From Polyangium sp. 15x6 (GTDB taxonomy: Bacteria > Myxococcota_A > Polyangia > Polyangiales > Polyangiaceae): DNA of 64,000 nucleotides. Made by a program: the position numbers and the translations under genes. Location of the stretch: the NCBI RefSeq assembly GCF_029960785.1, contig NZ_JASBQE010000010.1, positions 62,001 through 126,000 of the forward strand. Reading direction: 5' to 3'. The stretch's first letter is position 1. The number at the start of each line of letters is the position of its first letter. Under the pieces are notes generated by a model, which did no database searches, was not told the DNA's origin, and was given only the letters and a program-made list of their open reading frames with translations. This document shows positions 1 through 64,000 of the stretch, piece after piece.

Positions 1-61
1 CGGACGACGACCCACCCCGCCTCTCTCCCTACACATCCACTCGCATCGTCACGCAGAGCGC

Positions 62-97
62 CTCCGCGCGGGCCGAGCTTCGCCCGCCCGCGCGGAG
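62..97 (-). terminator. GC-rich hairpin after the hybrid histidine kinase
   Basis: A perfect 12-bp inverted repeat (62-73 with 86-97, 12-nt loop) lies about 11 nt beyond the stop codon of the minus-strand histidine kinase. No T tract follows it, so it is not a textbook intrinsic terminator. It could stabilise the 3' end or act with Rho. Bases 1-61 hold nothing recognisable. Confidence 0.45.
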
Positions 98-108
98 AGG
101 CTCGTCCC

Positions 109-3100
109 TCACGTCGACACGGGCGGCGGCGCGGATTCGCGCGACGTGGTGCGCGGGGACAAACTCGCCACCGTCGCCGCGAGCTCGGCCGCGTCCACGG
201 GCTTCGGGACGTGCATCTGGAAGCCGGCGGCGAGCACACGCACGCGGTCTTCGGCGCTCGCGTAGGCCGTGAGCGCAACTGCGGGGAGCGCGCCCCAGCG
301 CGCCGGCTTGAGCGCGCGGATCTGCCGGATGAGCGCGTAGCCGTCCTCGCCGGGCATGCCGATGTCGGAGACGAGGACGTCGGGGCGGAACTCGTCGAGC
401 GCGGACAAGGCCGCGGCCGCCGAGGACACGCACCGCACGACGGCGCCACACTGCTGGAGCATCGCGGCCAGCATCTCGCGGCTGTCCTGCTCGTCGTCGA
501 CGAGCAAGAGGCGCAGGCCTTCGAGCGAAGGCAACTCTTCGAGGCCCGCCGGCTGCGGCGTGAAGCGGTCGAGGCTCGCGAGCAGATCCGGGTTCGGGCT
601 GAGCGGCAGGAGCACCGAGAAGATCGCGCCCTTGCCCTCGCCCGCGCTGTCGGCGCGCACCCCGCCGCCGTGCAGCTCGACGAGGTGCCGAACGATCGCG
701 AGCCCGAGGCCGAGGCCGCCGTGCTTGCGCGTCGTGGTGCTGTCGCCCTGGCGGAAACGATCGAAGACGTACGGGAGGAACTCCGGCCTGATCCCCTCGC
801 CCGTGTCGCGGACCGTGATGCGCGCGTGCTGGCCCGATCGGCCGAGCGTGAGCTCGACGCGGCCGCCGTGCGGGGTGAACTTGATCGCGTTCGTCAGGAG
901 GTTCCAGACGATCTGCTGCACGCGGCTCGGGTCCCCTTCGACGAGACAAGCGCCGCGCTCCAGGCTGTTTTCCAGGCAAACCGACTTCGCCGTGGCCGCG
1001 GGGCGAACGGCCTCGATGGCCGCGTTGATCGGGCCGACGAGGTCGAGCGTGCGCAGCTCGAGGCGCAGCTTGCCCATGACGATGCGCGAGGCGTCGAGCA
1101 AGTCCTCGACGAGCCGCGCTTGCAGCATGGCGTTGCGCTCGATCGTCGCGAGGGCGCGCTCCTGCGAGGTGCCGTTGAGCGACGCGGTGCGGAGCATGCG
1201 TGTCCAGCCGAGGACCGCGTTGAGCGGCGTGCGCAGCTCGTGCGAGACGGTGCCGAGGAACTCGTCCCGCATGCGCGTGGCCTCCTGCGCGTTCTGGTAG
1301 AGGCGCGCGTTCTCCAGGGCCATCGCGGCGCGATGCGCGAGCTCCTCGGCGAATGGGAGATCTTTCGTCGAGTACCGATCGCCGACGCGGAAGAGCGAGA
1401 GTGTGGCAGAGGCCGTGTCGCCCACGGTCAAGGGGACGACGATGGCCGAGCGTGCCCGGAGCTTTGCAAACCGCGCGGCCTGCTCGGGCGAGCCCACGAT
1501 GCGCTCGAGCGAGGAGACGCCGAGGTCGGAGTAGATCTCCGAGGTGCGGGTGCCGAGCACGCGCGTGACGGGGCCTTCGCTCCAGCCGTCGGGCGTGCTG
1601 CCGCCGCGGAGATCCTGGACGTCGCGCTCCAGAGCCGGATCCTCGTGCGCCACGGCGACGGTGACCGTGGTGCCGTCCTCGGAGGCGACGTCGAGCATCG
1701 CGTACGTCGCCATCGTGGGCACGACGAGGCGGACGATCTTTTCGAGCGTGGCCTCGTAGTCGAGCGAGGCGGAGAGCAGCGCGCTCGCCTCGGCGAGGAA
1801 CGAGGAGCGCCGGGCCGCGTCCTCGGCCTCGGCGCGCGCGATCTGCTCGCGGATGAGGCGCGTCCTCTCCTCCTCGGCGCGCTTGCGCTCGCTGATGTCG
1901 CGACAAACGCCGACGAGGAAACGCGCGCGGCCCTCCTTGTCGAAGACGGGCTTGGCCGTGGTCTCGATCGGGACCGTCGTGCCATCCTTTCGAACACAAA
2001 CGAGCTCGCCGAGGAACGCGCCCTGATCGCGGATGCCACGCAGGATGCGAGGACCGAGGCGCTCGACCGTGTCGGGGTGCGCGAGGATCGTGACCGGGCG
2101 ACCGACGGCCTCGGTCTCGGTGAAGCCGAAGATCTGCGTGGCCTTGCCCATCCAGCGCAGGATCGTGCCGTAGAGGTCGGTCACGAGGATCGCCTCGGGC
2201 ATCTGCTTCAAGATCTCGTGCGAGAGGTGGACCGCCTCCTCGGCGGCGCCCGCGGAGAGCGAGGCGCGATCGAGGGCGTCGGCGCAATGCTGGGCGAGCG
2301 AAAGGACGAGCCAGCGCTCGTTGTCGTCGAAGGCGCGCGGCTCCTGGAACGAGAGCGCGAGGCTGCCGACGACCTGGCCGTCGACGAAGAGCGGCACCGC
2401 CGCCCACGCGTGGCTGCCCTGCACGAGATCGCCGAGCGGGAGGCCGGGATAACGTGCCGCGAGATCGGCGCGCGAGCGGAGCCAGATCGGCTGTTTGATG
2501 CGCACGGCCTCGGCGACGGGCGCCTCGGTGGCCATGGAGATGCGCGGGGTGTGCGCGGGGATCACCTCGGGAAAGCCCGCGGCATGGACGATCTCGAGCT
2601 CGGCGCCGCACGGAGACAGGCGCGCGATCACACACGCGCGAGCCCCGAGCACACGCGCGCCGTCCTCGACCACGCGCCGCGCGACCTCGTTCGGCGAGAC
2701 GGCACGCGAGAGCGCCGCGGTGACCTCGGAGAGGCGTTTCATCTGCGAGAGCCCACGCTCGGCCGCCTCGAAGGCCCGCTCGCGTGAAGCGCGCACGAGT
2801 GCCGTGTCGATGGCCGAAGCGCCGAGACGAACGAGCATCTCGATCAGCGCGCGCTCGTCGCGCGGCATCACCTCGCGGAACGGACCCACGCCGACGGACA
2901 GGACGCCGTGCGTGCGGTTCGCGACGCGCAAGGGGTAGATCATCTCGCTGAGCACACGCGTCTCGCGCGACCGCGCAGGCGTCGCCTTGCCGTCGGGGGC
3001 GATTCGCGTGATGCACATCGATCCGCGCCGCGTCTGCGGCTCTCCGCTCTCGAGGGCTGCACGCGCGGCGCGTTCGTGGGCCTCGGCGTCGCCGTCCGGG

Positions 3101-3390
3101 CTACACACGTCCCAGAGCCGCTGCTCGTCACGCATGTCCACGTGCGCGACCGCGACGCGGCGCAGCTCGCCGCGCTCCAGCAGGTCGAGCGTGCAGTAAT
3201 CCGCGAGGTCCGGCACCACGAGCCACACGACCCGCGTGAGCACCTCTTCGAGTGTCGACACGCGCAAGAGCTCCTCGGCCGCTCGCTCCGCGAACGCGGC
3301 GCGGCGCCGCGTCCGAGCGTCGTTGATGTGCGTCACGCCAGTCTGCGCCTGCTCGCGGACGCGCTCCGTCTTCGATGCATCCCCCGCCAT
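109..3390 (-). CDS. hybrid sensor histidine kinase (GAF-GAF-PAS-GAF-HisKA-HATPase-REC)
   Basis: This 1093-residue kinase has no predicted membrane segment, so it should be a cytoplasmic sensor. GAF-like regions lie at about 40-200, 218-380 and 530-680, with a PAS domain at about 395-510. The dimerisation helix carries the H box VSHELRTP with phospho-acceptor His717. The ATPase shows the N box NLLTNAIKFTP and the glycine boxes DTGEGI and GGLGLGLAI. A C-terminal receiver carries LLLVDDE and acceptor Asp1009 in SDIGMPGEDGY, plus a conserved KP. It should autophosphorylate on His717 and pass the phosphate to its own receiver. No partner regulator is adjacent, so its output is unknown. The stacked GAF/PAS modules suggest integration of small-ligand or redox cues. 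The start is the first Met after a 9-bp palindrome; only GGGG upstream resembles a ribosome site. Confidence 0.93.
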   Translation of the reverse strand: MAGDASKTERVREQAQTGVTHINDARTRRRAAFAERAAEELLRVSTLEEVLTRVVWLVVPDLADYCTLDLLERGELRRVAVAHVDMRDEQRLWDVCSPDGDAEAHERAARAALESGEPQTRRGSMCITRIAPDGKATPARSRETRVLSEMIYPLRVANRTHGVLSVGVGPFREVMPRDERALIEMLVRLGASAIDTALVRASRERAFEAAERGLSQMKRLSEVTAALSRAVSPNEVARRVVEDGARVLGARACVIARLSPCGAELEIVHAAGFPEVIPAHTPRISMATEAPVAEAVRIKQPIWLRSRADLAARYPGLPLGDLVQGSHAWAAVPLFVDGQVVGSLALSFQEPRAFDDNERWLVLSLAQHCADALDRASLSAGAAEEAVHLSHEILKQMPEAILVTDLYGTILRWMGKATQIFGFTETEAVGRPVTILAHPDTVERLGPRILRGIRDQGAFLGELVCVRKDGTTVPIETTAKPVFDKEGRARFLVGVCRDISERKRAEEERTRLIREQIARAEAEDAARRSSFLAEASALLSASLDYEATLEKIVRLVVPTMATYAMLDVASEDGTTVTVAVAHEDPALERDVQDLRGGSTPDGWSEGPVTRVLGTRTSEIYSDLGVSSLERIVGSPEQAARFAKLRARSAIVVPLTVGDTASATLSLFRVGDRYSTKDLPFAEELAHRAAMALENARLYQNAQEATRMRDEFLGTVSHELRTPLNAVLGWTRMLRTASLNGTSQERALATIERNAMLQARLVEDLLDASRIVMGKLRLELRTLDLVGPINAAIEAVRPAATAKSVCLENSLERGACLVEGDPSRVQQIVWNLLTNAIKFTPHGGRVELTLGRSGQHARITVRDTGEGIRPEFLPYVFDRFRQGDSTTTRKHGGLGLGLAIVRHLVELHGGGVRADSAGEGKGAIFSVLLPLSPNPDLLASLDRFTPQPAGLEELPSLEGLRLLLVDDEQDSREMLAAMLQQCGAVVRCVSSAAAALSALDEFRPDVLVSDIGMPGEDGYALIRQIRALKPARWGALPAVALTAYASAEDRVRVLAAGFQMHVPKPVDAAELAATVASLSPRTTSRESAPPPVST

Positions 3391-3396
3391 CGTGCC

Positions 3397-3420
3397 CCGA
3401 TCGCTCAGCCTAGCGATCGG
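3397..3420. promoter_or_regulatory. palindrome just upstream of the histidine kinase start
   Basis: A perfect 9-bp inverted repeat, CCGATCGCT-N6-AGCGATCGG, sits 6 nt upstream of the kinase ATG and 40 nt past the plsC stop. In DNA it could be an operator. In RNA it would fold next to the ribosome-binding region. It could also be a plsC 3' hairpin, although no T tract follows. Confidence 0.4.
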
Positions 3421-3459
3421 TGAGCATGCTCGCCAGCGTGCGGGTACCTTGCTCTCTTG

Positions 3460-4275
3460 TCAGGAGGACCCTTCTCCGTCTGCGTCGAGCGCCCGGCGCG
3501 CCGTGTACACGAGCGATTGGACCTCGGCGCGCGCTCGCTCACGAAGCTCGCCGACGTCGCCGTCAACGTCGACGATCGGCTCGCCGACGACGATCGCCGC
3601 GCGTGTTCGCGGCGAGCCGCTCACGCGGACCATGTGATCGGCGAAGCTCTCGGAGCCGAACGACGCGGCCGCGCCTTCGTACGCGAGACCAACCGGGACG
3701 ATCTCCGCGCCCGTGCGTTGCGCGGCGAGGAAGGCGCCGGGCTTGAATGGTCGCACCTCGTCGCCCTCGTACGTCGTGCCCTCGGGGTAGACGAGCACGC
3801 CGCGGCCTCGCTCGATGGAGGCGGTCATGGCGTTGATGGCAGCGGCTCCGCTCTGCTTGTTCGTGCGATCCACGAAGAGCGTGCCCACGCGCCTCGCGGC
3901 GACGCCGATGACGGGCCAGCCCGAGAGATCGGCGCGGCTCAGGATCGTGGCCTCGATGTAGGCAAGGCAGATCGGGATGTCCAGGCCGGAGCGGTGGTTC
4001 ATGACGAACACGCGCCCGCGCTCGCCGGCGCCGCGGCCCGGGTAGATGTCGCCGCGCTCGATGTGAGGACCGCAGGCGATCATTTTGACCCCATACAATT
4101 TGAGGAGCGCCTCGCCGTAGCGACGGATCCACGCGTGGAGCACGGCTTCGCGCTCGGACGTGGGCGAGATCGCGGTGTCGAGCTCGAGCATCCCGTACAT
4201 GCTGAACGTGAGGCCCACGAACGCCGCCGTGCGCCCGACGAATCGCCCCTTCTCCACGAGGGACTGTCCGCTCAT
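3460..4275 (-). CDS. plsC: 1-acyl-sn-glycerol-3-phosphate acyltransferase (PlsC family)
   Basis: A 271-residue acyltransferase of the PlsC/LPLAT family, which transfers an acyl chain to lysophosphatidic acid at the inner face of the cytoplasmic membrane to make phosphatidic acid. The catalytic NHxxxxD motif appears as NHRSGLD (His94, Asp99). The second conserved block is YPEGTTYEGD (about 163-172), in place of the usual FPEGTRS. A hydrophobic segment lies at about residues 17-30. The start codon overlaps the gatB stop as ATGA, with GGGAG 6 nt upstream, so expression is probably coupled to gatB. The reading frame stays open further upstream, but that part lies inside gatB and looks like a shadow. 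Which lysolipid it uses cannot be told from sequence. Confidence 0.9.
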   Translation of the reverse strand: MSGQSLVEKGRFVGRTAAFVGLTFSMYGMLELDTAISPTSEREAVLHAWIRRYGEALLKLYGVKMIACGPHIERGDIYPGRGAGERGRVFVMNHRSGLDIPICLAYIEATILSRADLSGWPVIGVAARRVGTLFVDRTNKQSGAAAINAMTASIERGRGVLVYPEGTTYEGDEVRPFKPGAFLAAQRTGAEIVPVGLAYEGAAASFGSESFADHMVRVSGSPRTRAAIVVGEPIVDVDGDVGELRERARAEVQSLVYTARRALDADGEGSS

Positions 4276-5720
4276 GCCTCGCTCCCTTCGCCGAGGAGAC
4301 GCACGAGCACCGCGTTCACCGTGGCCGGGTCCGCGCTGCCCTTCGTCTGCTTCATGATCTGTCCGACGAAAAACCCGAGGAGCGCCGTCTTGCCGGCGCG
4401 GTACGAGGCGACCTGCTTCGGGTTCGCCTCCATCACGCCGCGCGCGATGGCCTCGATCGCCGACACGTCGCCGAGCACGGCCATGCCACGCTCGCGCACG
4501 ATGTCCGCGGGCGCGTGGTCCGTGCCCGCGACGGCCGCGTAGAGCTCCTTCGCCTGCTTGCCGCTGATCGTGCCCGCGTCGACGAGCCGCAGGATCTCGG
4601 CCACCTGCGCGGGCGTCACGGGGAAGCTCGCCGTGAGCCCCGTCGTCGTGACGTCGCGCAGGACCTCGCTCTGCACGAAGTTCGCGAGCTTCACGGCGTC
4701 GGGATACAGCGCGCGCGCCTCGTCGAAGAAACGCGCGATCGCGGGATGCGCGCCGAGCACGCCCGTCGCGTACGCCGTGAGGCCGAGCTCGAGGGCCCAT
4801 CGCGCGCGTTTCGCGACGGGCAGCTCCGGCAACGCGCTGCGAATCGACTCGACGTGCGCCTCTTCGAGCACGAGCGGAGGCAGATCCGGCTCGGGGAAGT
4901 AGCGGTAGTCGGACTCGCTCTCCTTGTCGCGCAGGAGGTAACTCTCGCGCTTCTCCGCGCTGTAGCCGCGCGTCTGCTGTCGGACGCGCTCGCCTCGCTC
5001 GACGAGGTTCACCTGCCGGCGAATCTCCACGTCGATCGCGTCGGCGACGAACTTGAACGAGTTGATGTTCTTGAGCTCGACGCGCGTGCCGAGCCGCGTC
5101 TCGCCCACCTTGCGGATCGAGACGTTCGCGTCGCAGCGGAAGCTGCCCTGTTCGAGGTTGCCGTCGTTCACGCCCGTGAACATCAGGACCTCGCGCAGCC
5201 GCCGCAGATATTCGGCTGCCTCGGGGCCGGAGCGCAGATCGGGCTCGCTCACGATCTCGATGAGCGGCGTGCCCGCGCGGTTCAGATCGACGACGGACTC
5301 ATCGCCGATGCCGTGCAGGTTCTTGCCCGCGTCCTCCTCCATGTGGATGCGGCGGATCCCCACGCGGCGCGGCGTGCCGTCGACCTCGATGTCGAGCACG
5401 CCCGAGAGCGCGAGCGGCAGGTCGTACTGGCTGATCTGGTAGCCCTTCGGCAGGTCCGGATAAAAATAGTTCTTCCGGGCAAACACGCTGCGCGCCTGCA
5501 AGGAGCAGCCGAGCGCGAGCGAGGCGCGCACCGCGAGGGACACGGCCTCGGCGTTCAGGACGGGGAGCGCGCCGGGCAAGCCGAGGCAGACGGGGCAAGT
5601 GTGCGTGTTCGGCGGGTCGCCGAAGCTCGTGGCGCAGCCGCAGAACGCCTTCGTCCGCGTGAGAAGCTGCGCGTGCACCTCGAGCCCGATCACCGGCTCG
5701 TACGCACCGTAGGCGGTCAT
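4272..5720 (-). CDS. gatB: Asp-tRNA(Asn)/Glu-tRNA(Gln) amidotransferase subunit B
   Basis: GatB, 482 residues, normal length. It binds misacylated Glu-tRNA(Gln) or Asp-tRNA(Asn) and catalyses the ATP-dependent kinase/transamidation step with GatA and GatC. The N-terminus has the family start PVIGLEVHAQL and a zinc-binding set of four cysteines (27, 29, 42, 45). The middle carries the conserved stretches around KNINSFKFVADAID and KESESDYRYFPEPDLPP, and the C-terminal helical tail domain ends near EANPKQVASYRAGK. gatA and gatC are not beside it, so the complex is encoded at split loci. The gene is followed by overlapping plsC. A CATAAT box ends 7 nt before the ATG and no Shine-Dalgarno sequence is visible, so its transcript may be leaderless. 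Confidence 0.97.
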   Translation of the reverse strand: MTAYGAYEPVIGLEVHAQLLTRTKAFCGCATSFGDPPNTHTCPVCLGLPGALPVLNAEAVSLAVRASLALGCSLQARSVFARKNYFYPDLPKGYQISQYDLPLALSGVLDIEVDGTPRRVGIRRIHMEEDAGKNLHGIGDESVVDLNRAGTPLIEIVSEPDLRSGPEAAEYLRRLREVLMFTGVNDGNLEQGSFRCDANVSIRKVGETRLGTRVELKNINSFKFVADAIDVEIRRQVNLVERGERVRQQTRGYSAEKRESYLLRDKESESDYRYFPEPDLPPLVLEEAHVESIRSALPELPVAKRARWALELGLTAYATGVLGAHPAIARFFDEARALYPDAVKLANFVQSEVLRDVTTTGLTASFPVTPAQVAEILRLVDAGTISGKQAKELYAAVAGTDHAPADIVRERGMAVLGDVSAIEAIARGVMEANPKQVASYRAGKTALLGFFVGQIMKQTKGSADPATVNAVLVRLLGEGSEA

Positions 5721-5727
5721 CGGGCGG

Positions 5728-5733
5728 ATTATG
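5728..5733 (-). promoter_or_regulatory. -10-like box of gatB, probably leaderless
   Basis: The minus strand reads CATAAT, 7 nt before the gatB ATG, which would place the transcription start at or next to the start codon. No clear -35 element is visible. The box lies between the nuo terminator and gatB, where a promoter is needed. Confidence 0.4.
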
Positions 5734-5774
5734 GCAAGCCGAGGCTCGGATGCCTCTGTTTTCCCGCTGAAAGC

Positions 5775-5808
5775 AAAAACCCCCTCTCCCGCGAGGAAGA
5801 GGGGGTTT
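5775..5808 (-). terminator. intrinsic terminator of the nuo operon
   Basis: An 11-bp perfect stem (5777-5787 with 5798-5808, 10-nt loop) is followed on the minus strand by TTTTTGC. It starts 20 nt after the nuoI stop and separates the nuo operon from gatB. Confidence 0.85.
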
Positions 5809-5828
5809 CTGTCCGTCAGCGAATCGGA

Positions 5829-6503
5829 TCAGTGATCCATCTGCTCGCGCGACAGGCCCGGATGCGTCGGATCGCCCGGCTCGTGGCGCGGGTTCGCCGA
5901 CTTGCGCGAACCGTCCCGGCCGGTGAACTCCATGAGCAGATCCTTCCTGTAGATGAACTGCTCGCGCGAGTCGTACGGCGTCGCGTGCATGCCCGTGTCC
6001 ATGCGGATCGCGTCGCAGGGGCAAGCCTCGACGCAGAACCCGCAGAAGATGCAGCGCAGCTCGTCGATGACGAACGTCTTCGGGAAACGCTCGTAGCCGC
6101 GCCGCTGGTCGCCCTCGCCGTACTCGCCCGCCTCGATGTGGATGCACTGCGCGGGGCAAGCCGTCGAGCAGCACAGGCACGCCACGCAGCGCGGCGAGCC
6201 GTCGTCACGGAGCGTGAGGCGATGCAGCCCGCGGAAGCGCTCCGGATAGGGGCGCTTCTCCTCGGGGTAGCAGATCGTCGTGACGCCATCGTTGAGGGCC
6301 TCGAGCACCGGGTCGGGCTTCTGGCCGAGCATCATCTCCTTCGTGTTCTTGAAGAAGTGACGCATGGTGATCGCCATGCCCCGGAAGAGCTCGGGCAGGT
6401 AGGACTGGACCTCGGCCGTGCGGCGCGGCCGCGGGATGGCCTTGCCCTGAATGGGCGCGCCTGCAGGCTTGGTCCACGGGTTCGAGGGAGTGCGCTTCGC
6501 CAT
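5829..6503 (-). CDS. nuoI: NADH-quinone oxidoreductase subunit I
   Basis: NuoI, 224 residues. It carries the two [4Fe-4S] clusters (N6a, N6b) that pass electrons from the NuoG arm towards NuoB in complex I. The two ferredoxin-type motifs are visible as CVACLCCSTACP and CIFCGFCVEACP. An N-terminal extension of about 45 residues rich in Arg and Pro precedes the membrane-facing helix, and a charged tail ends in EQMDH. It is the last gene of nuoABCDGHI, 12 nt after nuoH, with GAGG 8 nt before the ATG, and is followed by an intrinsic terminator. Confidence 0.96.
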   Translation of the reverse strand: MAKRTPSNPWTKPAGAPIQGKAIPRPRRTAEVQSYLPELFRGMAITMRHFFKNTKEMMLGQKPDPVLEALNDGVTTICYPEEKRPYPERFRGLHRLTLRDDGSPRCVACLCCSTACPAQCIHIEAGEYGEGDQRRGYERFPKTFVIDELRCIFCGFCVEACPCDAIRMDTGMHATPYDSREQFIYRKDLLMEFTGRDGSRKSANPRHEPGDPTHPGLSREQMDH

Positions 6504-6515
6504 CGTTCGATCCTC

Positions 6516-8285
6516 TCAGGCCTGCTGAGGCTCCGGCTTGACCCCGCCCATCGCGGCCGCGAAGCGCGCCGCAGACGAGGCGAGGAACTTCTTGCGCTCG
6601 ACCGGCTCGAGCAACCCGACCACGACCGCCACGAAGCCGGCAAGCGTGGCGACCGCGACGACGCCCTGCGTGATGTCCCCGAGGAGCTTGAGCCACGCGT
6701 CCGCCTCCGGGCCCGCGTTGCGGAGCGCCAGCACGACCACGCCCGTCACCATCATGTTCGCGATGGCGAGCGGCAGGAGCTTGGTCCAGCCGAGCTTCAT
6801 GAGCTGGTCGTAACGGAAGCGCGGCAGCGTCCAGCGGAAGAAGATCTGCACCCACGTGACGAAGACCGTCTTGCCGAAGAACGCGAGCGCCGAGATGAGG
6901 CTCACCGCGAGGTGCGTCATCTTGTACTGGAACAGCACCGTGTTGCCGAACGCGACGGTGATGCCGTCCGGGTGCAGGAACGGCAGCGAGTAGCCGCCGA
7001 AGAAGAGCGCGACGAGGAGCGCGCTCGAGAAGACGAGCTCGATGTACTCGCCCGTCATGAACATGCCCCACTTGAACCCCGAGTACTCGAGGAAGTAGCC
7101 GGCGACGATCTCGCTCTCGCCTTCGGGCTGGTCGAACGGCACACGCTTCGTCTCGGCGCAGAGCGCCGTCAGGAACAGGACGAACCCGAGCGGCTGCACG
7201 AAGACGCCCCACGCGTTCTGGCCCTGCCACACGGCCATGTCGCTGAGCCGGACGCTGCCGTAGATGAGGAAGAGGCCGACGAGCGAGAGGCCCATCGCGA
7301 CCTCGTACGAGACCATCTGGCTCGACGCGCGCAGGCCGCCGAGGAGCGCGAACTTGTTGTCGCTCGCCCAGCCCGCGATGGCCGCGCCGATGATGCCCGT
7401 GCCCGCGATGCCGAAGATGTAGAGGATGCCGACGTTGAGATCGATGATCTGCAGCTTCACGCGGAAGCCGTTGCACACGCCGCTCGCGGGGACCGTGGCC
7501 ATGAGGTTCGCGAGGTCCGAGAAGTCGAGCGTGCCGTTCTTGTTGCCGTCGGCGAAGCAGAGGTCGTTGCCGAAGGGGATGACGGCCATCACCGCGAGCG
7601 CGGAGAAGACCGCCAGGATCGGCGCGAGGCCGTGGAGGAGGCGATCCCCGTTCTTCGGGATGAAGTCCTCCTTCCAGATCATCTTGATCGAATCGGCGAG
7701 CGCGTGGAGCGTGCCTGCGAGGCGCAGCGGGATCTTGCCGTCGGGCACGCGCGAGGTCGCGTAGAGACCGACGAGCAGGAAGACGCCGCCGAGCACGAAG
7801 CCCGTGACCTGCGCCGCGAGCGGCCACGACGCCTGCGGCACGAGGCGCCCGGCCACGAGGCCGATCGCGTGCACGCCGAGGCCCGCGAAGAAGATCGATC
7901 GCGGGTCCACGTCCTCGAACACCTGCTCGGCGCGGTTGATGGCGCCGCCGCTGCGCACCTTCGCGCAGAGCACGAGCAGGCTGAACCAGGCCACGAGGAT
8001 CGTGAGCTGCACGTTCACCGTGAACCGCTCGGCCGCCGCGCGCCCCACGACCTGACCGAGCGAGGTGAAGATCGCGAGCACGCCGAAGAGCGCGGGCGGC
8101 AGGAGCACGATGGCCCGCGCCGCCATGTTCGGCAGGTACACGACCGCGCGGTTCGGGCCGACGCGGTCCTGCACCATCGCGCCCTGCCGGCGGTCCGCCC
8201 ACGTGCTGAGCGCCGCCATGTTCAGGAAGAACAGGGCGAGGATGAGGATCTTGACGATTGCCAGGACGATCTCGACGGCACTCAT
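6516..8285 (-). CDS. nuoH: NADH-quinone oxidoreductase subunit H, enlarged form
   Basis: NuoH forms the quinone chamber of complex I at its junction with the membrane arm. Core signatures are RVGPNRA, ADSIKMIWKEDFIP, AGWASDNKFALLGGLRA, SYEVAMGLS, PFDQPEGESEIV and LPRFRYDQLM. At 589 residues it is far longer than E. coli NuoH (about 325). About 140 residues with extra hydrophobic segments (about 47-190) separate RVGPNRA from the ADSIKM helix, which are adjacent in E. coli. A second insert between two conserved helices holds an EF-hand-like loop (Asp246-Asp257) flanked by Cys243 and Cys271. The C-terminus is also extended (about 520-589), with another hydrophobic segment. The start overlaps the nuoG stop as ATGA. 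The subunit assignment is secure; the role of the inserts is unknown. Confidence 0.95.
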   Translation of the reverse strand: MSAVEIVLAIVKILILALFFLNMAALSTWADRRQGAMVQDRVGPNRAVVYLPNMAARAIVLLPPALFGVLAIFTSLGQVVGRAAAERFTVNVQLTILVAWFSLLVLCAKVRSGGAINRAEQVFEDVDPRSIFFAGLGVHAIGLVAGRLVPQASWPLAAQVTGFVLGGVFLLVGLYATSRVPDGKIPLRLAGTLHALADSIKMIWKEDFIPKNGDRLLHGLAPILAVFSALAVMAVIPFGNDLCFADGNKNGTLDFSDLANLMATVPASGVCNGFRVKLQIIDLNVGILYIFGIAGTGIIGAAIAGWASDNKFALLGGLRASSQMVSYEVAMGLSLVGLFLIYGSVRLSDMAVWQGQNAWGVFVQPLGFVLFLTALCAETKRVPFDQPEGESEIVAGYFLEYSGFKWGMFMTGEYIELVFSSALLVALFFGGYSLPFLHPDGITVAFGNTVLFQYKMTHLAVSLISALAFFGKTVFVTWVQIFFRWTLPRFRYDQLMKLGWTKLLPLAIANMMVTGVVVLALRNAGPEADAWLKLLGDITQGVVAVATLAGFVAVVVGLLEPVERKKFLASSAARFAAAMGGVKPEPQQA

Positions 8286-9907
8286 GCGCTCACCTCGGGC
8301 TTCGCGGCCCGATCCGCCTCACGGCTCGGGGCGGGCGTCTCGGGCGTCATGGCCCGACGCACGTCCGCGAGCGTCTTGTAGGTCATCGCGTAGCCGAGCT
8401 CTTTGCCGAGCTTCGCCACGAGCTCCCAGCCGGGTCGCGCGTCGCCGCGCGGCTTGAGCGCGCGCTCGCTCTTCTGCGCGAGACCCTGGCGGTTGACGTA
8501 CGTGCCGTCCTGCTCGGCCCACGCGGTCGCGGCGAGCGCGACGTGCGCGGCGCGCGCGAGCGGCCCGTCGTGCGCGGCGATCGTCACCACGCCCTTGAGC
8601 TTCGACAGCGCGCTCTCGGCGTCCTTCGCGTCGACCTCGATCTCGGAGCCGAGCGCGATCACGAACGAGTACTTGCCCGCCTTGATCGCGTCGAAGAGCG
8701 ACGCGATCGGCTTCGGCGCCGGCGCGCCCGCGAGCTGCATGACGCCGAGCGTGTTCGGGTTCTTGTCCTCGCTCATGAGGATCTTGTCGCCGCGGCCGAG
8801 CGGACGACCCGACACGTAGAGGTCCTTGGCGCCGATGAACGTGCGCGCGAGCGTGAGGAGCGCGTAGTTGTCCTCGTTCGAGTGCTGCGCGCTGAGCACC
8901 ACGGCGACCCGACCCGGATCGTCCTTGAGGCCCGCGAGCTGATCCTTCGCCGCCGCGAGCGCCTCTTCGAGGCTCGCGTCCTCGCCGCCGACGAGCGCCG
9001 TGCCGAGGCGATCCTCGACCGCGCGCTTGTACGAGAGCATGCCCTCGTCGCACATCCAGTACTTGTTGACCTCTTCGTTGTCGCGCGGGCGATGCCGGTG
9101 CGGGACGTTCGTCCGCGGATCGTAGTCGAGGTACGCGTTGCAGCCCGTCGCGCAGCCCTGGCAGACCGTCCGCGCGCTGCGGAGGAACCACACGCGCGCC
9201 TTGAAGCGGAAGTCCTTGGAGGTCAAAGCGCCGACGGGGCAGACGTGCTCCGTCATGAGCGTGTAGTCGTGATCGAGCTCGCGGCCCGGCGAGACGACGA
9301 TCTCGTTGAGGTTGCCGCGCTCGCGCACGCTGAGGACCGGATCCTTCGCGACCTCCGCCGTGAAGCGGACGCAACGCGTGCACACGATGCAGCGCTCGGC
9401 GTCGTAGACGATGGTCGGCCCGAAATCGACGGCCTTCGGCTTGTGCACGACCTCCTGCTGCATGCGCTTGCCCGTGCCCTGATGCTCGAGCCAGTAGTCC
9501 TGCAGCCGGCACTCGCCTGCCTGATCGCAGATCGGGCAGTCGACCGGGTGGTTCAGGAGCAGGAGCTCCTGCACCGCGCCGCGCGCCTCCTCGACGTGAT
9601 CGCTGCCCTCGGAGAGGACCTCCATGCCGGGCGCGCAGGCCTGCTGGCAGGCGGGCACGAGCTTCGGCTTGCGCGCGGGGACGTAGTCCTTCTTCTGCGG
9701 ATCCCAGCGCAGGATGTCGAGCTGCATGGCGGGGCGGCCGGGAGGCGGCGCGACCTCGACGAGGCACATGCGGCAGTTCGCCGCGACGGAGAGGCCCGGG
9801 TGCCAGCAGTAGTGCGGGATGTCGATGCCGGCGCGGTGCGCCGCTGTGATGATGGTGTCCCCTTGCTCGAAGGGGATCTCGCGCCCGTCGATCTTGATCG
9901 TAGCCAT
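8282..9907 (-). CDS. nuoG: NADH-quinone oxidoreductase subunit G
   Basis: NuoG, 541 residues, shorter than the 908-residue E. coli protein. It carries electrons through several Fe-S clusters in the peripheral arm. The N-terminal [2Fe-2S] domain shows HYCWHPG and NCRMCLVEV. The His/Cys cluster N5 motif is HPVDCPICDQAGEC, the next [4Fe-4S] site is CIVCTRCVRF with CPVGAL, and an N7-type set is CQGCATGC plus a Cys 28 residues later. The molybdopterin-oxidoreductase-like domain that follows is truncated relative to long NuoG. It starts 1 nt after nuoD and ends overlapping nuoH. nuoE and nuoF, its usual NADH-oxidising partners, are absent here. Confidence 0.95.
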   Translation of the reverse strand: MATIKIDGREIPFEQGDTIITAAHRAGIDIPHYCWHPGLSVAANCRMCLVEVAPPPGRPAMQLDILRWDPQKKDYVPARKPKLVPACQQACAPGMEVLSEGSDHVEEARGAVQELLLLNHPVDCPICDQAGECRLQDYWLEHQGTGKRMQQEVVHKPKAVDFGPTIVYDAERCIVCTRCVRFTAEVAKDPVLSVRERGNLNEIVVSPGRELDHDYTLMTEHVCPVGALTSKDFRFKARVWFLRSARTVCQGCATGCNAYLDYDPRTNVPHRHRPRDNEEVNKYWMCDEGMLSYKRAVEDRLGTALVGGEDASLEEALAAAKDQLAGLKDDPGRVAVVLSAQHSNEDNYALLTLARTFIGAKDLYVSGRPLGRGDKILMSEDKNPNTLGVMQLAGAPAPKPIASLFDAIKAGKYSFVIALGSEIEVDAKDAESALSKLKGVVTIAAHDGPLARAAHVALAATAWAEQDGTYVNRQGLAQKSERALKPRGDARPGWELVAKLGKELGYAMTYKTLADVRRAMTPETPAPSREADRAAKPEVSA

Positions 9908-9908
9908 C

Positions 9909-11123
9909 TCAGTGATCGCACTCCCCGCCGATCATGTTGAGGGAACCGAACGTCGGGACGACGTCCGGGATCATCAGGCCCGTGATGAGCTGCTCGAGGC
10001 CCTGCGTGGTGGCGAAGCAGGGGGGCCGGATCCGCACGCGGTAGGGCGTGCCGCTGCCGTCGGAGACCAGGTAGAAGCCGAGCTCGCCGTTGCCCGCCTC
10101 GGTGTACGAGTAACACTCGCCCGCCGGGACCTTGATGCCCTCCATCACGATCTTGAAGTGCTGGATGGTGGCCTCGATGGTCGTGTAGACGTCCTGCTTC
10201 GGCGGCAGGATGATCCGCGGATCTTCGATGTTGATCGGGCCCTCGTCCGGCATCTGATCGAGCGCCTGCTCGATGATCCGTGCCGTCTGCCGGATCTCCT
10301 CCTGGCGGCACATGAACCGGTCGTAGTTGTCGCCCGTCGTGCCCACGGGCACGTCGAACTCCATCCGGTCGTAGACCATGTACGGGTGCGCGCGACGCAC
10401 GTCGTACGGCACGCCCGAGGCGCGCAGGACGACGCCCGTCCACCCGAGCGCGAGCGCGTCCTCCTTCGACATCACGCCGACGCCTTCGAGGCGGTCGAGG
10501 AAGATGCGGTTCTTCAAGAGGAGCTTCTCGCCCTCGCTGATGAGCTGCAGCACGCGCGGCACGCCTGCGCGGACCATCTCCTTGAAGTACTTCGTCGGCG
10601 GGTTCGCCATGCCGCCCACGCGGCCGAAGCTGTGCGTGACGCGCGCGCCCGTCTCCTCTTCGAAGATGTCCCAGATGATCTCGCGGGCGCGGGCGAAGTA
10701 GAGGAACGGCGTGAACGCGCCGAGCTCCATGCACATCGCGCCCGAGCAGATCATGTGGTCGCAGATGCGCGCGAGCTCGCCGAGCGCCACGCGGTAGTAC
10801 TGGCAGCGCTCGGGCACCGTCACGCCGAGCATCTTCTCCACCGCGAGCGCGAAGCCCACGTTGTTCAGCATCGGCGAGACGTAGTTGCAGCGATCGACGT
10901 ACGGGAAGATCTGCGTCCAGGTGCCCCGCTCGCACATCTTCTCGAAGCCGCGATGCAGGTAGCCGATCTGCACGTCGGCCTTCTGGATCATCTCACCCGA
11001 GAGCTCGAGCACGATGCGCACCGTCCCGTGCATGGCCGGGTGGGACGGGCCCATGTTGAGCATCATCGGCTCGCTGGGCAGCTCGAGGAGGCCCTCCTCG
11101 AGATCACGATCCAACGGTTCCAT
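9909..11123 (-). CDS. nuoD: NADH-quinone oxidoreductase subunit D
   Basis: NuoD, 404 residues, homologous to the large subunit of [NiFe] hydrogenase. It helps form the quinone-binding site next to cluster N2. Characteristic stretches include NMGPSHPAMHGT near the N-terminus, IGYLHRGFEK, ENLxx-type helices replaced here by MLNNVGFALAVEK, and the C-terminal PPCFATTQGLEQLITG and VVPTFGSLNMIGGECDH. The nickel ligands of hydrogenases are not kept, as expected for NuoD. It is separate from nuoC, 3 nt downstream of it, rather than fused as in E. coli. Confidence 0.97.
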   Translation of the reverse strand: MEPLDRDLEEGLLELPSEPMMLNMGPSHPAMHGTVRIVLELSGEMIQKADVQIGYLHRGFEKMCERGTWTQIFPYVDRCNYVSPMLNNVGFALAVEKMLGVTVPERCQYYRVALGELARICDHMICSGAMCMELGAFTPFLYFARAREIIWDIFEEETGARVTHSFGRVGGMANPPTKYFKEMVRAGVPRVLQLISEGEKLLLKNRIFLDRLEGVGVMSKEDALALGWTGVVLRASGVPYDVRRAHPYMVYDRMEFDVPVGTTGDNYDRFMCRQEEIRQTARIIEQALDQMPDEGPINIEDPRIILPPKQDVYTTIEATIQHFKIVMEGIKVPAGECYSYTEAGNGELGFYLVSDGSGTPYRVRIRPPCFATTQGLEQLITGLMIPDVVPTFGSLNMIGGECDH

Positions 11124-11126
11124 GAC

Positions 11127-11708
11127 TCAGTTCGTCTCCTCGCCCCGCGGGTAATCGTGGGTCTGACGCCCGAACGGCATGCCCTCGTCGATGCCGAAGG
11201 GGGGTAGTTTGTCGGGGACGTTGCGCAGCTCGACGAGCGGCTGGGTCTTGTCCGCCGGATAGTCCTTGCGAAGCGGGTACCCGACGAACTCGGGGTACAT
11301 CAGGATGCGCCGCAGATCGGGGTGGCCCTTGAAGTTCACGCCGAACATGTCGAAGCACTCGCGCTCGAACCAGTTCGCGCCTTTCCACACGGGCACGACC
11401 GAGTCGATCTCCACGCCGTTCGCGTCATCGTCGCCGATGCGCGCCTTCAGCCGGATGCGGTGGCCCCTCTCCAGCGAGCGCAGGTGCAGCACGACCTCGA
11501 AGCGCGGCGTCTGCCGGCCGAGGTAGTCGACGGCGGTGAGGTCGACGAACATGTTCATCGCGCACTGGGAGTCGTCCCGGAGAAACCGCGCGATCTCGCG
11601 CCACTTCTCGGGGTTCACCACGGCCGTGTCGTCGCCGAACTGCGAGTGGGTCTCGTAGATGTCGGCGCCGAACTTGCTCTTCAGGATCTCGAGGACGCGC
11701 TTGCTCAT
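11127..11708 (-). CDS. nuoC: NADH-quinone oxidoreductase subunit C
   Basis: NuoC, 193 residues, the 30-kDa subunit of the peripheral arm of complex I, which packs against NuoD. The signature ERECFDMFGVNFKGHPDLRR and the following PEFVGYPLRKDYP are clear. It has no cofactor of its own. The ATG overlaps the nuoB stop (ATGA at 11705-11708), so translation is likely coupled. The C-terminal tail is charged and short. Confidence 0.96.
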   Translation of the reverse strand: MSKRVLEILKSKFGADIYETHSQFGDDTAVVNPEKWREIARFLRDDSQCAMNMFVDLTAVDYLGRQTPRFEVVLHLRSLERGHRIRLKARIGDDDANGVEIDSVVPVWKGANWFERECFDMFGVNFKGHPDLRRILMYPEFVGYPLRKDYPADKTQPLVELRNVPDKLPPFGIDEGMPFGRQTHDYPRGEETN

Positions 11709-12292
11709 GTTGCGGTGCTCTTCTTGCCGAGCCTGACGAGGTTGCCCGCTTGCACGGTGGGGTCGCGGCGCGGCTTCACGATCGCCGGCGTGCGGTCACC
11801 ACGCGCGATCTTGTCCTGCAAGAGCAGGAGCCCGTCGATCACGGCCTCGGGGCGCGGCGGGCAGCCAGGGACGTAGACGTCGACGGGGACGACTTTGTCG
11901 ATGCCCGCGAGCGTCGTGTAGTTGTCGTAGAAGCCGCCGCACGACGCGCACGTGCCGAAGGCGAAGACGTACTTCGGGTCCGCCATCTGCTCGTAGATGC
12001 GCTTGAGCGCGGGCGCCTGGCGCTGGCTGATCGTGCCCACGACCCAGAGCAGGTCCGACTGGCGCGGCGAGAAGCGCGGCGCCTCGGCGCCGAAGCGCGC
12101 CATGTCGAAGCGCGGGCTCGCCATGGCCATGAACTCCATCGCGCAGCACGCCGTGATGAACGGGTACTGGAACAGCGAGTACTTCCTCGCCCAGTTGAGG
12201 AGGTCGTTGAAGCGCGTCGTGGCGAAGCCGGTCTCCGAACCCTCGAGGACCTGGATCGTCGTGCCAGCGCCGCCAGTGGTCATTTCTCCCAT
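11705..12292 (-). CDS. nuoB: NADH-quinone oxidoreductase subunit B
   Basis: NuoB holds the terminal [4Fe-4S] cluster N2 that reduces quinone. The N2 ligands are visible: the adjacent pair in ITACCAMEF, the cysteine of GTCASCGGFYDNY and that of YVPGCPPRPEA. The chosen start (MGEMTTGG, 195 residues) has AGGAG 7 nt upstream and overlaps nuoA by 13 nt. A second Met three codons later would give a neat ATGA overlap with the nuoA stop but leaves only 2 nt to a GGGAG. The open frame further upstream lies within nuoA and is a shadow. Confidence 0.96.
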   Translation of the reverse strand: MGEMTTGGAGTTIQVLEGSETGFATTRFNDLLNWARKYSLFQYPFITACCAMEFMAMASPRFDMARFGAEAPRFSPRQSDLLWVVGTISQRQAPALKRIYEQMADPKYVFAFGTCASCGGFYDNYTTLAGIDKVVPVDVYVPGCPPRPEAVIDGLLLLQDKIARGDRTPAIVKPRRDPTVQAGNLVRLGKKSTAT

Positions 12293-12636
12293 TCGAGGGC
12301 TCCTTTCTTCCAGATGTAGAGCAGCGCCACCACGAGCATGAGGATGAACGACCCCATGGTCGCGAGGCCGATCCAGCCGAGGTTCTTGAACTCCACCGTC
12401 CACGGGTAGATGAGCACCGCTTCGATGTCGAAGACCACGAAGAGGATCGCCGTCAGGTAGAACTTGACGCTCGGCTTGACGAAGCGGCCGCCCGTCGTTT
12501 CGCTGCCGCACTCGTACGGGATCATCTTCTCCGGCGTCGGGTTCTTCGGTCCGAGCAGGGTGCTGATCGTGAACAGCGCGCCCGCGAGGACCGCCGCCAC
12601 GATGAAGAGCAGGAACAGGGGGACGTAGGTGGACAT
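12280..12636 (-). CDS. nuoA: NADH-quinone oxidoreductase subunit A
   Basis: NuoA, 118 residues with three membrane helices (about 5-26, 58-80, 87-110). It is the first gene of the nuo operon here. The matrix-side loop has the conserved PYECGSETTG (Cys43), and the second helix contains FDIEAVLIYPW. NuoA helps build the quinone cavity together with NuoH, and its Cys loop is the element exposed in the deactive state of the enzyme. GGAG lies 6 nt before the ATG, within a tandem 9-bp repeat. Confidence 0.96.
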   Translation of the reverse strand: MSTYVPLFLLFIVAAVLAGALFTISTLLGPKNPTPEKMIPYECGSETTGGRFVKPSVKFYLTAILFVVFDIEAVLIYPWTVEFKNLGWIGLATMGSFILMLVVALLYIWKKGALEWEK

Positions 12637-12642
12637 CGTTCG

Positions 12643-12669
12643 CTCCGGGTGCTCCGGGTGCTCCGGGGT
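12643..12669 (-). repeat. tandem 9-bp repeat with three GGAG motifs before nuoA
   Basis: Three head-to-tail copies (two CTCCGGGTG plus one near copy on the plus strand) lie just upstream of nuoA. On the mRNA each copy carries GGAG, the closest one being the likely ribosome-binding site. The other two could be standby sites or a replication-slippage product. The rest of the 233-nt gap up to 12869 shows no clear promoter. Confidence 0.5.
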
Positions 12670-12869
12670 ACGCGATGTACTCCGGTTCTAGTGCCGACCG
12701 AGAAGGTGGGTCCTCTCGCGCGATCGCTCGCGATCACGAGCGGGCGCTGGCAGGCTCCGAGATGCATCGAAATCCGTGCGATCTCGGCACAATCGCCGCG
12801 GCTATGTAGCTTTGGGGTTCTGGGGTGTCAATTGCGCGGCCAGGGGGTATGGGGCCCCCTGCACGCGCG

Positions 12870-13988
12870 TCAACTCCTGGAGCTCAGCACGAGCCCACGG
12901 AACGCCGTCAGCGCCGTGCCGAGCCGGGCCTCGATCTCGCGGATCTCCTCGATGAGCTCGGCGTCGGGCACGCCCGCCGCGCGAGCCTCCCGCACACACG
13001 CGAACGCGGCCACGTAGCGCTGCCGCTTCACGTACGCCTTCGCCAGGAGCGGCCAGATGAGCTTGGGCGGCGCGCCGAGGCTCGCCGCGCGCCGGAGCCC
13101 GCCGATGGCCTCCCCTGCACGCCCGTTCTCGAGCTGCGCCTCCCCGAGCCGGCGGAAGATGTCCGCCGCCGCCGCACCATCCTGCGCGTACTGCACCGCG
13201 AGGCGCATGACCTCCTCGCCCTGGTGCTCCTCGCCGAGCTTGACGCACGCCGTGCCGAGCAAGCCGAGCCCCTTCGCGATGAGCGCGCGCGCGTCGGTCG
13301 TGAGCATCTGTCCCTCGGGCGTGCGAAGGAAGATCGCGAGCGGCGCCGGCCATGCGCCGAGGAGCTGCACCACGCGCGACCAGTCGCCGCGCTGGCTCGC
13401 CGCCTCGGCCTCCGCCACGCGCGTCAGATCGATCGCCGAGCGCGAGCCCGCCGAGGCACGCTCGAGCTCTTCGCGCACGTGCGCGCGGATGCGCGCCCGG
13501 AACTCTCCGAGCTCGTAGGTCTGCTCGAGGCCGTCGCGCAGGACGAGCAGCCTCGAGGTGCGACCGTCGACGTAGAGCTTGCGCAGGCTGTAGCCGAAGA
13601 GCGGCGCGAGCAGCAGGTAGCGCACGCCGATGTGGAGCTGCAGCGCTTCGATGTCCGTGTCGCGCTCGGGGGGGCCTGGCGTCGCGTCCTCGGTGAGGAG
13701 CGCGCCGACGAGCCGATGCCGGAAATCGGCCAGCGTGAGCCGCTGGACCTCGCTCTCTTCTTCTTCGTCGCCCGGAGGCGCGATGACGAAGTCGACGAGG
13801 GTGTTGTCGGGGTTGCGGCGGTCGACCGTGAGCGCGGTGATGCGCGCTCCCGTGATCATCGAAAAGGCGAAGAACGTCTCGCCGACGATGTCGCAGAGAG
13901 CCTGAAAGCTGCCGATCCCATCGCCGATGCGCTCGAACCAGCCGTCGGTGCGGACCGCATCGAGAGAGAAAACTCGTTCCTTCGCCAT
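12870..13988 (-). CDS. hypothetical protein, N-terminal unknown domain and TPR-like C-terminus
   Basis: A predicted cytoplasmic protein of 372 residues with no recognised family. The N-terminal third (DGWFERIGDGIGSFQALCD onwards) looks like a globular alpha/beta domain. The C-terminal half (about 220-360) is Ala/Leu-rich and helical, with TPR-like pairs such as GDWSRVVQLLGAW and LIWPLLAKAYVKRQRYVAAF. I chose MAKERVF as start because the coding pattern becomes regular there. The frame is open 28 codons further upstream from another ATG, and neither start has a good ribosome site. It lies between the TonB-like gene and nuoA on the same strand, with gaps over 200 nt on both sides, so it may be its own transcript. 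Confidence 0.65.
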   Translation of the reverse strand: MAKERVFSLDAVRTDGWFERIGDGIGSFQALCDIVGETFFAFSMITGARITALTVDRRNPDNTLVDFVIAPPGDEEEESEVQRLTLADFRHRLVGALLTEDATPGPPERDTDIEALQLHIGVRYLLLAPLFGYSLRKLYVDGRTSRLLVLRDGLEQTYELGEFRARIRAHVREELERASAGSRSAIDLTRVAEAEAASQRGDWSRVVQLLGAWPAPLAIFLRTPEGQMLTTDARALIAKGLGLLGTACVKLGEEHQGEEVMRLAVQYAQDGAAAADIFRRLGEAQLENGRAGEAIGGLRRAASLGAPPKLIWPLLAKAYVKRQRYVAAFACVREARAAGVPDAELIEEIREIEARLGTALTAFRGLVLSSRS

Positions 13989-14103
13989 GAGCGGGAGATT
14001 GGGGAGAGTCGCACGAGCCGCGCGGGATGTCACCGCCCGTGGTCGTCGCCGCGAGCAGTCTTGCCCGTCCATCGGGTCGCCGAAAAGCCCCCTTCTGCGA
14101 AGA

Positions 14104-14143
14104 ATTTTGTGCTTCGTGCCACAAAATCCTCAAAAACCTGAGG
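14104..14143. other. AT-rich patch with two inverted repeats
   Basis: ATTTTGTG-N8-CACAAAAT (14104-14127) is followed by CCTCA-N6-TGAGG (14128-14143). The patch is unusually AT-rich for this window and lies between the TonB-like gene stop and the next minus-strand gene. It may be an operator or a weak terminator; no long T run supports the latter. Confidence 0.3.
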
Positions 14144-14194
14144 GCGGGCCCACCAATCGACGCCAGGGCCGCGATTTTTGCGCGAACGCGCCGA

Positions 14195-15175
14195 TCAGGT
14201 CGCCGGGCGCGCGCTGGCGGAGGCGCGCACGTGGCGCTTGGGTCGCGCGCCGATGTTCGCCACGTCGAAGCTCACGCTGCCGCCGAGGCTGTCGCTCGAC
14301 CCGCCCTTGTTGATGTTCGTGCCGCCCGTGCTGCCGTCGGGCATCTGCAGCTGCGAGACGACCTCGACCATCACGATCGCGCCCTGCGCGTACGACTCCG
14401 GCAGCGTGAACTGACGGCTCGCGAGCCGACCGCTCACCGCGCCTGCGACCGCGCTCCAGTCGCCCGCGTTGCCCGCCGACGAACGCACGACACGCACGCT
14501 CGCCACGCGACCGCCGGGCGCGATGCGCACTTCGAGCGTCGCGCGCGCGACGTCGGGCGTGCCCGAGCCACGCACGACATCCGAGACGACGGACGCGATC
14601 GTGCCCGCGCCCGGCAGATCCAGGCCGAGCTGTCGATCCTTTTCGCGCATCACGTCGGAGATCACGCGGCCCGCGATCTTGCGATCGACCTCCGGCGGAG
14701 GCCCGACCGTGGTGGGCGCGGGCTTCGGCTTGCCCGCCTCGGGGATCACGCCGGGCATCGCCCACACGGGGCCGCCGATCCCGGGGATCCCGGGGCCTCC
14801 GGGCACCGGCGGCGGCGCGCCGTACTCGTCGGGCGGGCCCGCCGAAGGCGCGGCCGTCGGCACGGGCTCGACCTGCCGCGGCTCGCTGGTGTTGTTCGGT
14901 TGCGCGGTCGTCGGCTCCACGATGCGCGGGTCGACGGACTCCGTCGTGCGCGGACGCGTGTCGTTCATCGCGACGGCCGGATCCGGCTGGCGCTCGCGGA
15001 GTTCGTCCGGGCGCGGCGGCTCGATCGGGACGTCCTCGATGTCGATCTCCATGCGCCGCGCCATGCCGGTCGAGATCGCGAGGAGCGGCCCTTGAGGCTG
15101 CGGCGCGACTCGAGCGACGACCGGGATGAAAAAATGCAACCCGGTGGCGACGAGGACGAACTGGAGAAAGCGCAC
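14195..15175 (-). CDS. TonB-like periplasmic protein with Pro-rich linker
   Basis: A 326-residue protein built like a TonB or AgmX-type energy transducer. A single N-terminal hydrophobic helix (about 4-22) is followed by a Pro/Glu-rich periplasmic stretch (about 40-165, including GGPGIPGIGGP). A C-terminal globular part (about 170-300) resembles a TonB/TolA C-terminal fold, with ATLEVRIAPGGRVASVRVVRSSAG matching the usual 'variable output, added constant' TonB pattern. ExbB and ExbD genes are not adjacent. It sits 148 nt after the molybdenum hydroxylase operon on the same strand, so it could be linked to uptake of that enzyme's substrate; this is only a neighbourhood inference. Confidence 0.6.
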   Translation of the reverse strand: MRFLQFVLVATGLHFFIPVVARVAPQPQGPLLAISTGMARRMEIDIEDVPIEPPRPDELRERQPDPAVAMNDTRPRTTESVDPRIVEPTTAQPNNTSEPRQVEPVPTAAPSAGPPDEYGAPPPVPGGPGIPGIGGPVWAMPGVIPEAGKPKPAPTTVGPPPEVDRKIAGRVISDVMREKDRQLGLDLPGAGTIASVVSDVVRGSGTPDVARATLEVRIAPGGRVASVRVVRSSAGNAGDWSAVAGAVSGRLASRQFTLPESYAQGAIVMVEVVSQLQMPDGSTGGTNINKGGSSDSLGGSVSFDVANIGARPKRHVRASASARPAT

Positions 15176-15323
15176 CTACGAGGACCTTGGTCCGCGCGCG
15201 TCGGCGCTGCAAGGGAGGAATTCGGAGGCGCGCGGGGATCCGCGCCCCCGCCGCGGAGTCAGGGAGCGTCGGGGGTTCGAGGCGAAGGCAGGGAGGATCG
15301 CACTTTGCCTTCGATCTCGGCCT

Positions 15324-16319
15324 TCAGCCTTCGAGGCGGAGGACGGCGCGCTCGACGAGGGCGGGGACCATCTCGCGGCGCCACTCGGTGTCGTCGTCGA
15401 CGTTCGGGAGCGGCTTGCACTCGGCGTAGGCGCCGCCTCCGAGCTCGCGCGCGGCGACGTCGAACGGCGTCCCGGGACCGATCTTCGAGGCGGCGCGGAT
15501 GCGGCGCGGGCGAGCGCCGAGCGCCGAGACGACGACGTCCGCGCCGTCGACGCGCGTCGTCTCCACGCCGGACACGTCGAGCCGCACGGCGATCGAGAGC
15601 AGCGGGAAGTCGATCGCGTTCCTCCGCCGAAGTTTCTCGAAGCTCGAACGGCGGCCGGGGCTTCGCGTGATGGAGACACGCACGACGAGCTCGCCGGGCT
15701 CGAGCACGGTGTTCTTCACGCCGTCGGCCACGTAGAAATCGTGAGCTTTTACGATGCGCGCGCCGCGCGGGCCGAGGAGATGGAGGTCGGCTTCGAGCGC
15801 GATGAGCGCGGGCGCCGTGTCGTTCGACGCAGCGGCGACGCAGCGGGATCCGCCGCGCACGACGTGGCAGACCGTGCCGTCCTTCTTGAGGCAAAAGCCC
15901 AGCGATTTGCGCCAGAAGTAGGTCTGGTTGTAGTAGCGGCAGCGCGTGTCGAGGCAGATGTTGCCGCCGAGCGTGCCCATGGCGCGGTGGTGTGGTCCGC
16001 CGACCTGGCCCGCGGCCTCGGCGAGCGCGGGCGCGATGCGACGCACGAGGATCGAGCTCTCGATCTCGGAAAGTCGCGCGCCCGCGCCGAGCACGAGCTT
16101 GTCGTCGTCGCCCTCGCGCACGAGCGAGATGCCGCCGAGCTCCTCGATGCCCGCGATGGAGACGACGTGCTCGGGCTCGACGAGCCCGTGCTTCATGTTG
16201 GGCAGCACGTCGGTGCCGCCCGCGATGACGACGGCCTTGTCGCCGAGGCGCGCGAGCAAGTCGATCGCTTCGGGGAGCGTGCGAGGCTTGTGATGATCGA
16301 AGACGGGCAGCGGTAACAC
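15324..16319 (-). CDS. molybdenum hydroxylase FAD subunit with extra [4Fe-4S] loop (HcrB-like)
   Basis: The medium, FAD-binding subunit (331 residues) of a xanthine-dehydrogenase-family enzyme. The flavin motif VIAGGTDVLPN (about 31-41) and TLGGN (116-120) are clear. An inserted loop carries Cys127, Cys143, Cys151 and Cys160. Their 16/8/9 spacing equals that of the four [4Fe-4S] ligands I recall for Thauera HcrB, the 4-hydroxybenzoyl-CoA reductase beta subunit. Such a cluster marks enzymes that can run reductively at low potential. I chose a GTG start preceded by GAGG, 7 nt after the stop of the large subunit. The open frame upstream overlaps that gene and looks like noise. The true substrate is unknown. 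Confidence 0.88.
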   Translation of the reverse strand: MLPLPVFDHHKPRTLPEAIDLLARLGDKAVVIAGGTDVLPNMKHGLVEPEHVVSIAGIEELGGISLVREGDDDKLVLGAGARLSEIESSILVRRIAPALAEAAGQVGGPHHRAMGTLGGNICLDTRCRYYNQTYFWRKSLGFCLKKDGTVCHVVRGGSRCVAAASNDTAPALIALEADLHLLGPRGARIVKAHDFYVADGVKNTVLEPGELVVRVSITRSPGRRSSFEKLRRRNAIDFPLLSIAVRLDVSGVETTRVDGADVVVSALGARPRRIRAASKIGPGTPFDVAARELGGGAYAECKPLPNVDDDTEWRREMVPALVERAVLRLEG

Positions 16320-16326
16320 GAGGACC

Positions 16327-18711
16327 TCACTCCGCAGCCGGGGGGTTCGGGGGCGCAGCTCCGCGTCGCGGAGCGAAGCCCCCGAGCGAAGAGTCGATCG
16401 ATGCGGCTTGCTCGTCGGCCTGCTTCTTCCGCAGGGCCGCGAGCACGCGCGCGGGCGAGAAGGGGAGCCTGTCGATGCGCACGCCGACGGCGTCGAAGAT
16501 GGCGTTCGCGATGGCCGGGATCGACGGATGCAGCGGGCCCTCGCCCGACTCCTTGGCGCCGAGCGGGCCCTCTTGATCCTCGGACTCGACGATGAGCGCA
16601 TGAAGATCCGGGACGTCGAGGCTCGTCGGGATCCGGTAGTCGAGCAGGTTCGGCCCCTTGTGCAGGCCGTCGGGGCCGATCACGTGCTCTTCGAGCAGCG
16701 CCTCGGCCGCGCCCATGTACGCCGATCCTTCCATCTGCCCCTCGACGATCACGGGACAGAGCGCCTTGCCGCAGTCGTGCGCGACCCAGATCTTCTCGAC
16801 GCGCACGAACCCCGAGCGCGAGTCGACCGAGACCTCGGCGACGTGCGCCGTGAACGAGTACGCGGGCGACGCGCCGATGGTGCCGCCGCGGTAGTCGCCG
16901 CCGAGCTTCGGCGTGTTGTAGTGGCCGACCGCGCCGAGCGTGCCGAACTTCGCCTCGGCGAGCTGGATGGCCTCGGTGACGGAGACGCCGCGGGCCGGAT
17001 CGTGCACGACGACGAGCGCGCCGCGCGTGACGAGCACGTTGCGCGGATCGACGTCGAGCTTCTCGGCGACGGCGGCGACGAGCTTGCTCTTGATCTCGCG
17101 CGCGGCCATCAGGCACGCGTTGCCGTTCATGAACGTGCCGCGCGAGGAGTAGGCGCCGAGGTCGACGGGCGTGAGGTCCGTGTCGCCGGAGACGACGCGC
17201 ACCGACCCGAGATCCAGCCCGAGCTCGTCGGCGACGAGCACGGCGAGCATGAGGTCGCAGCCCTGGCCGATCTCGCTTTGACCAGAAAAGACCGTCACGA
17301 CGCCCGAGCGATCGACCTTGAGCTGCACGGCGCTCTGGGGCATCGCGTTCGGGTAGATCGCGTAGTTCGTCCCGCTGATGTACGCGCTCGTCGCCACGCC
17401 GAGCCCGCGCCCCTTGGGCAGCTTGCCCCAGCGCTCCTTCCAGTCGCTTGCCTTCGCGACGGCGTCGAGGCACTGCTCGATGCCGTTCGAGGTGACGCGC
17501 AGGCCGTTCAGCGTGGTCGTGTTCGGCGGGACGAGGTTTTTCCTTCGCAGCTCGATCGGATCGATCCCGAGCGCGCGGGAGATCTTGTCGAGCGAGACCT
17601 CGAAGGCGAAGCGCGGCTGCACGCTGCCATGGCCGCGCTTCGGGCCGCACGGAGGCTTGTTCGTGAAGAGGCGCGTCGAGCGGAAGCGGTAGGTGTCGGC
17701 GAACGCGGGCAGCGTGAGGAGCTGACCCGAGTAGTACGTCGTGACGAGGCCGAACGAGGAGTACGCGCCGCCGTCGATGAACGTGCGCGCGTCGACGCCC
17801 GTGAGCTTGCCGTCGCGCTTCGCGCCGACCTTCATGTGGATCTGCATCGGGTGACGACCACGATGCGCGTAAAACTCCTCTTCGCGCGTGTAGAGGAACT
17901 TCACGGGGCGGCCCGTGATCATCGCGAGCTTCGCCGCGCAGAACTCGAGCGAAAAAGGCTCGCTCTTGCCGCCGAACGCGCCGCCGACGGGCGGCTGGAT
18001 GACGCGGATGCGCGTGGGCGGGACGCGCAAGACACGCGAGAGCTCGCGGTGCAGGTAGTGCGGGACCTGCGTCGTCGACCAGACCGTGAGCAGGCCGTTC
18101 TTGTCGAGGTTCCCGATGGCGCAGTGGGTCTCGATCGGGACGTGCGCGCTGCCCTCGTAGTAGTAGTCGCCCTCCGTGACGACGTCGCTCCCGGCGAGCG
18201 CGGCGTCGACGTCCCCGAACGCGAGGTCGACCTCCTTCGAGACGTTGTCCTTGCCGCCCTTGCCGAGCCCGATCTCGGGCTTGTCGATCGCCGTCTGCAG
18301 ATCGGTCGCGGCCGGCAGCACCTCGTACTCGACGTCCACGAGCTCCGCGGCCTCGTGCGCGATGCGCTCGTCGGTCGCGGCGACCGCAGCGACGGCATCG
18401 CCGATGAAGCGCGCGTGGTCGAGGGCGAGCGGGTACTCGTCCGGCGTCCACGGGATGATGCCGAAGCGCTCGGGCATGTCCTTGCCCGTGATGACGGCGA
18501 TGACGCCGGGCTTCGCGAGCGCGCGCGTCGCGTCGATGCGCACGATGCGCGCGTGCGGATGCGGTGAGCGGACGATCCGACCCCACAGCATGCGCGGCAG
18601 GTGGATGTCGTCGGTGTAGCGGACCTGCCCGGTCACGCGCGGCGCGAGCAGCGTGCGCGTCCGGCTGCCGACGAGGCCCCGGAGCCCACTCGGCTTTCCC
18701 GTGTCCGTCAT
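16327..18711 (-). CDS. molybdenum hydroxylase large subunit, molybdopterin-binding (HcrA-like)
   Basis: The catalytic subunit (794 residues) of the xanthine dehydrogenase/aldehyde oxidase family, which binds the Mo-molybdopterin cofactor. Conserved blocks include the N-terminal RYTDDIHLPRMLWG, VGGAFGGKSEPFSLE, NKPPCGPKRGHG, GQSEIGQGCDLMLA and the catalytic glutamate in KESGEGPLHPS (Glu724). The CGPKRGHG block and AHDCGKALCPVIVEGQ are of the kind seen in hydroxybenzoyl-CoA reductase relatives. It starts 2 nt after the fused synthase/[2Fe-2S] gene and is followed after 7 nt by the FAD subunit, giving a small-large-medium operon. No molybdopterin insertion chaperone (XdhC/CoxF type) lies nearby. 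Confidence 0.9.
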   Translation of the reverse strand: MTDTGKPSGLRGLVGSRTRTLLAPRVTGQVRYTDDIHLPRMLWGRIVRSPHPHARIVRIDATRALAKPGVIAVITGKDMPERFGIIPWTPDEYPLALDHARFIGDAVAAVAATDERIAHEAAELVDVEYEVLPAATDLQTAIDKPEIGLGKGGKDNVSKEVDLAFGDVDAALAGSDVVTEGDYYYEGSAHVPIETHCAIGNLDKNGLLTVWSTTQVPHYLHRELSRVLRVPPTRIRVIQPPVGGAFGGKSEPFSLEFCAAKLAMITGRPVKFLYTREEEFYAHRGRHPMQIHMKVGAKRDGKLTGVDARTFIDGGAYSSFGLVTTYYSGQLLTLPAFADTYRFRSTRLFTNKPPCGPKRGHGSVQPRFAFEVSLDKISRALGIDPIELRRKNLVPPNTTTLNGLRVTSNGIEQCLDAVAKASDWKERWGKLPKGRGLGVATSAYISGTNYAIYPNAMPQSAVQLKVDRSGVVTVFSGQSEIGQGCDLMLAVLVADELGLDLGSVRVVSGDTDLTPVDLGAYSSRGTFMNGNACLMAAREIKSKLVAAVAEKLDVDPRNVLVTRGALVVVHDPARGVSVTEAIQLAEAKFGTLGAVGHYNTPKLGGDYRGGTIGASPAYSFTAHVAEVSVDSRSGFVRVEKIWVAHDCGKALCPVIVEGQMEGSAYMGAAEALLEEHVIGPDGLHKGPNLLDYRIPTSLDVPDLHALIVESEDQEGPLGAKESGEGPLHPSIPAIANAIFDAVGVRIDRLPFSPARVLAALRKKQADEQAASIDSSLGGFAPRRGAAPPNPPAAE

Positions 18712-18713
18712 GG

Positions 18714-20333
18714 CTAGCCCTGCCTCCCTTCGCGCGAGCTCTTGTTCGAAGGCAACGGCGGCGGCGTGTTCTCGATCCCCGGCAGGCCCACGCCCGCCTC
18801 CGCCTCGCCGCGCCGGATCTTCGCCGCGAGATCGATCGCGTCGACGATCTTCCCGTAGCCGGTACAGCGGCAGAGGTTGCCCGCGATCGCGCACTTGATC
18901 TCGTCGCGCGTCGGTCGCGGGTTCCTGTCGAGCAGCGCCGTCGCGGTCATGAGCATGCCGGGCGTGCAGAAGCCGCACTGCCCGCCGCCGAGCCTGTCGA
19001 AGCCGTCGAGCAGCGCGTCGATGTGCGGCGCGCCTTCGAGCGTCTCCACCGTGCGCACGTCCTTGCCGTCCGCGTCGAGCGCGAGCGTGAGGCAGGAGAG
19101 GGTCGCGACGCCGTCCACGACGACCGTACACGCGCCGCAATCGCCCTTGTCACAGCCCTGCTTCGTGCCGACGAGGTCGAGGTCGTACCGCAGCGCTTCG
19201 AGCAGCGTCCTGCGCGGAGGGACGGCGAGCGCGACGGCGCTGCCGCCGATCTTCATGCACATCGGTACGAGTTTTTCCATGGGCTCCAGGGGCTCCGATG
19301 CTGGCGCCTCCTCGGGCGTCGCGTGGTAGGGACGTACCTCGAAACGCGCGCCGCGCATGTCCGCGCCGGCGATCGGATGCCCCGCGGGGATGGGATACCG
19401 GAGCGCGCGGGAGGCGAGCTCGCAATACTCGACGAGGCGCGCCTCGGGGACACGCGGACGCGCGCCGAGGAGGCCGAGGTTCTCGACGAGCAGCTCGAGG
19501 CTCGTGTTGCCGACCCGCTCGCCGACGCCGAGGCCGGTGCCGTGCACACGGTCGACGCCCGAGGCGGCCGCCCAGAGCGCGTTCGGCAGGCCGATGCCGC
19601 GGTCGTTGTGCCCGTGCCAGTCGAGCTCGACGTGCCGCGCGCCGAGCTCGTCGAGGGTGCGTCGCGCGAAGCAGACGAGCGCCTCGATGCCGTACGGCGT
19701 GACGTGGCCGGTGGTGTCGCAGATGCAAATGCGGCCCGCGCCCGCGTCGATGGCGGCGCTGTAGAGGCATCGAAGGACGTCGGGGTTCGAGCGGGTCGTG
19801 TCCTCGGTGACGAGGCAGAAGGGCAAGCCCGCGGCCTTGGCCTCGCGCGCGGCGGCGGTGATGGCGCCGATGAGGAAGCCCGTGTCCCAGCCTTCGACGG
19901 CGAGGCGAATGGGGGAGCTGCCGATGAAGGCGTAGACCTCGATGGGGATGCCGGCGCGATCGGCGGCGCGGGCGATGCCGTGGACGTCGGCGACGACGGT
20001 GCGCGCGGCGGCGGTGGGGACGACGCGGAGCTTGGAGCGGACGATCTCGCGGCAGAGGAGGAAACAATCCTCGGCATTGGCGAGGCCGGCGGCGGGAAGT
20101 CCGACGCTGACGACGTCGACGCCGATCGCGGCCATGGCGTAGAGGAGATCGATCTTCTGCGCGGCATCGGGCTGATAGCCGGCGGCGCTCTGCAATCCAT
20201 CCCGGAGGGTCTCGTCGACGACCTTGACGGCCCGCACCCTGCGCGCGAAGTCGCGCCGCACGGGCCCGCCGGAGAGGGAGAGCACGCGGCCCGATCCATC
20301 GACGGACGGGACGCTGTCGTTCCAGTCGTACAT
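18714..20333 (-). CDS. isopropylmalate-synthase-like domain fused to molybdenum hydroxylase [2Fe-2S] subunit
   Basis: One uninterrupted frame of 539 residues joins two enzymes. Residues about 35-330 are a DRE-TIM barrel of the isopropylmalate/homocitrate synthase type: DETLRDGLQ (40-48), EDTTRSNPD, DTTGHVTP, the metal-binding HGHND (His240, His242) and GERVGN. Residues about 355-500 are the small subunit of a molybdenum hydroxylase with all eight Fe-S cysteines (394, 399, 402, 414; 453, 456, 488, 490). A linker rich in Pro and Glu (about 335-352) joins them. Met352 has GGAG 3 nt upstream, so the ferredoxin part might also be made alone. The two subunits that follow are the rest of the hydroxylase. 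A condensation or cleavage step physically tied to a hydroxylation or dehydroxylation is suggested; the substrate is unknown. Confidence 0.9.
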   Translation of the reverse strand: MYDWNDSVPSVDGSGRVLSLSGGPVRRDFARRVRAVKVVDETLRDGLQSAAGYQPDAAQKIDLLYAMAAIGVDVVSVGLPAAGLANAEDCFLLCREIVRSKLRVVPTAAARTVVADVHGIARAADRAGIPIEVYAFIGSSPIRLAVEGWDTGFLIGAITAAAREAKAAGLPFCLVTEDTTRSNPDVLRCLYSAAIDAGAGRICICDTTGHVTPYGIEALVCFARRTLDELGARHVELDWHGHNDRGIGLPNALWAAASGVDRVHGTGLGVGERVGNTSLELLVENLGLLGARPRVPEARLVEYCELASRALRYPIPAGHPIAGADMRGARFEVRPYHATPEEAPASEPLEPMEKLVPMCMKIGGSAVALAVPPRRTLLEALRYDLDLVGTKQGCDKGDCGACTVVVDGVATLSCLTLALDADGKDVRTVETLEGAPHIDALLDGFDRLGGGQCGFCTPGMLMTATALLDRNPRPTRDEIKCAIAGNLCRCTGYGKIVDAIDLAAKIRRGEAEAGVGLPGIENTPPPLPSNKSSREGRQG

Positions 20334-20444
20334 GGCAACCCCCGGGAGTGATCCGAGGTGATGAGTACCACGGAACGAGGTTCGGCCGGGACGCTGGATC
20401 GCGCGGACGTATGGGGAGACGTGTATGGCGCGGTGCGGCGGAGA

Positions 20445-20987
20445 TCAGGTACGGGGCTTGTCCTTGTCTCTCGGGCGCAGCTCGTCGCCTAGAAACAGGT
20501 CGAGGAGCTCTTCGGGGGTCATGAGGGGGGCCGGGAGTTGGAGATCGTCATTGCCGGGATGGATGTGGCTCCGCAGCCCAATCGCCTCGTTGTGGTGACC
20601 CGGCTCGTTGAGGTCGAGGCGAACGAAGGGCGGCACGTGGCCGGTAGGGAAGACGAGCTCGAAGTCGTAAGCGAGCATCTCCAGCGCGCTCTTTCCGTCC
20701 CAGCGGACGGTCATCGTGAAGTGGAGCCACGCTCCATCGTCCCGCTTGATGCGCGCACTCTCCGGACGACGTGCAAAATCTTTGATTCCACCCGTAATCA
20801 CACGTTCGTAGCGCTTGTCCCCCGGCCCTTCGTTCACCCACCTGTGAATCCCTTGAAGGGGCGTACGGATGCGCTCCTGATTGGAGGCGCGGAGGAGCCT
20901 CGTCCGGATGCGATCACGGAGCTCCTTCGGCGTCGTGACCCCGAGCGGGAGCCCTGCGCCCAGGATACGGGCTTGTACTGCCCTCAT
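20445..20987 (-). CDS. hypothetical protein with HHN...HIHPG motif, third gene of ATPase module
   Basis: 180 residues, not assigned to a family with certainty. The N-terminus is basic and helical. The C-terminal half (about 85-170) has a beta-strand-rich look with YDFELVFP, VRLDLNEPGHHNEA, HIHPGNDDLQLP and PEELLDLFL. The order 'acidic strand, HH, HxH, Pro, helical tail' recalls the TumE/DUF6516 group of small toxins, but this is a visual resemblance only. The ATG overlaps the previous stop (ATGA at 20984-20987), which decides the start. Codon use is less GC-biased than in neighbours outside the module, hinting at transfer. Confidence 0.6.
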   Translation of the reverse strand: MRAVQARILGAGLPLGVTTPKELRDRIRTRLLRASNQERIRTPLQGIHRWVNEGPGDKRYERVITGGIKDFARRPESARIKRDDGAWLHFTMTVRWDGKSALEMLAYDFELVFPTGHVPPFVRLDLNEPGHHNEAIGLRSHIHPGNDDLQLPAPLMTPEELLDLFLGDELRPRDKDKPRT

Positions 20988-21592
20988 GTGCCGGGGCCTC
21001 GGCGTCCGACAAGCTCCCCTCGACCGATTAGCACCAGCCACTCCGCAATGTCTGGCTCGTCGGGCAAGGACCCATCGAGGGCCCGACGCACGAGCTCTTC
21101 ATCATTGAACCCGAAATGCTCCCGCATTGCTGCGAGCCGCTGCTCGCGGTCCTCCTCGGGCAACGTGTCTTCGAGAATTGCACGGAACGTCGACGCACGG
21201 ACCCAGCTCCAGAAATTCGGGGCGTGCTCGGGGAACAGCGCTACGACCGGCTCGGCTAGCACCAGCACCGTTGGCTGCTCGCGGATGAGACGGCTGCGGT
21301 ACATGTCCACTTGCCGCAAGTCACGGGGTCCGAACTCATCGAGGCCGTGCAAGACGAGCATTCTATCTCCATGCTCGCCAATGACCTTCATGAGCTCGGA
21401 GAGCGATGTGATGCGCCGTCGCTCTACAGGCCCCTCGAACAGAGACTGGAGCTGAGCCGTCATTTCAGCGGCGGCGGCATCGACCGTTCCGGAGGCAGTA
21501 GCAAGGACGACCCATTCATTCATGGTCGGTGTACTGGCGAGCCTGGCCGCGAGCGGCCATATCGCGATGGGGGCCAACCCGAGCTCGTTCAC
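20984..21592 (-). CDS. STAND-like hypothetical protein, middle gene of ATPase module
   Basis: 202 residues. The central part looks like the second half of a STAND-type ATPase domain. RMLVLHGLDEF (about 75-86) resembles a Walker B strand, and EQPTVLVLAEPVVALFPEHAPNFWSW resembles the stretch after which many bacterial STAND proteins read 'APDxWSWR'. There is no Walker A motif, so it is unlikely to hydrolyse ATP alone and may pair with the upstream ATPase. The GTG start overlaps the ATPase stop (GTGA at 21589-21592) and the stop overlaps the next gene. Function unknown; signalling or phage-conflict roles are an inference from the domain type. Confidence 0.6.
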   Translation of the reverse strand: MNELGLAPIAIWPLAARLASTPTMNEWVVLATASGTVDAAAAEMTAQLQSLFEGPVERRRITSLSELMKVIGEHGDRMLVLHGLDEFGPRDLRQVDMYRSRLIREQPTVLVLAEPVVALFPEHAPNFWSWVRASTFRAILEDTLPEEDREQRLAAMREHFGFNDEELVRRALDGSLPDEPDIAEWLVLIGRGELVGRRGPGT

Positions 21593-22809
21593 GCGGCAAC
21601 CTCGGGCATGGCATCGAGCAGCGGGGCCAGCGTCGGGTGAACGACCCAGCGCGGTCCTTCGTACAGAAGGACCCGCCCCGTCTCGATCAAAGACAACTCG
21701 CGCTCGCCCCGAATGACGAAGCCCCCCGTTTTTCGGATATGACGCAAGAGCTTCACCTGCGCATCGTCGAGCCCAACTGCGAGTGCGCGTCCGAATGCGT
21801 CAGCCGCGCGTGCAACGTCCTCCGGGGTCACGTAGTCGTTGCCGAACGCATATGCCTCCTCACCCGCGCGCTTCGCCAGAGAAATGAGATCACGCAGGAC
21901 GCCCCCCGAGGCCCGCGCCAATGGTTCGAGGCAAGCGTCCGGCAACATCTCGCTTCCTGCGCGCCGCCGTAGAACCTCGACCAGGAAATCGTGCCCCTCG
22001 GGCCGCGCCGGCTCAGCGGCGAGATGATAGTGCGTCTCGTCGAATAGATTGGCGATGGCGCGGTCGACGCCGGCCATGAAGCGGATGGGGCCTACGACGA
22101 CGACACCGATACCGACACTCTTCAGCGCCCGCAAATCGTCCTCCACAGCCTCCCGAAAGCGCTCGGGATCCGCGAGGCGATCGAGGGAGTCGAAGAGGAA
22201 TATGGCCTGCTTGTGCTCACCAAGGCAGGCGTTCTTGAGCAAGCGGATGTGCGCGGCGACTCCGGCGAGCTCATCGGGAAGCGGCTTGTCAGGCGCCTTG
22301 AGCACTCCCGCGACGTGCTCGGTCACGCTCCCATCATCGTGAGCGATGGAGAAGTCGAAATCATCATCAGGAAAACGCCTGCGCGTCCGCCCGTGGGCGT
22401 AGTGTCGCACGGCTCGGACCGCCGCGGCCTCGGGGGTCTTCGGCGGCACGAGCCCCCGACACGCATCAGCCAGCGATAACCCCACGAGAGCGGTCAGTAC
22501 GCCCGTCCACGATTCCGATTGCACGTCGTGGAATCGACTGACATCGCAGTACTCCACAAGATCGCCTGCATCGGCCACGGATCCCTTGGTACGTGCGGCA
22601 GCCCGCAGCACCTCGGAGGTCTTCCCCGACCCGATCCCCCCGAGCACCAAATGCGTCGACGTCGGCTCCAGCTCCAACCGCGTGGCCAGCGCGTTCGCCA
22701 CCGTCCTGCCCGGCGGGTCGACGTAGAGCCCTTCCCGCAACGCCGTCTCCGGGTCGGCGACCGGATTCATCCGAGCCATGTACGCCCTGAAGCGCTGCAG
22801 CCGCGTCAT
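21589..22809 (-). CDS. P-loop ATPase with C-terminal winged-helix-like tail, first gene of module
   Basis: 406 residues. Walker A is GGIGSGKT (57-64), a Walker B-like strand is AIFLFDSLDRL (about 205), and GGVLRDLI (about 305) fits a sensor-2 arginine. The C-terminal 70 residues look like a winged helix. This layout is that of ORC/Cdc6-like or STAND-type AAA+ ATPases used in bacterial conflict and signalling systems, not of replication initiators specifically. It begins an operon of three genes joined by start-stop overlaps. The promoter should lie in the repeat-rich gap upstream (22810-23130). GC3 is visibly lower than in the flanking lon region. Confidence 0.75.
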   Translation of the reverse strand: MTRLQRFRAYMARMNPVADPETALREGLYVDPPGRTVANALATRLELEPTSTHLVLGGIGSGKTSEVLRAAARTKGSVADAGDLVEYCDVSRFHDVQSESWTGVLTALVGLSLADACRGLVPPKTPEAAAVRAVRHYAHGRTRRRFPDDDFDFSIAHDDGSVTEHVAGVLKAPDKPLPDELAGVAAHIRLLKNACLGEHKQAIFLFDSLDRLADPERFREAVEDDLRALKSVGIGVVVVGPIRFMAGVDRAIANLFDETHYHLAAEPARPEGHDFLVEVLRRRAGSEMLPDACLEPLARASGGVLRDLISLAKRAGEEAYAFGNDYVTPEDVARAADAFGRALAVGLDDAQVKLLRHIRKTGGFVIRGERELSLIETGRVLLYEGPRWVVHPTLAPLLDAMPEVAA

Positions 22810-22842
22810 GCAGCCAGCATCGCACAGCTCCCCCCACCTCCA

Positions 22843-22990
22843 AACCCCGATCCCCCGTATCCGCCCTCACACCCCCCTGCTCCCACGAGCGATCCCCCTG
22901 CTCCCGCAGGTCATCCCCCTGCTCCCGGACCCGATCCCCCGTATCCGACTTCACATCCCCCCGCTCCCTCGAACCCACCCCCCGCCTCCG
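22843..22990. repeat. 21-bp imperfect tandem repeat, about seven units
   Basis: Units end at 22863, 22884, 22905, 22926, 22947, 22968 and about 22989, a 21-bp period. The common core is ATCCCCC followed by TGCTCCC or GTATCCG. Two 38-bp blocks (22847-22884 and 22931-22968) are near identical, showing a higher-order duplication. The minus strand carries a GGGGG run every 21 bp. The period is a multiple of three, but no good coding frame with a start and ribosome site covers it. The array fills the gap between the ATPase operon and the divergent plus-strand gene. Confidence 0.75.
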
Positions 22991-22999
22991 ACCACCGAT

Positions 23000-23011
23000 C
23001 CCCCGCGGGGG
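23000..23011. promoter_or_regulatory. 12-bp GC palindrome in the divergent intergenic gap
   Basis: A perfect palindrome CCCCCGCGGGGG is followed by two copies of GGGGGCTCACCT (about 23007 and 23027). It lies next to the 21-bp repeats, between two divergent genes, and is a plausible operator. No -10/-35 pair stands out here. Confidence 0.3.
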
Positions 23012-23130
23012 CTCACCTCCCGGAGCGGGGGGCTCACCTTCCGAGAGCACGATTGCGTCGTTCTCGATCGCTGTCACACGCGTTCCGGACGGGAACTACC
23101 TGGGTCCACCCCCCATAGGGAGGTTCCGTC

Positions 23131-23895
23131 ATGGCAAAGCTCACGATTGGTCAGAAGGCCGAACGCGTCCTCAAGCTCCTCATCGCGCTCCGCAACCCGC
23201 GGATCGCCGCTCCCCTCGCCCGGCACGGCTTCACGAACGCCGACCTCGACGAGGGATGGACACTCCTCAAGAACGTGACGCGGACAAAACTCGATTTCGT
23301 CGAGGCGCCGCCCACCACGGACCCCGACGCCCTACGCGCCCTCGACGCCTGGGAGAATCAATGGTTCGTCATCGCGGATGCCACCTTGAAGCGGCACGCG
23401 CCGGAGATTCACGCGCAGGTCTTCCGCAACCTCTCCCAGACCGACGGCATGGCCGTCATCGTCTCCGTCGGCACCTTCGTCGAACGACTCGAGACCATCG
23501 ACGACCCCGCGTGGAACGGCGGATTCGGCCAGGCGGGGAAGGATGCACGCGCGCTGCTCGCCCAGCGCGGGCTCACCGAGATGGTGGTCGACGAGGCCAA
23601 GGCGCTGCTCGGAAAACTCCGCAACGTCGACGGGCCGCTGCCCGATCTGGAGAAGCTCGCCGCCGAGGACGAGAGCTTCGAGAAGGCCGAGACGGCCCTC
23701 TGGGCCTGGTACCTCGAATGGAGCGCCATCGCCCGGCGGGCCATCACCCAGCGCGGCCTGCTCCGGCAGCTCGGGTTCCTGCGAACGACGCCCGGCGGAA
23801 AGGACGTCGAGGTGACGGACGACGAGGCTCTGGAAGACGCGTCCGCCGCGCGCACCCCGCCGGTCCGAGCCGACGCGACCGCGATTCCGGCGTAG
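23131..23895 (+). CDS. hypothetical protein, predicted helical
   Basis: 254 residues, not recognised. It begins MAKLTIGQKAERVLKLLIAL with a good ribosome site, GGGAGG, 7 nt upstream. The body is Leu/Ala/Glu-rich and probably all-helical, without signal peptide or membrane segment. A short conserved-looking core is WENQWFVIADATLKRH (about 74-90), and WAWYLEWSAIARRAI (about 191-205) may pack against it. The C-terminal 45 residues are acidic and low in complexity. It stands alone, divergent from the ATPase module, 108 nt before lon. Nothing supports a function. Confidence 0.7.
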   Translation: MAKLTIGQKAERVLKLLIALRNPRIAAPLARHGFTNADLDEGWTLLKNVTRTKLDFVEAPPTTDPDALRALDAWENQWFVIADATLKRHAPEIHAQVFRNLSQTDGMAVIVSVGTFVERLETIDDPAWNGGFGQAGKDARALLAQRGLTEMVVDEAKALLGKLRNVDGPLPDLEKLAAEDESFEKAETALWAWYLEWSAIARRAITQRGLLRQLGFLRTTPGGKDVEVTDDEALEDASAARTPPVRADATAIPA

Positions 23896-24003
23896 CCCGC
23901 GCCTCCCCCCACCGAAATCTGGCTGGCGCGACACACCCCTGACCCGGTAAAACCCCGGTCCGTCCACGGGCAATCCCTGCCCTCGGACCCTGATTGCACG
24001 AAC

Positions 24004-26313
24004 GTGGCGCGTATCCAGCTCCCCCTCGTCGGCCTCCTCGAAGAGGCCATCCTCCCCGGCGAAGAACGCACGTTCGCCGTGCCCGCCATCGACACCGTCG
24101 CCCTCGTCGCGCTGTCGCGCGCCGCCCGTGAGGCGAAGCTCCCCGCGGAGATCCTCGCGGTCACGATCACCTCCTCGGTCGAGCTGCCCTCGCTGGTCAC
24201 CGGCAGGTGGGGCACGACGTGTCGGATCGTCTCCGTCGACGCGACGACCCTCACGCTCGCCGGCCTCCGAAGAGGCCGGCTCGTGGCCGCGCGCGGAAAG
24301 GAGCCCCCGTACACGGCCGACGTGGACACGCCCGACGAGGACGAGTCCACGCCGGACACGAAGGCGCTGCTCTCCGCCGCCCACCTGCTCTTCGCCGCCC
24401 TCGACGGAGGCGCGGTGCCCGAGCCCCTGGACTTCCACGCCCCCCTGCGCACCGCGCTCGCCGCCGCCGCGCGCGCGGTCTCCGGCAAGGCCGAGTTCGC
24501 CGAGCTCACGCAACACCCGCTCGAGGAAGGGATCCGCCGCGTCGCGCTCCTGCTCGCGGCCCGCGCCGAGGGGCGAAACGCCGCCCCCGAGCTCGAAGCG
24601 ATGCTCCGCCAGGCGATGGCCAAACCCGAGGTGCCGAAGGCGCTCCGGCAGAAGCTCTGGTCGCAGATCGTCGAGCTGCAGAAGCGGCTCGACCTGCACG
24701 ATCCCGCGATCGCCGAGGAGGGCGACGACCTCGCCCGGCTGCAGCGCAAGCTGTCGCAGGCAGGGATGCCCAAGCTCGCGCGCGAGACGGCCAAGCGCGA
24801 GCTGCGCCTCTTGCGGGGCATGCAGTCGAACCACCACGACTACTCCACGTACACGAACCACCTCGACTTCATGGCGCGCCTGCCCTGGCAGCCCGACCCG
24901 GAGCGCCCCATCGATCTCGCCGCCGTGCGCGCCGCGCTCGATCGCGGCCACCACGGCCTGGAGAAGCCGAAGCGGCGCGTCGCCGAGTACCTCGCCGTGC
25001 GCAAGCTCGGCGGCGAGAACGCCTCGATGATCCTCTGCCTCGCCGGCCCGCCCGGCGTCGGCAAGACGACGATCGCCCGCGCGATGGCCGAGGCGCTCGG
25101 GCGCCCCTTCGCCCGCGTCGCGCTCGGCGGCGTGCACGACGAGAGCGAGATCCGCGGCCACCGCCTGAGCTACGTCGCCGCGTCGGCAGGCCGGATCCTG
25201 CGCGCCATCGTGGAGGCAGGCAGCGCGAGCGCGCTCGTCTTGCTCGACGAGATCGACAAGATCGGCGAAGGGCGCGCCCGCAGCCCCATGGCCGCGCTGC
25301 TCGAGGTGCTGGATCCGGAGCAGAACCCGCACTTCCAGGACAACTTCCTCGGCGTGCCGTACGACCTGTCGCACGTGCTCTTCGTGGCCACGGCGAACGA
25401 CACCTCCCAGATCCACCCGACGCTGCTCGACCGGCTGGAGCTTTGCGAGATCGAGGGGTACACGGCCGTCGAGAAGACCGCGATCCTGCGGACGCACCTG
25501 CTCGACCGGCTGCGCGCCGAGATCGGGCTGCCGAAGACGCCCGCGATCGAGGACGACGCCGTGACGGTGCTCATCGACGGCTACACGCGCGAGGCCGGCG
25601 TCCGGCAGCTCCGTCACGCGCTCGCGACGGTGCTCCGCGCCCGCGCGCTCGCGCTCGTCACGCGCCGAGAGCAAGGCGAGGCCGACGCCGCCGGCGAGGA
25701 GCAAGCCCCGCCGATCACCCAGGCCGAGGTCGAGGCCGCGCTCGGTCCGCCGCGGTTCACGAAGGAGAAGGCCCTCGGCGCGCTGCCCGTCGGCGTGACG
25801 ACCGGCCTCTCCGTCGGGCCCGGCGGCGGCTCGGTGCTCTTCGTGGAGGCCGCGACCATGCCGGGGCGCGGGGAGCTCGTGTCGACGGGCAACCTCGGCG
25901 ACGTGCTGAAGGAGTCCGTCCGCGCGGCGTTCTCGCACGTGCGGGCCGAGATGAGCCGCTACGGCGTCGAGCAGGGCAGGCTCGCGGCGACCGACGTGCA
26001 CGTGCACGTGCCCGAGGCGAGCCTCGCGAAGGACGGCCCGAGCGCCGGGACGGCCATCTTCGCCGCGCTGGTCTCGGCCCTGTCGGGCAGGCCGGCGCCC
26101 GCCGATACCGCGCTCTCCGGGGAGCTCTCGCTGAGCGGTCGCGTGCTCGCCGTCGGCGGCATCCGCGCGAAGCTCATCGCCGCCGAGCGCGCCGGCCTCG
26201 CGCGCGTGGTGATCCCCGAGGCGAACCGCGCCGATGTCCCCGAGGACATCCACCTCGACGTGACGTTCGTGCGCACGATCGACGAAGTATACCGCGCGCT
26301 CTTCCCGTCGTAG
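24004..26313 (+). CDS. lon: ATP-dependent Lon protease
   Basis: 769-residue Lon, which unfolds and degrades damaged or regulatory proteins in the cytoplasm. The N-terminal substrate-binding domain (about 1-200) is divergent. The AAA+ module has Walker A GPPGVGKTT (Lys354) and Walker B ALVLLDEIDKI. The serine-lysine dyad of the protease is intact: Ser680 in KDGPSAGTAI and Lys723 in GGIRAKLIAAE, 43 residues apart as in E. coli. The start is GTG without a clear Shine-Dalgarno sequence. Length is close to the usual 780-810. An imperfect inverted repeat (23941-23960) lies upstream but no heat-shock operator was identified. A large helical-repeat protein follows after 29 nt. Other Lon paralogues may exist elsewhere. 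Confidence 0.96.
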   Translation: MARIQLPLVGLLEEAILPGEERTFAVPAIDTVALVALSRAAREAKLPAEILAVTITSSVELPSLVTGRWGTTCRIVSVDATTLTLAGLRRGRLVAARGKEPPYTADVDTPDEDESTPDTKALLSAAHLLFAALDGGAVPEPLDFHAPLRTALAAAARAVSGKAEFAELTQHPLEEGIRRVALLLAARAEGRNAAPELEAMLRQAMAKPEVPKALRQKLWSQIVELQKRLDLHDPAIAEEGDDLARLQRKLSQAGMPKLARETAKRELRLLRGMQSNHHDYSTYTNHLDFMARLPWQPDPERPIDLAAVRAALDRGHHGLEKPKRRVAEYLAVRKLGGENASMILCLAGPPGVGKTTIARAMAEALGRPFARVALGGVHDESEIRGHRLSYVAASAGRILRAIVEAGSASALVLLDEIDKIGEGRARSPMAALLEVLDPEQNPHFQDNFLGVPYDLSHVLFVATANDTSQIHPTLLDRLELCEIEGYTAVEKTAILRTHLLDRLRAEIGLPKTPAIEDDAVTVLIDGYTREAGVRQLRHALATVLRARALALVTRREQGEADAAGEEQAPPITQAEVEAALGPPRFTKEKALGALPVGVTTGLSVGPGGGSVLFVEAATMPGRGELVSTGNLGDVLKESVRAAFSHVRAEMSRYGVEQGRLAATDVHVHVPEASLAKDGPSAGTAIFAALVSALSGRPAPADTALSGELSLSGRVLAVGGIRAKLIAAERAGLARVVIPEANRADVPEDIHLDVTFVRTIDEVYRALFPS

Positions 26314-26342
26314 GAGAGCGCTCCGAGGGAAAGGACGCGCTC

Positions 26343-28376
26343 ATGCCCAAACAGTATCCGCTGCTCGCGACGGCCGAGGAGATCCGCACGATCGCGCGCC
26401 GCGCCATCACGCTGATGGAGGTCCTGCACGAGGGGCACGACGACGACGTCGCGTGGAACGATCCGGACGCGCAGAGGCTCGACAACCTCGTGTTCCGCGG
26501 CGCGAAGGAGGCCATGCGCTTCTGCGCGACCGCGGCGGGCCTGCTCGGAGACGCGTCGCTGCTCCAGCTCGTCGTGGCGCTGCTGGAGGAGCAAGGCGGG
26601 TGGGACGATCACGCCGACAAGGACACGGACGTCGTGGCCGAAGGGCTCGGGGAGCTGCTCCGGCGAGGCGCGCCGGTGAACGACAGCGTGGAGGCGTTCG
26701 CCGCGAGCCCGAACGACGAAATCCGCGCCATCATCGCCGCGGGCGTGCGCCCGACGAACGAGCGCGCCGTCAAGCTCCTCGAGAGGCTGGCCAAGGATCC
26801 CATCGCCGACGTGCGCAAGCCCGCGCAGGAGGCGCTGGCGTCGCGCGGCGAGCTGCCGTGGTGGGCAGGGAAGTGGCAGCGTGATCCGCTCGCGCACCTG
26901 CCCGAGGCGGACGCCGAGGCGATCCGCGAGCCGATCCAGCGCATCTCGGCGATGCTCGACGAGTCCCGCTGGACCTTGATGAAGCAGGAGCGCGAGTTCA
27001 CCGAGCTCGTCGCGAAGCTGCCGGACCCGATCGCCGTCGACGTGCTGGAGACGACGCTCGGGTCCGGCGGGAACCACGCGACGAGGATGCCCCTGACGGG
27101 GGCGCACCTCCTGTCACGCGAAGGCGGCACCGAGGCGTTCCTCCGGGTGCTCGAGGGCTGGGCCAAGGGTCGCGCGTTCCACCTGACGGCCGATCACAAG
27201 GCGATGGTCGCGTCGCTGTCGCACGAGCGGGCCGTGACGGTAGGCCTCGCGCTCGCGAAGTACGCGCTGTCCGCGCCGGCCTCGATGCGCGACGAGGTGG
27301 CCACGCCCTACTTCCTGGCCGCCGAGCTCGCCGAGGAGGTGATGCCTCCGGGCGCGGATCTCTCGCCGATCGTCGAGATGGTCCTCGAAGCGCCCGAGGT
27401 GACGACGAGCCGAGGAATGGACTTCATCATGAACAAGATCGCGAACGTGCTCGGCGCGAAGAACGCGAGGCCCGGGGCGCTCTCGGAGCGCCTGCTCGAG
27501 GCGCGCCTCGCCGGGTATCCAGGCGCCTGGTCGCGGATGGGCGCGAACATCGACAAGCTCGTGCAAAAGGCGCCGTTCGAGCTGCTCCGCCCCGCCGTGG
27601 AGCAGGCCTTGCGGAGCGAGGACGACAAGCTCACGCGCTGGGGGCTGCGGTGCATCCTGACGGACGCATATGCCGCGGAGACGGACGGGAGCCGGATCGA
27701 GCTCGCGGCTCGTCTCTGCGAGGACGCGCGCCTGCGGGGCCTGATCGTCGCCGACCCCACGTTGACCAAGATGGCCATCATGCCGCTACGCGCCGCGCTC
27801 CGGCGTGGAGAGCTCGCGTGCACGGAGGCGCTCAACGTGGTCTCGGCGATCTCCGAGCTCTGGGGCGGCGTCGCGCCGATGTTCTTCTCGAGGGTCTTCA
27901 CGGGCGCAGAGAAGGACGAGGCGCGGAGCAAGCTGCGCGACGAACACGCGCCGTTCCTCGGGCCGGAGGAGCTCCGCGGCCCCGTCACCGAGGACGAGTG
28001 GACCGCGCTGCGCCGCGCCCGGGACGCGAACCCCCCGAACGAGTACGGGGCCTGGATGCGCACCCTCGGCGTCCTGCCCGAAGGTCCCTGGCACCCGGAG
28101 GACCGCGCGCTGATCGATCGCGCTCTCGCGGCCTTCGAGGAGCGCCCGGAGCTCGCGATGCCGATCTCGATGTGCCTCACCGCGAAGGCGACGGTCGACG
28201 ATCTGCCCATCTTCGATCGGCTGATCCAGCGCGCCCCCGACCACCGCGCGCTCGTGCGCTCGAACCTGTACTCGACCCGCGAGAGGCTCGGCTTGCCCAA
28301 GAAGCCCGCCGACGACGCGGAGAAGGCCGAGGCGACGTCCGGCGGAGACTGGATGGACGAAGAGGACGAAGCGTGA
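26343..28376 (+). CDS. large helical-repeat (HEAT-like) hypothetical protein
   Basis: 677 residues, predicted soluble, made of paired helices. Segments such as DEIRAIIAAGVRPTNERAVKLLERLAKD and DPIADVRKPAQEALAS have the pattern of HEAT or armadillo-type repeats. No catalytic motif was seen. The N-terminal 110 residues (ATAEEIRTIARRAITLMEV onwards) may be a separate helical cap, and the C-terminus is acidic (DWMDEEDEA). AAGGA lies 7 nt before the ATG. It is 29 nt downstream of lon on the same strand, so co-transcription with Lon is likely; a role as adaptor or substrate-binding partner is speculation. The frame is open far upstream, but that part overlaps lon and is a shadow. Confidence 0.7.
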   Translation: MPKQYPLLATAEEIRTIARRAITLMEVLHEGHDDDVAWNDPDAQRLDNLVFRGAKEAMRFCATAAGLLGDASLLQLVVALLEEQGGWDDHADKDTDVVAEGLGELLRRGAPVNDSVEAFAASPNDEIRAIIAAGVRPTNERAVKLLERLAKDPIADVRKPAQEALASRGELPWWAGKWQRDPLAHLPEADAEAIREPIQRISAMLDESRWTLMKQEREFTELVAKLPDPIAVDVLETTLGSGGNHATRMPLTGAHLLSREGGTEAFLRVLEGWAKGRAFHLTADHKAMVASLSHERAVTVGLALAKYALSAPASMRDEVATPYFLAAELAEEVMPPGADLSPIVEMVLEAPEVTTSRGMDFIMNKIANVLGAKNARPGALSERLLEARLAGYPGAWSRMGANIDKLVQKAPFELLRPAVEQALRSEDDKLTRWGLRCILTDAYAAETDGSRIELAARLCEDARLRGLIVADPTLTKMAIMPLRAALRRGELACTEALNVVSAISELWGGVAPMFFSRVFTGAEKDEARSKLRDEHAPFLGPEELRGPVTEDEWTALRRARDANPPNEYGAWMRTLGVLPEGPWHPEDRALIDRALAAFEERPELAMPISMCLTAKATVDDLPIFDRLIQRAPDHRALVRSNLYSTRERLGLPKKPADDAEKAEATSGGDWMDEEDEA

Positions 28377-28407
28377 TCCCGGATCGCGTGGTATCCCCTT
28401 CCCCTCG

Positions 28408-29058
28408 ATGCCCGCCCTGCTCCTCGGAATCCTCGGCGCCCTGCTCTTCGCGCTCATCGCAGGGAACCGCATGAGCCCGCACCCCCGCATGAGCCCGCAC
28501 CCCCGCATGAGCCCGCACCCCCGCACGGAGCGCCGCGCGCTGCAAAGGAGCGTCGAGCGCGCGAACGCCGTCGCGAAAGCTCTCGGGTTCGTCGCGGAGC
28601 AGGACGCCGAGATTCCCACCACGTTCCGGCTGCATGCGCCCAAAGCGAGCGACGGCGTCACCTTTTGGATGGGCTCGCCCGCAGTTTTCGCGGGCTCGTT
28701 CAAAAAGGACAAGCTCGTCGACTGGATGAAGCTAAAGACCAAAGGCCCGCCCGGTTTCCCCGCAGGGGTGAAGGTGCGGCCGCCCGTGCAGACCTCCCTC
28801 GAACGGCGCGAAGGCCTCCCCGGCGAGGCGCCGACGCTGGTCACGCCGGGCGGCGTCGAGCTCGTGATCGAGAACGAAGAGGGCGCGGCGATCGATATCG
28901 CGGCCCTCACCGGATGGATCGATTCGTTCCCGCAAGGAACGTGGCTCGTCACGATGAACGCCGACGCGATGGAGCTACGCGCCGACACACCCGCGGCCGA
29001 AGACGCGATCCCCTGCGCGCGGATGCTGCTCGAAAAGGCGCGCGAGCCCCGCTTTTAA
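28408..29058 (+). CDS. membrane-anchored hypothetical protein with MSPHPR repeats
   Basis: 216 residues. A single hydrophobic helix (about 3-19) is followed by three perfect copies of MSPHPR (22-39), then a soluble domain of unknown family (about 45-216). The soluble part has two blocks, FRLHAPKASDGVTFWMG and GVELVIENEEGAAIDIAALTGWID. Each repeat supplies a Met, so internal starts could release a form without the anchor. No strong ribosome site is seen before any of them. It follows the helical-repeat gene after 31 nt and its stop overlaps the convergent bPH-like gene by 4 nt. Confidence 0.6.
   Translation: MPALLLGILGALLFALIAGNRMSPHPRMSPHPRMSPHPRTERRALQRSVERANAVAKALGFVAEQDAEIPTTFRLHAPKASDGVTFWMGSPAVFAGSFKKDKLVDWMKLKTKGPPGFPAGVKVRPPVQTSLERREGLPGEAPTLVTPGGVELVIENEEGAAIDIAALTGWIDSFPQGTWLVTMNADAMELRADTPAAEDAIPCARMLLEKAREPRF
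28471..28524 (+). repeat. three perfect 18-bp tandem repeats
   Basis: Three identical copies of ATGAGCCCGCACCCCCGC encode MSPHPR three times. The unit is a multiple of three, so copy-number change would lengthen or shorten the protein without a frameshift. Confidence 0.9.
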
Positions 29059-30179
29059 GCCACCGAGATCGCCGGCGCGCTCGGCGCGCGCAGGATGATC
29101 CGACGCACGGCCTCCGGGTCCGTGATGCGGCGGAGCACGGGCTGGAGGCCCTCGGCATCACGCTCGCCGAACGCGCCGCTCGAGGCGAAGGCGCGCGCGC
29201 GCGGGCCGTCGAGCACCAGGAAAAGATCGTTGAGGCCGCCCGCCGCCGGGCTGTCGATGACGTCGACGATGCGCGTGCGCTCGAGGTGCAGCTCCTCGTC
29301 GCCGCGCTGGATGAGGACACGCCGGTTCGTCACCCAGTACCGCGTGCGCGTTTCGAGGCGCGCAGGCCGGACGATCGAGGCATACACGACGAGAACGCCC
29401 GCCGAGACGAGCAGGAGGATCGTGAGCGCGAGCGAGGTGACGAGCGCGAAGAAGGAGAGCGACTCGGGCGAGAGGCCGCCACGCACGACGGTGCGCGTCG
29501 CGTGCACGGCGTGGCTCGACGAGACGATCGCCGCGACGAAGAGGCCGATGCCGAGCACGAGGCCGAGGGCCGCGCGTCCGCTCGACGGGAGCCATTTGCG
29601 AAAGCCGTCGGGCGGATGGCCCGACCAGAGGACACGCTCGCCGTCGTCGAGGCGCTGGGCGAGGAGGCGCTGGCCGTCGCCCGCCGGGGTGGACGGCGTG
29701 ACGCCGCGGACGATGGCCCAGACGCGGTCGGGCGCGACGAGGCCGTGGAAGACGATCGCGAGGCGGCGGCGCAAGGCGCCGGTGGGCACGGCGCGCACGA
29801 GCTCGAGGTCGCCGATGCCAGGACGCTTGGGGTCCCAATGAATGCGGGCGAAGCTGATCGCCGAGCGGTCCATCATGCGACGGAGGCTGCCGCGCTGGAG
29901 GATGATGTGGCGCTCGGTCACGACGAACTCGAGCTCGCTGCGCCACCACTTGGGCCCGAGCGCGAAGGCGACGGCGAGGATGGCCATCCACGCGGCGAAC
30001 ACGAGGAGAGCTCCGGGGCTCGATCCGAGCGCGGTGGCGACGACGACGGCGGAGGCGGTGGTGATCGCCGAGATGATGCCCGCGATCGCGGCCGCGATCT
30101 GGTAGAGCACCGGGCACGTGACGGCCTTGGGGCGACCCGACCAGACGACCGACTCCTCGAAGAGCGAATCCCGCTTCAA
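29055..30179 (-). CDS. membrane protein with two bacterial PH-like domains
   Basis: 374 residues. Helices at about 25-50, 55-75, 210-235 and 245-270 form two membrane hairpins. Each is followed by a soluble segment of the bPH type, including FVVTERHIILQRGSLRRMMDRSAISF and YWVTNRRVLIQRGDEELHLERTRIVDV, in which 'T-x-R-R/H-x-x-x-x-G' is typical of bacterial PH domains. The two halves look like an internal duplication. The likely start is TTG at 30179, supported by GGAGG 7 nt upstream. Its stop overlaps that of the convergent upstream gene. The function of such proteins is largely unknown. Confidence 0.65.
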   Translation of the reverse strand: MKRDSLFEESVVWSGRPKAVTCPVLYQIAAAIAGIISAITTASAVVVATALGSSPGALLVFAAWMAILAVAFALGPKWWRSELEFVVTERHIILQRGSLRRMMDRSAISFARIHWDPKRPGIGDLELVRAVPTGALRRRLAIVFHGLVAPDRVWAIVRGVTPSTPAGDGQRLLAQRLDDGERVLWSGHPPDGFRKWLPSSGRAALGLVLGIGLFVAAIVSSSHAVHATRTVVRGGLSPESLSFFALVTSLALTILLLVSAGVLVVYASIVRPARLETRTRYWVTNRRVLIQRGDEELHLERTRIVDVIDSPAAGGLNDLFLVLDGPRARAFASSGAFGERDAEGLQPVLRRITDPEAVRRIILRAPSAPAISVA

Positions 30180-30251
30180 TCAACGCCCTCCGCCGTGGTG
30201 ACAGTGGAGCGTGGAGCGTCCTTGGGTCACCGTAAAGAGGTCAGTGCGATC

Positions 30252-31277
30252 TCAGCGCCTTCGCGCGGCCTGAAGGACGCGCTCCCGCTCCTTCTTGCAA
30301 GCTTCGAGGCGCACGCGGCCGAGGGGGACCCAGCGATCGTCGTCCGGCGCACGTTCGAGGTACGCCTCCCAGGCCTCGATGGCGCGCGTGTACGCCTCGG
30401 CACGCACGGCGCCGAGGTCGGTGGTGCGCGCCGCGCTCCACGCGCCGAGCGCGTCGTACCAGGCCTCGTCGTGCGGCGGTGAGAAGAACCAGCTCGGCTC
30501 GTGGATCTTGCGATCGTCGCGGTCGTACGCGCGGGCGAGCGCGATCGAGGCGAGCGCGCCGTCGAGGTCGCCGTCGCGATCCGTGGCAACGGCGAGGCCC
30601 CAGAGGGCAGTGACCCCGTACTGGAACATCTCGATCGGCAGGAGCGAGCGGAGCGCCTGGCGGTAGCCCTGGATGGCGTCGTCGAGGCGGCCCATGCCCA
30701 TGTACGACTCGGCGCGGTTGGCGAAGAGGACGGCGCGGTGATGGCCGAGCGGCTCGTGCGCGAGCGCCTCGCCATACGCGTGGACCTCTTGGTCGCGCTT
30801 GCCGAGGACGGCGTAGGCGATCGCGAGCTCGTTCCACGCGGAGGTGGTGAGCGCTTGCGGCGCGCTGCCGTGCGCGACGGTGAGGAGCACGCGGATCGCC
30901 TCCTCGACGCGGCCCGGGTTCGGCGGCTTGCGATCCTGACCGAGCCTCCGCAGCACGTGGCCCATGCGCAAGCGCACGCGCGGATCGGGGCTCTCCGCGC
31001 CGCCCGCCTGTTCGAGGCGCTTGAGCGCTTCGAGCAAGTAGACGTCCCGCATGCGCAGGAGGTCGACGGCGGGGCTCGCGTCGAACATGGACTCGCTCTG
31101 CGCGAGGTCGTGCTTGAGGAGGAACTGGTCGGCCTCTTCGAGGAGCGTGGTGCGCGACGCAGCGACGGGATCACGCGCCTGCAGCCACACGGAGGGCGCG
31201 GCGAGCGCCTCGCCCGCGAGGGGCACGGAGAGGAGCGCGGCCGCGACGAACGCGGCGACAAAGAACCTTCGTCTCAC
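30252..31277 (-). CDS. secreted TPR protein
   Basis: 341 residues with a Sec-type signal peptide (about 1-27, cleavage probably near GEALAAPS). The rest is a TPR solenoid (about 40-320), with repeats such as NELAIAYAVLGKRDQEVHAYGEALAHEP and AESYMGMGRLDDAIQGYRQALR. No enzymatic motif. The GTG start overlaps the stop of the preceding TPR gene (GTGA at 31274-31277), so the two are translationally coupled and may act together in the periplasm. The tail is rich in Arg and Lys. Confidence 0.7.
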   Translation of the reverse strand: MRRRFFVAAFVAAALLSVPLAGEALAAPSVWLQARDPVAASRTTLLEEADQFLLKHDLAQSESMFDASPAVDLLRMRDVYLLEALKRLEQAGGAESPDPRVRLRMGHVLRRLGQDRKPPNPGRVEEAIRVLLTVAHGSAPQALTTSAWNELAIAYAVLGKRDQEVHAYGEALAHEPLGHHRAVLFANRAESYMGMGRLDDAIQGYRQALRSLLPIEMFQYGVTALWGLAVATDRDGDLDGALASIALARAYDRDDRKIHEPSWFFSPPHDEAWYDALGAWSAARTTDLGAVRAEAYTRAIEAWEAYLERAPDDDRWVPLGRVRLEACKKERERVLQAARRR

Positions 31278-32275
31278 GGGCCCCCCTTCGCGCCGGCGGG
31301 ACGCGGCGCCTTCTTGGCGGCTTCGAGCCGCGCCCGCGCGGAGGCCGCCCACGGAGTCTTGGCGCCGGGGCCGGCGAGGTACGTCTCCCAGAGTTTCACC
31401 GCGGCCGCGCCCTCGGCCGCGAGCGCTTCGAGGCAAGCCTTGTCCTCGGCCGCCGCGAGGTAACTCGGGCCGCCCGTGCGCAGGTGAACGCCCGAGGCGC
31501 GCGCGTCGGCGAGCGCCGCGTCGGCCTGCACGCGATCGCCGTTGCGATCGAGGACGAGCACGAGCGAGAGGAGCACGTCCCCGGAGAGCGCGCTCGGCGG
31601 GCGTTGCCGCGCTTCACGCAGGTACGCCGCGGCCTCGTCGAGCGGCGCGCGCTTCGGTTCGGTGGAAGGCGCTTCGGCCGGTGTGGCGCCGCCCGCCGCG
31701 CGCGAGGCCGCGACGGCCATGGAGACGTGCGCGGCTTCGAGCAGCACGGCGACGCGGCGATCGGGCGAGCCGAGCAGGTCGATGCGCGGCACGAGCGCGC
31801 GGTAGACGGCGAGCGCGTCCTCGAGTTTGCCCGTGCGCCGGAGGACCTCGGCGAGGTCGTGCATCGTGGGCGGGTCCTCGACGCTGCGCGGATCCTTTCC
31901 GCGCGCGGCCTCGAACTCGCGCGCGGCGTCGTCGATCTTGCCGAGCGCGAGTGCCGCGCGGGCGAGGAGCACGCGAGGCGCGGCGTACCCGGGCAGCACC
32001 TTTTCGGCGTTCTCGGCGGCGGTCTTCGCGGCGGCCGGGTCCGAGACGAGCAGCGCCTTGGCGCGCGCGACGAGGTCGCAATACCGCCCGAGCTCCGGGG
32101 CGCGCACGAGCTCCCAGACCGTGGGACGTCGGGACAATCCACGTCGGACGGTCGAAGCGCACTCCCGCGGACGCCCCGACGCGGCCGCGGCAGCGACGAG
32201 GCTCGCGCCTTGTCCGCTCGATGGAGGCGTCGGAGACGCGAGGACGATCGAGGCGAGGAAGACGCTCGGGATCAC
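31274..32275 (-). CDS. secreted TPR-like protein
   Basis: 333 residues with a short signal peptide (hydrophobic core IPSVFLASIVLA) and a helical-repeat body. TPR-like pairs include YAAPRVLLARAALALGKIDDAAREFEAARGKDP and MHDLAEVLRRTGKLEDALAVYRALVP. I chose the GTG start because it places the signal peptide at the N-terminus and because TATACT ends 6 nt upstream, which fits a leaderless mRNA. The frame remains open further upstream but lacks a signal sequence there. It is the first of two coupled TPR genes, divergent from the PknK-like kinase gene. Confidence 0.65.
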   Translation of the reverse strand: MIPSVFLASIVLASPTPPSSGQGASLVAAAAASGRPRECASTVRRGLSRRPTVWELVRAPELGRYCDLVARAKALLVSDPAAAKTAAENAEKVLPGYAAPRVLLARAALALGKIDDAAREFEAARGKDPRSVEDPPTMHDLAEVLRRTGKLEDALAVYRALVPRIDLLGSPDRRVAVLLEAAHVSMAVAASRAAGGATPAEAPSTEPKRAPLDEAAAYLREARQRPPSALSGDVLLSLVLVLDRNGDRVQADAALADARASGVHLRTGGPSYLAAAEDKACLEALAAEGAAAVKLWETYLAGPGAKTPWAASARARLEAAKKAPRPAGAKGGP

Positions 32276-32281
32276 AGCCGC

Positions 32282-32287
32282 AGTATA
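32282..32287 (-). promoter_or_regulatory. -10-like box before the TPR gene pair
   Basis: The minus strand reads TATACT, 6 nt before the GTG start at 32275. The transcript would begin at the start codon. No good -35 hexamer is visible at the expected distance. Confidence 0.4.
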
Positions 32288-32441
32288 CCGGTCCGCGGCG
32301 TGGCGCGCATCACGCGGTCCTCGCGAGAGCGAACAGGGACGGAGAGAGCGCACGCATTCGTCGCGTCTTGGCCGTATCTTTCGGGCGTCGCCTCCGGCAG
32401 TCTGTAGAAGCAGAAAGAACGACCTCGAAGGATTCGATGTG

Positions 32442-35400
32442 ATGGAGGGCGACCGCTGGCTCGAGCGAGGGGCGCGGGTCGGGGACTACACCATCGAGGA
32501 TCTCCTCGGCGAAGGTGGGTTCGGAGCCGTGTTCCGCGCGCGAAGCGACGCCGGGGTCCTCGCCGCGCTGAAGGTCTTCAAGACGACCGCAGCCGAGCTG
32601 ACGGCCGAGCGGCTGATCAGCCAGCAGAACGAGATCGAGGCGCTGCTCAAGCTCGACCATCCGTCGCTGATCCAGCTCTACGGCTACGGGTTCGTCGAGG
32701 GCGTGGGGTTTTACCTGGCGATGGAGATCGCGGTGGGCGAGACGCTCGACGCCTACCTCGAGCGCGTCGGCGCGCTCGACGCGCTCGACGCGGTGCGGCT
32801 CATGCGCAAGGTGGCCGAGGCGCTCGCGCACTGCCACGCGCGCGACGTGCTGCACCTCGACCTGAAGCCGAGCAACATCGTGATCGTCGATCCGCACGAG
32901 CCGCGGGTCAAAGTGCTCGATTTCGGGCTCGCCACGCTGACGTCGGGCTGGCAGCCGGACGATACGCGCGTGACCGCGGGGACCGTGGGCTACATGGCGC
33001 CCGAGTGCCTGCGCAGCGGGCGCGCGCGGCCCGATCCGCGCATGGATCTCTACGCGCTCGGGACGATCCTCTACGAGCTCGTCTCGGGGAAGTTGCCCTT
33101 CGAGGGCCGCGGGCAGCGGACGATCATGATGAACCGGACCGTGGGCGAGATGGTGCCGCTGCGCGACGTGGCCCCGAGCGTGCCGCCCGCGATCGCGGCG
33201 CTGATCGACGAGCTGCTCGCGCAGGATCCTTCGCAGCGGCCGGGGAGCGCGGCGCAGCTCTGCGCGCGGCTGAAAGAGGTCTACTACGACACCCTGCGCG
33301 GCGAGGAGCCGGAGGGAGAGCGCGGGCCGCAGAGCACGCGGGTGCCGCAAAGCGGGCGCATGACGTCCTTGCCGCCGCGGCACAATACCGAGGAGGCGCC
33401 GTTCGTGGGGCGCGAGCGGGAGCTGTCGCTGCTCGCCTCGCGCGTGCTCGGCACGACGTCGCGCGCGGCGACGCCCGTGGTGATCGTGGGCGACGCGGGG
33501 ATCGGCAAGAGCCGGCTCGTCTCGGAGCTCTTGAACGTCGTCGAGCAGGACGGCGCGGCGGTGGTGATCTACGCGCGCTGCCGCGAGCTCAGCGCGCTCG
33601 TGCCGTACTCGCCGCTGCGCGAGGCGCTGAGCCGCGTCGCCACGGCCACGCGGCGCAAGAGCATGACGGGCGCGCTCGTGCAGGCCGCGATCGACGCGAC
33701 GAACGACGAGGACGCGGAGCTGCTCACGGCGCTCGTCCCCGAGCTCGGCCGCGGCCTCGGCGACGCCGACGCGCGACGAACGTTGCTGCGGCCGTCGTCG
33801 GCCAAGCGGGTGGCCGAGCTCGTGCGCAGGCTCGTCACGCGCATCGCGGCCGACCTGCCGGTGCTCGTCGCCATCGAGGACATGCACTGGGGCGACGAGG
33901 CGACGCTCGCCGTGCTGGAGCTCCTCTCGGGGACCCTCGGCGCCGCGAAGGTGTTCTTGCTGGGCACGACGCGACCGCCGCTGCGCGTGGCCTGGCGCGG
34001 CGCGGCGCTCATGGATCTCGGTCCGCTCGATCGCGAGGAGAACGGGCGGCTGCTCGCCGAGCTCGCGCGCGGCGGAGACGAGTCGATCCTGCGCGAGCTC
34101 GAACAGCACGTGCCGCTGCTCGCCGCGGGCAATCCGCTCTTCGGGATCCAGGTGATCCGGAACCTCGAAGTCGAAGGGTTCGTCGGTCGAACCACGTTCG
34201 GCACGTTGTCCCTCGGCTCGCGCAACCTCGCCGATTACCGCGCCCCCGCCTCGATCACCGAAGCGCTCCGCCGCGGCGTCGATAGCCTCTCGCCCGAGTC
34301 ACGCGAGGTGCTCGGCGTGGCCGCGCTCCTCGGCCGTAACTTCCTGCGCTCGGACCTGCGCGCGCTCGGGCTCTTCTCGATCGAGCGCATCGATCGCGCC
34401 CTCGACGAGGGCGAGAAGCGGTGCCTCCTGCTCGACGCGCCGACGTCCACCACGTTCGTGCACGACGTCGTGCTCGAACAGCTCGAACGGCGCGCGGTGC
34501 GCGCCGATCTACGCGAGCATCACCTGCGCATCGCCCGCCAGCTCGAACGACGCGGCGCCGATCCCGGCACGCTCGCGCGCCACCTCGAGCGCGCCGGCGA
34601 GACGCTCCGGGCGGCGGACGCCTATCTCACGGCGGCCCTCGCGAGGCCCGGAAACGATCCCGGCGCGGGCCCGAAGCTCCACCGCGCCATCGATCTCGTC
34701 GCCACGCTCCCCGCCTCCCCCGAGCAGCGCCGCATCCAGCTCGTCGCGACCGCCGAGCTCGTGCGCATGCGCTGGCTGCTCGCCGGCACGGAGGAGCTGC
34801 TCAAGCTCGTCGAGCGGTGCACCGCGGACACGACCGCGGCGTCGGCGATGCTCGGCGCCGCGCTCGCCCGTGTGCACGAGGCGCGCGGCGAGCTCACGGA
34901 GGCGCGCCGGCACGCCGAGCAATCGATCGCCGCGGCGGGAAAGGAGCCCTCCCTCGAACGGCACAGGTCCGCCGCGACGAACATCCTCGGCCGCGTCGAT
35001 CTCGCCCGCGGCTTCGTCGAGGAGGCCGCGCGCTCGCTCGCCGCGGGCTCTTCGCTCGCCGAGCGTGAAGGCGACCTCGTCGAGCTCTGCCACGCGCGGA
35101 GCCTGTACGGCGTGGCCCTCGGCTGGACCGGCGATCTCGACGGCGCCGAGCGCGAGATCCAGGCCGCCGCCCACCTCGCCGAGCAGCTCGCCGATCCTGC
35201 GCGTCTGCTCGGCGCGTGGCACGCGTGCGCGCTGCTCGCGGAGGCGCGGTACGACTGGGATCTCGGCGTGAGCTCGACGGCGCAGCTCCTCGCGTACGCC
35301 GAGGAGCACAAGCTCGGCGGCCACTACCTCTACATGGGCACGCTCTACGCGGGCCGTCACCAGTTCCACGTCGGCCACCTCCACCGCGCCCGCATGCTCG

Positions 35401-36149
35401 TCACGAACGCGCTGAACCTCGCGCGCATCGTGGGCACGGGCCTCGGCCGCGCCCTCGGGCAGGTGTTCCTCGGCGACGTGCACCTCGTCGAGGGCCACCT
35501 CGCCGACGCGCTGCTCTCGTACGAACGCGCCATCGAGCAGGGCGCGGGCCCGAACGGCGACGAGCAGGCCGTCTGCCTCGGTCTCCTCGGCCGCATGCAC
35601 ATCACCGCGCTCCGGCGCGGCGATCCGCGGGAGGTTCGTCGGCTCGGCGAAGAGGCCACGTCGCGCATGATCGTCGCGGGCCAGCGCGCGCCCCTGCTCG
35701 GCGCGCTCGAGCGATTCGCGGAATCACTCGCCGAGGTGCGGCTCGGCGAGGACGCGGCGAACGTGCGGGCCCGACACGAGGCGCTCGCGCAGTCGCTCGG
35801 CACGGCGAACGGCGGCTTCTGGCCGCGGATCCCGGACCTCGACGCGCGCGCGGCGGGCATGCGCCCACGCGACTACTGGCGGAGCAAGCAGGCGCGCAGC
35901 CGCACCTCGGGCGAGTGGAGTTTGCCGGCGCAGCAGGTCTCGCCGTCGCGGCTTCTGACGACGCGCGGTGGGCAAAACCCGACGGCTGCTTCCGTGTCGT
36001 CGACGGCGCAGGTGATGCCGAGCCGCACCGTGCGCGCGCCGCAATCGGTCGGATTGCAGAACACGGTGCCGCGGACGGGGCTACTCGAAGCGCTCGCGAC
36101 GGTGGAAGGGTTCGTCCCCGCGCTTTTGGAAGAAGAAGCGGGGATGTGA
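32442..36149 (+). CDS. PknK-like Ser/Thr kinase-ATPase-TPR protein
   Basis: 1235 residues. Residues 15-285 are a Hanks-type kinase: glycine loop GEGGFGAVF (23-31), Lys44, Glu64, catalytic loop HLDLKPSN (138-145), DFG (160-162) and APE (186-188). The usual HRD arginine is replaced by Leu139. Residues about 318-600 are an AAA/STAND ATPase with Walker A GDAGIGKS (350-357) and Walker B VLVAIEDMHWGD. The rest is a TPR-like solenoid (about 640-1130) and a Ser/Gln-rich tail. This is the PknK architecture common in myxobacteria, in which a regulatory kinase also acts as a signalling scaffold. AAGGA precedes the ATG by 9 nt. It is divergent from the TPR pair and 51 nt upstream of the alcohol dehydrogenase. 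Confidence 0.88.
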   Translation: MEGDRWLERGARVGDYTIEDLLGEGGFGAVFRARSDAGVLAALKVFKTTAAELTAERLISQQNEIEALLKLDHPSLIQLYGYGFVEGVGFYLAMEIAVGETLDAYLERVGALDALDAVRLMRKVAEALAHCHARDVLHLDLKPSNIVIVDPHEPRVKVLDFGLATLTSGWQPDDTRVTAGTVGYMAPECLRSGRARPDPRMDLYALGTILYELVSGKLPFEGRGQRTIMMNRTVGEMVPLRDVAPSVPPAIAALIDELLAQDPSQRPGSAAQLCARLKEVYYDTLRGEEPEGERGPQSTRVPQSGRMTSLPPRHNTEEAPFVGRERELSLLASRVLGTTSRAATPVVIVGDAGIGKSRLVSELLNVVEQDGAAVVIYARCRELSALVPYSPLREALSRVATATRRKSMTGALVQAAIDATNDEDAELLTALVPELGRGLGDADARRTLLRPSSAKRVAELVRRLVTRIAADLPVLVAIEDMHWGDEATLAVLELLSGTLGAAKVFLLGTTRPPLRVAWRGAALMDLGPLDREENGRLLAELARGGDESILRELEQHVPLLAAGNPLFGIQVIRNLEVEGFVGRTTFGTLSLGSRNLADYRAPASITEALRRGVDSLSPESREVLGVAALLGRNFLRSDLRALGLFSIERIDRALDEGEKRCLLLDAPTSTTFVHDVVLEQLERRAVRADLREHHLRIARQLERRGADPGTLARHLERAGETLRAADAYLTAALARPGNDPGAGPKLHRAIDLVATLPASPEQRRIQLVATAELVRMRWLLAGTEELLKLVERCTADTTAASAMLGAALARVHEARGELTEARRHAEQSIAAAGKEPSLERHRSAATNILGRVDLARGFVEEAARSLAAGSSLAEREGDLVELCHARSLYGVALGWTGDLDGAEREIQAAAHLAEQLADPARLLGAWHACALLAEARYDWDLGVSSTAQLLAYAEEHKLGGHYLYMGTLYAGRHQFHVGHLHRARMLVTNALNLARIVGTGLGRALGQVFLGDVHLVEGHLADALLSYERAIEQGAGPNGDEQAVCLGLLGRMHITALRRGDPREVRRLGEEATSRMIVAGQRAPLLGALERFAESLAEVRLGEDAANVRARHEALAQSLGTANGGFWPRIPDLDARAAGMRPRDYWRSKQARSRTSGEWSLPAQQVSPSRLLTTRGGQNPTAASVSSTAQVMPSRTVRAPQSVGLQNTVPRTGLLEALATVEGFVPALLEEEAGM

Positions 36150-36200
36150 CCACCTTGCCCTGCGGTTGCCGCGCCTTTGCTTTCCGTGTACGCAGGACGG

Positions 36201-37250
36201 ATGATCAAAGCCCAAGGCTACGCCGCGCAGAATGCACAGTCTGGCCTCGCGCCGTTCACGTTCGATCGGCGTGATCCCCGCGACCACGACGTCGTCATCC
36301 AGATCCTTTACTCCGGGATCTGCCATTCCGACATTCATCAGGTCCGAAATGAGTGGGGCAATTCGATCTTTCCGATGGTGCCGGGCCACGAGATCGTCGG
36401 CCGCGTGACCGGGAAGGGCAAGGGCGTCACCAAGTTCCGCGAGGGCGATCTCGTCGGCGTCGGCTGCTTCGTCGATTCGTGCCGCGAGTGCGGGAGCTGC
36501 AAGGAAGGCGTCGAGCAGTTCTGCGCGGCCGGGATGAACGTCACGTACAACGGCTTCGAGCGCGACGGCAAAACGCCGACGTTCGGCGGGTACTCCGACG
36601 TCATCGTGACGGACGAGAACTACGTGCTGCGCGTACCGGAGGGCATCGATCCCGCGGCCGCGGCGCCCCTGCTCTGCGCCGGGATCACGACGTATTCGCC
36701 GCTGCGCCACTGGAAGGTGAGCCCGGGGCAACGCGTCGGCGTCGTCGGGCTCGGCGGGCTCGGGCACATGGGCGTGAAGTTCGCCGCGTCGTTCGGCGCC
36801 GAGGTCACGGTGATCAGCACGTCGGCGCGGAAAGAGGCCGACGCGCGCCGGCTCGGCGCGAACCAGTTCCTCGTGAGCACCGACCCGAGCGCGATGGCGA
36901 AGGCGATGGGCTCGTTCGACTTCATCCTCGACACGGTCTCGGCGACGCACGACGTCAATGCGCTCCTCGGCCTGCTCCGGCGCGACGGCACGATCGTGCT
37001 CGTGGGCGCGCCGGAGAAGCCGCTCCCCATCGCGGCGTTCGGCCTCGTCATGGGGCGCAAGACGCTCGCGGGCTCGCTCATCGGCGGCATCGCCGAGACG
37101 CAGGAGATGCTCGATTATTGCGGCGAGAAGGGGATCGCCTCCGACGTCGAGGTGATCCCGATGCAGCAGGTCAACGAGGCGTACGACCGGACCGTCAAAG
37201 GCGACGTTCGTTATCGCTTCGTGATCGACATGAAGAGCCTGTCCGTTTGA
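36201..37250 (+). CDS. zinc-dependent alcohol dehydrogenase (cinnamyl-alcohol/YahK type)
   Basis: 349 residues of the medium-chain dehydrogenase family, interconverting aldehydes and alcohols with NAD(P)H. Catalytic zinc ligands are Cys41, His63 (GHE) and Cys159. The structural zinc site is Cys94, Cys97, Cys100 and Cys108. The Rossmann motif is GLGGLGHMG (183-191), followed by ISTSARK, where Ser/Lys at the end of the strand favour NADPH. I start at the Met in front of IKAQGYAAQ, with AGGA upstream; a TTG eight codons earlier is less likely. It ends 3 nt from the convergent purA stop, leaving no room for a terminator. The physiological aldehyde is unknown. Confidence 0.9.
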   Translation: MIKAQGYAAQNAQSGLAPFTFDRRDPRDHDVVIQILYSGICHSDIHQVRNEWGNSIFPMVPGHEIVGRVTGKGKGVTKFREGDLVGVGCFVDSCRECGSCKEGVEQFCAAGMNVTYNGFERDGKTPTFGGYSDVIVTDENYVLRVPEGIDPAAAAPLLCAGITTYSPLRHWKVSPGQRVGVVGLGGLGHMGVKFAASFGAEVTVISTSARKEADARRLGANQFLVSTDPSAMAKAMGSFDFILDTVSATHDVNALLGLLRRDGTIVLVGAPEKPLPIAAFGLVMGRKTLAGSLIGGIAETQEMLDYCGEKGIASDVEVIPMQQVNEAYDRTVKGDVRYRFVIDMKSLSV

Positions 37251-37253
37251 CCC

Positions 37254-38537
37254 TCAACCAAACGCGTCCCTGAGGACGATCGTCTCGTCCCGCCGCGGCC
37301 CCACCGACACCAGAAACACCGGCACGCCGATCTCGGCTTCGAGGTACCGCACGTAGTCCTGCGCGGCCTGGGGCAGATCGGCCATCGTCCGCGCGTGGGA
37401 GAGCGACTCGCGCCACCCCGGCCGCTTCTCGTACACGGGCTTCACCGCTCCGACGTGACGGATCGGCAGCTCCTTCGTGCGTCCCTCCGGCGTGTCGTAC
37501 GCGACGCACACCTCGATCGTGTCGAGCCCCGAGAGCACGTCGAGCTTCGTCACGGCGAGCCCGTCGAGACCGTTCACCCGCGCCGCATACCGGAGCGCCG
37601 GCAGATCGAGCCAGCCCGTTCGCCGGGGCCGTCCCGTCACCGAGCCGAACTCGCCTCCCGCGACCCGCAGACGCTCGCCGAGATGGTCCGAGAGCTCCGT
37701 CGGGAAAGGCCCCTCGCCCACGCGCGTCGCGTAGCCCTTCGTGATCCCGAGGACCCGCTTGATCCGCGTCGGCCCCACGCCCGCGCCCACACACGCGCCG
37801 CCCGCCACCGCCGACGACGACGTCACGAACGGGTACGTCCCGTGATCGAGGTCGAGCAGCGTGCCCTGCGCGCCCTCGAACATCACGCGTTCGCCCTTCT
37901 GGATCGCGTCGTTCGCGAGCACCGCCGTGTCCGCGATGAGCGGCACGATCCGCGGCGCGAGCGGCCGGAGCTCCGACATCATCGCGGACACGTCCGGCAT
38001 CTCGCCGCCGAGCTCGCGCACCACCGGGCCCCACGCGCTCGCTGCGCGCGCGAGCTTCTGCTCGAGGCCGTCGAGATCCGCGAGGTCTCCCACGCGGATC
38101 CCGCGCCGCGCCGCTTTGTCCTCGTAACACGGCCCGATCCCGCGCTTCGTCGTCCCGATCTTCTGACCGTCCGTCGCGGCCGCCTCGCGCAGCCCGTCGA
38201 CGAGCCGGTGGTACGGCAGGATCAGATGCGCGAGGTCCGAGACGAACAGCCGCCCGCGCGTCGCGTGCCCTTTCGCCTCGAGCACGTCGAGCTCCGACAC
38301 GAGCACGGCCGGGTCGACGACCATGCCTTGCGCCATGATGCACCGCGCCTGCGCGCGGAGGATCCCGCTCGGAACGAGCCTGACGACGATCTTGTCGTCG
38401 CCCACGACGAGCGTGTGCCCGGCGTTTGGCCCTCCGGCGAAGCGCACGACCACGTCCGCGCTCTCCGTGTACAGGTCGACGATCTTGCCTTTTCCCTCGT
38501 CCCCCCACTGGGCGCCGACGATCACGACCGCGGACAT
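37254..38537 (-). CDS. purA: adenylosuccinate synthetase
   Basis: PurA, 427 residues, condenses IMP with aspartate using GTP in the first step from IMP to AMP. The N-terminal GTP loop GAQWGDEGKGK includes Asp13, and His41 lies in NAGHT, as in E. coli. Further signatures are GIGPCYEDKAARRGIR and the GTP-specificity block TKLDVLSGLDTI. AAGGAGG with 4 nt spacing supports the ATG. The frame is open far upstream on the same strand, but that part is the antisense of the membrane-protein gene. purB is not adjacent. Confidence 0.97.
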   Translation of the reverse strand: MSAVVIVGAQWGDEGKGKIVDLYTESADVVVRFAGGPNAGHTLVVGDDKIVVRLVPSGILRAQARCIMAQGMVVDPAVLVSELDVLEAKGHATRGRLFVSDLAHLILPYHRLVDGLREAAATDGQKIGTTKRGIGPCYEDKAARRGIRVGDLADLDGLEQKLARAASAWGPVVRELGGEMPDVSAMMSELRPLAPRIVPLIADTAVLANDAIQKGERVMFEGAQGTLLDLDHGTYPFVTSSSAVAGGACVGAGVGPTRIKRVLGITKGYATRVGEGPFPTELSDHLGERLRVAGGEFGSVTGRPRRTGWLDLPALRYAARVNGLDGLAVTKLDVLSGLDTIEVCVAYDTPEGRTKELPIRHVGAVKPVYEKRPGWRESLSHARTMADLPQAAQDYVRYLEAEIGVPVFLVSVGPRRDETIVLRDAFG

Positions 38538-38609
38538 CCGGCCTCCTTGCGTGCTGCTCGGTCCGTCACGAGCCGGAACGTTAGTACACTCCCCGCACCC
38601 GTCCCACCC

Positions 38610-39632
38610 ATGAGCCGCTCGATCGTCCCGATCCCGCCCGGGCTCCGCCTGCTCGCGCTTCCCACCTTCCGGGACGGTTCGCTCGTGGCCGCGCTCGTCA
38701 CCTCGGTCTCGCTCCTCGCGGGCCTCGTCCGTTCGATGCCGCTCCTGCTCGCGCCGAGCGTGCCCGTGCGGCTCGGCTTGCCGTTTGCCCGTGCCGCCCT
38801 CGCCGTCTCGCTCGAAGTCGCGCTCGTGCTCGCCCCTTCCCTCGGCGCGGGTTTGGCGGCAGCTCGATTCGTCGATCGTGGCGAGGCGCGCGCCGTCTTC
38901 GCCCTGGGCGCTTCGCCGCGATCGCTCGTCGCGTCCGCCCTTCCCGTCTGGCTCCTCGCGTTCGTCCTTTCCGCGCTCGCCTCGCTCGCGTGGGGAATGG
39001 AAGCCGAAGCGCCCGGCCGCCTCGCGTCCCGCCTCCTCACGGACGCCCGCGCCGCTTGTGTCGACGACGCCGCGCGAGATCCGAAAACCCCGCATGCCGC
39101 GACGGTCCCGATCGCCGAGGCCACCTGGATCTGCTTGCCCGGCGAGCCCCCGCGCCTCGTCATGACGCCTTCTCTCCTCGGCGGATCCGCGCTCGCGGCG
39201 CGCTCGATCGAGCTCTCCGCCGACACGGCCTCGCTCGTGGCCGACGACCTCGTCCTTGTTTTGCCCTCGAACGAAACGACCGGCCCCATGACCGTCCGCG
39301 TCGCCCGCGCTTCGGTGCGAGGCCTTTTGCCCCTCGGCCGCCCTTCGAACCTCCGGGCCCCCGTGCGCGCCGTGCTCCTCGGCGCGACGTCTTCGGCGAG
39401 CGCCCTTCTCGTGAGCCTCGCCGTGCTCGTTTCCTCGATTGGCAGCCGCGCGCTCGCTCTTTTCGTCGGCCTCTCCGGCCCGGCGCTCGCGCTCCTCGTC
39501 CTTTCGGCGCTCGAACGCGAGAAAAGTCCGCTCTTCGTTTATGGCCTCGTCCCTGCGCTCGGCTTGCTCGGTCCGCTCCTGGCGGCCCGCTTCGCGCGAT
39601 TTCTGTCGTCGCGCCGCGCCCCGGGCGCATGA
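38610..39632 (+). CDS. integral membrane protein, LptF/LptG-like (weak)
   Basis: 340 residues with about six membrane helices. The N-terminal pair is followed by ARFVDRGEARAVFALGASPRSLV, which is reminiscent of the 'more-or-less charged loop, LRASG, SPWRLL' segment in LptF/LptG permeases. A soluble stretch (about 130-230) separates it from three or four C-terminal helices, again like LptF/G, where it is the jellyroll. The match is loose and no LptB or LptC gene is near. It is divergent from purA; 72 nt lie between their starts. A TACACT box lies at 38585-38590. Function unassigned. Confidence 0.55.
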   Translation: MSRSIVPIPPGLRLLALPTFRDGSLVAALVTSVSLLAGLVRSMPLLLAPSVPVRLGLPFARAALAVSLEVALVLAPSLGAGLAAARFVDRGEARAVFALGASPRSLVASALPVWLLAFVLSALASLAWGMEAEAPGRLASRLLTDARAACVDDAARDPKTPHAATVPIAEATWICLPGEPPRLVMTPSLLGGSALAARSIELSADTASLVADDLVLVLPSNETTGPMTVRVARASVRGLLPLGRPSNLRAPVRAVLLGATSSASALLVSLAVLVSSIGSRALALFVGLSGPALALLVLSALEREKSPLFVYGLVPALGLLGPLLAARFARFLSSRRAPGA

Positions 39633-39779
39633 CGAAAGAAGACGGCGGATCCAGCGCGCCTCGTCCCCGTCACCCGCGATCCTGCGGCCTTGGCGTCCAT
39701 TGCCGGAGAGGCCCGAGGGTGGTACGGGTGGTGATGTGGACGCGGGAGGCTCGGAGCTTCCCCGGGCAGGAGCACGACC

Positions 39780-39983
39780 ATGGGCCGACTGAGCATCACC
39801 GAACTCCTTCTCATCCTGGGCGTCGCTCTGCTCTTGTTCGGCGCCGGGCGCATCTCCGACATCGGCAAGGGCCTCGGCGAGGGCATCCGGAACTTCAAGA
39901 AGGGCCTCAAGGACGAGGACCAACCGCCGCCGAAGCAGCTGCCGAAGAAGGACGAAGAGGGCGGCGAGAAGTCGACGTCCTGA
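39780..39983 (+). CDS. tatA: Sec-independent translocase protein TatA
   Basis: TatA, 67 residues, oligomerises to form the conducting element of the twin-arginine pathway in the inner membrane. The N-terminal helix (about 6-20) has Glu8 at the position of E. coli Gln8, followed by the hallmark FG (Phe20-Gly21) and an amphipathic helix ISDIGKGLGEGIRNFKKGL. The tail is charged and short. AGGAG lies 8 nt before the ATG. tatB and tatC are not adjacent. It may be transcribed with the membrane protein upstream, 147 nt away. Confidence 0.93.
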   Translation: MGRLSITELLLILGVALLLFGAGRISDIGKGLGEGIRNFKKGLKDEDQPPPKQLPKKDEEGGEKSTS

Positions 39984-39991
39984 GCGCCGTC

Positions 39992-40020
39992 GGCCCGCGA
40001 TCTTTCTTCGCCGGCGGGCC
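39992..40020 (+). terminator. possible hairpin after tatA
   Basis: GGCCCGC (39992-39998) pairs with GCGGGCC (40014-40020) across a 15-nt T-rich loop, 9 nt after the tatA stop. Only TT follows, so termination efficiency is doubtful. Confidence 0.35.
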
Positions 40021-40040
40021 TTCGGGGGCGCAGCGCGTGG

Positions 40041-40068
40041 TCGACGCGGACGCCCTGACGCCTATACT
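40041..40068 (+). promoter_or_regulatory. promoter-like pair before the S41 protease
   Basis: TCGACG (40041-40046), a 16-nt spacer and TATACT (40063-40068). The ATG follows 11 nt after the -10 box, giving a leader of about 5 nt. GAGGAA overlaps the expected start point. Confidence 0.4.
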
Positions 40069-40079
40069 CGAGGAATCGT

Positions 40080-43000
40080 ATGAAGATCCTCGAGCGTCTC
40101 GGGAAGATCGGCATCGCGTTTGCGTCGTTCGCCATCGCCGCGTTTTTCGCGGTGCAGTTCGGGGCAGGCGGTCTGTGGCGCGGATTCGAACCCGCGCTCG
40201 CCGTGACGGGCAGCGGCCCGACGGCGAAAGCACCCTACGATCTGACGCGCCTCGAAGCCGTCAACGAGACGCTCAAGCTCATCCGCGACAAATACGTCGA
40301 GCCGGGACGGGTCAAGCCGAAGGAGATGCTCCTCTCGGCCTTGAACTACGTCCAGCGTGACGTCGCCCAGGTGATCGTCGTGAACGACGATCCGAACGAG
40401 GTGACCGTCCGCGTCGAGACGGCGGAGAAGAAGTTCCGCATCGACAACGTGCAGGGCCCCTGGGACGTCTCGGCGCGCCTGCGCGAGGTCTTCGCGTTCC
40501 TCCAGAAAAACCTGCGCGGCACCGAGGTCGATCTGCGCGAGGTCGAGTACGCGGCGTGCAACGGCATGCTGCACACGCTCGACCCGCACTCGGTCTTCCT
40601 GAGCCCCGAGGCCTACAAGGAGATGAACCTCTCCACGTCGGGCCATTTCGGCGGCCTCGGCATCGTGATCTCGATCCGCGATCAGGTCCTCACCGTGATC
40701 AACCCCATGCCGGACACGCCGGCGGGGCGCGCGGGCATCAAGCGTCACGATCGGATCGTCAAGATCAACAACGAGTCGACGCTCAACATGCCGCTCGACG
40801 ACGCCGTGCGCCGCCTGCGCGGCGACCCCGGAACGAAGGTCACGGTGTGGGTCACGCGTGACGGCGAGCAAGGCTGGCAGACGCCGAAGCCCTACGAGCT
40901 CGTGCGCGAGGTCATCAAGGTGCGCTCCGTCGAGTCGCGCCCGCTCGAGACCTCGGGCATCGGCTACGTGCGCATCAAGAACTTCCAGGCGACGACGTCG
41001 ACGGAGCTCGACCTCGCGCTCGACGACCTTCGCAACAAGGGCTCGCTGAAGGGCCTCGTGCTCGACCTGCGCGGTAACCCCGGCGGCCTCCTCGATCAGG
41101 CCACGCGCGTCGCCGACAAGTTCCTCGCCGACGGCGTCATCGTCTCCACGGTCGGCGCCTCCGAAGGCCGCGACGAGAAGAAGGCCAAGAGCCCGGGCAC
41201 CGAGCCGGCGTATCCGATCGCCGTGCTCGTGAACGGCAACTCCGCGAGCGCGAGCGAGATCGTCGCGGGCGCGCTGAAGAACCACGATCGCGCCGTCATC
41301 GTCGGCTCGACGACGTTCGGCAAGGGCAGCGTGCAGCTCGTCTTCCCCGACGTCACGCCGGAGAAGGCCGCGCTCAAGCTCACGATCGCGCAGTACCTCA
41401 CGCCCGGCGACGTCTCGATCCAGGGCGTCGGCGTCACGCCCGACATCGAGCTCGATCCGATGACCGTCGACGAGCTCGAGATGGATCTCACGATCCAGAA
41501 GGACGGCCTGCGCGAGCGCGACCTCTCGGCGCACCTGACGAACGGCAAAGCCCTGGCCGGGTCGAAGCCGCGCGAGGTCGTGCGCTACCAGCTCACGAGC
41601 GCCGAGCGCGAGGAGATGCGCGAGCGCGGCGGCGAGACCGACGACGACTTCCGCGTCGACTTCCCGATCCGCTTCGCGCGTGATCTCGCGCAGCGCATGC
41701 CCCCCGGCGTCGCGCGCAACGCGCAGATCGACGCCGCACGCGACCACATCGAGAAGGCGCGCAAGGACGAGCTCGACAAGGTCGCCGCCGAGCTCTCGAA
41801 GCTCGGCTACGACTGGTCCGACGCACCCGAAGGCGCGCAGGGACCGGCGAAGAGCGATCTCGAGGTGAAGATCGAGACCGACCGCGCGAACAACGAGGTC
41901 ACGGCGGGCGAGCCGATGAGCCTCTCGGTCACGGTGAAGAACAACGGCAAGCAGCCGATCTACCGCCTGCGCGCCTCCACCGAGAGCGACAGCGGCTACC
42001 TCGACGGCAAGGAGCTCGTCTTCGGCAAGATCGCGCCTGGCCAGAGCAAGACCGCGAAGGCGCCGCTCGGCTGGTGCGACGTCGAGGGCCGCAAGATCGG
42101 CACGACGAAGCCGCGCCTCGCGAACCAGAAGCGCGTCTGCAAGATCCCGATGGACGCGCTGAGCCGCTCGGACGGCGTGAAGGTGAAGTTCGAGGCCGCG
42201 GGCGGCTTCGAGCCCCCGACGGCGGAGGTTCGCCCGACGATCCGCGCCCTCGAGCGTCCGCTCTTCCAGTACGCCTACCAAATCGTCGACGACCGCAGCG
42301 GCAACGGCGACGGCCGCATCCAGCGCGGCGAGGGCGTCTCGATGTACCTGACCGTGAAGAACGTCGGCAAGGGCCGCTCGTTCGAGACGCAGGCGAACAT
42401 CGCGAACCTCTCGGGCGAGGGCCTGCTCCTTCGCGCGGGTCGGTTCGACATCTCGAACATGAACCCCGGCGACGTGCGCAAGGTGGTCTTCACCTTCGAC
42501 GTGCAGCCCGAGTTGCAAGACAACGAGGCCACGCTGAGCCTGTCCGTCGGCGATCGGGACCTGCGCGAGGTCGCCACCGAAAAGGTAAAAATCCCCGTCG
42601 GCAACCCGATGACGATCCCGAAGGCCTCGGGTACGGCGAAGGCGGGGCCGCAGGGCGCGACGCTGTTCGCGACGGCGGACCCGAACGGGCTCGTCTTCGG
42701 CAAGCTGCGGCCCGGCGAGACCATGGCGATCACGGGCAAAGCGGGTGACATCTACAAGGTCGACCTCGGTTCGAGCCGCTTCGCCTTCGTGTCCGTCGGC
42801 GAGACGACGCCGGGCAGCGGCGCGCCGTCGGTCACGCCGTCCTTCGAGGACGTCTACTCGAAGGCGCCGCCCACGCTCGACGTGAGCGTTGCGGCCATGG
42901 CCACGCGCGACGACAAGGTGAAGATCACGGGCGCCGCTTCCGATGCCGAGCGCTTGCTCGACCTCTACGTCTTCGTCGGCTCGCGCAAGCTCTACTACAA

Positions 43001-43229
43001 GTCGAACCGCGACGGCGCCGACCCCAAGAAGGCGACGTTCGAGTTCGATGCGCCGCTGCGCCCGGGCGTGAACGTCATCACGGTCGTGGCGCGCGAGAAC
43101 CCGGACACGACGACGCGCCGCACGCTCGTCGTTCGCAAGGACGGGACGGACGGCGCGATCCTGAAGACGCCGAAGACGGACGATCCGGTCGCCGAGTGGC
43201 TCGGCGAGGCGGCGCTCCCCGAGGATTGA
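40080..43229 (+). CDS. S41-family carboxy-terminal processing protease with long C-terminal extension
   Basis: 1049 residues, anchored in the inner membrane by a helix at about 10-28 and otherwise periplasmic. A PDZ domain (about 180-265, GGLGIVISI, TPAGRAGIKRHDRIVKIN) precedes the CtpA-type catalytic domain. The serine-lysine dyad is Ser390 in NSASASE and Lys415 in FGKG, 25 residues apart as in E. coli Prc. About 500 residues beyond the protease are unusual: a helical stretch, a CARDB/Ig-like region (about 610-860) with an EF-hand-like loop (SGNGDGRIQRGE), an SH3-like part and a final Ig-like part. Such enzymes trim envelope proteins at their C-termini. A TATACT box lies 11 nt before the ATG. 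Confidence 0.9.
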   Translation: MKILERLGKIGIAFASFAIAAFFAVQFGAGGLWRGFEPALAVTGSGPTAKAPYDLTRLEAVNETLKLIRDKYVEPGRVKPKEMLLSALNYVQRDVAQVIVVNDDPNEVTVRVETAEKKFRIDNVQGPWDVSARLREVFAFLQKNLRGTEVDLREVEYAACNGMLHTLDPHSVFLSPEAYKEMNLSTSGHFGGLGIVISIRDQVLTVINPMPDTPAGRAGIKRHDRIVKINNESTLNMPLDDAVRRLRGDPGTKVTVWVTRDGEQGWQTPKPYELVREVIKVRSVESRPLETSGIGYVRIKNFQATTSTELDLALDDLRNKGSLKGLVLDLRGNPGGLLDQATRVADKFLADGVIVSTVGASEGRDEKKAKSPGTEPAYPIAVLVNGNSASASEIVAGALKNHDRAVIVGSTTFGKGSVQLVFPDVTPEKAALKLTIAQYLTPGDVSIQGVGVTPDIELDPMTVDELEMDLTIQKDGLRERDLSAHLTNGKALAGSKPREVVRYQLTSAEREEMRERGGETDDDFRVDFPIRFARDLAQRMPPGVARNAQIDAARDHIEKARKDELDKVAAELSKLGYDWSDAPEGAQGPAKSDLEVKIETDRANNEVTAGEPMSLSVTVKNNGKQPIYRLRASTESDSGYLDGKELVFGKIAPGQSKTAKAPLGWCDVEGRKIGTTKPRLANQKRVCKIPMDALSRSDGVKVKFEAAGGFEPPTAEVRPTIRALERPLFQYAYQIVDDRSGNGDGRIQRGEGVSMYLTVKNVGKGRSFETQANIANLSGEGLLLRAGRFDISNMNPGDVRKVVFTFDVQPELQDNEATLSLSVGDRDLREVATEKVKIPVGNPMTIPKASGTAKAGPQGATLFATADPNGLVFGKLRPGETMAITGKAGDIYKVDLGSSRFAFVSVGETTPGSGAPSVTPSFEDVYSKAPPTLDVSVAAMATRDDKVKITGAASDAERLLDLYVFVGSRKLYYKSNRDGADPKKATFEFDAPLRPGVNVITVVARENPDTTTRRTLVVRKDGTDGAILKTPKTDDPVAEWLGEAALPED

Positions 43230-43255
43230 CCCCCGAGAATCACCCCGAGTACGTT
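43226..43255 (+). promoter_or_regulatory. promoter before the TerB-like gene, probably leaderless
   Basis: TTGACC (43226-43231), 18-nt spacer, TACGTT (43250-43255), then 8 nt to the GTG start. The -35 box overlaps the stop codon of the S41 protease gene. No Shine-Dalgarno sequence is visible. Confidence 0.45.
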
Positions 43256-43263
43256 GGTCTGTC

Positions 43264-43752
43264 GTGGGACTCCTAGCCTGGCTCGGCCTCAAGCGAGGGG
43301 ACACGTATCCGAACGTGGATGCGTTGCTCGCGGAGCTACGCCGCGCCCTGCCTGACGACGAGGCCGTCGTCCTTCGTTACATCGCTGCGGTGGTCGTCCT
43401 GCTCGGCAAGGTCGCGGGCGTGGACGGCCGCCTCACCGAGGGGGAAGAGCAGACGCTCCGCAGCTTGCTCGCGCACATCGAGGGCTTGTCCCCCGAGGCG
43501 ATCGAGGCCGTCACGCACGCCTTGAAGGGCAAGCTGCCGGAGCTCCGCGACGAGGAGCTCACGCTCTGCGTGCGCGAGCTCAAGAGCCTCTGCGACGGCC
43601 GCGAGCGCGTCGAGGTCATCCGGCTCCTCGCCAAGGTCGCGGTGGCGGATGGAAGGCTCTCGGAGGTGGAGCGCGCGGAGCTGCACCACGTCGCCGCGGA
43701 CCTCGGCGTGCCCGAGAGCGAGCTCGCCGCGGTCGAGGAAGAGGTCGACTAA
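43264..43752 (+). CDS. TerB-like (tellurite resistance TerB domain) protein
   Basis: 162 residues, all-helical and cytoplasmic. Two 'GVDGRLTEGE' and 'VADGRLSEVER' segments (about 57-66 and 125-135) are the duplicated, acidic, putative metal-binding motifs of the TerB/DUF533 fold. No other ter genes are near, so a tellurite role is not supported; isolated TerB proteins are usually of unknown function. The start is GTG. Convergent with a small membrane protein whose stop is 5 nt away. Confidence 0.75.
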   Translation: MGLLAWLGLKRGDTYPNVDALLAELRRALPDDEAVVLRYIAAVVVLLGKVAGVDGRLTEGEEQTLRSLLAHIEGLSPEAIEAVTHALKGKLPELRDEELTLCVRELKSLCDGRERVEVIRLLAKVAVADGRLSEVERAELHHVAADLGVPESELAAVEEEVD

Positions 43753-43757
43753 GTCCG

Positions 43758-44033
43758 CTAGCTCTTCGCGCTGCGCGCCGCGCGTTGTTTCATCGCCGTA
43801 AGGGCGACGAACAGGACGAACGTCACGGCCCCGCCGACCGCGATGAACATCCCCGCGTTGAACACGTAGTGCAGGTCGCGCGCGCCGCCGAGGCCCATCA
43901 AGAAGATGCCGAACAGCGCGAGGCCGGCGCCGATCACCGGATCGGGCCCCTCTGCTTTCCTCGTGTCGAGCGCTTCCCCGACCTCTTCCTGGTCGCCGCC
44001 GGCTCCGTGCAGCCCGTCTGCGCTCTCGTCCAT
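43758..44033 (-). CDS. small membrane protein, two helices
   Basis: 91 residues, unrecognised. An acidic N-terminus (about 1-35) precedes two hydrophobic helices (about 36-52 and 60-80) and a basic tail (KQRAARSAK) that should face the cytoplasm. AGGAAGG lies 5 nt before the chosen ATG. A GTG two codons earlier is possible. A TAGACT box (44057-44062 on the minus strand) could be its -10. Confidence 0.55.
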   Translation of the reverse strand: MDESADGLHGAGGDQEEVGEALDTRKAEGPDPVIGAGLALFGIFLMGLGGARDLHYVFNAGMFIAVGGAVTFVLFVALTAMKQRAARSAKS

Positions 44034-44116
44034 GCGCACCTTCCTTGCTCGATCCGAGTCTAGCGCAGACTCGGCCCTCGACGAAGCGCTGGCGGCGCGG
44101 GACGCGCGGACGCACG

Positions 44117-44974
44117 ATGGCCCACGTGTCTCCCGGTCCTGCCTCCTTCGGCGGACGCCTGGTCGTCTCCTTCGAGAGCCGGCGCGCGCCCGAGATGGCC
44201 TCGCTCGTCGAGCGCCACGGCGGCCTGCCCGTCCGCGCGCCTGCGCTCCGGGAGGTCGGTCTCGACGCGCCCGAGGGCGCGCTCGCGTTTGCCGAGGCCC
44301 TCGCCGCGGGCACGATCGACGTCGTCGTCCTCATGACCGGCGTCGGCACCCGCGGCCTCGTGGACGCCGTTCTGCCCGTGCTCGATCGCCCCGCGTTCGC
44401 CGCGGCGCTCGCCCGCACGACCGTCGTCGTGCGTGGCCCGAAGCCGGCCGTCGCGCTCCGTGAGCTCGGCGTCCCTGATTTCGTCACGGTCGCCGCGCCG
44501 AACAGCCACCGCGAGGTGCTCGACGTGCTCGACACACGAGGCCCGCTCGTGGGCAAGCGCGTCGCCGTGCAGGAGTACGGCGTTCCGAACGCCGCGCTCC
44601 ACGAGGGCATTTTCGCGCGCGGAGCCGAGGTCCTGCCCGTCTCCGTGTATCGTTACGCCTTGCCCGAGGACACGGCGCCGCTCCGCAGCGCGCTCCACAG
44701 GCTCGCGGCCGGCGAGATCCCGATCGCCCTCTTCACGAGCCGCGCGCAGGTCGAGCATGCGCTCCTCGTCGCGGCCGAGGAGGGGATCGACGGCCCTGTT
44801 CGCGCGGCGCTCGCTCGCGGCCTCCTTGGATCGATCGGCCCTGTCTGCTCGGAGGCGCTCCGGCAGGAAGGGCTTTGCCCCGACGTCGAGCCGGAGCATT
44901 CCAAGATGGGCCACCTCGTCAAGGAGGCGGCAACCCGCGCGGACGAGATCCTTACGCGAAAAGGCCGCCCGTGA
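44117..44974 (+). CDS. hemD: uroporphyrinogen-III synthase
   Basis: 285 residues. HemD closes and inverts ring D of hydroxymethylbilane, making the common precursor of haem and sirohaem. The family is poorly conserved, but the N-terminal VVSFESRRAPEMASLVERHGG, the central VVLMTGVGTRGLV, and the C-terminal FTSRAQVEHALLVA and IGPVCSEALRQEGL fit its bilobed fold. hemC and hemB are not adjacent. I start at MAHVSPG; the frame is open 24 codons further but that part looks non-coding. It ends 21 nt from a convergent lipoprotein gene. A HemJ-like gene lies 8.8 kb downstream. Confidence 0.85.
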   Translation: MAHVSPGPASFGGRLVVSFESRRAPEMASLVERHGGLPVRAPALREVGLDAPEGALAFAEALAAGTIDVVVLMTGVGTRGLVDAVLPVLDRPAFAAALARTTVVVRGPKPAVALRELGVPDFVTVAAPNSHREVLDVLDTRGPLVGKRVAVQEYGVPNAALHEGIFARGAEVLPVSVYRYALPEDTAPLRSALHRLAAGEIPIALFTSRAQVEHALLVAAEEGIDGPVRAALARGLLGSIGPVCSEALRQEGLCPDVEPEHSKMGHLVKEAATRADEILTRKGRP

Positions 44975-44995
44975 CGCCGGGCGTGGCCATTTCGA

Positions 44996-45757
44996 TCACT
45001 CGTAATCTTCGTAATCGCTGCGGGCGACCTGGGGCTCCTTGCCCGTCTTCGTCTCGACCACGTGGCCGACGTTCACGACCTCGGCGCGATAAATGACCGA
45101 GCCGTCATCGGCCGTGATCTCGCCCGAGAGATCACCCCAGGAGAATTTGTCGCTGACCACCGTGGTGAGCGTGGCCTTCTTTTCGCCGATCTTCACGCGG
45201 AAGCTCGTGCGCTTCGCGGGCAAGAGGTCGTTGCCCATCACGGCGACCACGTGCTCCGAGCCGAGGGCCGCCTCGTTCTCGTCGGCGACGACCATCGTCT
45301 TCGCCATCAGCGCCTCGTATTCGTCGACGCCGGCCGGCACGAGCTTTCCTTTTTCGATGCGCTGCACGCCGAGCACCTCGCCGCGCGTCTCGGACGCATC
45401 GCTCAGGCGCACGCGCAGCTCGGTCGCCACCTTGCCCTCCTCGAGGATGAAGTCGATCACGAGTGCATTCTTCTCGCGGGCGACGACGCGCTCCGTGAGC
45501 GTCACGGGCGCCTTCTGGAAGCTGCCCGAGAATCGATACACCACGTAATCGCCGACCTCGTGACGACCCTCCTCGGGCGCCTGCTCCTTGGAAGCCTCGG
45601 GCTCGGCCTTTGCGACCGTCTCTTTTTGCGCGGTGACGGCCGGAGCGGGCTTCTCCGGGGCGAGCGCTTGCGTGCGGACCGCGGCTTTGCCGCAGCCCAT
45701 GGCGAGGAGCGATACGAGGGCGGGGAGCAGGATCCGATTCATGCGCATCGGGTACAT
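44996..45757 (-). CDS. lipoprotein of unknown function
   Basis: 253 residues with a lipoprotein signal peptide ending in LLAMGC. A Lys/Glu/Pro-rich linker (about 25-60) precedes a beta-rich domain (about 65-240). The domain resembles outer-membrane or periplasmic lipoproteins of unknown function (GDYVVYRFSGSFQKAPVTLTERV; FRVKIGEKKATLTTVVSDKFSW). The start may be any of three close Met codons (45757, 45748, 45742); none has a strong ribosome site. It is divergent from the cytochrome operon; the 240-nt gap between them shows no convincing promoter. Confidence 0.65.
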   Translation of the reverse strand: MYPMRMNRILLPALVSLLAMGCGKAAVRTQALAPEKPAPAVTAQKETVAKAEPEASKEQAPEEGRHEVGDYVVYRFSGSFQKAPVTLTERVVAREKNALVIDFILEEGKVATELRVRLSDASETRGEVLGVQRIEKGKLVPAGVDEYEALMAKTMVVADENEAALGSEHVVAVMGNDLLPAKRTSFRVKIGEKKATLTTVVSDKFSWGDLSGEITADDGSVIYRAEVVNVGHVVETKTGKEPQVARSDYEDYE

Positions 45758-45997
45758 CCGCCGGGCGGATCGGGACCAGTTTTGTGCGATCCAAAAATCG
45801 GCGCGGGTTGGTCCGTTGGACCTGGTTCAACACAGATCCACCCTGGGGCATCGCTCACCCACCCCCCCGCAGTGAGGACGTCCCAAGGGCCTCGTTCGTA
45901 CGGCTCGGATGCAAACGCACAGGCAGAGCGGATGGCGCAGGGCGTGCAAGAGCATTTGGGGCTTCTCGCCGGTCTTCGACTCGGCCATTCTCGAACC

Positions 45998-47218
45998 ATG
46001 GGCATGCTTGCGAAGATGAAACCGAAACAGCAATACTTTCGAGCGATTGCCATCGGCCTCGGGGCGCTCACGGTCGCTGCTTCCGCCGCTTTTGCGGGCT
46101 GTGTCGAGGCGCCTTCGGGCCTCGCGCCCGGCCCCACCGGCGGCGGCGGCACGGAGGATGCCGGTTCCGGGGGTGGGGGACCCGTCATCATCAACGGGCG
46201 GGAGCTCTTCGAGTCCATGGAGGCGGACCTGATGAGCGCATGTGGCCTCTGCCACGACGTCGCCGGGCTCGCGGACACGCCCTTCCTCGCCGGCCCGGAT
46301 CGTTATCAATCCTTCGCGAGCTGGCCGGGCGTCGTGGCCACGGATGCCGAGCACAGCCTCTTGCTCACGTATGCAATGACGGGCAAGGGGCACAGCGGGA
46401 CGAACCTCGATTCGCCGGCGCTCAAGGACACGCTCTTGCCGAAGGTCAAGGCGTGGCTCGCGCAGGAGGCGAAGAACTTCACCCAGCCGCCGCCGGCGGC
46501 GGGCCCGCACATCGATCCGTTCGTGCCCATCATGGGCTTCAATGCGATCTACCTCGGCGCGCTCGGGCCCGAGTTCGAGGGAATGGCCGTCACGTTCCAG
46601 GCCGACCTGCTCGCCGAGACCACGCTCGAGCTCACGAACATCGAATTGCACCCGACCTCGAAGACGGGCGTGAAGATCGTCCACCCGCTCTGGGTCGTGC
46701 ACCCGCTCGGCAAGGACCCGAATCCGGATCCGGTCGACAGCTTCTCGAACGTGGACACGATTTACCAGGCCGGCGAATCCGGCCCGCTCGGCCCCGGCAC
46801 GCTCATTCTCGTGAATTATTCGAAGGACGCGAAGGTCTCGCTCGCGTTCGAGCTCATCCAGAAGTACGAGCCGGCGTCGCCGGACGCGGGCGACGGCGGG
46901 CCCACGGGCGGATGCAAGGACGTCGCCTCGTTCGACGCCAATGCGAAGCAGCAGTTCGGGAGCTGCCTGAATTGCCACGGCGGCGGCAATGGCCAGGCCG
47001 TCGCGGCGGTCGACATGACGGGGCTCAATAACGACTCGGCGAAGGCCTGCGGGCAGATCAGAAACCGCGTCAACCCGAACGACCCGGCCTCGAGCCAAAT
47101 CTTCATCACCACGAATCCCGGCGGAAATGCCGCGCATCCGTTCAAGTTCGGCGGGCAGAGCGGCGCGTTCAACAACTTCCGCGACAGCGTATCCATTTGG
47201 ATCGCGGCGGAGAAATGA
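45998..47218 (+). CDS. dihaem cytochrome c-type lipoprotein
   Basis: 406 residues. A lipoprotein signal (AFAGC, Cys35) is followed by a Gly-rich linker, then two c-type haem sites: CGLCH (82-86) near the N-terminus and CLNCH (323-327) near the C-terminus. Between them lies a beta-rich domain of about 170 residues of the kind found in copper or electron-transfer proteins of myxobacteria; no specific family was recognised. It should sit in the periplasm as an electron carrier. It opens a four-gene operon whose next gene starts shortly after. Two further Met codons nearby (46004, 46016) are possible starts. Confidence 0.72.
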   Translation: MGMLAKMKPKQQYFRAIAIGLGALTVAASAAFAGCVEAPSGLAPGPTGGGGTEDAGSGGGGPVIINGRELFESMEADLMSACGLCHDVAGLADTPFLAGPDRYQSFASWPGVVATDAEHSLLLTYAMTGKGHSGTNLDSPALKDTLLPKVKAWLAQEAKNFTQPPPAAGPHIDPFVPIMGFNAIYLGALGPEFEGMAVTFQADLLAETTLELTNIELHPTSKTGVKIVHPLWVVHPLGKDPNPDPVDSFSNVDTIYQAGESGPLGPGTLILVNYSKDAKVSLAFELIQKYEPASPDAGDGGPTGGCKDVASFDANAKQQFGSCLNCHGGGNGQAVAAVDMTGLNNDSAKACGQIRNRVNPNDPASSQIFITTNPGGNAAHPFKFGGQSGAFNNFRDSVSIWIAAEK

Positions 47219-47241
47219 AGAGGACGAAAGGTAGGCGGCCC

Positions 47242-48453
47242 ATGAAGCGGACCAGAATGCTCACCTTGCTCGCCGCGCTCGCGGCGGGCGCGTGCTCGAG
47301 CTCGGGGCCCAGTAGCCTCGAGCCGCCGACGGGAGGCAATACGACCACCGGCGGGAACAACAACACGACCGGCGGCGAAAACACGACCAGCGGCGATCCC
47401 GAGGCGCCCCCGATCCCGGACAAGACCGTGCTCGACGACCGGGTGACGAGCTACACGGAGGCCCTGCGCACGGCGTCGCTGAAGCTCGTGCGAAACCTCC
47501 CGACGCTCCAGCAGATCAAGAACGTCGAGACCGCGACCGATCAGCGCGCCGCGTACGAGGCCGAGATCGACGCGATGCTCGCCGATCAGCGCTTCACCGC
47601 GCGCATGATCAAATGGTGGCGCGATACCATGCGCCAGGGCGGCGGCGCGCAGGACAACAAGCCGAGCCGCGACACCGCGCCCGTCTTCGCGACGCGCGTG
47701 ATGATCGAGGACAAGCCCTACACCGACCTCTTCACGGCCACCACGAACACCTGCCCGACGTACGACGGCGCGACGAACACGTTCAACGACGGCAATTGCG
47801 ACAACGGCGTCCCCACGCACGCCGGCGTGCTCACGAATCCCGGCGTCATGATGCAGTTCTACGGCAACATGGCGTTCCGGCGCGTGCGCTGGGTGCAGGA
47901 GATCTTCGTCTGCACGAAGTTCCCCGCGGAATACGCGGCCGAGCCGAAGCAGGTGAACGGCGCCGATTACACGGGCCCCTGGAACTTCGAATCGGTGGCG
48001 ACGGCCCCGATCGATTTCCAGGACACGTCGTCGGTCGTCTGCGCGAACTGCCACGTGACGATCAACCGCATCGCGCCGCTCTTCGCGAACTTCAACATGA
48101 ACGGGCAATGGGCGAACGACAGCCAGGTCGAGACCCCGACCGTGCCCGATCCGCAAAAGACGGTGCTCTCCCACTGGCTCAAGGACGGCGAGGGCACGGC
48201 GTGGCGCTTCGGCGAGCCCGTCGCGGACCTGCCGGCGCTCGGCCAGGCCATGGCGGCGGACAAGGACGTCCACGATTGCGCCGTGGCGCGCATGTACAAC
48301 TTCGCGATGTCGAAGGAAGACATCGTCTCGGACCTCGCGACGGTGCCGCCCGAGGTGCTCAAGCCCTACGTCGAGGATTTCCTCGCGAATGGCATGAACC
48401 TGAAGAAGACGCTGCGCACGATCCTGCTCAGCGACGACTTCACCAAGTTCTAG
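47242..48453 (+). CDS. haem-motif lipoprotein, DUF1592/DUF1588-like
   Basis: 403 residues. Lipobox AAGAC (Cys18), then a Thr/Gly/Asn-rich linker (about 20-55). The body resembles the DUF1592/1588/1585 group of large cytochrome-associated proteins: NRIAPLFANFNMNGQW follows a CANCH haem motif (267-271). The C-terminal LLSDDFTKF is typical of that group's end. Whether haem is bound is unproven, although the motif is complete. An upstream ATG at 47215 overlaps the previous stop as ATGA and is an alternative start. Likely partner of the dihaem cytochrome and the Tat protein in the same operon. Confidence 0.65.
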   Translation: MKRTRMLTLLAALAAGACSSSGPSSLEPPTGGNTTTGGNNNTTGGENTTSGDPEAPPIPDKTVLDDRVTSYTEALRTASLKLVRNLPTLQQIKNVETATDQRAAYEAEIDAMLADQRFTARMIKWWRDTMRQGGGAQDNKPSRDTAPVFATRVMIEDKPYTDLFTATTNTCPTYDGATNTFNDGNCDNGVPTHAGVLTNPGVMMQFYGNMAFRRVRWVQEIFVCTKFPAEYAAEPKQVNGADYTGPWNFESVATAPIDFQDTSSVVCANCHVTINRIAPLFANFNMNGQWANDSQVETPTVPDPQKTVLSHWLKDGEGTAWRFGEPVADLPALGQAMAADKDVHDCAVARMYNFAMSKEDIVSDLATVPPEVLKPYVEDFLANGMNLKKTLRTILLSDDFTKF

Positions 48454-48481
48454 GCGCATGCGGAAAGAAAGGAGAGAGACC

Positions 48482-49228
48482 ATGAATCGCATCATCTCGA
48501 CGTTCCTCCGCGGCGCACCCCTTGCCCTCGCCGCGGGCCTCTTCGCAACGGCCTGCGTGCAGGAGCCGCCGTCCGGAAACCTCTCGCGACCGGACCCGGT
48601 GATCGACGATCCGACGACGGACTTCGAAAACCAGCCGGGCGTCTTCGCGGGCGACGAGGACAATACGCACAGCCACATGGGCGACCTCGGTGAGGGCGTG
48701 TTCAAGGATCCATTCGAGGTCCTCGCGCAGCGCCAGGAAGAGGGCCCGCCCGAGGTGCGCACGCGCCTGCATTCGTGCCAGAAGCTGCAAAACAATGCGC
48801 TCCAGAACGTGCTCACCTCGCTCGGCGTCAACATCGACGCGACAGCGCAGGTGCCCACCGCAGGCCAGCTCTTCAAGGGCGGCGGCGGCGCGCTCGGCGC
48901 GGCGAGCTACGACGCGCGCGTCGGCGAGGCGGTCGTGTGGAGCGCGGCCGGCGCGGCCAAGCTCTTCGACATCTTCGTGCAAGCGGCGCCCGAGATCATC
49001 GCGAACCTGCCGAACGTCGACCAATGCAAGGTCGACGGCGTCGGGGTCGAGATGTTCGACGCGAACAACCAGTGCAATCGGGACGCCATCGCCTGCATCA
49101 CGGGTCGCCCCGCGACCGACTCGCACGTCGCGATCTGCAACAAGGTCGTGACGAGCGCCTCCGATGTGGAAAAAGGCAAGCGCATCGCGGTCGGTACGAT
49201 GATGGCCGCGGCCCATTCGTGCGAGTGA
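48482..49228 (+). CDS. lipoprotein of unknown function in the haem/Tat operon
   Basis: 248 residues. Lipobox FATAC (Cys25). The mature part has several isolated cysteines (HSCQKLQ, DQCKVDG, NQCNRDAIACITG, AICNKVV) that could form disulfides, but no CxxCH. A helical N-terminal part is followed by a Gly-rich stretch (FKGGGGALGAAS). No family recognised. A good ribosome site (AAAGGAGAGAG) precedes the ATG. It lies between the DUF1592-like gene and the Tat-signal gene and should share their pathway. Confidence 0.65.
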   Translation: MNRIISTFLRGAPLALAAGLFATACVQEPPSGNLSRPDPVIDDPTTDFENQPGVFAGDEDNTHSHMGDLGEGVFKDPFEVLAQRQEEGPPEVRTRLHSCQKLQNNALQNVLTSLGVNIDATAQVPTAGQLFKGGGGALGAASYDARVGEAVVWSAAGAAKLFDIFVQAAPEIIANLPNVDQCKVDGVGVEMFDANNQCNRDAIACITGRPATDSHVAICNKVVTSASDVEKGKRIAVGTMMAAAHSCE

Positions 49229-49239
49229 CGGAGGAGACC

Positions 49240-50622
49240 ATGGTCGACGAGAAGCTCAAGTACCTCCAAGGCAATGCCCGGCGCAATTTCCTGCGCTGGA
49301 CCACCGCAATGGGCGCCGTCCTCGCCCTCGATCGCGCGAAGGTGCTCGACGTCATCGCGGACTCGGCCGGCACGGCCATGGCCGACGACGCGTGCGCCGC
49401 GACGAACCGCTCGGTCCACCTCGTGGCCGGCGACGGCGGATTCGCGTGGTTCCAGCTCCTCTGGCCCCACACGCAGATCGCCAAGGCGAACAACGACAAC
49501 TTCGCGTTCCACGCGTTCGGCCAGACCGAAGACGCGAAGGACACGGACAAACCGTTCGTCTACGCGCCCGAGAGCCCCTGGAAGGCGCGTGACAAGCGCT
49601 TCCGCATCTCGGCGTTCATGGCCGGGACGAACCAGACGCACACGCCGACGCCCGGCTCCGCCGCGACGCTCGGCAATGGCGTCAGCATGCTCGCGACGGC
49701 GGCCGCCATTCAAAGGCAAACCCCGTCGCTCCTGCCGGTCATCGCGATCAACCCCTTGAACTTCGGCGCCGCCCCGGGCGCGCCGCAGGTCGCGACGGTG
49801 AACAACGCGGGCGGCATGGTCGATCTCTTCGACAGCGCGGCGTCCCGCGTGACGCTCGCCGTCGAGGAGGACGCGGCGCTGTTCGAGGCCTATTACAAGG
49901 CCTTCGTCGGCCTCAATGCGGCGGCCGGCCGCCCGACCTGGTCGCGCCAGCTCCGCGTGGGCAAGACGAGCGCCAACTTCCTCGGGAAAAACCTCTCCGC
50001 GCAGCTCGCGCCGACGGCCGACGACCTCACCCGCTACAACATCGGGCAAGGCACGCCGAACCGCCTCGCCGAGATTGGCCGCGCCTTCATCACGACGGCG
50101 CGCGCCTTCAAGCTCGGCCTGACGCAGAGCGTGATGATGCCGGCGATGCGCGACGATCCGCACGGGGCGTTCAACGACATGAACAACCTGCGCAATACGG
50201 TCGGTCAGCTCGGCAAGATGTTCGACGAGTTCGTGAACGACCTCGCGGCCATTCCCGACCCGGTCTGCACGTCGCGCACCCTCGCCGACAACATCGTCAT
50301 GACGGTGCACGGCGACACGCCGAAGAACCCGCGCGACCGCGGCGGCTGGCCGGACGGGACGCCGAACAACTCGAACTGGCTCTACGTGATGGGCAATGGC
50401 TACACGAAGACGGGCTGGTTCGGCGGCGTGCGCGCCGACGGCAGCACGGACGGGTTCGATCCCACGACGGGCGAGAACGTGCCGGGCCAGCAGAGCAATG
50501 CGACGAGCGCGGCGGCGGGCGCGGCCGTGGCCTTCGCGGTGGCCAAGGGCGACATGCGCCGGGTGCAGGACTTCTACACCGGTCCGAGCATCAAGGGCAT
50601 CGTGAACGAAAACCCGGTTTGA
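49240..50622 (+). CDS. Tat-signal protein, DUF1501-like (tentative)
   Basis: 460 residues. The N-terminus has a twin-arginine motif, ARRNFLRWTTAMGAVLAL (Arg14, Arg15), as in many folded periplasmic proteins, so it is likely Tat-exported. The body (VHLVAGDGGFAWFQLLWPHTQ; IVMTVHGDTPKNPRDRGGWPDGTPNNSNW) resembles DUF1501 sulfatase-like proteins, in which the HGDTxxN-type block lies near the C-terminus; the match is partial. GGAGGAG precedes the ATG by 4-5 nt. It ends the four-gene operon and is followed by a strong terminator. tatA is about 9.5 kb away. Confidence 0.62.
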   Translation: MVDEKLKYLQGNARRNFLRWTTAMGAVLALDRAKVLDVIADSAGTAMADDACAATNRSVHLVAGDGGFAWFQLLWPHTQIAKANNDNFAFHAFGQTEDAKDTDKPFVYAPESPWKARDKRFRISAFMAGTNQTHTPTPGSAATLGNGVSMLATAAAIQRQTPSLLPVIAINPLNFGAAPGAPQVATVNNAGGMVDLFDSAASRVTLAVEEDAALFEAYYKAFVGLNAAAGRPTWSRQLRVGKTSANFLGKNLSAQLAPTADDLTRYNIGQGTPNRLAEIGRAFITTARAFKLGLTQSVMMPAMRDDPHGAFNDMNNLRNTVGQLGKMFDEFVNDLAAIPDPVCTSRTLADNIVMTVHGDTPKNPRDRGGWPDGTPNNSNWLYVMGNGYTKTGWFGGVRADGSTDGFDPTTGENVPGQQSNATSAAAGAAVAFAVAKGDMRRVQDFYTGPSIKGIVNENPV

Positions 50623-50634
50623 CGGGTTGAAACG

Positions 50635-50670
50635 AAAAGGGGCTCCCGGAACGACCCGGGGGCCCCTTTT
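50635..50670. terminator. bidirectional intrinsic terminator
   Basis: A stem of about 15 bp (50635-50649 with 50656-50670, one G-T pair) is flanked by A and T runs on either side. It ends the haem/Tat operon on the plus strand and the convergent TPR gene on the minus strand. Confidence 0.9.
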
Positions 50671-50688
50671 TCATTTCGTTCGGCGCCT

Positions 50689-53127
50689 TTACGGCATCTT
50701 GCCTTTGCTGGTGCTGAGCAGATCGTCGAACGCGAGATCGAAATCGTCGCCGAGCAGCTCCGCGCCGGCGGCCTTCGCTTGCTTGGCCGGCCCCGGGATC
50801 GGCTCCAGTCGGCGAATACGATCCTGCACGCCGCCGCGCGGATCCCGGTAGTTCGAATCGATCTGCCCGGCGCGCTTGAAGTAATAGAGCGCCTGCTCCG
50901 GGTTTTTCCGGGCCTCGTACGCGTCCGCGAGCTCGTACGCGAGCGCGAGCTCCTGCTCCCGGGTCTTCTGCCGCGCCTCGAGCCCGCGCAAGAATGCGTC
51001 GATCGCCGCGTCCACGTTGCCGAGCTGCAGGTGGATCATCCCGATCACCGACCGACACACGCATTCGCGCGCGGGGTCTCGCGCCGCGACCTCGAATTCG
51101 CCGATCGCGTCCGTGTACATGCCCATCTCGCGATAGGCGACGCCGAGATCGTAATGCGTGGCCGCGTCCGCGTCCGAGATCTGCGCCTGCACGCCAGCCT
51201 TGAATTGCTGGAAGATCGTGTCGACGTTGACCCCGGGGAATTCGGGCGGCGCCGCCGCGGCCTCGGGCGCGAACTCCAGCTCATTGATCATGTTCTGGAT
51301 CGTCTCGAAGTCGTTGTCGGCCGGGTACTCGCTCTTCTTCGTGAGGATCCCGCTGCCGCCGCCCGGCAGCTCCGGCACGTAGGACGGCCGGCCCATCTGC
51401 TCGAGCTCGGCGTGCTTGTAGAGCAGAAGCGGGTGGTTCGGCAGGAGCGCGAGCTGCTCGTCGAGCATGGCGCGCGCGTCGTCGAGCATGCCCTGGTTCG
51501 CGTAGAAATCGATCTGCTCGAGGACATCCTCGTCGAGGACGTGCCCCGTTTGGCTACGCGTCGGCGCGGGCTGCTGCGGCGGGTAGACCGGCTGCGGCGG
51601 GTACTGCGGCTGCTGCGCGTAGCCGTGGTGCTGCTGCGCCTGAACGCCCGTGAACGGATCGTCGAGCGCGGCGAGCTGCCCGGGCTGCGGCGGGTACGGG
51701 TGGCCGTTCTGCGGCGGGTAGACCGGCTGCGGCTGCGGCGCCTCGACCTGGTAGCCGAGCGCGCGCAGCATCTGGATCGCCTCGGGCTGCGCGGGATCCA
51801 TGAGCAGGACCTCGTCGAGCAGCTCCGCCGCCCTCCGCACGTCGCCCTCGACGCTCAGTCGCTGCGCGAAGATCAACATCTGGCGGATGGCGCCTTCCTC
51901 GTCGCCGGCCTCCTTGAGGACGTCGACGAGCCGCGATCGCAGCTCGTGCGAGCTCGGCACCATGGTCACGCCGTCGCGCAGGATCACGATCGCGTTGGCG
52001 TAGTCGTACTGGCTCCGGGCTGCCTCGGCGCGCTGCAGGATGTGCCGCGCGCGCAGGGCCTCGTCGTCGTGGTGCGAAGGCTGGAGCGGGATCGACGACT
52101 CGGGCGGCAGGTCTTCGACGTAATCGATCTCGTCGACCTCCTCCTCCTGGATGTCGATGACCGACTCTTCCTCGACCTGCTTGCGCGGCGGCGCGGGCCG
52201 CTGCGCCGCGAGCTGCCGGACCGCATCGTCGTTCGGCGCGCGCGCGAGGAGCGCGTCGACGAGCGCGTTGAACTCGTCGTTTTTCTTGGCCTCCTTGGCG
52301 AGGCGCGCGGCCTCCTTCAGGACCTCGGTCGCCTTCGGCGCCTGACCGAGTTTGTCGAAGGCCTTCGCGAGCAAGCTCAGCGTCTCGAGGTCCTTCGGGT
52401 TTTCCTTGAACGAGATCTGGAGCTTCGCGAGCGCGGTCATCGCGTCGGTCTGCCCCGCGCGCTCGAGGTACATCTTCGCCGCGACCTTGGCGTACCTGCC
52501 GTCGGCCTTGATCGTGAGCAGCCGGTCGAGGACCTTCAGCGCGTCGTCACGCCGGCCCATCTTGACGAGGACCTCCGCCGCTTGTCCGAGCTGCGCGATC
52601 GACGCCGGCGTGTCCTTGATGCGGCTGTACGCCTCGGCGAGGCGCAGGCGCGGCACGGGGTTGTGCGGGTCGAGGTCGACGACCTTCTTCAGCGGCTCGA
52701 TCGCCTCGCGATCCTTGTTCGCCTTGTGCAGGCGGTTCGCGATGTCGTCGTACGCCGCGGCCGCGTCGCTCGTCAGGCCGAGCTGCGTGTAGAGCTCCGC
52801 GAGGCGCGGCAGCACATAGCCGAACCGCTCGAGCAGCTTCGGCGCGCGTTTGTCGATGATCTCCAGGATCTGACGGTAGACGCGGATCGACTTCAGCGGC
52901 TCGGGCGGCTTCTGCTCGATGTAGAGCCGCGCCACGATCTCGTACGTCTCGATGGCCTCGGCGTACTGCTCGATCTTGATGTGGCAGTCGCCGATCTTGA
53001 GCAGGACCCGGACGTCCTTCGGATCTTCGGCGATGAGCTTCTGGAACTCGGCGATCGCTTTGTCCCAGCGCTTTCCTTCGACGAACTTCTGCGCTGCTCG
53101 GAGCACCTTGTCGCGATCGACCGCCAC
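50689..53127 (-). CDS. large cytoplasmic TPR protein
   Basis: 812 residues of TPR solenoid without signal peptide. The N-terminal half (about 1-330) holds at least six TPRs (AIAEFQKLIAEDPKDVRVLLKIGDCHIKI onwards). An acidic linker (about 335-360), a second TPR set, a Pro/Gln/Tyr-rich low-complexity stretch (about 470-545, several YPPQ) and a final TPR group (about 640-790) follow. Such TPR scaffolds bridge partners in motility or signalling complexes in myxobacteria, but no partner is visible here. I chose the GTG before AVDRDKVLR as start because relatives I recall begin there; an upstream GTG at 53169 also reads in frame. Confidence 0.75.
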   Translation of the reverse strand: MAVDRDKVLRAAQKFVEGKRWDKAIAEFQKLIAEDPKDVRVLLKIGDCHIKIEQYAEAIETYEIVARLYIEQKPPEPLKSIRVYRQILEIIDKRAPKLLERFGYVLPRLAELYTQLGLTSDAAAAYDDIANRLHKANKDREAIEPLKKVVDLDPHNPVPRLRLAEAYSRIKDTPASIAQLGQAAEVLVKMGRRDDALKVLDRLLTIKADGRYAKVAAKMYLERAGQTDAMTALAKLQISFKENPKDLETLSLLAKAFDKLGQAPKATEVLKEAARLAKEAKKNDEFNALVDALLARAPNDDAVRQLAAQRPAPPRKQVEEESVIDIQEEEVDEIDYVEDLPPESSIPLQPSHHDDEALRARHILQRAEAARSQYDYANAIVILRDGVTMVPSSHELRSRLVDVLKEAGDEEGAIRQMLIFAQRLSVEGDVRRAAELLDEVLLMDPAQPEAIQMLRALGYQVEAPQPQPVYPPQNGHPYPPQPGQLAALDDPFTGVQAQQHHGYAQQPQYPPQPVYPPQQPAPTRSQTGHVLDEDVLEQIDFYANQGMLDDARAMLDEQLALLPNHPLLLYKHAELEQMGRPSYVPELPGGGSGILTKKSEYPADNDFETIQNMINELEFAPEAAAAPPEFPGVNVDTIFQQFKAGVQAQISDADAATHYDLGVAYREMGMYTDAIGEFEVAARDPARECVCRSVIGMIHLQLGNVDAAIDAFLRGLEARQKTREQELALAYELADAYEARKNPEQALYYFKRAGQIDSNYRDPRGGVQDRIRRLEPIPGPAKQAKAAGAELLGDDFDLAFDDLLSTSKGKMP

Positions 53128-53270
53128 GGCGATGGGATTCTCCTCGAGAGAGCGACCCGGGGACGACACGACACGACGCTTCGCGCCGCCTCGTCCACGA
53201 TTAATGATCTAACGGAACGACGAGCCGCGCACAAGCGCGGTCACGTACGAACGGAATATCGAGACGAAAA

Positions 53271-53300
53271 CCGGGCGATCTCAGGCGAGCCGAGATCCCG
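53271..53300 (-). terminator. hairpin after the HemJ/CopD-like gene
   Basis: GATCTC (53277-53282) pairs with GAGATC (53292-53297), with an inner GGC/GCC stem. On the minus strand TTTT follows shortly after the stem; on the plus strand TTTTTT. It begins 6 nt after the gene's stop codon. Confidence 0.6.
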
Positions 53301-53306
53301 ATTTTT

Positions 53307-53729
53307 TCAGTTCGGCAGCTTGAAAACCGCGAAGAAGGCGGCGATGACCGCCGACACCGCGAGGATCAAGGCCATCATAGCAGTCGGCCCGGCGTCCTGC
53401 ACAGTTCCCCGCGCGAGCTTCTTCGCCCGGCCGCCGATCACGTGGTGGATCCCGATCACCGCGAGCGCGAAGAGCAGCTTGGCGTGCATCCAGTGGTGCT
53501 CGACGAGGTAGTAACGCGTGTCCATCAGCAGACGCGCGACGCCGGTCACGAACGAAAGCACGAACGCAGGCACGCTGAGCAGCCGGTAGATCCGCTCCCC
53601 GAGCGCGCCGCGGACCTTCGGGTCCGCCCCTGCCGCCGTGAGAGCGAACGCGACCGCGAGGATCGAGCCGATCCAGACGAGGTTGCCCGACACGTGAAGC
53701 CACACGAGGGCGATCTGGGGTCCGTTCAT
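53307..53729 (-). CDS. HemJ/CopD-family membrane protein (possible protoporphyrinogen oxidase)
   Basis: 140 residues with four membrane helices. Helix 1 has LVWLHVSGNLVWIGSIL, where the His and the spacing resemble the haem-binding helix of UPF0093/HemJ and CopD proteins. RIYRLLSVPAFVLSFVTGV and MHAKLLFALAVIGIHH correspond to further conserved helices with His residues. HemJ converts protoporphyrinogen IX to protoporphyrin IX in bacteria lacking HemG and HemY. CopD-like copper transport is the alternative. A hemD gene lies 8.8 kb away, but not in the same operon. Confidence 0.7.
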   Translation of the reverse strand: MNGPQIALVWLHVSGNLVWIGSILAVAFALTAAGADPKVRGALGERIYRLLSVPAFVLSFVTGVARLLMDTRYYLVEHHWMHAKLLFALAVIGIHHVIGGRAKKLARGTVQDAGPTAMMALILAVSAVIAAFFAVFKLPN

Positions 53730-53828
53730 CGTGAAACCGCGTTACCGCGTCGCCCGAGCGACGTCGACTTTTCTGCGCCCGAGCCCGCGAGAAACCACAC
53801 GCCGAGGCCGGATTTCCGGGCGTTCGGC

Positions 53829-53857
53829 TCGACCGATCCAGGGGCGCGCTCTACATT
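53829..53857 (+). promoter_or_regulatory. promoter-like pair before tldD, probably leaderless
   Basis: TCGACC (53829-53834), a 17-nt spacer and TACATT (53852-53857), then 9 nt to the ATG at 53867. The expected leader is only a few nucleotides and no Shine-Dalgarno sequence is present. Confidence 0.4.
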
Positions 53858-53866
53858 GGTGGGCCC

Positions 53867-55315
<1,449 letters not shown>

Positions 55316-55320
55316 AGATC

Positions 55321-55350
55321 CGGCGCGGCAGGCTCGCGCTTGCCGCGCCG
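55321..55350 (+). other. inverted repeat after tldD
   Basis: CGGCGCGGCA (55321-55330) pairs perfectly with TGCCGCGCCG (55341-55350) across 10 nt. It begins 6 nt after the tldD stop. No T tract follows, so it is terminator-like at most. Its right arm overlaps the -35 box of the next gene. Confidence 0.5.
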
Positions 55351-55368
55351 CAGCATGAGCTTTATAGC
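55340..55368 (+). promoter_or_regulatory. promoter before the pseudo-receiver regulator, probably leaderless
   Basis: TTGCCG (55340-55345), a 17-nt spacer and TATAGC (55363-55368), then 8 nt to the ATG at 55377. The transcript would start about 2 nt before the ATG. No Shine-Dalgarno sequence is visible. Confidence 0.5.
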
Positions 55369-55376
55369 GACGCCCG

Positions 55377-56117
55377 ATGCCGCGCCGCTCGTCGTTCATC
55401 GTCATCGTCGGGCACGGCCCCGAACTGGAACGCGAAGAGGGCGCGGCGAGCGTGCTGCGAGGCCTCGGCGCCACGGTGCGCACGCTCGATCTGTGGGACG
55501 AACCCGCGCGGTGTTTCCAGCGCGAGGACGACGAGGCGCGGGCGATCCTCGTGGAGACGCCGGAGCGGCCGGACCTCGCGGCGTCCGCGCTCCGGGCGCT
55601 CCGGCGCGAGCCCCGGCTCACGGGCGTGCCGGCGATCGCGTCCGTCTCGGTGTCGCAGGTCGCGCGGATGGATCCCGCGAGCGGCTTCGACGATTTCGTC
55701 CTCTCGCCGTACGTGCCGGCGGAACTCTACGCGCGCATCCGCAAGGCCGAGTGGCAGAAGAGCGAGTTCGCCACGGAGGAGCGCGTGAAGGTCGGCGCGC
55801 TCGTCGTCGATCGATCGGCGCACGAGGCGTGCATCGACGGCCGCAGCGTGCCACTCACGGCGAAGGAGTTCGCGCTGCTCTCGTACCTCTGCGAGAAGCG
55901 CGGCAAGGTCGTGTCGCGTGAGGAGCTGCTCGTGAAGGTGTGGGGGTCGCGTTATGAAGGGGGTCCTCGCACGGTGGACATCCACGTGCGGAGGCTGCGC
56001 TCGAAGCTCGGGGTCGCGCTGCCGCTCGTGACGCTGCGAGGCGCGGGCTACAAGCTCGAAGCGCCGGACCAGCCGATCACGCACGCGGCCGAGCTGCGGA
56101 GGGCGATGCTCGCATGA
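55377..56117 (+). CDS. OmpR-type winged-helix regulator with degenerate receiver
   Basis: 246 residues. The C-terminal 100 residues are a typical OmpR/PhoB DNA-binding domain (LTAKEFALLSYLCEKRGKVVSREELLVKVWG; TVDIHVRRLRSKLG). The N-terminal 120 residues have the length and strand-helix order of a receiver. However, the acidic pair after strand 1 is replaced (IVIVGHGPE), and the acceptor position reads LVETPERPD with no aspartate where expected. It probably does not accept a phosphate and may sense another signal or act constitutively. Its stop overlaps the pdxA start as ATGA, so the two are coupled. Confidence 0.8.
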   Translation: MPRRSSFIVIVGHGPELEREEGAASVLRGLGATVRTLDLWDEPARCFQREDDEARAILVETPERPDLAASALRALRREPRLTGVPAIASVSVSQVARMDPASGFDDFVLSPYVPAELYARIRKAEWQKSEFATEERVKVGALVVDRSAHEACIDGRSVPLTAKEFALLSYLCEKRGKVVSREELLVKVWGSRYEGGPRTVDIHVRRLRSKLGVALPLVTLRGAGYKLEAPDQPITHAAELRRAMLA

Positions 56118-57166
56118 AGAGGGTGACGATCGCCGTGAGCGTGGGTTGCCCGAGCGGAATCGGGCCCGAAGTCGCGGTGCACGCGGCGGCGAACGCCGAG
56201 GCCGAGGCGCGGTGCGTGCTCGTCGGGGACGCCGAGACGCTCCGGCGCGCGGCGCACGATGGGAAGATCGCGGCGGCGAGGTTTCGCGTCGTGAAAAACG
56301 CGCGGGAGATCGAGTCGCTCGCGCTCGGGGAGATCGGCGTGTGGGGGCCGAGCACGCAGCTCTCGTCGCCCGCGCGGCCCGGTGCGCCCGATCGCGAGGC
56401 CGGCGCCGCGCAGCTCGCGTGGGTGAACGAGGCGCTCTCGCTCGTGACGGACGGCACCGCGGCCGCGCTCGTGACGGGGCCCGTGTCGAAGTTCGCGATC
56501 GCGACGAGCGGCGCTCGAGGAGCAAAAGGTTTTTCCGGACATACGGAGCATCTCGCGGCGCGGCTCGGGGCGCGCGAGGTGGTGATGGCGTTTCGCGCGG
56601 CGAACATCACGACCGCGCTCGTCACGACGCACCTGCCGCTCGCAGAGGTCCCGACGGCCGTGACGCCCGAGGCGGTGTCGACGAGCTGTTACTGGCTCGT
56701 GCGGCTGCTCCGATCGCTCGGCATGGAAGCGCCGCGCGTGGCCGTGGCGGCGCTGAACCCGCACGCGGGCGAGGGCGGGATGCTCGGGATCGAGGAGGAG
56801 ACGTGCATCAAGCCGGGGATCGAGCGCGCGAACGAGCGGCTCTCCGCGGGTGGGTTCTCCGCGACGCTCGCGGGACCGCTCGGCGCCGAGACCGCGTTCC
56901 GCAAACAAGCGGCGGGGGCCTTCGACGGGGTCGTCGCGATGTACCACGATCAGGCGACGATCCCCTGCAAGCTCGTGGGGTTCGGCGAAGCGGTGAACGT
57001 GACGCTCGGCCTGCCCGTGATCCGCACGAGCGTCGATCACGGGACGGGCTACGACATCGCGGGCACGGGAAAGGCCGATCCACGCGGGATGGAGAGCGCC
57101 CTCGGGCTCGCGCTGAGGCTCGCCAAGGTCGAGGGGCGCGCGTCGCTCATCGCGCGCGCGTCATGA
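56114..57166 (+). CDS. pdxA: 4-hydroxythreonine-4-phosphate dehydrogenase
   Basis: PdxA, 350 residues, oxidises 4-phospho-hydroxythreonine with NAD in the DXP-dependent route to pyridoxal 5'-phosphate. The N-terminal VGCPSGIGPEV, the metal-binding GHTEHLA, the central ALNPHAGEGG, and the C-terminal YHDQATIPCKLVGFGEAVNVTLGLP and SVDHGTGYDIAGTGKA are all conserved. Translation is coupled to the upstream regulator by an ATGA overlap. Its stop lies within the palindrome TCATGA, which also contains the stop of the convergent next gene. pdxJ is not adjacent. Confidence 0.95.
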   Translation: MKRVTIAVSVGCPSGIGPEVAVHAAANAEAEARCVLVGDAETLRRAAHDGKIAAARFRVVKNAREIESLALGEIGVWGPSTQLSSPARPGAPDREAGAAQLAWVNEALSLVTDGTAAALVTGPVSKFAIATSGARGAKGFSGHTEHLAARLGAREVVMAFRAANITTALVTTHLPLAEVPTAVTPEAVSTSCYWLVRLLRSLGMEAPRVAVAALNPHAGEGGMLGIEEETCIKPGIERANERLSAGGFSATLAGPLGAETAFRKQAAGAFDGVVAMYHDQATIPCKLVGFGEAVNVTLGLPVIRTSVDHGTGYDIAGTGKADPRGMESALGLALRLAKVEGRASLIARAS

Positions 57167-58135
57167 CGCGCGGAGCCGCTGCATGAGGTGATCGAGCTGG
57201 GGCATGTCGAGGCCCTGCTCGCGGCCGAGCTCGCGGATGCTGTCGCCCATGGCGAGGTGCTGGGCGTGGAGCTTCGGGCCGAAATGACGCTCGACGAAGC
57301 GCACGGTCTCGGGCGCGAGGCGGCGCGCGAGGGCGACGCCGGGCTTGATCGTGTACGGCCCGACGAACCGCGTGAGCACGTGCGCCCACGGCGCGACCTT
57401 GCCGAGCTTTTTCGCGAGGCCCTCGCACTCCTTGGCGGCCGCGAGCGCGGTCTCGAGGAGGTCCTTGTCGTGAAGCACGCCGTCGATGCCGCGGCCCGCG
57501 TCGATCGCCGCGATGAGCGGGAAAAACGACACGGTGCTGGCGGCGTCGAGCGAGGCGACGTCGCGCTCGAAGCGCGTGGGCAAGCCGCCGTTCGTGAGGC
57601 GCCGAGCGAGGACCTCGAGCGCGTCGCGGGACATCGAGTGCGCGGGGCCCGAGGCGTCATCGTCGAGGAGCGTGGAGGCGATGCCGGTCGACCAGTAGCG
57701 GACGACGCCACGATCGTCGACGTCGTCCACGTACCCCGCGACGCCGGGCATGGCGCTGACGGCGCGCCGCCCGATCGCCTTCTCCAGCGCCGAGAGCTGC
57801 GGCTGAAGGGCGGGCGTGAGCACGACGAGCGGCACGCCGGGGCCCTGGCGAAGCGCCTCGGCGAGCGCGTCGTCCTGGTTCTTTCGCAGAAGGTCGAGCT
57901 GATCGAACCGAACCGCGAGGAGCACGAGCGTCGCGTCGGCGGGGATCGTCTCGATGCGACGCGGCTCCGCGATGACGTCGCGGCGCTTGTCCCCGTTCAC
58001 CTGCTCGACGACGAACGAGTACGTCTCGGCCAGGCGCGAGGGCCGAACGACGAACGAGACCTGAACGCCCGCCGCGGCGAGGCGTACGCCATAGATGCGC
58101 CCGAGCGCGCCTGCTCCGAACACGATCACGTGCAT
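57161..58135 (-). CDS. ketopantoate reductase (ApbA/PanE) family protein
   Basis: 324 residues. The N-terminal Rossmann motif GAGALGRIYG (about 7-16) binds NADPH. The overall layout of an N-terminal nucleotide fold and a helical C-terminal domain (about 185-320) is that of ApbA/PanE, which reduces 2-dehydropantoate in CoA biosynthesis. The central block normally reading 'K(x)xN' is not obvious, so the substrate may differ. It is convergent with pdxA and shares a 6-nt tail overlap. panB and panC are not near. Confidence 0.72.
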   Translation of the reverse strand: MHVIVFGAGALGRIYGVRLAAAGVQVSFVVRPSRLAETYSFVVEQVNGDKRRDVIAEPRRIETIPADATLVLLAVRFDQLDLLRKNQDDALAEALRQGPGVPLVVLTPALQPQLSALEKAIGRRAVSAMPGVAGYVDDVDDRGVVRYWSTGIASTLLDDDASGPAHSMSRDALEVLARRLTNGGLPTRFERDVASLDAASTVSFFPLIAAIDAGRGIDGVLHDKDLLETALAAAKECEGLAKKLGKVAPWAHVLTRFVGPYTIKPGVALARRLAPETVRFVERHFGPKLHAQHLAMGDSIRELGREQGLDMPQLDHLMQRLRAS

Positions 58136-58179
58136 GGTGAGCCGTTACGTACCGCCGCCGGCCGCACCTGGGAAGTCGG

Positions 58180-58629
58180 TCAGAAGAGGCGACGCGAATC
58201 GACGAGGATCGTGACCGGTCCGTCGTTCTCCACGAAGACCCGCATGTCCGCGCGGAAGCGCCCGGTCTCGACCGGGACGCTGCTCTTCCGGGCAGCCTCG
58301 ACGAAGCGGTCGTAGAGCGCCTCGGCGCCCACAGGCTCCATCGCGCCGTCGAAGCTCGGGCGGAGGCCCCGGCGCACGTCGCCGAAGACCGTGAACTGGC
58401 TGATGACGAGCAGGCCCCCGCCGACGTCGGCGAGCGCGCGGGTCATCTTGCCGCTCTCGTCGGGAAAGACGCGCAGGCCGAGGACCTTGCTCACGACGTA
58501 GTCGAGGTCGGCCTGCGCGTCGCCCTTCTCGGCGCCGACGAACGCGACGAGGCCGTGGCCGATGCGGCCCGTGACCTCGCCGTTTACCTCGACGCGGGCA
58601 GAGAGGGCGCGCTGCACGACGGCGCGCAT
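58180..58629 (-). CDS. dtd: D-aminoacyl-tRNA deacylase
   Basis: 149 residues. DTD hydrolyses D-aminoacyl-tRNA and Gly-tRNA(Ala) so that these do not enter proteins. The catalytic block ISQFTVFGDVRRGLRPSF and the 'cross-subunit' Gly-cisPro-type motif NDGPVTILVDS are present, and the N-terminus MRAVVQRALSARV is characteristic. Length is standard. It follows the Cys-rich gene after 7 nt on the same strand and is likely co-transcribed with it. Confidence 0.95.
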   Translation of the reverse strand: MRAVVQRALSARVEVNGEVTGRIGHGLVAFVGAEKGDAQADLDYVVSKVLGLRVFPDESGKMTRALADVGGGLLVISQFTVFGDVRRGLRPSFDGAMEPVGAEALYDRFVEAARKSSVPVETGRFRADMRVFVENDGPVTILVDSRRLF

Positions 58630-58636
58630 CGCGCTC

Positions 58637-59053
58637 TCAGCCGAGGCCGAGCTCGCGCGCGAGGCGGCTCGTGATCGCGAAGTACGTGCTGCGATCGTAG
58701 GGCTTGTTCAGGATGTGGAAGTCTTTCCGGACGAGCCCGACGCAGCCAAAGCAGTACGTGCACTCGGTGCAGTCGACGGAGCGGACCACGTAGGAGCACT
58801 GGGTGCAGCGCTCGCACGCGACGCAGTGGTTGCAGCGCACGAGGTCGCGCGAGCTCCGGCAGTGCGTGCTGTCCGAGCAGCGCTGCGAGTCGACGCAGTA
58901 GTGGCACCGCGCGAGCGCCTTCGAGTTCTTGCAGAACGTACAGTCGACGCAGCGCTCGCAGCCTGTGCACTGCACGCAGCGCTCGTTCTCGGTGCGGGTC
59001 TCGTGGGCCTGGAAGAGCTTGCGCAGCTCGGCCTCGAACTCGGCTTTGTTCAT
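58637..59053 (-). CDS. cysteine-array protein (19 Cys in 138 residues)
   Basis: A small acidic-then-Cys-rich protein. After a short helical N-terminus (FEAELRKLFQAHETRTENE), 19 cysteines lie in triplet-spaced runs (C-x2-C-x2-C...) between about residues 26 and 105, broken by three longer gaps. The C-terminus (DFHILNKPYDRSTYFAITS) is conserved-looking and not Cys-rich. The pattern suggests several zinc or Fe-S clusters, or a disulfide-free metal sponge; proteins of this kind are often misnamed in databases. It overlaps the upstream gene's stop as ATGA and precedes dtd. Confidence 0.75.
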   Translation of the reverse strand: MNKAEFEAELRKLFQAHETRTENERCVQCTGCERCVDCTFCKNSKALARCHYCVDSQRCSDSTHCRSSRDLVRCNHCVACERCTQCSYVVRSVDCTECTYCFGCVGLVRKDFHILNKPYDRSTYFAITSRLARELGLG

Positions 59054-59667
59054 TGGGCGGACTGGTTCTGCGTGTCGGGCCTGCCACTCACTTGCCTGCG
59101 GAGCTGGGCGGCAGCGTCGCGGGTGGACTCGTCCTCGGCGAACTCCTCGATACGGCGCAGGCGCGACTCGAGCACGGCGCGGCGCTTCGGCAGCTCGCCG
59201 ACGAGGAGCGAGGAGAGCGAGGAGAGCGCCTCGCGCACGCGCGACTCGTCGCTGTGCTCGAGGAGCTTCAGGTGCACGTCCTGGTCGTCGGGGAAGTTGA
59301 AGCCGGCGCCGAGGAACTCGTTCGCGGCCTTCGTGATGTGCGGGCGCCCCTCGGCGCCGAGGAGCTTGCCGAGGAGCCGCTGACGCTCGGTGGCGCGCGG
59401 ATCACTCTGCGGAGGCGGCGCGAGCACGATGCGGCCTGGCTTCGGCGTGGAGTCGCGGCCGTTCTTGCCGTTCTTGCTGCCTTCGGGCTCGGGGTCCCGG
59501 CGCGGCGCGAAGAGCGCCTCGAGCGCCGCGCGATGCTCCTTCGCGACGCGACTGTCCTGCTGGGTCGTACTGTTCCGGCTCGTGCTGCCGGTCTTCGGCG
59601 CTCGCGCGAAGGGCGCGAGTTCGGGGTTGTGCCAGACCTTGGTCTCGTCTTTCCGCATCCGCCGCAT
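59050..59667 (-). CDS. hypothetical protein, Arg/Lys-rich
   Basis: 205 residues, unrecognised. The N-terminus is basic and low in complexity (RRMRKDETKVWHNPEL; STSRNSTTQQDS). A C-terminal helical domain (about 110-195) includes LLGKLLGAEGRPHITKAANEFLGAG and LLEHSDESRVREALSSLSSLL. I chose the ATG at 59667 because AAGGA lies 7 nt before it and GC3 rises there; the frame is open to 59805 with a weaker coding pattern. It overlaps the Cys-array gene by ATGA, so the two and dtd form a small operon. Confidence 0.55.
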   Translation of the reverse strand: MRRMRKDETKVWHNPELAPFARAPKTGSTSRNSTTQQDSRVAKEHRAALEALFAPRRDPEPEGSKNGKNGRDSTPKPGRIVLAPPPQSDPRATERQRLLGKLLGAEGRPHITKAANEFLGAGFNFPDDQDVHLKLLEHSDESRVREALSSLSSLLVGELPKRRAVLESRLRRIEEFAEDESTRDAAAQLRRQVSGRPDTQNQSAQ

Positions 59668-60141
59668 AAATTCGTCCTTGCTGCCGCCGGAGGGAGATGG
59701 CTTGGCAGTGCTCGCGGTTCTTGGTCCCGGGACTGGTTGAGCCCGGAGGCAACGTTCATGCTCGACGTCCGCGCGTCGTTTCGTGCTCGAGCTTCGCTCG
59801 CTCACGCGCGGGCTCGCCGTGCGGCGTTGCGCTTGTCTGGTTCTCCAAGAACGCTCGTCTGCTTCGAGCCGACCTTTCCCCCGGTGCGGGCCAACTGCGC
59901 GGGCGCCTCGATTGGATTCTGCCCGCCGCCGTCCGAGCGACGGGACGTGCCATGAACGAGGGCGACGTCCGCGCCATCGAGGCGCACATGGCGCCGCGAT
60001 GGGTGCCCCACCTCTACCACAGGCACCCGTGGAAGCCTCAGAAAATTAGGCCCGCACACCCACCCCATGACACAACGCGAGACACCGGCGTACCCAGCGT
60101 CCCCCGCGCGGACGGATGGGCGTCGGTGGAGAGCACGACAC
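59668..60141. other. gene-free stretch between divergent genes
   Basis: About 470 nt without a supported gene, separating the minus-strand hypothetical gene from the plus-strand DUF882-like gene. GC is lower and more mixed than in the neighbours. A 7-bp inverted repeat GGGTGCC-N14-GGCACCC lies at 60001-60028. No tRNA or clear promoter was identified. Confidence 0.45.
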
Positions 60142-61644
60142 ATGGTCAGCGGTCGTTACGGTCGGATCAGGCGTAGGGTTGCGTCCACGCTCGCGGCGCT
60201 GCTCACGCTCGCGGCGCCCTTCGCCTTCGGCGAGGCGTTCGCGGAGGAGGCGGCGGCGCCGAAGGCGGCAGAGCCCGCGAAGACAGAGCCCGCGAAGACG
60301 GAGAAGGCGCCCGAGGAGGCGCAAAAAACCGCCGCTGCGCCGAAGAAACGCAAGAGCCGCCGCAAGGCCCCGCCGAAGCGGATGGTGCAAGCCGACACGA
60401 AGACGGCCGAGGCCCCGAACAAGGCCGCGTCGACGAAGGCGAAGCCCGACAGCGCCACGAAGCCCGCCACGCACGCGAAGAGCGCAGGGGCGAGCGCGAA
60501 GAAGTCCGAAGGCGCGACCACGACGGCCAGCACGAAGACCACGACCGCGAAGAAGGCCGAGGCCGCGACGACCACGGCGAGCGCGAAGAAGACCGACGGC
60601 GCGACCACGACGGCCAGCACGAAGACCGCGACCCCGAAGAAGACCGAGGGCGCGGCGGGCGTGTCGCGCTCGAAGAAGGCGTCGACGCGGACGCCGAACA
60701 AGAAGCGCAAGGGCACGAAGAAGGCGGAAGCCGAGACGGATCGCCCACCCTGCTTCGCGCCGGCGATCTCGATCGATCGGAACGGCCTCGAAGGCGAGAC
60801 GTTCTCGCTCGTCGACTGCAAGGGCAAGGTGCTCGACGAGGCCCGCGAGAAGCTCAGCGTGCTCGCGCGGCCCTGGGGCACGCCGCGGCCCGAGCTGCCG
60901 AAGGCGAAGAAGCCCGACCCGCGCACGGCGAAGCAAGAGAAGCCGGGCCCGGCCAAGGGCAAGGGCAGCAAGGAAAAGGCGGCGGAGCCGGCGCTCGCGG
61001 CGGGCGAGATCGCACCGAACGTGCGATTGCTCGATCCGGGGCTCCTGTCGCGGGTCGAGGCGATCGCGAAGCATTTCCCGGGCAAGGGGATCTCGCTCGT
61101 GAGCGGCTACCGCCCGAAGAGCCGTGGCAGCTTGCACCAGAGCGCGCGCGCGCTCGACCTGCGCGTCGCGGGCGTGTCGAACGAGGAGGTCGTCGCATTC
61201 TGCAAGACGATCACGGACACGGGCTGCGGCTACTACCCGAACAGCTCGTTCGTCCACGTGGACGTGCGCACGCCGGGCACGGGCTCGGTGAGCTGGATCG
61301 ACGCATCGGGGCCGGGAGAAACGCCGCGCTACGTGAGCCAGTGGCCGCCGCCGCCGGAGCCTGCCGACACGCAAGCGACGTCGCCCGTCGCCGCGGCGGA
61401 CGAGGCGATGGAGGAGCAAACCAAGGAGCAGCCCGCGGCGAAGGAACAACCGGCCGCGAAGGAGCAACCGACTCCGAAGGACCCACCCACGACGCAGGCG
61501 CCGGCCCCCACGAACCCGACGGCGCAGCCGCCGGCGGAAAAGGACGAGGAGCCCAAGGAAGCCGACCCGAAGGATCCGGTGCCTCCTCCGAAGACGGCGC
61601 AGCCAACTCCGCCCCCCGCGGCGACGTCACCGACGGCTCGATAA
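60142..61644 (+). CDS. DUF882/M15-like periplasmic protein with Lys/Ala-rich repeats
   Basis: 500 residues. A signal peptide (about 1-34, LAALLTLAAPFAFGEAFAEE) precedes a long low-complexity region rich in Lys, Ala and Thr (about 35-200), which includes a repeated GATTTASTKT block. The C-terminal domain (about 310-400) carries SGYRPKSRGSLHQSARALDLRV and HVDVR. These match the Ser-Gly-Tyr-Arg and HxxxxxxD...HxD zinc pattern of the YcbK/DUF882 branch of M15 peptidases acting on peptidoglycan. A Pro/Lys-rich tail ends the protein. The Lys-rich linker may bind cell wall or DNA. Its stop overlaps the convergent next gene by 18 nt. Confidence 0.75.
   Translation: MVSGRYGRIRRRVASTLAALLTLAAPFAFGEAFAEEAAAPKAAEPAKTEPAKTEKAPEEAQKTAAAPKKRKSRRKAPPKRMVQADTKTAEAPNKAASTKAKPDSATKPATHAKSAGASAKKSEGATTTASTKTTTAKKAEAATTTASAKKTDGATTTASTKTATPKKTEGAAGVSRSKKASTRTPNKKRKGTKKAEAETDRPPCFAPAISIDRNGLEGETFSLVDCKGKVLDEAREKLSVLARPWGTPRPELPKAKKPDPRTAKQEKPGPAKGKGSKEKAAEPALAAGEIAPNVRLLDPGLLSRVEAIAKHFPGKGISLVSGYRPKSRGSLHQSARALDLRVAGVSNEEVVAFCKTITDTGCGYYPNSSFVHVDVRTPGTGSVSWIDASGPGETPRYVSQWPPPPEPADTQATSPVAAADEAMEEQTKEQPAAKEQPAAKEQPTPKDPPTTQAPAPTNPTAQPPAEKDEEPKEADPKDPVPPPKTAQPTPPPAATSPTAR
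60511..60627 (+). repeat. direct repeat within the low-complexity coding region
   Basis: A 30-bp sequence encoding GATTTASTKT occurs identically at 60511-60540 and 60598-60627, with a diverged copy between. These are internal duplications of the Lys/Ala/Thr linker. Confidence 0.85.
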
Positions 61645-62178
61645 CGCCCAGCCGAGAATCCCGACGGGCACGCGCAGCTTGCCATAAGCTGCCCAGACGA
61701 CCCCGTCGTCCTTGTCCCACCGAACCTGACCTTCGACGCCGAAAAGGCTCCAGCCGAGCGCGAGCTTCGCGCCGGGGCGCGGCTGCACGTCGACGAGCGC
61801 CCCAAGCTGGAGCCACGCGCCCGAGGCGAGGCCGAGCGCCTCGACCTCGATGCCGAAGGTCGCCGGCGAGAAGTCCGAGAGCTCGTAGGTCAGGCCGAGG
61901 GCGAGGAAACGCGGCTCCGAGACGGAGCGCTCGTCGACCCGCAACAAGCCTCCACGAACCCGGCCGAACCCCGAGAGATGCGCGCGTTCTTCGAAGAGCG
62001 CACCGATGCCGCCCTCGACGTTCGCATCCCAGGTCCAGAACGGAGCACGACGCTCTCGCGACGAGACGCCTCGTTTTTCGGCGGGCGTCGCAGGGGGTTC
62101 GGCTGCGTTTGCCGTCGCCACCGTCGAAAGGAGCGACAGCACGAGCGCGCCGCCCACCCCGACGCGGGGTCGCTTCAC
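61627..62178 (-). CDS. outer-membrane-like beta-barrel protein (hypothetical)
   Basis: 183 residues. A signal peptide (about 1-25, GGALVLSLLSTVATANA) precedes a series of amphipathic strands (GFGRVRGGLLRVDERSVSEPRFLALGLTYEL; AKLALGWSLFGVEGQVRW) typical of small outer-membrane barrels. The C-terminus ends in GWALSSRR rather than an aromatic residue, so the assignment is tentative. The GTG start overlaps the stop of the preceding lipoprotein gene (GTGA at 62175-62178), and its stop overlaps the convergent DUF882-like gene by 18 nt. Confidence 0.55.
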   Translation of the reverse strand: MKRPRVGVGGALVLSLLSTVATANAAEPPATPAEKRGVSSRERRAPFWTWDANVEGGIGALFEERAHLSGFGRVRGGLLRVDERSVSEPRFLALGLTYELSDFSPATFGIEVEALGLASGAWLQLGALVDVQPRPGAKLALGWSLFGVEGQVRWDKDDGVVWAAYGKLRVPVGILGWALSSRR

Positions 62179-62633
62179 GGCGTGCCCGTCGGAGCCGTCG
62201 GAGCGGACGCCTCGGACGGGAAGCGGATCTGCGCGAGCACGGCGAGTTTGTCCGGCGCGGCGATGGGTTTCCCGCCGATCGCGCCCGCGACACACGTCGC
62301 CTGGACCCCCTTCGTCTCGACCTTGCCGATCGCGCCCTGCTCCACGCGGAACCAGACGCCCACGCTCTCGCCGCGCTTTCCGGCTTGCACGATCTCCGGG
62401 CAAAGCTCGACCGCCGCGTGCAAGGCCGCGCCGAGCGCCGGGACGAGCGGCGCGATGTCGGTCCCTTTGGACACGGCGACGGCGATTTCATAGTCCGGCA
62501 TCCCGCGCTTCGTCGCCATCCGGAGCCCGACTGGCTCTCCGTATTCGATCGCGGGCTCCTGCGGCTCCGAGCGACACGCGGAGGCCAGAGCGAACACGAG
62601 CGCGAGCCCCACCCACGAATTTCGGTGTTTCAT
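62175..62633 (-). CDS. lipoprotein of unknown function
   Basis: 152 residues. Lipobox ALASAC is followed by RSEPQEP. The mature part (about 25-140) is alpha/beta with two cysteines (ELCPEIVQ, QATCVAG) that could pair. No family recognised. It is coupled by GTGA overlap to the outer-membrane-like gene downstream. Thirteen codons upstream of the chosen Met also read in frame, but they overlap the end of the previous region and add only arginines. Confidence 0.6.
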   Translation of the reverse strand: MKHRNSWVGLALVFALASACRSEPQEPAIEYGEPVGLRMATKRGMPDYEIAVAVSKGTDIAPLVPALGAALHAAVELCPEIVQAGKRGESVGVWFRVEQGAIGKVETKGVQATCVAGAIGGKPIAAPDKLAVLAQIRFPSEASAPTAPTGTP

Positions 62634-62644
62634 GCGCAGGACGC

Positions 62645-62842
62645 TCAGGGCGTCTCGCCGTCGGCGGCGCACTCGGTCAAGCCCCGGTCCGCCACCTTGC
62701 AGACGTACACCTTGCGGAGCGCGCCGAAGAGGAAGAGGTCGTTCCGCGTGATCACGACCTTGTCGCCGACCGTCGCGATGCCGCCGTACGAGCAGCCGCT
62801 GAGCACGCCCACCGCCATCAGAAAGCCGAGGGTCTTCTTCAT
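62645..62842 (-). CDS. small lipoprotein
   Basis: 65 residues. It starts MKKTLGFLMAVGVLSGC with a clear lipobox (LSGC) and continues with a short beta-rich stretch (VGDKVVITRNDLFLFGALRKVYVCKV). AGAGG lies 7 nt before the ATG. Two cysteines near the end (KVYVCKV, LTECAAD) may pair. It lies 11 nt upstream of the next lipoprotein gene and probably heads an operon of three. Confidence 0.6.
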   Translation of the reverse strand: MKKTLGFLMAVGVLSGCSYGGIATVGDKVVITRNDLFLFGALRKVYVCKVADRGLTECAADGETP

Positions 62843-62920
62843 CGCTCTACCTCTTCTCGTGGGATGGCCCGGAGCGCGCGAACGGCCGGGCGATCCGCAC
62901 ATATCACAGACCCCGCGTGT

Positions 62921-63499
62921 TCAGGCCGAGCGATGTTCGAGCGCGGCGCCGGCCGGGGCGGCGAGGACGTCGGCGAAGGCGCGTTCGAACTCCTCGATCA
63001 ACGGGTGCGGCGGCAGGCGCACGATGCGCTCGTGGAGCGCGCGGAAGCCGGCGATTTGCGTCTCGCGGCCGCGGCGGAACATGGGCCAGGGGTCGCCGTG
63101 GGTGCTCGCGCAGACGACGATCGATTGGAAGTTGTCGATCTTGTCCGCAATGGTGATGGCCTGGGCGTCCCAGGGGTTTTTCGTGAATTGCTCGAGATAG
63201 CGCTGCTTCCGCTCCTCCCAGGCGAACGACTTCGCCGGCTCGGTCACGGCGAGCACGAGATCGGCGACGCGGCGCCCGAAGAGCCGGCCGATTTCCTCGG
63301 CTGTCGCGCCGGTGTCCTCGATGGCGTCGTGCAGCGCGCCTGCCGCGATGACCTCTTCGTCGAAGCCATGCTTGGCGAGGAGGATCGCGACGCCGGCCAG
63401 ATGGCTCACGTACGGCACGTCGACGCCGGGGTACTTGCGTTTCTGTCCCCGATGCCAAACCGCCGCCTGATCGAGCGCGCGCTTGAGGAGGGGCGTCAT
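62921..63499 (-). CDS. HD-domain hydrolase, possible small alarmone hydrolase
   Basis: 192 residues. The HD-superfamily metal site appears as YVSHLAGVA followed by GALHDAIEDTG (about 53-63) and a later ADKIDNF (about 120). This spacing matches the hydrolase half of RelA/SpoT and the single-domain SAH/MESH1 proteins that hydrolyse (p)ppGpp. The synthetase domain is missing, as in SAH. Other HD phosphohydrolases cannot be excluded. It lies 78 nt upstream of the small lipoprotein on the same strand. Confidence 0.75.
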   Translation of the reverse strand: MTPLLKRALDQAAVWHRGQKRKYPGVDVPYVSHLAGVAILLAKHGFDEEVIAAGALHDAIEDTGATAEEIGRLFGRRVADLVLAVTEPAKSFAWEERKQRYLEQFTKNPWDAQAITIADKIDNFQSIVVCASTHGDPWPMFRRGRETQIAGFRALHERIVRLPPHPLIEEFERAFADVLAAPAGAALEHRSA

Positions 63500-63599
63500 G
63501 CCTGGAATCTAGTGCCCAAGAGGCGCCTCGGCGAGGGCCGAGCGCGCGCGTCTCGCCAACGCCACGCCGCTGTCAAGCCGGCGCGGCTGCTTCGCTGCC

Positions 63600-63881
63600 T
63601 CAGTACATGTGCTGGGTCTGCTGCGCCGCGGTGATGCACCCGCGCAAAATCCCCCAGACGAACATGGACAGGACGGCGTACCCCAGCATTTTCCCGCCCC
63701 TGGGATCGCCTCGAAAGACGCGGATGAGCCCAACGATGGCCGCGGGGCAGGAGCAGAGGACGATGAAGGCCCAGTCCGACCCACTGAGCTCCGCGCTCTG
63801 GGTCCACGAAGTCTCCCATTTCTGGGGAGACGGCTCCTTCGGGGGCTCGTACGGGTTCGGCGCGGGCGCATCGTCACGCAT
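63600..63881 (-). CDS. small membrane protein, two helices
   Basis: 93 residues, unrecognised. A Pro-rich N-terminal region (about 1-35) is followed by two hydrophobic helices (about 37-54 and 64-80) and a Gln-rich tail. It resembles short integral proteins such as DUF-type TM2-like proteins only in layout. Bases 63882-64000 contain a short inverted repeat, GTAGGC-N11-GCCTAC (63908-63930), upstream of it, possibly regulatory, and no further gene. Confidence 0.5.
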   Translation of the reverse strand: MRDDAPAPNPYEPPKEPSPQKWETSWTQSAELSGSDWAFIVLCSCPAAIVGLIRVFRGDPRGGKMLGYAVLSMFVWGILRGCITAAQQTQHMY

Positions 63882-64000
63882 GATCGAACCACTCCATCAG
63901 CGTGTAAGTAGGCCGTCAAGGTCAGCCTACAGTGGTTTTGCGCGCTGGCTCGTCCGTCCCATTTCAAACCCGCAACAAGATCGCCGCGCACGCCTCCCCG

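Follow-up and report, generated by a model that had tools for sequence, protein, structure and literature searches.

4-Hydroxybenzoyl-CoA reductase (HCR) of Thauera aromatica (structures 1rm6 and 1sb3; NCBIfam models TIGR03193, TIGR03194 and TIGR03195) combines Mo (alpha), FAD (beta) and [2Fe-2S] (gamma) subunits, and its chemistry is known from anaerobes. The DRE-TIM superfamily includes the condensing 2-isopropylmalate, homocitrate and methylthioalkylmalate synthases (6e1j, 3rmj, 6ktq), in which a C-terminal lid past the barrel carries a catalytic His and Tyr. It also includes HMG-CoA lyase and the 4-hydroxy-2-oxovalerate aldolases, which are lyases without this lid; HMG-CoA lyase has a catalytic cysteine loop in place of the GERxGN motif. 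To our knowledge, lid-less enzymes elsewhere in the superfamily are lyases, aldolases or carboxyltransferases. For methylthioalkylmalate synthase, excerpts of one study (PMC11532901) describe the lid residue His388 as the likely general base, with Tyr399 stacked on it; the variants H388A and Y399S are inactive, while H388N and Y399F retain low activity, so that the lid residues are needed for normal activity but, on this account, are not absolutely required.

The window, by which we mean the whole stretch of 64,000 nucleotides analysed from Polyangium sp. 15x6, carries a gene that joins a lid-less DRE-TIM barrel to an HCR-like gamma subunit. Polyangium is a soil bacterium, and the source genome is a 13.4-Mb assembly. 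The sequence-only reading of this DNA had described a single uninterrupted frame, and we confirmed an open reading frame of 539 aa on the minus strand that runs from an ATG at 20333 to a stop ending at 18714 with zero internal stops; the plus-strand reading of 18714-20333 does not give the fusion protein. The motifs DETLRDGLQ, HGHND and GERVGN are all present as that reading gave them. The Pfam domains follow in the order HMGL-like (residues 36-300), Fer2 (362-413) and Fer2_2 (428-500), and eight Fe-S cysteines stand in the two usual patterns (C394, C399, C402 and C414; C453, C456, C488 and C490), so the small subunit is complete, as proposed. The features of the locus are as follows.

18714..20333, minus strand: fused gene, 539 aa, consisting of a lid-less DRE-TIM barrel, a linker and an HCR-like gamma subunit with two [2Fe-2S] clusters
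19353..20231, minus strand: DRE-TIM barrel, aa 35-327, ending without a lid (Pfam HMGL-like, invariant residues, structural match to 6e1j_A)
19266..19352, minus strand: linker, aa 328-356, its first part predicted to be floppy (pLDDT, dN/dS)
18798..19265, minus strand: [2Fe-2S] subunit domain, aa 357-512, with eight cysteines (Pfam; 1rm6_C is the best solved match)
16327..18711, minus strand: Mo (alpha) subunit, 794 aa, beginning 2 bases past the stop of the fused gene (TIGR03194, 1rm6_A)
15324..16319, minus strand: FAD (beta) subunit, 331 aa, with a GTG start 7 bases past the alpha stop (TIGR03195, 1rm6_B)

An AlphaFold2 model of the fusion, built from 40 sequences (pLDDT 81.6, pTM 0.61), contains an eight-stranded barrel, two more helices, the linker and the Fe-S domain; residues 328-349 of the linker have a pLDDT below 50.

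The fusion is not an assembly error, because it recurs in 15 distinct full-length frames across nine genera and purifying selection acts on both of its halves. Among 144 genomes sampled from the order, all six of the genus have this frame open, at 89-100% identity. The 15 full-length frames were counted over all loci fetched; a further genome, G162, has a fused frame that is open as far as the contig end, which falls inside the barrel. All fusions belong to one family, the named members being Polyangiaceae, and in a phylum-wide sample of 377 genomes the matches at E <= 1e-92 came from nine genomes, eight of them with fusions of this same family and one (G220) with a lid-bearing paralogue. Pooled over the 15 pairs formed by six Polyangium sequences, dN/dS is 0.138 for the barrel, 0.311 for the linker and 0.136 for the Fe-S half, which agrees with the earlier judgement, made from the retained barrel residues and cysteines, that neither half is decayed. 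Recurrence, open frames and dN/dS together rule out a sequencing error or chimera joining two genes. The sequence-only reading had also considered that homologues might always be two genes, and a good number of relatives are, though full-length homologues with the same domain order clearly exist. Its suggestion that Met352 might start a separate product does not hold up: the aligned residue is Gly in one Polyangium genome (G088), and six other genera compared (L026-L031) have no Met at this position. Of 383 confirmed stretches, 80 loci were kept; a few of these 80 carry the labels Acidobacteriota, Gemmatimonadota or Pseudomonadota, and among them we found no fusion outside Myxococcota. Among open-licence papers, none concerned the fusion as judged by title or the start of the abstract. 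The main text of one on Geobacter metallireducens (PMC1924859) contains no isopropylmalate, homocitrate or hydroxymethylglutaryl term.

The fused gene and its two downstream neighbours resemble HCR as a set. Adjacent genes for Mo, FAD and [2Fe-2S] subunits are a feature of HCR membership, and here the fused protein occupies the place of gamma. In NCBIfam, each of the three proteins matches an HCR model best (gamma, alpha and beta, respectively), and all three scores fall below the cut-offs: 159.8 bits for the fused gamma against TIGR03193 (cut-off 257.8), 828.2 for alpha against TIGR03194 (994.55) and 261 for the full-length beta against TIGR03195 (404.55). Because these equivalog cut-offs are missed, we call the trio HCR-like and not HCR. 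The Thauera enzyme is nevertheless the best solved match of all three subunits, with 614.7 bits for alpha against 1rm6_A (next best 289.8) and 197.5 for beta against 1rm6_B (next 99.8); for gamma, the score of 149.3 against 1rm6_C does not discriminate from the next, 145.7. The beta subunit has five cysteines aligned with the [4Fe-4S] loop region of 1rm6_B, C117, C122, C138, C146 and C155 (numbers counted from that alignment). We take four of these five to be [4Fe-4S] ligands in HCR. The title of the HCR structure paper, as cited in PMC3958847, names an additional [4Fe-4S] cluster and inverted electron flow. Within the same genome, the next Fe-S matches are 49% and 46% identical to the fused gamma, and the first of these adjoins its own alpha, which is 32% identical; no rival gamma candidate in the genome fits the trio.

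An HCR-like role for the trio is not the only reading of these scores. The Mo enzyme could be an ordinary oxidising hydroxylase or aldehyde oxidase whose resemblance to HCR is one of ancestry only, as the missed cut-offs would allow. We consider this very unlikely: the alpha score against 1rm6_A is more than double that of any other solved relative, the beta subunit retains the extra-loop cysteines, and relatives encoded in benzoyl-CoA operons miss the cut-offs too. One such trio, inside a BCR operon (L127), scores 862.5 of 994.55, 302 of 404.55 and 195.3 of 257.8 for alpha, beta and gamma, and the alpha of another locus (L042) reaches 856.1 bits against TIGR03194. From these comparisons we predict with good confidence that the Polyangium trio has an HCR-like role. 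The earlier assignment to the molybdenum hydroxylases was right as to family; the closest relative is a reductive dehydroxylase, not a generic hydroxylase. The difference from the Thauera enzyme, apart from the low family scores, is that the Polyangium gamma bears an N-terminal barrel of about 330 residues.

The barrel keeps the equipment of a DRE-TIM metal enzyme and lacks one part that the condensing enzymes use. Nine residues, R44, D45 (metal), Q48, E177, T207, H240 and H242 (both metal), E272 and N276, are invariant in 33/33 lid-less and 60/60 lid-bearing rows of our alignment, as is D40, and GERxGN (columns 271-276) is present in all 33 lid-less rows. The lid with its catalytic His and Tyr is absent from every one of these 33. 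Lid-bearing proteins are about 410-440 aa long and have TGVHA past the barrel, whereas lid-less proteins either stop soon after the barrel, when unfused, or enter the Fe-S half. A tree of 93 barrels separates the 33 lid-less from the 60 lid-bearing rows by one branch (SH-aLRT 89), the lid-less rows including loci chosen for their nearness to HCR genes; a smaller tree places the lid-bearing L044 beside two long lid-less rows (80/78). The closest sequences outside the lid-less group are isopropylmalate synthase (IPMS)-like paralogues of Myxococcota (such as L002 and L124), which are 42-50% identical to the barrel of the window and share its N-terminal DWN signature but differ in having the lid. 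Two of the lid-bearing paralogues, L059 and L103, have aconitase-type matches in their vicinity, more distant ones (33-37%) than those near lid-less barrels described below.

In structural comparison, the barrel model best matches 6e1j_A (Z 37.3, rmsd 2.1, 291 aligned residues) and homocitrate and isopropylmalate synthases, ahead of HMG-CoA lyases and aldolases at Z 27-31, among them the HMG-CoA lyase 1ydo_A (Z 28.5, rmsd 2.9, 279 aligned). With the synthases it shares the fold, DETLRDG, HxHND, GERxGN and the metal site; it differs from them in having neither lid nor regulatory domain and in scoring far under the NCBIfam cut-offs for LeuA, NifV and citramalate synthase (at best 121.2 bits against 462.9, for nifV). 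With HMG-CoA lyase and the DmpG/HsaF/AmnG aldolases it shares the DRE-TIM fold and the absence of a lid, and structure titles describe these aldolases as complexes with a dehydrogenase, which we count as a likeness; identity to this group is only 16-22%, and the barrel has GERxGN, not the cysteine loop of the lyase. The missing lid rules out a complete isopropylmalate synthase, and because the catalytic His and Tyr go with it, an ordinary Claisen condensation is unlikely. Hence the earlier description of the barrel as isopropylmalate-synthase-like stands for its active-site residues and fails for the lid; likewise, of the suggested pairing of a carbon-carbon condensation or cleavage with a hydroxylation or reduction, the reductase-like partner is supported and the usual Claisen condensation is unlikely. 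Since the other known lid-less members of the superfamily are lyases, aldolases and carboxyltransferases, our guess for the barrel is a lyase. That it is an active, non-Claisen enzyme is a tentative prediction from its conserved residues, to which we would give somewhat less than even weight.

The fusion itself is the main link between barrel and reductase, and gene neighbourhoods add to it to a limited degree. An HCR subunit is encoded in the flank of 16/21 lid-less and 0/58 lid-bearing loci (79 of the 80 loci could be classed; L117, which has no DRE motif, is left out), but 11 of the 16 are fusions and so count by construction. The independent count is 5/10 unfused lid-less loci against 0/58 lid-bearing ones (Fisher 2e-5), where 36 of the 58 have >=3 kb on both sides and the remaining 22 fall short of that on one side or both. 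The other five unfused lid-less loci have no HCR gene in the flank, which weakens the neighbourhood argument. Clustering of the proteins of 20 loci and the window found no family beyond barrel/gamma, alpha and beta in more than 3/21 sequences, and thus no conserved third partner. Genes for B12-binding, Sel1 and PBP proteins lie beside one locus (L040), by chance in our judgement.

Some neighbours recall condensing chemistry. A gene of aconitase/LeuC type lies near the lid-less barrel in four loci (L030, which is the same as L062, L036, L055 and L068), and lid-bearing IPMS-like genes adjoin HCR genes at L034 and L035, both outside the 58-locus count, and a BCR cluster at L094 (Acidobacteria), which is inside it. 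The lid-bearing neighbours would suit a condensing enzyme, and together the four and the three are an argument that the association involved alkylmalate-type chemistry at some stage of its past. They also favour a reading in which the barrel is still a Claisen-type synthase making a 2-alkylmalate or citrate-type product, with the loss of the lid solved in another way; it might, for example, feed a 2-oxoglutarate:ferredoxin oxidoreductase for electrons. The conserved GERxGN, E272 and metal site would fit, as would the low activity of H388N and Y399F in methylthioalkylmalate synthase (in the excerpts of PMC11532901). On the other hand, the His and Tyr that this enzyme needs for normal activity are absent here, and the unfused lid-less proteins end so soon after the barrel that nothing obvious replaces them. 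We rate a Claisen-type barrel as rather improbable and continue to prefer a lyase.

HCR does not need the barrel. Near the HCR genes of G042, G078, G109, G161 and G146 there is no barrel gene in the stretches fetched. HCR trios without a nearby barrel gene, the loss of the catalytic lid in all lid-less rows and the floppy linker of the model would all suit a barrel that is no longer an enzyme and serves as a 2-oxoacid- or CoA-binding sensor or an assembly domain that tunes the reductase. We think this unlikely, given that the nine metal and catalytic residues are kept throughout the lid-less rows and that Sorangium has the barrel alone. In Sorangium So ce26, So0157-2 and So ceGT47, and in G133, a lid-less barrel occurs in genomes whose best alpha is 32-33% identical; at L055 and L068 the best alpha in the genome is 40% and 38% identical. 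The Sorangium barrels keep all barrel residues at a dN/dS of 0.344, a weaker constraint than in Polyangium, and they point to a function that may be independent of the reductase. A role as a pure HCR scaffold is weakened by these same barrels. They belong to a group (100/99) in which 10 of the 14 rows are fused, and neighbouring clades also hold fused rows; because they nest among fused rows, it is most simply supposed that Sorangium lost the reductase and kept the barrel, the alternative being separate gains of the fusion.

The fused label needs at least four changes on the tree, and two loci (L058, L069) carry the halves as adjacent ORFs in different frames. Such interchange of fused and unfused states is what one might expect if two operon genes had been joined by chance through loss of a stop, with a harmless linker and no functional consequence. 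Retention of the fusion across nine genera speaks against neutrality, as does the distribution of benzoyl-CoA-reductase-type genes described below, and we hold a functionally neutral fusion to be an unlikely account.

Some relatives of the Polyangium trio sit in benzoyl-CoA operons. At L042 (G063), one strand carries in succession a lid-less barrel gene, a Crp-type regulator, Had, Oah, a dienoyl-CoA hydratase-like gene, BcrC, BcrB, BcrA and BcrD, and then an unfused gamma, alpha and beta, with an alpha 59-60% identical. Five of the seven pathway proteins exceed their NCBIfam cut-offs (BcrD, BcrB, BcrC, Oah and Had), and BcrA (529 of 578) and the hydratase (221.4 of 292.5) fall below. At L127 (G104), the order Had-Oah-ECH-BcrCBAD-gamma-alpha-beta lies on one strand and adjoins a convergent BoxB; L142 (G078) has an operon of this type, and its stretch contains no barrel gene. 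Polyangium itself has a different setting: of six genomes, none has HGD-D, the benzoyl-CoA-reductase-type gene, and all have BoxB, the aerobic epoxidase, over the cut-off. All six also have a gene of the benzoate-CoA-ligase family over the cut-off, five with a copy at 764-772 bits and G088 with one at 483. The genome of the window carries both BoxB and benzoate-CoA-ligase-family genes, and its BoxB is on another contig than the fusion, so that the Box link in Polyangium is one of co-occurrence, not adjacency.

In a 74-genome sample of the family (thresholds E <= 1e-190 for alpha and E <= 1e-80 for BoxB), alpha was found in 23 genomes, BoxB in 47 (46 over the cut-off, the other being a fragment in G139) and HGD-D in 21. 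BoxB is thus common in the family regardless. In comparisons that ignore shared ancestry, BoxB occurs in 22/23 genomes with alpha against 25/51 without (Fisher 6e-5), HGD-D in 13/23 against 8/51 (Fisher 6e-4), and one or the other in 23/23 against 30/51 (Fisher 1.4e-4). The genomes with the fusion (13, with G162 counted) have BoxB in 13/13 and HGD-D in 3/13, while the unfused alpha-bearing genomes have HGD-D in 10/10, again ignoring relatedness and with the unfused call for G146 and G161 covering only the stretch around the alpha gene. It is this contrast that counts against a neutral fusion, and the presence of BoxB in all 13 fused genomes, together with the lack of HGD-D in 10/13, sets them apart from the setting of HCR in Thauera.

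Taken as a whole, our best reading, which we advance tentatively and at a little under even confidence, is an HCR-like gamma subunit to which a metal-dependent enzyme, possibly one that cleaves C–C bonds, is tethered. The fused protein would be the electron-transfer subunit of a complex with the products of the next two genes, alpha and beta; electrons would pass from the FAD and [4Fe-4S] cluster of beta through the two [2Fe-2S] clusters to Mo, where the para-hydroxyl of an aryl-CoA would be removed, as in the conversion of 4-hydroxybenzoyl-CoA to benzoyl-CoA. In Polyangium the benzoyl-CoA would then enter the aerobic Box epoxidase route. The barrel, which looks like a competent metal enzyme, probably derives from a lid-bearing IPMS-like paralogue by loss of the lid, and might act, while attached to the reductase by the flexible linker, as a retro-aldol-type lyase whose substrate is an intermediate of CoA or 2-oxoacid type from this aromatic pathway. 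One guess at its reaction, which we think has very little chance of being the right one, is the cleavage of 3-hydroxy-3-(4-hydroxyphenyl)propanoyl-CoA to 4-hydroxybenzaldehyde and acetyl-CoA.

Where nature has fused two activities, a functional connection between them is a reasonable suspicion, and the present case points to a partner for an aromatic dehydroxylase of low potential. A second point is that a group of DRE-TIM proteins has retained the active site of the barrel without the lid used by condensing enzymes; naming by similarity would wrongly make them isopropylmalate synthases. Furthermore, the fusion raises the question of whether such a dehydroxylase works in aerobes beside the Box pathway. 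We can picture, as a speculative and rather doubtful possibility, an aerobic route for para-hydroxylated aromatic acids in Polyangium and its kin, in which HCR-like dehydroxylation would deliver benzoyl-CoA to Box and a lid-less, IPMS-derived lyase of a new class, built into gamma, would make or protect the intermediate. On this view an anaerobic dehydroxylase would have been taken into aerobic metabolism, with the fusion as a sign of the transfer, in keeping with the BoxB and HGD-D counts of the fused and unfused genomes. The open-licence literature searched contained no worked-out description of an aerobic HCR-Box route; HCR and Box genes do appear within the genomes of one group in the gene lists of SAR324 bins (PMC4782131).

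Genes for anaerobic and aerobic breakdown of benzoyl-CoA adjoin each other in L127, one of the loci fetched from relatives (L numbers; coordinates count within each locus). Its class I benzoyl-CoA reductase (BCR) operon is made up of Had, Oah, ECH and BcrCBAD, with a 4-hydroxybenzoyl-CoA-reductase-like (HCR-like) trio on the same strand, and the gene for BoxB, the aerobic benzoyl-CoA epoxidase, is convergent to and adjoins them.

L127:4852-18438 (genome G104, contig C46), BCR operon and HCR-like trio on one strand, BoxB convergent

The HCR or BCR genes of five genomes have an adjoining GNAT acetyltransferase-like gene. Aromatic CoA ligases of other bacteria are regulated by enzymes of this kind.

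GNAT acetyltransferase-like genes:
L035:6471-7433
L037:5836-6315
L042:5816-6229
L133:5729-6169
L142:7686-8204

Downstream of the window operon lie two genes, whose order is retained in genomes G098 and G088 in the gene clustering and whose products gave zero Pfam matches.

Window 12870-15175, two genes (326 and 400 aa)

In genomes G084 and G051, about 5-8 kb separates the lid-less barrel gene from a gamma-subunit-like gene, and the alpha and beta genes are on a different contig.

Lid-less barrel and gamma-subunit-like genes:
L040:7569-14178
L041:4502-13866

Matches sharing about 45-50% identity are common in the order search; their frames often come to some 430 aa, and they are taken here as a group. 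In L094, from an Acidobacteria MAG, a BCR-ECH-Oah-Had cluster is divergent from a lid-bearing IPMS-like gene.

L094:1-8915, lid-bearing IPMS-like gene and BCR-ECH-Oah-Had cluster
L002 (G000:C265:39835-40716), lid-bearing DWN-type IPMS-like paralogue

Four loci have an aconitase-family protein gene (630-690 aa) near the lid-less barrel gene; a domain scan of the L030 copy found an N-terminal swivel domain followed by the aconitase domain.

Aconitase-family genes:
L030:2983-5043
L036:9778-11676
L055:9678-11660
L068:5797-7785
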